A stretch of 29,368 bases of DNA from Lineolata rhizophorae (taxonomy: Eukaryota; Ascomycota; Dothideomycetes; Lineolatales; Lineolataceae): positions 1 to 29,368 of the forward strand of contig MU001687.1 of assembly GCA_010093515.1 (NCBI GenBank). Reading direction: 5' to 3'. Position 1 is the stretch's first letter; the number at the start of each line of letters is the position of its first letter. Position numbers and translations under genes: made by a program. This document shows, in pieces, positions 1 through 29,368 of the stretch. The notes under the pieces were generated by a model. That model was not told the origin of the DNA, searched no databases, and saw only the letters and a program-made list of their open reading frames with translations.

Positions 1-95
1 CTGATTGCCCAGTGCAGCCTGACTTTCTGCCAACATAAACCCTTCACCAACAGACCCTTACCCTAACGTACCAGAGTAAGAGTCTGGGCGTAACA
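1..95 (+). repeat. 5' LTR, 3'-terminal 95 bp only
   Basis: Positions 1-95 are identical base for base to 6887-6981, the end of the 3' LTR. The repeat ends in GTAACA, the inverted match of the TGTTAC that opens the 3' LTR. The rest of this LTR is upstream of the window. Confidence 0.97.
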
Positions 96-97
96 TT

Positions 98-106
98 TTG
101 AAAGCT
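98..106 (+). other. Candidate self-priming primer-binding site
   Basis: TTGAAAGCT begins two bases after the 5' LTR. It is the exact reverse complement of AGCTTTCAA at 6827-6835 in the LTR, just downstream of a TATA-like stretch (6772-6780). No tRNA 3' end complementary to this site was recognised. Self-priming, in which the 5' end of the transcript folds back onto the primer site, is known in Tf1/sushi-type fungal chromoviruses. That this element uses it is inference from a 9-bp match. Confidence 0.5.
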
Positions 107-154
107 CTTGTTCAGACAGTTATCCTGCACTGCTGGGCAATATCTCGAACAACC

Positions 155-3100
155 ATGACGATGTCGAACACCCCCGCAATGACGGAACAGGAAGCCGCCG
201 ACGAGATCAGGCGACTCCAGAAGGAGAACGAGAAACTCCTTGAGGCGGTCACTGCCGCTGGGGCGGTCACTACCGCTAAGACGGTCACTGCAACTGCAAA
301 CGAAAACCGACGGCTCAAGTTCCCGGACCCACCCCGATATGACGGCACGAAGGGATCCCTACGGGGCTACCTCACCCAGATGAGGGCTTACATCGTCTAC
401 TACGCCGGTGACTTGCCTGAGGAAGCAGACAAGGTCATGTGCGCGGCAGCCTTCTTGACTGGGGATGCCCTCATTTGGTTTGAACCTTTCCAGAGGGACT
501 ACCTTGAGAAGGGGCCCGACAATTGCGATCCTGATACGAAGGATATCTTCTCGAGTTTTACCACCTACGAGAAGAAGCTCAAGGCAGCCTTCGGAGATCC
601 CGACGAGGAACGCACCGCAGAGCAGCAGTTGCACAACCTCCGTCAGACGGGATCAGCATCTGACTACGCCGCGAAGTTCCAGCAGATCAGCTCGCGACTG
701 AACTGGGAGGATGGACCTAAGATGGTCGCATTCTACCACGGGCTGAAAGACGACATCAAGGACGAACTCGCGAAGCAAGACCGACCCAAAGAGTTCATGG
801 ACTACATCGCAATGGCAGTCCGCATCGACAATCGCCTGTTCGAGAGACGCATGGAAAAGCGAACTACTCCAGTTCGACCTTATCGAGCTAACATGGGTAA
901 ACGAGTCCCTCCACGCCAGGGAAACACCTCTTGGGGAACCCACCGTGGACCCATGGAACTCGACGCGACACAGCACCGATCCACGAAGAAAGGGATTAAG
1001 TGCTTCAACTGCGGAAAACTAGGGCACTATGCTAGAGAGTGCACCAAACCCCGACAGCCGCAGAAGAAGACTCTGGCTACGATTAATCGAGCCCCCGGCA
1101 ACGGTAAGCCGCAGGGCCAGACCGGGCACACATCGCCAGAGCAAGGACCCGGCACCCTGGATACGAAACCCATCCTCAGAACGATTGCCCTGTTGGGGCG
1201 AGACGAGTACCCAACCCAGAACGAGGAGGGAGAGCACGAACAAGCTCTGAAGCACCTGGCGGGCGCAAAGAGCGCTGAACCGTCAGGAGAAGTATGCGGC
1301 AGCGAGAAAAGCATCGCCCGCACGGTCGCAGCAACGAGACCGCTGACGACGGATCATCTACACGTTACGGTAGAGATCAACGGAAAGTTCGCCGAAGCGC
1401 TCCTAGACAGTGGAGCACAGGGAGACTATGTGTCCCCAGAGTTCGCAAGGCACCACGGCCTCGAACTGCGAACGAAACGGAATCCATATACCGTTCATAA
1501 TATCGAAGGAGACCCCATGACTTTCAACAATGGGACCGTTAATCAGGAGACCGCGCAACTCCCGATCTACGTGAATGGAAAGGAAACTCCGACCATCTTC
1601 GATGTTCTCGATACGGGATCAAGGGACTTCGTGCTGGGAATCCCTTGGTTGCGACGATGGAGTCCGCGAATTGACTGGAAGACTGGCCATCTCCAGTGGG
1701 AAGAAGCTCGTGAGGAAAGGCCCAAGAGCGGTCTCTCAAGGAGCCCCCAGCTACGCGAGACAGTAGCATGTGTGAGAGGATCCAAGAGTGGTCCCTCAGA
1801 ACGTCCCCAGCTATCCGGGATAGCAGCAAACGAGAACGAAAGAGAAGGACCTGAAGACGGCCTCTCGGGACGTGCCGGCCTACTCGGAGCAGTAGAGCTG
1901 AACGGCAATGCGGATGAGCTTGGAGCCATACCGCCGCAGTACCGGAAGTACTGGAAACTCTTCCAGGAAGAGTTGGAAACTGGACTGCCAGCACACAGCC
2001 AGTTTGACCATCATATACCGCTGAAGGAAGGACAACACCCAAAGTTCCACCGAATATATCCCCTGAACCGGGTTCAGGAGGCCGCACTAGAAGAATACTT
2101 AGAGGAGAATTTGCGGAAAGGATACATCCGCCCCTCCACGTCACCAGCGGGATACCCGATCCTATTCGTACCAAAGAAGGACGGGCGACTACGACTTTGC
2201 GTCGACTACAGACAGCTCAACGACATTACAATCAAGAATCGATACCCTCTGCCGTTGATTTCGGAACTACGCGACAAACTACACGGAGCCCAGACCTTCA
2301 CGACGCTAGATCTGAAGGGAGCATACAATCTGATCCGAATAGCAGAAGGGGAAGAGTGGAAGACCGCTTTTCGAACAAAGCGGGGACTCTTCGAGTATCT
2401 GGTAATGCCTTTCGGACTTACCAACGCACCAGCCAGCTTCCAAGCCATGATCAACCATGTCCTTCGGAATTACCTCGACCAGTTCGTGGTAGTCTATCTG
2501 GACGACATCCTGATCTTTTCGAAAACGCCCGAAGAGCATGAACGGCACGTTCACCAGGTGCTCGAGACCCTGGAGGACGCCCAGCTTCTTGTGGAACCCG
2601 GAAAGGCGAAGTGGCATGCACAGGAAGTCCAATACCTCGGCTATTGTATCAGCCCTGGGAAGATTGGCATGGACCCTGAGAAGGTACGAGCCATACGAGA
2701 TTGGCCTCGACCGCAGAACGTCAAGGACGTACGAAGCGTCCTTGGATTCATGAATTTCTACCGACGATTTGTGAAGGGATACAGTCAAGTAGCGACACCC
2801 CTCACACAGCTCACGAAGAAGGATCAAGCCTTCGAATGGAAGGAACCTCAACAGCAGGCCTTCGATACGCTCAAGGAGCTAATTCTCCAAGAACCGATCC
2901 TTACAATCCCGGACCCAGAAAAACCTTTCGAAGTCGAAACCGATGCTTCAGAATTCGCTCTGGGAGGACAACTTGGACAACGAGACGAGGAAGGACGACT
3001 TCATCCCGTCGCCTTCTACTCGAAGAAGCTCAACGGACCAGAGCTCAACTATCAGATCCACGACAAGGAACTGATGGCTATCATAGAAGCCTTCAGAGAA

Positions 3101-3300
3101 TGGAAGCACTACCTCACAGGAACGAAACATCCTGTCAAGGTCTACACGGATCACAAGAATCTGACCAACTTCACGACCACGAAAGCCCTCAATAAACGTC
3201 AAACACGATGGGCAGAGTTTCTTTCGGAATTCAATTTCACGATTATCTATCGGAAAGGCACTGAGAATGGGCGAGCAGACGCGCTCAGCCGACGCAGTGA
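155..3300 (+). CDS. Retroelement gag, protease, reverse transcriptase and RNase H region (fossil)
   Basis: Bounds are approximate. The ATG at 155 is the first good start (MTMSNT). Gag has a retrotransposon-gag type domain at about 359-818 and one CCHC zinc knuckle (CFNCGKLGHYAREC) at 1001-1042. The protease active site LLDSGA lies near 1399-1416. Reverse transcriptase spans about 2000-2560, with its catalytic YLDD at 2495-2506. RNase H covers about 2900-3280 and begins with the ETDASEFALGGQL block. These products would form the particle and make cDNA. Codon use is less GC-rich than in the flanking host genes. Family assignment is firm. Confidence 0.93.
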
Positions 3301-3399
3301 CCTCGAACCGGACGTACCCCCGCAGCAAAGTTGACTATTGCGAAAGGACTCGGAAGGGAATCTGACGACAGGACATGAGGTGTCTACCGTCGCCAGAGA

Positions 3400-4708
3400 T
3401 GAGGCCCGACTGATTAAGGAAGTCCACGAAGCCAAGGCACACGGCCACCAAGGAGTGTGGAAGACCTACCAGCGTCTCCGACAACATCACCAGTTCAAGG
3501 GAACTAGGGCGCAAGTCGAGCAGGTGATCCGCAACTGCGATCTCTGTAAGAAAAGCAAGGCCCCTAGACACAAACCCTACGGAGAACTCCGACCACTCCA
3601 AATACCCGATGCACCATGGCACTCAGTATCATTGGACTTCATCACCGGACTACCCCCTTCGACCGAGCCTCTTACGCAAACGATGTACGACAGTATCTTG
3701 GTGATAGTCGACCGACTCACTAAGTATTCGTACTTCATTCCTTTTGTCAAGAACGGGAACACGCTTCAGTTTGTCTACGTGTTCATACGGAATATCGTAG
3801 CAAACCATGGAATGCCACGAGAACTTATCTCCGACAGAGACAAGCTCTTCACCAGTCACTTTTGGCAAGCCCTCGCAGCACGACTCGGAGTACGACATCG
3901 TCTATCCACAGCATTTCACCCTCAGACAGATGGACAGACAGAAAGAACGAATCAAACACTGGAACAGTACCTCCGATGCTATGTCAACTACCCGCAGAAC
4001 GACTGGGTGCAGCTCTTGCCGCTAGCACAATTCGCGTATAATAGTGCATTCAACGAATCCACGAAGAAAACACCGATGTACGCCAACTATGGGTACACAC
4101 CTACGGTATACGGCGAAGCCAGGGAAGCAAAGGATGCCCCTGCAGCCACGAAAGCAGCCGAACAACTCAAACAGCTGCATGAAGAACTCAAGACAGATCT
4201 CCAATTCATCCAGCGACGCATGACAAGATACGCTGACAAACGAAGGATGAAGGGACCACCCTTCAAGGAGGGAGATAAAGTCTACCTTGCTCGCAAAAAC
4301 ATCAAAACAAAGCGACCAAGCGACAAACTTGACTACAAACAGATTGGACCATTCAAAGTCAAGCGAAAGATTTCAGACACTAACTACGAACTGTCACTAC
4401 CACGATCAATGCAGATCCACCCCATTTTTCATATTTCGCTGTTGGAACCAGCACCACCAAGGGCACAGCTCGATAAGACGACAGAGCTGGAGGACGAAGA
4501 AGAGTTTGAGGTCGAGAAGATCCTCGATCACCGAGGAGAAGGACCAGAAACAGAGTACCTTGTGAAGTGGAAAGGCTGCAATGACGACGAAAACACATGG
4601 GAGCCAATCGAACACCTCACGAACGCGCAGGCCACGCTGGCAGAGTACCACAAGCTGGCAAAAGCCACCCGCCTGACGAAGGCACCAAAAGGCGGTGTGC
4701 GGCGCTAA
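3400..4708 (+). CDS. Retroelement integrase with C-terminal chromodomain (fossil)
   Basis: Bounds are approximate at the 5' side. An HHCC zinc-binding region comes first (CDLCKKSK near 3536-3559). The DDE core follows: SLDFITGLP, then the ISDRD block, then FHPQTDGQTERTN with the catalytic glutamate. A GPY/F-like segment (YKQIGPFKVK) and the HPIFHISLL block typical of gypsy integrases come next. A chromodomain (EFEVEKILDH to YLVKWKGC and NTWEP) occupies about 4502-4660. In chromoviruses this domain binds methylated histone H3 and steers integration to heterochromatin, which may bear on its site beside rDNA (inference). Confidence 0.93.
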
Positions 4709-4711
4709 CTC

Positions 4712-4736
4712 TGCAATTTCATTGGACGAAATTGCA
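4712..4736 (+). repeat. Perfect 9-bp inverted repeat just after the integrase region
   Basis: TGCAATTTC (4712-4720) and GAAATTGCA (4728-4736) are perfect reverse complements around a 7-base loop. The stem starts three bases after the integrase-chromodomain stop codon. It could fold as an RNA hairpin between this region and the extra downstream gene. Its function is unknown. Confidence 0.75.
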
Positions 4737-4945
4737 CGAACGGCCCGCAGGGCGAACGACCCCGCAGGAGCCTGGTGGAACAGAACCACGGCAGACCAAT
4801 CATTTACCGCCCCCACGACTGCCTAAAATTTCGTCGCGTCCAACAGACAACTCACCGAAAACAACTCTCGCGACAAGGAGCGTTGCATATTAGACCCATT
4901 TGGCCGACCAGCCCAAGCACTACAAGAGTCTCTCTCTTCTTCATC

Positions 4946-6460
4946 ATGGACGGACCCTCGCAGTCCACGAAAAGGCGGCTCGACACGAGTCTCGAGACCC
5001 CTTCATTCCCTACCGCGAAACGAGCACGATTATCCAAGACGGACCTGCAGCAACCAGCACCGAAGCACCCTAGAGCCTCGTTTCTCGAAGACCACGTCGG
5101 ACCGACCGACGCAATTTCCGAGTGGCTCGAGTCTGTCGGATCAGACCGAGAACGACGCTGCCGGTCAGACAGCTACCTTCACGCCTCGAGCGACGACCCC
5201 ATCCCAAGGGACCTCACGAGATCAGCGCCACAGATGGCCTACACACGAGATGCCGATGGATTCGCGGTGCCACCGACACCAGATTCATATGCCGGATCAA
5301 TTGCGCCGTCGATCGCACCATCAGACGACACCGGCGCCACCCCTGGCTCGAGTCGATCATCAAGAGGCGTTGAAGACTCCTCCTACCGAGACCAGAACCT
5401 AGCCTTCAACCATGTCTACATGCGCGAACGATACGAGCAATTCCCCGAACATGTGTCCAGCCTTGTTGATCACGTCCGCCGGGATCGTGAATCCCCGGGA
5501 CCATCACCCGATGAGGTGTGGCAAGACATGGACCTTACCGCCCTTGAGACAAAGGGGCTCGACGAGCCAGAAGTGGAGGACTACTTCAGGGACAGAGTGT
5601 TCCCCAAACCCAAGCAAGGGGACGACCTAAGACGCAGCGACAGACAGCCGATGTCTAGGTATGCCGTCCCCAACGCCGGACCACAATTCAAAGTCAGCAA
5701 CCCATTCCCCGACATGCTATACGGATACAGCCGTCATCACGCATTTCCCAACCAGCAGACGCAACTCATCTCCATGGGAAACGAAATGAATGGAACAGCC
5801 AACAGCCAGAGTCTGATGTACCCATTCTTCGTCATCGAATTTAAGGGAAACGGTGGAGATCTGTGGGTAGCCACGAACCAATGCCTTGGAGCATCCACGT
5901 CCTGCATCAACATCGCCGAACGCCTCAATGACCAACTAAGGAAGTGCAAGAGCAGCAAAGTCAAACCAGTTGACAGCACCGCGTTCAGCATCGCCATGAA
6001 TGGCGAAGTCGCACGACTCTACGTCTCATGGAAGCACAGCGACTTGGACTACTACATGCAGAAAGTCGATAACTTTCTACTCCAGAAACCCCAGGACTAC
6101 ATCGAATTCCGCAAGCACGTCAAGAACATCATCGACTGGGGGAAGGACACCCGTTTGAAGGAGATTCGAGAATCATTGGACACTCTTTTGGAAGAAAGCC
6201 GGAAGCGAACCTCCGAAACGGCGAAATCTCGCCCGCCACCGACTAAGGACTCAACCAGCAGGAGCAAAAGGCACAAACCTCCTCCATCGCGCAAAAGCAG
6301 CAGCAGCGGGCACGACACCAAGCAAGCACGAAGCGAACCAGAAGACCAGTATTGGCAATGGAGCGAAACAGCCGGACAGTACTACCATGTCCACTCCGAC
6401 AGGACCATCGAATGGGCACCACCAACGCAACAGTCTCCTCACCCGGAAAGCGACTGTTGA
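4946..6460 (+). CDS. Extra third gene of the chromovirus: fungal PD-(D/E)XK-like (DUF7924-like) protein
   Basis: This uninterrupted 504-codon gene lies in sense orientation between integrase and the polypurine tract. The ATG at 4946 follows a pyrimidine-rich leader (TCTCTCTTCTTC). Residues 1-30 are basic and NLS-like (STKRRL, AKRARLSK), and 60-240 are low-complexity. A compact domain spans about 245-425. It contains PD (255-256) in a PFPDMLYGY block, then YPFFVIEFKG with E298-x-K300, then ATNQCLG and a helical IAERLN segment. That D-x42-E-x-K spacing fits a PD-(D/E)XK nuclease-like fold. The block resembles the fungal-specific DUF7924 family from memory. A basic Ser-rich linker (428-465) is followed by a WW/OCRE-like tail (QYWQWSETAGQYYHV). 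No signal peptide, membrane segment or envelope feature is seen. It looks like a captured host gene; nuclease activity is inference. Confidence 0.82.
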   Translation: MDGPSQSTKRRLDTSLETPSFPTAKRARLSKTDLQQPAPKHPRASFLEDHVGPTDAISEWLESVGSDRERRCRSDSYLHASSDDPIPRDLTRSAPQMAYTRDADGFAVPPTPDSYAGSIAPSIAPSDDTGATPGSSRSSRGVEDSSYRDQNLAFNHVYMRERYEQFPEHVSSLVDHVRRDRESPGPSPDEVWQDMDLTALETKGLDEPEVEDYFRDRVFPKPKQGDDLRRSDRQPMSRYAVPNAGPQFKVSNPFPDMLYGYSRHHAFPNQQTQLISMGNEMNGTANSQSLMYPFFVIEFKGNGGDLWVATNQCLGASTSCINIAERLNDQLRKCKSSKVKPVDSTAFSIAMNGEVARLYVSWKHSDLDYYMQKVDNFLLQKPQDYIEFRKHVKNIIDWGKDTRLKEIRESLDTLLEESRKRTSETAKSRPPPTKDSTSRSKRHKPPPSRKSSSSGHDTKQARSEPEDQYWQWSETAGQYYHVHSDRTIEWAPPTQQSPHPESDC

Positions 6461-6493
6461 ACACATCAATACGGTCGTTGGGACATCGACCAT

Positions 6494-6508
6494 GAAGGAG
6501 GGGAAACC
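6494..6508 (+). other. Polypurine tract
   Basis: GAAGGAGGGGAAA (6494-6506) is a 13-base purine run followed by CC and then the LTR start TGTTAC. The two-base offset here mirrors the two bases between the 5' LTR and the candidate primer site. This is what integrase removal of two bases from each cDNA end would give. Confidence 0.85.
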
Positions 6509-6545
6509 TGTTACAACCTGCCAAGCCGTGGCAGCGTTGCAAGCA

Positions 6546-6565
6546 CGTGACCACGGGTGGTCACG
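6546..6565. promoter_or_regulatory. U3 palindrome overlapping an E-box
   Basis: CGTGACCAC and GTGGTCACG form a perfect 9-bp inverted repeat around GG, and the left arm overlaps CACGTG (6544-6549). TGACCAC then recurs in two tandem 15-mers at 6594-6608 and 6609-6623 (TGACCACAGGGCAAT and TGACCACGGGGCAAT, one difference). The same GACCAC core thus occurs three times in U3, which suggests protein-binding sites. The binding factor is unknown. Confidence 0.55.
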
Positions 6566-6781
6566 ACACCACGGCACGACATCAGGTCAGGAGTGACCAC
6601 AGGGCAATTGACCACGGGGCAATAGCACCGAGACAAATGGCACAAGACCTACAGGCAGGAGGACAGTGATGCGACCAGGTGGTGATAGCACCTGGGATGG
6701 CACCTGTGATGCAGTGTCTCAGGCGAGTCACTGGACACAGCCGCCCAACAGGCCGATGCCTGTTGCTTGAGAATTATTTAG

Positions 6782-6806
6782 GAGCAGCGAGCTTCCCTCG
6801 CTGCTC
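6782..6806 (+). repeat. LTR hairpin, 10-bp perfect stem
   Basis: GAGCAGCGAG (6782-6791) pairs perfectly with CTCGCTGCTC (6797-6806) around CTTCC. It lies between the TATA-like stretch and the AGCTTTCAA that matches the primer-binding site, so it is close to the likely transcription start. Confidence 0.6.
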
Positions 6807-6981
6807 ACACCAGTCTTTACCTAGACAGCTTTCAATCTAAGTCTTTGTCTGATTCTCAGAGAAGAGGCACCAAGCCTTACGCCACCCTGATTGCCCAGTG
6901 CAGCCTGACTTTCTGCCAACATAAACCCTTCACCAACAGACCCTTACCCTAACGTACCAGAGTAAGAGTCTGGGCGTAACA

Positions 6982-7184
6982 GCCGGAGGCCTATTCGTAT
7001 CCGACTACGACGTGCGGGATCAAATCGCCCCGTTCCGGCACGGATTCTGACTTAGAGGCGTTCAGCCATAATCCGGCAGATGGTAGCTTCGCGGCACTGC
7101 CCGGTCGGACAGCCGCAAAAACCAATTATCTGAATCCGCGGTTCCTCTCGTACTAAGCGGAATTACCGTTGGGGCGACGGTCAT

Positions 7185-7229
<45 letters not shown>
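6982..7229 (-). rRNA. 28S (LSU) rRNA fragment, 3'-terminal region with sarcin-ricin loop
   Basis: Read on the minus strand this is fungal large-subunit rRNA. It opens with AGCTGGGTTTAGACCGTCGT and includes the sarcin-ricin loop AGTACGAGAGGAACC at 7140-7154. It continues through GGCTGAACGCCTCTAAGTCA into the more variable GGATACGAATAGG part. Homology stops abruptly after the conserved AGCT at 7226-7229, where normal 28S would continue upstream with a TTCACCC..ACGTG-type sequence. On the other side it is cut by the LTR end. It is therefore an orphan piece of about 248 bp, not a working rRNA gene, unless the window joins unrelated sequence. Confidence 0.93.
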
Positions 7230-7460
7230 ACACCCGAGAGCTTTCATCGTGCGTCGAGCGCGCAGGAAAGGTGGTCGATTTCGCAAGACCCGAACAACAC
7301 TATCTAACACGAAGAGGAAAAAGAACAAAGTCGCGCCGAGGTCCTACGTTCGCAAGTCGCGCGGACCGATTCATGACCGCACCCTTCCGCCGCCCGATTC
7401 CTCCCGACCATGCTCCGGTAACGCCGCCCCAGGAACCGCGCGTGCCCCGTCACGCTCGCA

Positions 7461-9592
7461 TCAGGACACCGTGTACTTGGCGAAGGCTCGCGCCAAGGCC
7501 TTCTTGCAGCTGACCTTCTGGCTGCCCACGAACGAGTCGACGGCGACGGCGACGGCGCGGTCGATGTCGGCCGCGCCGCAGTACTCGGAGAGGCGCATCT
7601 TGGCGAAGGACTCGGCGATGCGCAGGATCGACTCGAGATGTCGGACCTTCGAAACACGAGAGCGGTTAGCGCGCGACGGATCGCGGAGCGGGGGACACGG
7701 GGCGGACTCACCGTGATGGGATACGCGCCCGCCGCCAGCGACTCGCGACGCATGTCGGCGAAGAGGCGAGCGACCTTGTCCTGATCCATCTGGTACAGCT
7801 TCGGCCGGCACTTCTCGCGGGCGTAAAGGATGTACTTCCTCAGCAGCTCTTGGGATATCCCGTCCGCGGGTCCTCCGCCGTCGACGTCCATGCCGCCGGC
7901 GCCGTCGTCGGCGGCGGCGCTCGAGGAAGCCGCCGGGCGGGCCCGCCCGTGGGACTCGACGACGAAGCCGGCCAGGCGCTCGTCCTCGCTCGGGTCGACG
8001 GTGTCCCGGACGACGCAGAGGATGTCGAAGCGCGACAGGACGGGCTCGGTGAGCTCCACGTTCTGCGAGAAGGGGACGGTGGGGTTGTACCGGCCGCCGA
8101 TGGGGTTCGCGGCGGCGACGATGGCGCACCGCGCCTGGAGGGTCGTGACGATGCCGGCCTTGGAGATGGAGATGGTCTGCTGCTCCATGGCCTCGTGGAT
8201 CGACGTCCGGTCCCGGTCGTTCATCTTGTCGAACTCGTCGATCAGGCAGGTGCCCTTGTCGGCGAGCACCAAGGCGCCGCCCTCGAGCGTCCACTCGCTC
8301 GTCAGCGGGTCGCGACGGACGCTCGCGGTCAGCCCGACGGCGCTCGCGCCCTGGCCGGTGGCGAACACGGCCCGGTGCGCCGTCTTCTCGACGTACTTGA
8401 GGACCTGGGACTTCGCGGTGCCGGGGTCGCCCAGCAGGAGGACGTTGACGTCGCCCCTGATGGAGTGCCTGCCGCGGGCCTCCTTGCCCACGCCGCCGAA
8501 GAGGGAGAGCGCCACGGCCGTCTTGACGTCCCGGTGGCCGTAGATGCCGGGCGCGACGGAGGCGACGATCTTGTCGACGATCCGGGGGTCGCGCGAGAGG
8601 GCCCTGATCTGGCGCTCGTCGTCCTCGGTGAGGCGGAAGCCGGCCAGCTGGTCGTGGGACTTGGCGACGTGGTTGGCCTCGAGCACCGTCGCGAAGACCG
8701 GGAAGCCGTTCTTGCCGTTGAGCGCGGCGTCGTAGTTGTTGCGGTAGACGCCGGTGACGGCCACCTCCTCGCCCGGCTTGACGGAGTCGATCAGGTCCCA
8801 GAGGAGGACGACGTCGCGGCGGCAGGGCAGCCTGCCGGGCGGGACGGTCCCGGGCGATTCCTGGAGGGTGACCTTTTGGAAGTTCCGGTAGACGGTCCTC
8901 TCCGAGTTCAGCGAGAACGGGCCCCTCGACTGGCACTCCTGGCAGTACGAGACCCGGACCTCGACGTTGGAGTCCTGCGGGAACGGGCCCAGGGTCACGC
9001 CGCAGCTGCCGCAGTCGAACCTGACGTACTTCAGCTGGGGGAAGATGCCGGTCCGGCGGGTGACGACGCCGCTCACGCGGACGAGGCAGTTGAGGTGGCC
9101 CTGGCGCAGCTGCCTCAGCGTGTAGCGGACCGGGAGGTCGGCGACGCGGACGTGGATCTCGGGGCGGATCCTCTCGTAGTCCGGGTAGTGGAGGAGGACG
9201 ACCTCGGACGCGACCTGGTCGAAGATGGGCAGCACCTCGGCGGGCGCGTTGGCCGCGAAGTAAGCCAGCGTGGCCTTGGACTCGGCGAGGTGGTCGAAGG
9301 ACACCTCGAGGGACTCGGCGTTGACCTCGCCCAGGGTCCGGATGCGGGCGCCGTAGACGGAGGCGCCGCGCTCGTCCGTGTACTCGGTGAGGAACGACTT
9401 GAACTCGCGGGCGACGGTCTTCTGGACGGCCGGGCGGGCCACCCAGTCGGCGACGCTGGCGGCCTTGACGTCCTGGAGCGCCTCCAGGGACAGGTCCTCG
9501 TCCATGACGTCGTCGGCGGCGCCGGCGTCGTCGCGGTCCTCGTCGTAGCGGCGGCGGCGGCGGCGCGGCTGGCCCGAGAGGTCCGCCATCAG

Positions 9593-9623
<31 letters not shown>

Positions 9624-10154
9624 CCGGCGTGGTGGAGGAAGGCGGCGGGCATGCGGCGCTGGCGGGCGACCTCCCTGTCGCGGCGGTTGAGGCGGGCCTC
9701 GAGCCGGCGGCGGGCGGCGGGGTCGAGCTCGGCGTGGTCGCCGTCGTCGTCGATGCCCGGGCCGCCGTAGCGGTCGTCCTCGCGGCGCGCGTAGTCGCGC
9801 TCGAAGTTGTCGGCGAACAGGTCGATGCCGGCCTCGTCCTCGGCCATCTCGTCGGCGTCGTCGACGTCGCCGACGAGGAGGTCGTCGTCGTCGAGGACGC
9901 CGTCGTCGTCGAGGAGGTCGTCGTCCCGGGCGGGGCGGGCGGGGAACGCGGGCGGCGACGAGGCCGGCGCTGGCGACGGGGTCAGCGGGGCGGGCGGGCT
10001 CGAGCGAGGACGGGGAGCACTCACGGCTGGAGGGCGGGCCGGCGGCCGACGAGGGCACGTCGTCGTCGGCCCCGCGGGCGCGCTTGCGCCGGGTCGCGGC
10101 GGCGGGCGCGCCGCGGTTCGCGGAGGACGCGCTCGGGCGGAGCGGCGAACTCAT
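7461..10154 (-). CDS. mcm2: MCM2, replicative helicase subunit
   Basis: MCM2 is a subunit of the MCM2-7 helicase that licenses and unwinds replication origins in the nucleus. The model is complement(join(7461..7646, 7712..9969, 10025..10154)), 857 aa, about the usual fungal length. Intron 1 (55 nt) has GTGAGT, GCTGAC and CAG. Intron 2 (65 nt) has GTGAGT, GCTAAC and AAG, and splits the conserved YPITV/RHLES block. An acidic N-terminal tail is followed by the MCM2-type RRxxEARLNRRDRE segment. A C4 zinc ribbon is at 363-389. Walker A GDPGTAKSQ is at 557-565, Walker B LIDEFDK near 619-625, and the arginine finger LSRFD at 688-692. The C-terminal winged-helix region ends VSCKKALARAFAKYTVS. The start at 10154 gives MSSPLRPS, as in other fungal MCM2. 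It diverges from the UBR-box gene. Confidence 0.96.
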
Positions 10155-10495
10155 CTCGAGCGGCGGGCGAGAGCGGCGGGGGAGAGCGGCGAGGGGGCGC
10201 GAGGCTCGGGCTGCGCGCGCGGGTGGGGATGGAAGGGGACGGAGGCGGCGAGGGAGGAGGAGGGCGACGCGCGGAAGGGGATGAGCGGGAGGCGAGCGAC
10301 GCGTCGACGCGCGCGCGCCGGGCGGCCAATCACCGGCCGCGGCGGGCCCGGCGCGGGCGCGGCCCGTGCGCGCCGCCGCCGCCCATATCAGGAACCCGCG
10401 ACCCGCGCGCCGCGCGCCTTCTCGTCCGTCAGCCCGCGCGCCCGACCGCTCACCACCTCGCCCCCCCACCGCCGCCCCCGCCTCGCCCCGCGACG
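10155..10495. promoter_or_regulatory. Shared divergent promoter of MCM2 and the UBR-box gene, with MluI cell-cycle box
   Basis: The 341 bp between the two start codons are very GC-rich. ACGCGT lies at 10299-10304 within the palindrome GACGCGTC (10298-10305), about 145 bp upstream of the MCM2 ATG. Further ACGCG cores lie at 10307-10311 and 10267-10271. ACGCGT is the MluI cell-cycle box bound by MBF (Mbp1/Swi6), which drives G1/S genes including MCM genes in yeasts. A C-rich pyrimidine tract precedes the UBR-gene ATG. Confidence 0.6.
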
Positions 10496-11512
10496 ATGGC
10501 GACCGCGGCGCCGGACCCCGAGGCGCCGCAGACGGCCCAGGACTTCATCGACTCGCAGCTGCGGCTCGAGGCCGACGCGCGCGAGGCGCTGCCCTACGTG
10601 CGCACCCTCCCCTCCCGNNNNNNNNNNNNNNNNNNNNNNNNNNNNNNNNNNNNNNNNNNNNNNNNNNNNNNNNNNNNNNNNNNNNNNNNNNNNNNNNNNN
10701 NNNNNNNNNNNNNNNNNNNNNNNNNNNNNNNNNNNNNNNNNNNNNNNNNNNNNNNNNNNNNNNNNNNNNNNNNNNNNNNNNNNNNNNNNNNNNNNNNNNN
10801 NNNNNNNNNNNNNNNNNNNNNNNNNNNNNNNNCCCCCCCCCTCGCCGCTGACGCCCGGGGCCCGCGCAGCGATTCGACGCCTGCACCCGCCCGCTCGGCG
10901 CCCTGCGCCAGAGCCTGTTCTCGTGCCTGACGTGCAACCCGCCCCCGCGCGACCCGGCCGGCGTCTGCTACGCCTGCTCCATCGCGTGCCACGGCGAGCA
11001 CGCCCTCGTCGAGCTCTTCTCCAAGCGCGACTTCGTCTGCGACTGCGGCACCGCCCGCCTGCCGCCGTCGGCGCCCTGCGCGCTGCGCGGCGGCGCGCGC
11101 TCCGAGACGCCCGCGCCCGCCAACCGCTACAACCACAACTTCGCCAACCGCTTCTGCGGCTGCGGCGGCGACTACGACGCCCACGCCGAGACCGGCACCA
11201 TGTTCCAGTGCGTCGGGCTCGGCTCCGCCGACGACGGCGGCTGCGGCGAGGACTGGTGGCACCCGGAGTGCGTGCTCGGGCTGCCGCGGGACGGCCGCCG
11301 GCCGCGGCGCGCCGGGGGCGGGGACGGGGACGGGGACGGGGACGGGGACGACGAGCCGCCGCTGCCGCCGGGGTTCCCCGCCGAGGACGACTTCGACGCC
11401 TTCGTGTGCTACCGGTGCGTCGCCGCCTTCCCGTGGATCCGCCGGTACGCGGGCTCCGACGGCTTCCTCCCGCCCGTCTACCGCGCCGGGCCGGGCGACG
11501 GCGACGGCGCGC

Positions 11513-11543
<31 letters not shown>

Positions 11544-11963
11544 GCCCGCCGCCCGCGACGCGCCGCTCAAGCGCGGGCCCGACCGCGGCTCGCCGGACCC
11601 GCGCGGCCGGCCCGGCGACGGCGGCAGCGACGGCGACGGCGGCGCCAAGCGGCGCAGGACCGGCGGCCCCTCCCCGGCCTGCCGCGCCCCCGCCGGCTCG
11701 GCCGACCCGTCGCGGCCGCTGTCGCTCTTCTGCAAGGACGGCTTCCGCGCCTCGTTCTGCCGCTGCGCCGACTGCTTCCCGCCGCTCGCCCGGCACCCCT
11801 GCCTGCTGGAGGAGGAGGAGACGTACGAGCCGCCCATGTCCGACGACGGCGGCGGCGGCGGCGGCTCCGGGGCCGACGGGGCCAGCGCCGGCACCGGCAG
11901 CCTGCTCGACCGCGGCGAGGCCGCCCTGAGCAACGTGGACCGGGTCAGGGCCATCGGTAAGTT

Positions 11964-11994
<31 letters not shown>

Positions 11995-12386
11995 CGCGCG
12001 CGACGCGATCCCTCTCCCCCCTCTCTCCCCCCCTCCCCCCTCTCCACCCCGACCGCGGCTTCTGACCTCCGCGAGCAGAAGGGGTCATGGCGTACAACCA
12101 CCTGAAGGAAAAGGTCAAGTCCTTCCTCGCCCCGTTCGCCGAGTCCGGCCGCCCGGTCGGCGCCGAGGACATCAAGGCCTACTTCGAGAAGCTCCGCGGC
12201 GACGCCGACGGCGTCGGCGCCGCGGCCGCGGCCGCCGGCGGGGCCGGGTCCTCCGGCGGTGGCGACGGCGGCGGCGGCGGCGACGACGGTGCCGGTCGCA
12301 GGGAGCAGAGCGGTGAGTTCACGTCCCGTCCGAACCGGGGTCGACGCTCGTCGGCGGCTGACGGGGTCCCATCGTCAGGGTACTGA
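10496..12386 (+). CDS. UBR7: UBR7/Mlo2-type protein with UBR box and PHD-like finger
   Basis: The model is join(10496..10597, 10870..11956, 12079..12312, 12379..12386), 476 aa. Exon 1 ends EALPY and exon 2 opens RFDACTRPLGALRQ, the conserved start of the UBR zinc finger (CLTCNPPP, CYACSIACHGEH, DFVCDCG). A PHD-like finger follows (CGCGGDYD to DWWHPEC). The C-terminal block RAIEGVMAYNHLKEKVKSFL is rebuilt across intron 2 (11957-12078), and the last exon gives the usual EQSGY end. UBR7 proteins are putative E3 ligases, and human UBR7 acts on histone H2B. The role here is inferred from the family. Intron 1 contains the assembly gap and uses a GTGCGC donor. Intron 3 (66 nt) is a multiple of three with no stop. 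Disordered Asp-Gly and Ala-rich runs interrupt the middle. Confidence 0.93.
10618..10832. other. Assembly gap (215 N) inside intron 1 of the UBR-box gene
   Basis: The run of N is flanked by a C-rich stretch and by a normal intron end (GCTGAC branch site, GCGCAG acceptor at 10864-10869). Because EALPY and RFDACTRPLG join cleanly, the gap most likely hides only intron sequence. Its true length is unknown. Confidence 0.9.
11965..11994 (+). repeat. 30-base guanine homopolymer in intron 2 of the UBR-box gene
   Basis: Thirty consecutive G begin eight bases into the intron, just after the GTAAGT donor. A C/T-rich tract, the CTGAC branch site and the acceptor follow. A run this long could form a G-quadruplex in the pre-mRNA, and its length may be misread in assembly. 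Confidence 0.95.
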
Positions 12387-12707
12387 ATCGGGGGCTCGCG
12401 GGCTTCGGCCCGGCCCGTGGCCGCGTCCCCGCCAACGGTTGGCCGGGCAGCGTTTCGAGCACGTGATCGGGGGGGAACTTTTGGCGTTTGCGTTCGGCGG
12501 CCCCGGAACGCATGTAAACAATCAATCCACTCAGAAAGTAGCAGAATGCAATTCACTACCGACGCTCTATCTCCTAGACGTGATGACCTACGTACAGTGC
12601 GCGAGGGTATCTTCGAAACGCAGCGGTGAGAGAGAGCGCCGCGAGAGCGCCGCGAAACGTGCAAACGGACCCGCCCAAGCCCAACCGAACTCCTTCCGAG
12701 AGCGCGC
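12387..12707. other. Convergent intergenic region between the UBR-box gene and frq
   Basis: These 321 bp hold the 3' flanks of two genes that run towards each other. No conserved coding block was seen. The stretch around 12525-12600 is noticeably more AT-rich, as expected for 3' processing sites, but no clear poly(A) signal is called. Confidence 0.6.
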
Positions 12708-15700
12708 TCAATCGACCTTCGGCAGTTTCGTCCCGCTCCTGTTCCCGCCGCTGTCGCCGGACCTCTGCCTCTTCACGGCCTGCCTGTCGCCCCGACTCTT
12801 GGCCCCGCCCAGGTCCTCGTCGGCGGCCGACAGCGGGCTGTTGAACCCGCTGCCGCCGCCGGCGGTCGCGGCCGAGCTGCCCGCGGGGATCTCCTCGGCC
12901 AGCCGGTCCGCCACGTCCGGGTCGTGCTCCCGCCCCCCGGCGGAGGCGGCCGCCGGATCCGTCCGCGGCGCCGTGGAGAGCGCGTCCGCCGAGCTGCGGC
13001 CGTCGTCGGCGTCGGCCATCTCGTCGTCCTCGGCGCCGCCGGGCCCCCCGACGACCGTCCGGGGCGCGCCCTCGCCGGCGAGGCCCATCGGCGGCGCCCG
13101 CGGGCCGCCGGCGACGCGCCGCTCGAGCTGCTCGTCCGAGACGTCCGACGCGGCGCTGTCGAAGGAGGAGCGCGTCCCCAGGTCGAACAGCTGCGGGGCC
13201 GTCGCGGGGAGGGCGTGCGCCGGCCCGTCGGCGAGGCCCTCGGACAGCTCGTCGCAGGCGGACTCCTCCGAGGAGTCCTCGTCGGCGGACGAGGACGAGG
13301 AGACGAAGACATAGGACGCCGGGGGGAGCTCCGAGGCCGGCAGAGGGGTGTGCTTGGCCGAGACGATCCGCTCCGAGAAGCCGGGCCCCTCGGGCGGCCC
13401 GTCCCGCTCGAGCGCCCTGCGGATCTTGGGCGCGAGGCCGGCGCGGGACCCGCGCGAGGCCCCCCCGCCCTCCGGCGGGCCCCGGACCCGCCTGGCCCTC
13501 ACGTCGATGGCGAAGTGGTCGTCCGGCTGCACCCCTCCCAGCCCGCAGACCTCGAACGCGCCGGCGCCGGCCCGCTCCGAAGGCTCCGACCTCGCGGGGA
13601 ACTCGTCCTCGAACTCAATCTCGTCCGAGCTCGACGGCGGCGGCGGCGGGTCCCCGGCGTCGGGATCCCGCCCCGCGGCGTCCGACGACAGCGGGCCCTT
13701 GGGGGACGCGCCCCCCTCGGCCGCTCCGCCGCCCGGCTCGCTGCCCACGGGCCTGGTCCCGAGGGCGTCGTACTTGGCCACGCGGGCGACGTCGCCGCTC
13801 GCCGTCCGCCAGTCGCTGCTCAGGTCGGTGCAGAAGCTGGCCCGGTTGTAGAAGATGATGGGGCCTTCGTCCCGGCGCCGCCTCGACGACGCCGTGCGCA
13901 CGCCGGAGCTCTCGAAGCCGGGCGACGCGCCGCCGGCGGGCGGGGGGAACGGCGAGGTGGACTGCGTGACCCTGTCGGCGAGCGACTGCTCGTCGTCGCC
14001 GCTGTCGTCCCGGTGGTGGAAGAGGGGGGTGTAGGCCAGCTTCCCCCGAGGCGCCGCCGCCCCCACGGACGACCTCGGCGTCTTGTTCGGCGACGACCGG
14101 GACCGGTCGCTGCCGCGGACACTCGACCTCGGCCGCTTCCCGCCCGGCGCCCCGCCTTCCTCGGGCCGATCGGCCGAAGGGCTCCCGCCGTTCCGCTCCG
14201 ACGACCCCTCGCTCGTCGTGCGGGTGACGTTGTGGCCACCCTTCCAGCGGATCTTCCGGCCGTCCTTGGAGAGCTCCAGCTTCGAGCTGTAGTCGGCCAC
14301 GGCCAGCTTGACGAACTCGGGCGTGACGTTGATGGTGTGCAGCTGGGCCATGTTGGTCAGGATGTTGAGGTATATCCAGCCGTGCCCGTCCTCGGGCGGG
14401 AGCGCCGAGTCCATGTACGGGGGGGAGAAGCCGAGGTGGCGGATGTACTCCATGTTCTCCGCCGGCACCTGGGCGCGGTGCGGGTCGAGGTCGAGGGGCC
14501 TCGTCGGGCGCTGATCGGGCGACGAGGTCGGCGGCCGGGGGGGCATCCCGGCGGCGCCCTCGGCCCCGGCGGGCTCCGGGGGCTCCGGGGGCTCCGGGGG
14601 CTCCGGGGGCTCCTGGGGCTTCGGGGGCTCGCGGACGACCTCCGCCGGCCGGGCCGGCATGATGCGCGCTTCGCGCAGGCCCTCCTCCGGGGCGGAGCGC
14701 CCGGCGGCTTCCAGCGCGGTGCGGTCGGCCCGGGCGGCCGACTGGGCCACCTCCTGCTGCTGCATGGGCTGCTGGTAGCTCCCGGGCCCCGGGCCCTTGC
14801 CGGCGAAGATCTGCTCCAGGCGGCGGACGACGAGCTTCTTCCTGGCCTTCTCCGACATGGTCGTCGCGTTGCTGGGCAGCAGGCCCGGGGGGATGTCCCG
14901 GAGGTAAGATTGCACGCTGCGGCTCTGCCTGGACGAGGCGGACCTGGAGCCGCCGGGCTGCCGCCGCTGCTGGGCGCCGTCCCGCCCCGACGGGGCGGCC
15001 GAGTTCGGGCCGGACGCGGACATGGAGGCGTAGGCCGAGTCGGCCACCCGCGTCGACGTGTGGGAGGAGGACGTCTTGCCCGAGAGGCCCGGGGGCCCGG
15101 GCCGGTCCGAGGGGGCGGCGGGGGCGGCGGACCCGGCGCCGGAGCCGGGCTCCAGGCTCACGGCGAACCGCCGCAGCGTCTCCTCCAGCTCGTGCTTCTT
15201 GGCGGCGGGCAGGTCGTGGACGCGGACCTCGAAGAGCTTGTCGTCCTGGAGGTGGGCGTCGTACAGCTTCTCGTACTTCTTCAGCCTGCGCCTGAGCCTC
15301 TTGTTCTCGACGGTGAGGTCGTCGATGACGCTCCGGAAGTCCTCGGCGCCGCTCTCCTCGGTGGCGCGGCGGACCAGGGGGGCGCGCAGGGGGAGCTGGG
15401 CGCGGTGGGGGGGCGCGTCGACGAGCGGCGGCCTCCTGCCGGGGCCGTCGGCGGGCATCTCGTCCGACGACGACGAGTGGCGGAAGAAGAAGGGCGGGTC
15501 GTCTGCAACCAGGGTCTCGTCAGCACGGCCAGGCGCTCGCGCGGGGAGGAGGAGGGGGGCGCGGTACTGTCGAGGAAGGAGGAGCCATCGCGGACGTTGT
15601 TGTTGGACGACTCGAACCACTTGCCGGCGTCGCTGCTCTCGCCGGAGCTCTCCTTGCGGTTGGAGGGGCCGGACGGGCCGGACGAGCGGGTCGAGGGCGG

Positions 15701-15976
15701 GTTGGCCCTGTCGCTGGCGGGCGGCGGCGGGGGGTGGAGCGTCGCGCGGCCGAGGGCGGACGGCGAGCGCACCAGCGAGACGGAGTGCTGGGCGGCGGCG
15801 CGGCGGGGGTGGACGCCGGCGGCGGCGTGCCGGTGCTGGGGGTGCTGGGGGTGCTGGGGGTGCTGGGGGTGCTGGTGATGCTGGTGGTGCTGGTGGTGTT
15901 GGTGCTGGTGCTGGTGCTGGTGCTGCTGCGGCCGGTGCGGCGGCGCCGGCGGGCGGTGCGGCGTGCGCGAAGACAT
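12708..15976 (-). CDS. frq: FRQ, frequency circadian clock protein
   Basis: FRQ is the negative arm of the fungal circadian clock: with FRH and casein kinase 1 it inhibits the White Collar complex. The model is complement(join(12708..15502, 15568..15976)), 1067 aa. Several blocks match FRQ. SSGESSDAGKWFESSNNN is at 110-127. DNDPPFFFR (136-144) forms only across the 65-nt intron (GCTGAC branch site, TTGCAG acceptor). The coiled coil FRSVIDDLTVENKRL is at 192-219. The SYLRDIPPGLLP and LVVRRLEQIF blocks are at 336-369. DQRPTRPLDLDP to RHLG is at 466-494, and GWIYLNILTNMAQLH to RKIRWKGG at 511-559. IIFYNRASFCTDL is near 685. GLGGVQPDDHF (790-800) lies where the FRH-binding region is mapped in Neurospora. 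The tail GSSAATAGG is also FRQ-like. A His/Gln-rich N terminus and basic patches (GKRPRSS) are present. The product is nuclear and cytoplasmic by family. Confidence 0.95.
14571..14612 (-). repeat. 9-bp tandem repeat in frq coding Pro-Glu-Pro units
   Basis: Plus-strand units GCTCCGGGG repeat about four times in frame and encode a PEPPEPPEPP run at about residues 435-447 of FRQ, between two conserved blocks. In-frame repeats like this can change length without breaking the gene. Confidence 0.8.
15832..15930 (-). repeat. 9-bp and 6-bp tandem repeats in frq coding His-Gln-Pro units
   Basis: Plus-strand GGTGCTGGG units, then GGTGCT units, repeat in frame and encode the HQHQ, HHQHHQ and HPQHPQ runs of FRQ residues about 18-50. 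It is a coding minisatellite close to the start codon and a likely site of length variation between strains. Confidence 0.85.
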
Positions 15977-16598
15977 GGGCGGCGGCGGCGAAGGGAGGAA
16001 GGCGAGGAGGAGGAGGCGGGCGGGCGGCGGGCGGCGGGCGGCGGGCGCGCGCGGCCTACATAGTCGGGGGCGCCGCGGCGGGTGGAGAGACGCGCGCGGG
16101 CGGCGGCGATGGCGGGCGGCGGCGCGGCCCCTGCGGCGCCCTGGGGATCTCGGGCTGGACCCGAATCGCGCGGCGCGCGGGCCCCGGGCGCGCGCCGGCC
16201 GGGGGGCCCATCGCCGATGGCGCCGCGCGCGGCGATGCGCCGCCGGGGGCCCGATCGGCGCGCCCCGCCGCCCCTGCGCGCGCGACGTCACCGCGGCCGC
16301 ATCGGGCAGCCGCGGCGCGCGTCAGGGTCTGGGCCCGCCGCCGCGCTGGACCCTGCAGCGCCCCGCGCCCCCGGGCCACGGCCGCGCGCGCCCGCCGCCG
16401 CGGTGTCAGCCCACCGCCGCCGCCCGGCGCCGCGACGTCATCCCGCGCCCCGCGCCGCCGATCGCCCGATCGTGCCGCCGCCCGCTCCAGCCTCCCGCTC
16501 GCGATGGCCCCGGGCCCGTGACCGAAACGCGTCTCGCATTGCTACCTGGTGCCTACGTGCTACGCGGGCGCTGTGGCGTGAGCGGCGCGCGCGCGCGC
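15977..16598 (-). promoter_or_regulatory. frq upstream region with CGATCG pairs (candidate White Collar sites)
   Basis: The 622 bp between the PRP3 stop and the frq ATG must hold the frq promoter and leader. CGATCG-CC-CGATCG lies at 16459-16472, about 483 bp before the ATG, and another CGATCG lies at 16252-16257. The White Collar complex binds pairs of GATC/CGATN-like motifs in Neurospora light-response elements. The match here is by eye only, and CG-rich background makes chance hits likelier. No conserved coding block is seen. Confidence 0.4.
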
Positions 16599-18377
16599 TC
16601 ACGCCGCGACCGCCGTCTTCGCCAGCGTCCAGAAGTTCTCCATCCGCGCCCGCCCCAGCGCCTCCTTCGCCTCCGCGTCCGTCTCGCACACCCTGCTGCC
16701 CCACCTGCGGAACGCCCGCTCCCGCTCCTCGCCCTCCCACACCAGCGTGCACCGGTTGAAGCCCAGGTCCTTGAGCTCCCCCCCCTCGTCGACGCCCCGC
16801 AGCCACGCCGCCTCCGCCTCGCGCCCGCCCGCCTCCCCCCCGCCCCGCGGCTGCGCGTTCTCCGTCCACCTGATCCGGTTGAGCATCAGCTTGCGGTACT
16901 GCCGGATCCCGTGCGCGCCGCCCTCGACCACCACGAGGCTGAACCGGGGGTGCAGGATCGTGACCCCCGTCAGCCCGTGCTCCTTGGCGTTGACGTCGAC
17001 CAGGTAGCGGTGCCGCGCGAACGCGAGGCTCTCGACCCGGTACACCGACACGTGGATCCCCCTGGCCGCGTCCCGGTCCTGGTTCCGGGCCGTCTTCTCC
17101 GCCCGCTGCTCCCTGCTCAGCTTGCGCGCCTCGTTGCCCGCCTCGTGCGCCGCCCTCCGCTCCGCGATCTCGCGGTTCACCCGCGCCTCCACCGCCGTCG
17201 GGTCCTTGACCGCCTGCTCGCCCAGGACCCGCATCAGGTTCGACTTCTTGACCTTGGGCGGCGGCGGCGGCTCCAGGCCCAGGCGGATCTTGGCCTGCTG
17301 CTCCTTGTGGTCCGCCATCCGCCGCTGGCGCCGGAGCTTCGCCTGCTCCGTCTTGGTGAGGTACATGGCCTTCGGCGCCGGCGCGTTCTTCTCCTGCGGG
17401 GGGGCCATGAGCACCGGGTGCTGCACGTAGACGGTGATGATGGAGTCGTCGGCCTCGATCCTGGCGTCCTGCGGGGCCTCCGGGTACGCCGGCCCCCCGA
17501 CGAGGCCCTCGTCCCACCACTCGACCTCCGGCACGTTCTGCACCAGGAACGCCTTCTCGTTGTCCTCGTCCAGCCCGACCTTCCTGGCCGACTCGGCGAT
17601 GCGCTTCTTCATAGCCTCCAGCGCCGCCTGGCGCCGCAGCGCGTTGGCCTGCTGGATGAACTTGCCCTTCTGGTGGAAGACGAGCTGCCTCGGGTGCCGG
17701 CCGCGGCCCGACGCGCCGCCGCCGCCGATGCTGGGGTCGAAGTACGGGCTGCCCTTAAGCTCGTCCGCGCCGGGCGCCGCCAGGTCGAGCTGCCTCCCCG
17801 GCTTGGAAGCGGGCGAGCCGTCCCGGCGGTTGGCCGCGGCGGTCGCCAACTTGGGCGCCGCGACCGGCCTGGCCTTGGCCCTCCCGTCCTGCTGCTGCGA
17901 GTCCGCCAGGAGGGCCGGGTGGAGGCCGACGCCCAGCCCGCCCCGCGCCCTGAAGTCGCCGTCGCCGGCGTCCCTCGGCGGCGGCGGGGGGTGCTGCGGC
18001 GGCGAGCGCTGCGGCGGCAGCGGAGACGCGGTGCGCGGCCGGGCCGTCGCGTTGGCCGCCGCCGACGCGGCCGCGACCCTCGCCTTGATGGCTTCGAGGT
18101 TCGCCCGGCCGCCGCCGCCGGGCGGCGGCGGCGGCGGCGGCGACGCGGCCGGGGCCGGCGACGCGACGCCGTTCCCGCCGGACGCTCTGCCCTGGATGCG
18201 AGCGCGAGCCGCCTCGGCCTTGGCGCGCGCCTCGGCGATCTTCTGCTGTATGTCGGTCGCCTGGGACGGGGCTTTCGACGGTGCGCCCCCGGCTGCCGGC
18301 GGGCCCTGGTTCGAGCGCGCGCGTTTGGCGTCCCCGCCGCGGAGGTCGTCGCGGCCGGGCGGGCGCTTTTCGGGCAT
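16599..18377 (-). CDS. prp3: PRP3, U4/U6 snRNP splicing factor
   Basis: Prp3 binds U4/U6 snRNA in the tri-snRNP of the spliceosome in the nucleus. This single exon encodes 592 aa from MPEKRPPGRDD; upstream in-frame codons lack the family look and include repeat-coded runs. The N terminus (about 1-200) is low-complexity Ala/Pro. The PRP3 domain (about 200-430) includes the WWDEG block, a basic helical QAKIRLGLEPPPPPKVK segment and the conserved LMRVLGEQAVKDPT. The C-terminal DUF1115 domain (about 450-582) contains RHRYLVDVNAKEHGLTG, VVVEGG and the KLMLNRIRW motif, and ends near ENFWTLAK. Length fits filamentous fungi (yeast Prp3 is shorter). It diverges from RPA190 and lies upstream of frq on the same strand. 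Confidence 0.95.
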   Translation of the reverse strand: MPEKRPPGRDDLRGGDAKRARSNQGPPAAGGAPSKAPSQATDIQQKIAEARAKAEAARARIQGRASGGNGVASPAPAASPPPPPPPGGGGRANLEAIKARVAAASAAANATARPRTASPLPPQRSPPQHPPPPPRDAGDGDFRARGGLGVGLHPALLADSQQQDGRAKARPVAAPKLATAAANRRDGSPASKPGRQLDLAAPGADELKGSPYFDPSIGGGGASGRGRHPRQLVFHQKGKFIQQANALRRQAALEAMKKRIAESARKVGLDEDNEKAFLVQNVPEVEWWDEGLVGGPAYPEAPQDARIEADDSIITVYVQHPVLMAPPQEKNAPAPKAMYLTKTEQAKLRRQRRMADHKEQQAKIRLGLEPPPPPKVKKSNLMRVLGEQAVKDPTAVEARVNREIAERRAAHEAGNEARKLSREQRAEKTARNQDRDAARGIHVSVYRVESLAFARHRYLVDVNAKEHGLTGVTILHPRFSLVVVEGGAHGIRQYRKLMLNRIRWTENAQPRGGGEAGGREAEAAWLRGVDEGGELKDLGFNRCTLVWEGEERERAFRRWGSRVCETDAEAKEALGRARMENFWTLAKTAVAA

Positions 18378-18735
18378 GGCGGCGCGGCGATGGAGGTGTC
18401 GTCCGGGAAACGGATGCTGATGATGGTGCCGTCCGGGAGATGGGGGGTGATGGATGGATGGATGGATGGATGGAAGGGGGCGGCGAGGAGGACGGTGTTG
18501 TGCAGGTCGCGTGGTCCGCGCACCGGAACGGAGGCGGGCCGGTCGCGCGGTGACTAAGCGCGCCTTAGTCAGCGTCGCTTGCGGCGTGCCGGGCGGTGGG
18601 CGCGGCAGAAAAAGTCCGCCGCCGCGCGCGTTCACCACCCGACCACGCTCTCCCGCTCTCCTCCTCTCCCGCTCTCCTCCTCTCCTCCTCTCCTCCTCTC
18701 GTCCTTACCCTTCGCCGCCGCGGCCGCTCGCCGCC
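18378..18735. promoter_or_regulatory. Divergent promoter region of PRP3 and RPA190
   Basis: The 358 bp separate the two start codons. On the PRP3 side is a GGAT-type microsatellite (18449-18474). On the RPA190 side is a strongly C/T-rich tract (about 18647-18707) of CTCCTCTC units ending some 30 bp before the ATG. Such tracts are common just upstream of highly expressed fungal genes. No TATA box or named binding site was recognised. Confidence 0.5.
18449..18474. repeat. GGAT tetranucleotide microsatellite
   Basis: About six and a half perfect copies of the 4-base unit lie within the PRP3 upstream region, roughly 75 bp from its start codon, probably in its 5' leader. Confidence 0.95.

Positions 18736-29368: not shown

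What the first reader, a model, noticed from the sequence alone, without database searches (positions are those of the whole stretch)
4946..6460. Chromovirus carrying an extra, intact gene for a fungal PD-(D/E)XK-like (DUF7924-like) protein
Seen: a 504-codon uninterrupted gene in sense orientation lies between integrase-chromodomain and the polypurine tract, inside one LTR pair. It has an NLS-like start, a compact domain with PD-x42-ExK spacing (D256, E298, K300), and a WW/OCRE-like tail. It has no envelope features. From memory the core resembles the fungal-specific DUF7924 family. Inference: the element captured a host gene with nuclease-fold ancestry and may use it in cDNA handling, integration or rivalry with other elements. 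Gypsy-class elements with a non-envelope third gene of this kind are, to my knowledge, little described.
Basis: partly seen in the sequence, partly recalled or inferred. Interest (0 to 1): 0.82.

Follow-up and report, generated by a model that had tools for sequence, protein, structure and literature searches.

The report
Fungal retrotransposon carrying a nuclease-fold gene
A fungal LTR retrotransposon carries an intact extra gene for a DUF7924 protein predicted to fold like DNA-cutting enzymes, and traces of the same gene-next-to-repeat arrangement in two fungi of another class suggest that it belongs to a travelling element and is not a one-off accident.

Summary
A 504-codon sense gene lies between integrase-chromodomain and the polypurine tract of a Ty3/Gypsy chromovirus. 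It is a DUF7924 member (PF25545, E=5.5e-29). Its modelled core (pLDDT 91) resembles PD-(D/E)XK nucleases, and D256, E298, K300 and Q312 are conserved. The WW/OCRE tail has no Pfam support. The assembly matches Lineolata rhizophorae (Dothideomycetes).

New here: the gene is a resident of the element. In Bombardia bombarda and Nemania bipapillata (Sordariomycetes) DUF7924 proteins run on into the same 3' spacer, polypurine tract and LTR start. Codon usage fits the element's gag-pol, unlike 14 of 14 other DUF7924 copies tested. Element-type genes form one clade spread over three classes. Residues 160-232, before the core, are a variable mosaic.

Function is inferred: first choice, a nuclear nuclease with a variable recognition segment used against rivals or host defence; main rival, cDNA or integration help. 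Extra ORFs in LTR elements are a known kind; I found no report of one with DUF7924. Against: no other copy exists in this genome, no whole pol-DUF-LTR unit was seen in another fungus, and the Nemania copy has lost the catalytic glutamate.

The parts
1..95 (+). last 95 bp of the 5' LTR (the contig begins inside it)
   Evidence: identical to 6887-6981; window starts at C18:1
155..3334 (+). Gag-protease-RT-RNase H open frame, 1059 aa
   Evidence: Pfam Retrotrans_gag, zf-CCHC, gag-asp_proteas, RVT_1, RT_RNaseH
3332..3334 (+). in-frame TGA (followed by CTA) between RNase H and integrase
3683..4708 (+). integrase, SH3_Tf2-1 and chromodomain (ATG ORF; the frame is open from 3335)
   Evidence: Pfam rve (below its cut-off), SH3_Tf2-1, Chromo
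4946..6460 (+). third gene: DUF7924 protein, 504 aa
   Evidence: PF25545 E=5.5e-29; open frame
5423..5641 (+). codons 160-232: variable, mosaic segment before the core
5678..6235 (+). codons 245-430: PD-(D/E)XK-like core; P255 D256, E298, K300, Q312
6350..6430 (+).
   Evidence: no Pfam row up to E=10; short strands in the model
6495..6508 (+). polypurine tract
   Evidence: sequence next to the LTR start
6509..6981 (+). 3' LTR, 473 bp, TGTTAC/GTAACA ends

Best explanation
The element is a chromovirus of filamentous ascomycetes with a resident sense third gene. Shown by computation: the third gene is a DUF7924 protein with a PD-(D/E)XK-type core and conserved active-site residues; in two other fungi a DUF7924 gene of the same clade sits against the same polypurine tract and LTR start; the gene shares the codon usage of the element's gag-pol; and its close relatives form one shallow clade in hosts of three fungal classes. 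Inferred: it was captured from the stand-alone fungal DUF7924 family and has since travelled with the element, also between species. Inferred mechanism: the protein is made from its own or a spliced message, enters the nucleus through its basic N-terminus, and binds or cuts DNA with the PD-(D/E)XK core, while the preceding variable segment (160-232), exchanged among copies, sets which partner or target is met. This pattern fits a role in conflict (against rival elements or host defence) better than a fixed replication step.
Confidence: 0.45

Rival explanations
1. Same resident gene, but it serves the element's own replication: trimming cDNA ends or flaps, or nicking chromosomal DNA to open integration or recombination sites.
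For: Placed beside integrase, nuclear-type N-terminus, nuclease-type core. Rotifer LTR elements carry an ORF3 related to DEDDy exonucleases (PMC5408684, passages).
Against: The other intact chromovirus of the same genome does without it; a constant substrate does not predict the mosaic segment.
Confidence: 0.25
2. The protein is a self-preserving addiction or killer-type gene: cells that lose the element suffer.
Against: No partner or antidote gene in the element; Z in this range is often chance.
Confidence: 0.1
3. A passenger: a transduced gene without function for the element.
For: Relatives with long branches and altered catalytic residues exist (P0006 E298K; long end branches of P0016, P0036, P0085, P0105).
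Against: Full-length relatives of 83-86% identity in several genera, core more conserved than the preceding segment, element-like codon usage. Databases favour intact genes, which weakens the first point.
Confidence: 0.15
4. Artefact: a host gene joined to the element by misassembly or a nested insertion.
For: The copy sits at a contig end beside a 28S rRNA fragment, where assemblies often fail.
Against: No other repeat of 20 bases or more inside 1-7400, tight fit to the polypurine tract, and the same junction in two independent assemblies.
Confidence: 0.03

Closest known systems
Fungal chromoviruses with an additional ORF of unknown function, or with dUTPase (Novikova et al. 2010, PMC2864245; section 5 and passages read)
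   Same: Ty3/Gypsy chromovirus of fungi with a gene beyond gag-pol
   Different: The text read does not say which clade carries the additional ORF or what it encodes; the named extra domain there is dUTPase, in basidiomycete and Tuber elements
Bdelloid rotifer LTR elements with enzymatic ORF3 (PMC5408684, abstract and passages read)
   Same: Non-envelope enzyme gene after pol, including DEDDy exonuclease and GDSL esterase types
   Different: Other fold families, other host kingdom
Boty-like elements of Botrytis cinerea with brtn (PMC8365987 and PMC5987419, passages; Zhao et al. 2011 seen only as a reference title)
   Same: Fungal Gypsy element with an extra gene
Plant LTR elements with additional ORFs (PMC7264820, abstract, outline and passages) and orchid Gypsy elements with an AlkB-type demethylase (PMC9289625, passages)
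   Same: Captured accessory domain kept in many copies
   Different: Other domains, plants
Fungal DNA transposons with TET/JBP dioxygenase (PMC12730594, abstract and outline read)
   Same: Accessory gene captured by fungal mobile elements, proposed there to help escape silencing
   Different: DNA transposons, other enzyme
Stand-alone fungal DUF7924 genes (uneven copy number in Neurospora, PMC13412767, one passage)
   Same: Same domain and active-site pattern
   Different: No gag, pol or integrase found in the flanks looked at

Membership tests
DUF7924 (PF25545) | profile match above the curated cut-off | tested here: met
   101.8 bits against a cut-off of 27, residues 245-410
PD-(D/E)XK superfamily | core fold | tested here: met
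   [not shown]
PD-(D/E)XK superfamily | catalytic P-D...E-x-K signature | tested here: met
   PD255-256, E298, K300 present and conserved
PD-(D/E)XK superfamily | metal-dependent nuclease activity | not testable with these tools
   needs purified protein
Chromovirus (Ty3/Gypsy LTR retrotransposon with chromodomain) | gag, PR-RT-RH-IN order and C-terminal chromodomain | tested here: met
Chromovirus (Ty3/Gypsy LTR retrotransposon with chromodomain) | LTR pair with polypurine tract and primer site | tested here: inconclusive
   3' LTR and polypurine tract clear, 5' LTR cut by the contig end; possible 9-nt self-priming match, reached by 33 of 1000 shuffled LTRs
Chromovirus (Ty3/Gypsy LTR retrotransposon with chromodomain) | target-site duplication | not testable with these tools
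   left flank is missing from the assembly
   no Pfam row for it up to E=10; three short strands predicted
Retroviral envelope gene | membrane segment | tested here: not met
   best 19-residue hydropathy 0.86

The most novel reading that the evidence does not exclude
A horizontally mobile fungal chromovirus lineage uses a captured DUF7924 nuclease as a weapon or counter-defence: a conserved PD-(D/E)XK core joined to a variable recognition segment that copies exchange by template switching, spreading across fungal classes together with the element.
Probability: 0.3. Interest if true: 0.82.

Novelty: new variant of a known kind. Interest (0 to 1): 0.6.

Why it matters
DUF7924 is a large fungal family without known function (37 profile matches in this genome; among the families with the most uneven copy number in Neurospora, PMC13412767). 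Tying one lineage of it to a retrotransposon gives a lead on why the family spreads and varies, and suggests that fungal chromoviruses can keep a nuclease-fold accessory gene across fungal classes. Because candidate catalytic residues and a variable segment are mapped, the role can be tested with purified protein.

Tried and rejected
Led nowhere: scans of viral contigs with the DUF protein, its alignment and the integrase and of genome contigs gave no relative, so no DNA of other fungi could be read. Contig lengths were compared by eye between the DUF list and the gag-pol and integrase lists (top 120 of 459, 2456 and 233 hits): none shared; masking of pol in annotations and short contigs make this weak evidence against. 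PADLOC up to E=1: no match. Sequence search of the PDB: four matches, none under E 1.5. The Rfam gathering search gave no hit in the window; the permissive one gave the 28S fragment. Foldseek against the PDB listed no PD-(D/E)XK nuclease in its top 50; the nuclease matches come from the VIA-align second look.

Considered and rejected: envelope; a passenger of a mobile stand-alone DUF7924 unit (the seven nearest in-genome loci share DNA with the element only inside the coding region, from about 5079 on); a RIP-damaged element (dinucleotide indices ordinary); the in-frame TGA at 3332 as a shared trait (of 120 listed gag-pol relatives 118 match the RNase H end and 109 of those also match the integrase start; P0121 ends within the linker; P0122 skips the spot in a doubtful gene model). 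The upstream flank gave only matches at control level: P0259 1e-4 and P0222 0.002, reversed-flank best 1.5e-4. The N-terminal extension of P0016 (Trichoderma austrokoningii) resembles the upstream spacer by eye and within one gapped alignment but did not reach the list, so I do not count it.

Rows left out before counts: the tree used 68 of 120 listed relatives, the window and 3 in-genome copies; P0106 and L014 are the same gene. One search used the same 68 (27 element-type, 41 others) and 14 in-genome copies: 11 stop-free Pfam matches and 3 open clade-B frames. One search used the window and 22 of the 27; five (P0025, P0036, P0044, P0085, P0105) were left out as long-branch or short. The run-on tails of P0006 and P0017 were trimmed. 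One search computed distances on 21 of those 23. One search used 12 of 27 element-type proteins plus the window, 36 of 41 others plus 3 in-genome copies, and 6 distant in-genome copies.

Full report
What is there. The window opens inside the end of a 5' LTR and carries a nearly complete chromovirus, 1-6981. In one reading frame follow Gag-protease-RT-RNase H (155-3334), integrase with SH3_Tf2 and chromodomain (to 4708) and a 504-aa gene (4946-6460); the only stops in that frame are TGA 3332, TAA 4706 and TGA 6458. A polypurine tract and a 473-bp LTR with TGTTAC/GTAACA ends close it. The shared frame is not remarkable by itself: the 79-codon spacer before the third gene stays open in 312 of 2000 shuffles.

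Host. The in-genome DUF7924 copy L014 holds all 524 residues of a protein named as Lineolata rhizophorae (P0106) as exact 8-mers, so the assembly is that species or very near it; it is a Dothideomycete.

Is it the element's own gene? Four lines. (1) Junction: P0006 (Nemania bipapillata) ends in a peptide that is the translation of the window's 3' spacer, polypurine tract and LTR start. Among all 360 fetched proteins two show this, P0006 (81% over 32 residues, E 1e-14) and P0017 (Bombardia bombarda, 97% over 31, E 9e-18); reversed flanks gave nothing better than 1.5e-4. These are gene models running past the stop, which is what makes the neighbouring non-coding DNA visible. (2) Composition: at fourfold sites A exceeds T by 0.22 in the gene, 0.16 in gag-pol and 0.32 in integrase, but by -0.17 to 0.09 in 14 of 14 other DUF7924 copies tested. 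A codon-usage likelihood test agrees: +31.4 for the gene, negative for 14 of 14 copies (two of them close to zero, -1.2 and -4.1), for the other chromovirus and for MCM5. (3) Genome survey: DUF7924 has 37 matches (about 30 places by my grouping) and RVT_1 has 15; only the window pairs them within 10 kb. One exception to tell: a decayed gag-pol fragment (35%, with stops) lies about 9 kb from the DUF7924 remnant on C19. Flanks of eight nearer copies gave no gag-pol or integrase match, and 48 open frames picked from those loci gave housekeeping families such as HSP70, diphthamide synthesis, UPF3 and kinases. Assembly gaps at L017 and L019 could hide something. (4) The other intact chromovirus of this genome, C33, has no third gene between integrase and its repeat.

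Spread. Element-type genes form one group of 28 rows (100/100), from Xylariales, Sordariales, Hypocreales, Diaporthales, Helotiales and Pleosporales besides the window's fungus (orders are recall), with several copies in some genomes and an almost unresolved backbone. With distant DUF7924 copies as outgroup the group is one clade (97/98) nested inside the stand-alone genes, joined to a degenerate copy of the same genome (L015) and a Diaporthe gene (96/94); the outgroup branches are very long and the tool warns of it. The out-of-frame match of 124 of 131 residues between Bombardia and the window, running through the coding end into non-coding DNA of two fungal classes, points to recent horizontal transfer; contamination of either assembly is not excluded. 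Integrase relatives of 85-90% (P0241 Bionectria ochroleuca, P0242, P0243, P0244, P0248) and a Zalerion pol at 82% over 36% of the query fit the same picture for pol, but none of these was seen with an element-type DUF7924 gene.

A clue to function. Within 23 element-type copies the core is conserved (mean pairwise identity 0.79-0.93 per 20 residues at 301-420) and the disordered N-terminus is 0.76-0.90, but 161-200 falls to 0.60-0.66. Two alternative blocks at 166-180 and two at 203-232 occur in all four combinations (9, 2, 5 and 3 of 23 copies; 4 are of other types), and pairwise distances in these blocks hardly follow those of the core (r -0.02 to 0.18; 21 copies); even the two core halves correlate only 0.33, so recombination is probably general. 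Retroelements exchange segments by template switching; here the exchange brings variety just before the catalytic core. I take this as a recognition module; relaxed constraint is the alternative. One junction copy, P0006, has lysine in place of the catalytic glutamate.

What is known. One paper in the library names DUF7924, as a family of uneven copy number in Neurospora (PMC13412767, one passage). Searches for extra ORFs and captured genes in LTR elements and for horizontal transfer returned the precedents listed under Closest known systems; in the listings and passages I saw, none describes DUF7924 in an element. The library lacks most subscription papers, so this is not proof of absence.

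Verdict. The observation and the family call are right, residency in the element is well supported, and the function is open. It is a new variant of a known kind: an LTR element with an accessory gene, here a nuclease-fold gene of a family without known function.

Noticed in passing
window 3332-3340: In-frame TGA followed by CTA between RNase H and integrase, with the frame open on both sides; TGA-CTA is, from memory, a leaky stop context. Could be a programmed read-through or a plain inactivating stop.
   Followed up: partly
window 6982 to about 7270 (-): Fragment of the 3' part of a eukaryotic 28S rRNA lies directly after the 3' LTR, at the start of contig C18; the element seems inserted in a cut-off rDNA unit beside an MCM5-like gene (gene name by eye).
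   Followed up: partly
window 96-115 and 6827-6835: Nine bases after the 5' LTR are complementary to AGCTTTCAA inside the LTR, as in self-priming Tf1-type elements (recalled); 33 of 1000 shuffled LTRs do as well.
   Followed up: partly
G000 contig C31 (154750, 236631, 269519, 292113, 300641, 303159-303743, 316937): Seven places with DUF7924 matches on one 320-kb contig, some intact, some decayed.
   Followed up: no
L017 3613-8882: A 5,270-base N run sits inside a stand-alone DUF7924 copy, splitting its 5' part from the rest, as if an unassembled repeat had jumped in.
   Followed up: no
L014, L015, L016, L017, L018 upstream of the DUF7924 frame: Stand-alone copies share some 300-500 bp of DNA upstream of the coding frame, absent from the element; perhaps an old common promoter.
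   Followed up: partly
[not shown]
   Followed up: no
G000:C19:377777-378022: Decayed gag-pol fragment about 9 kb from a DUF7924 remnant.
   Followed up: no
window 10618-10832: N run inside a long GC-rich open frame of the host part.
   Followed up: no
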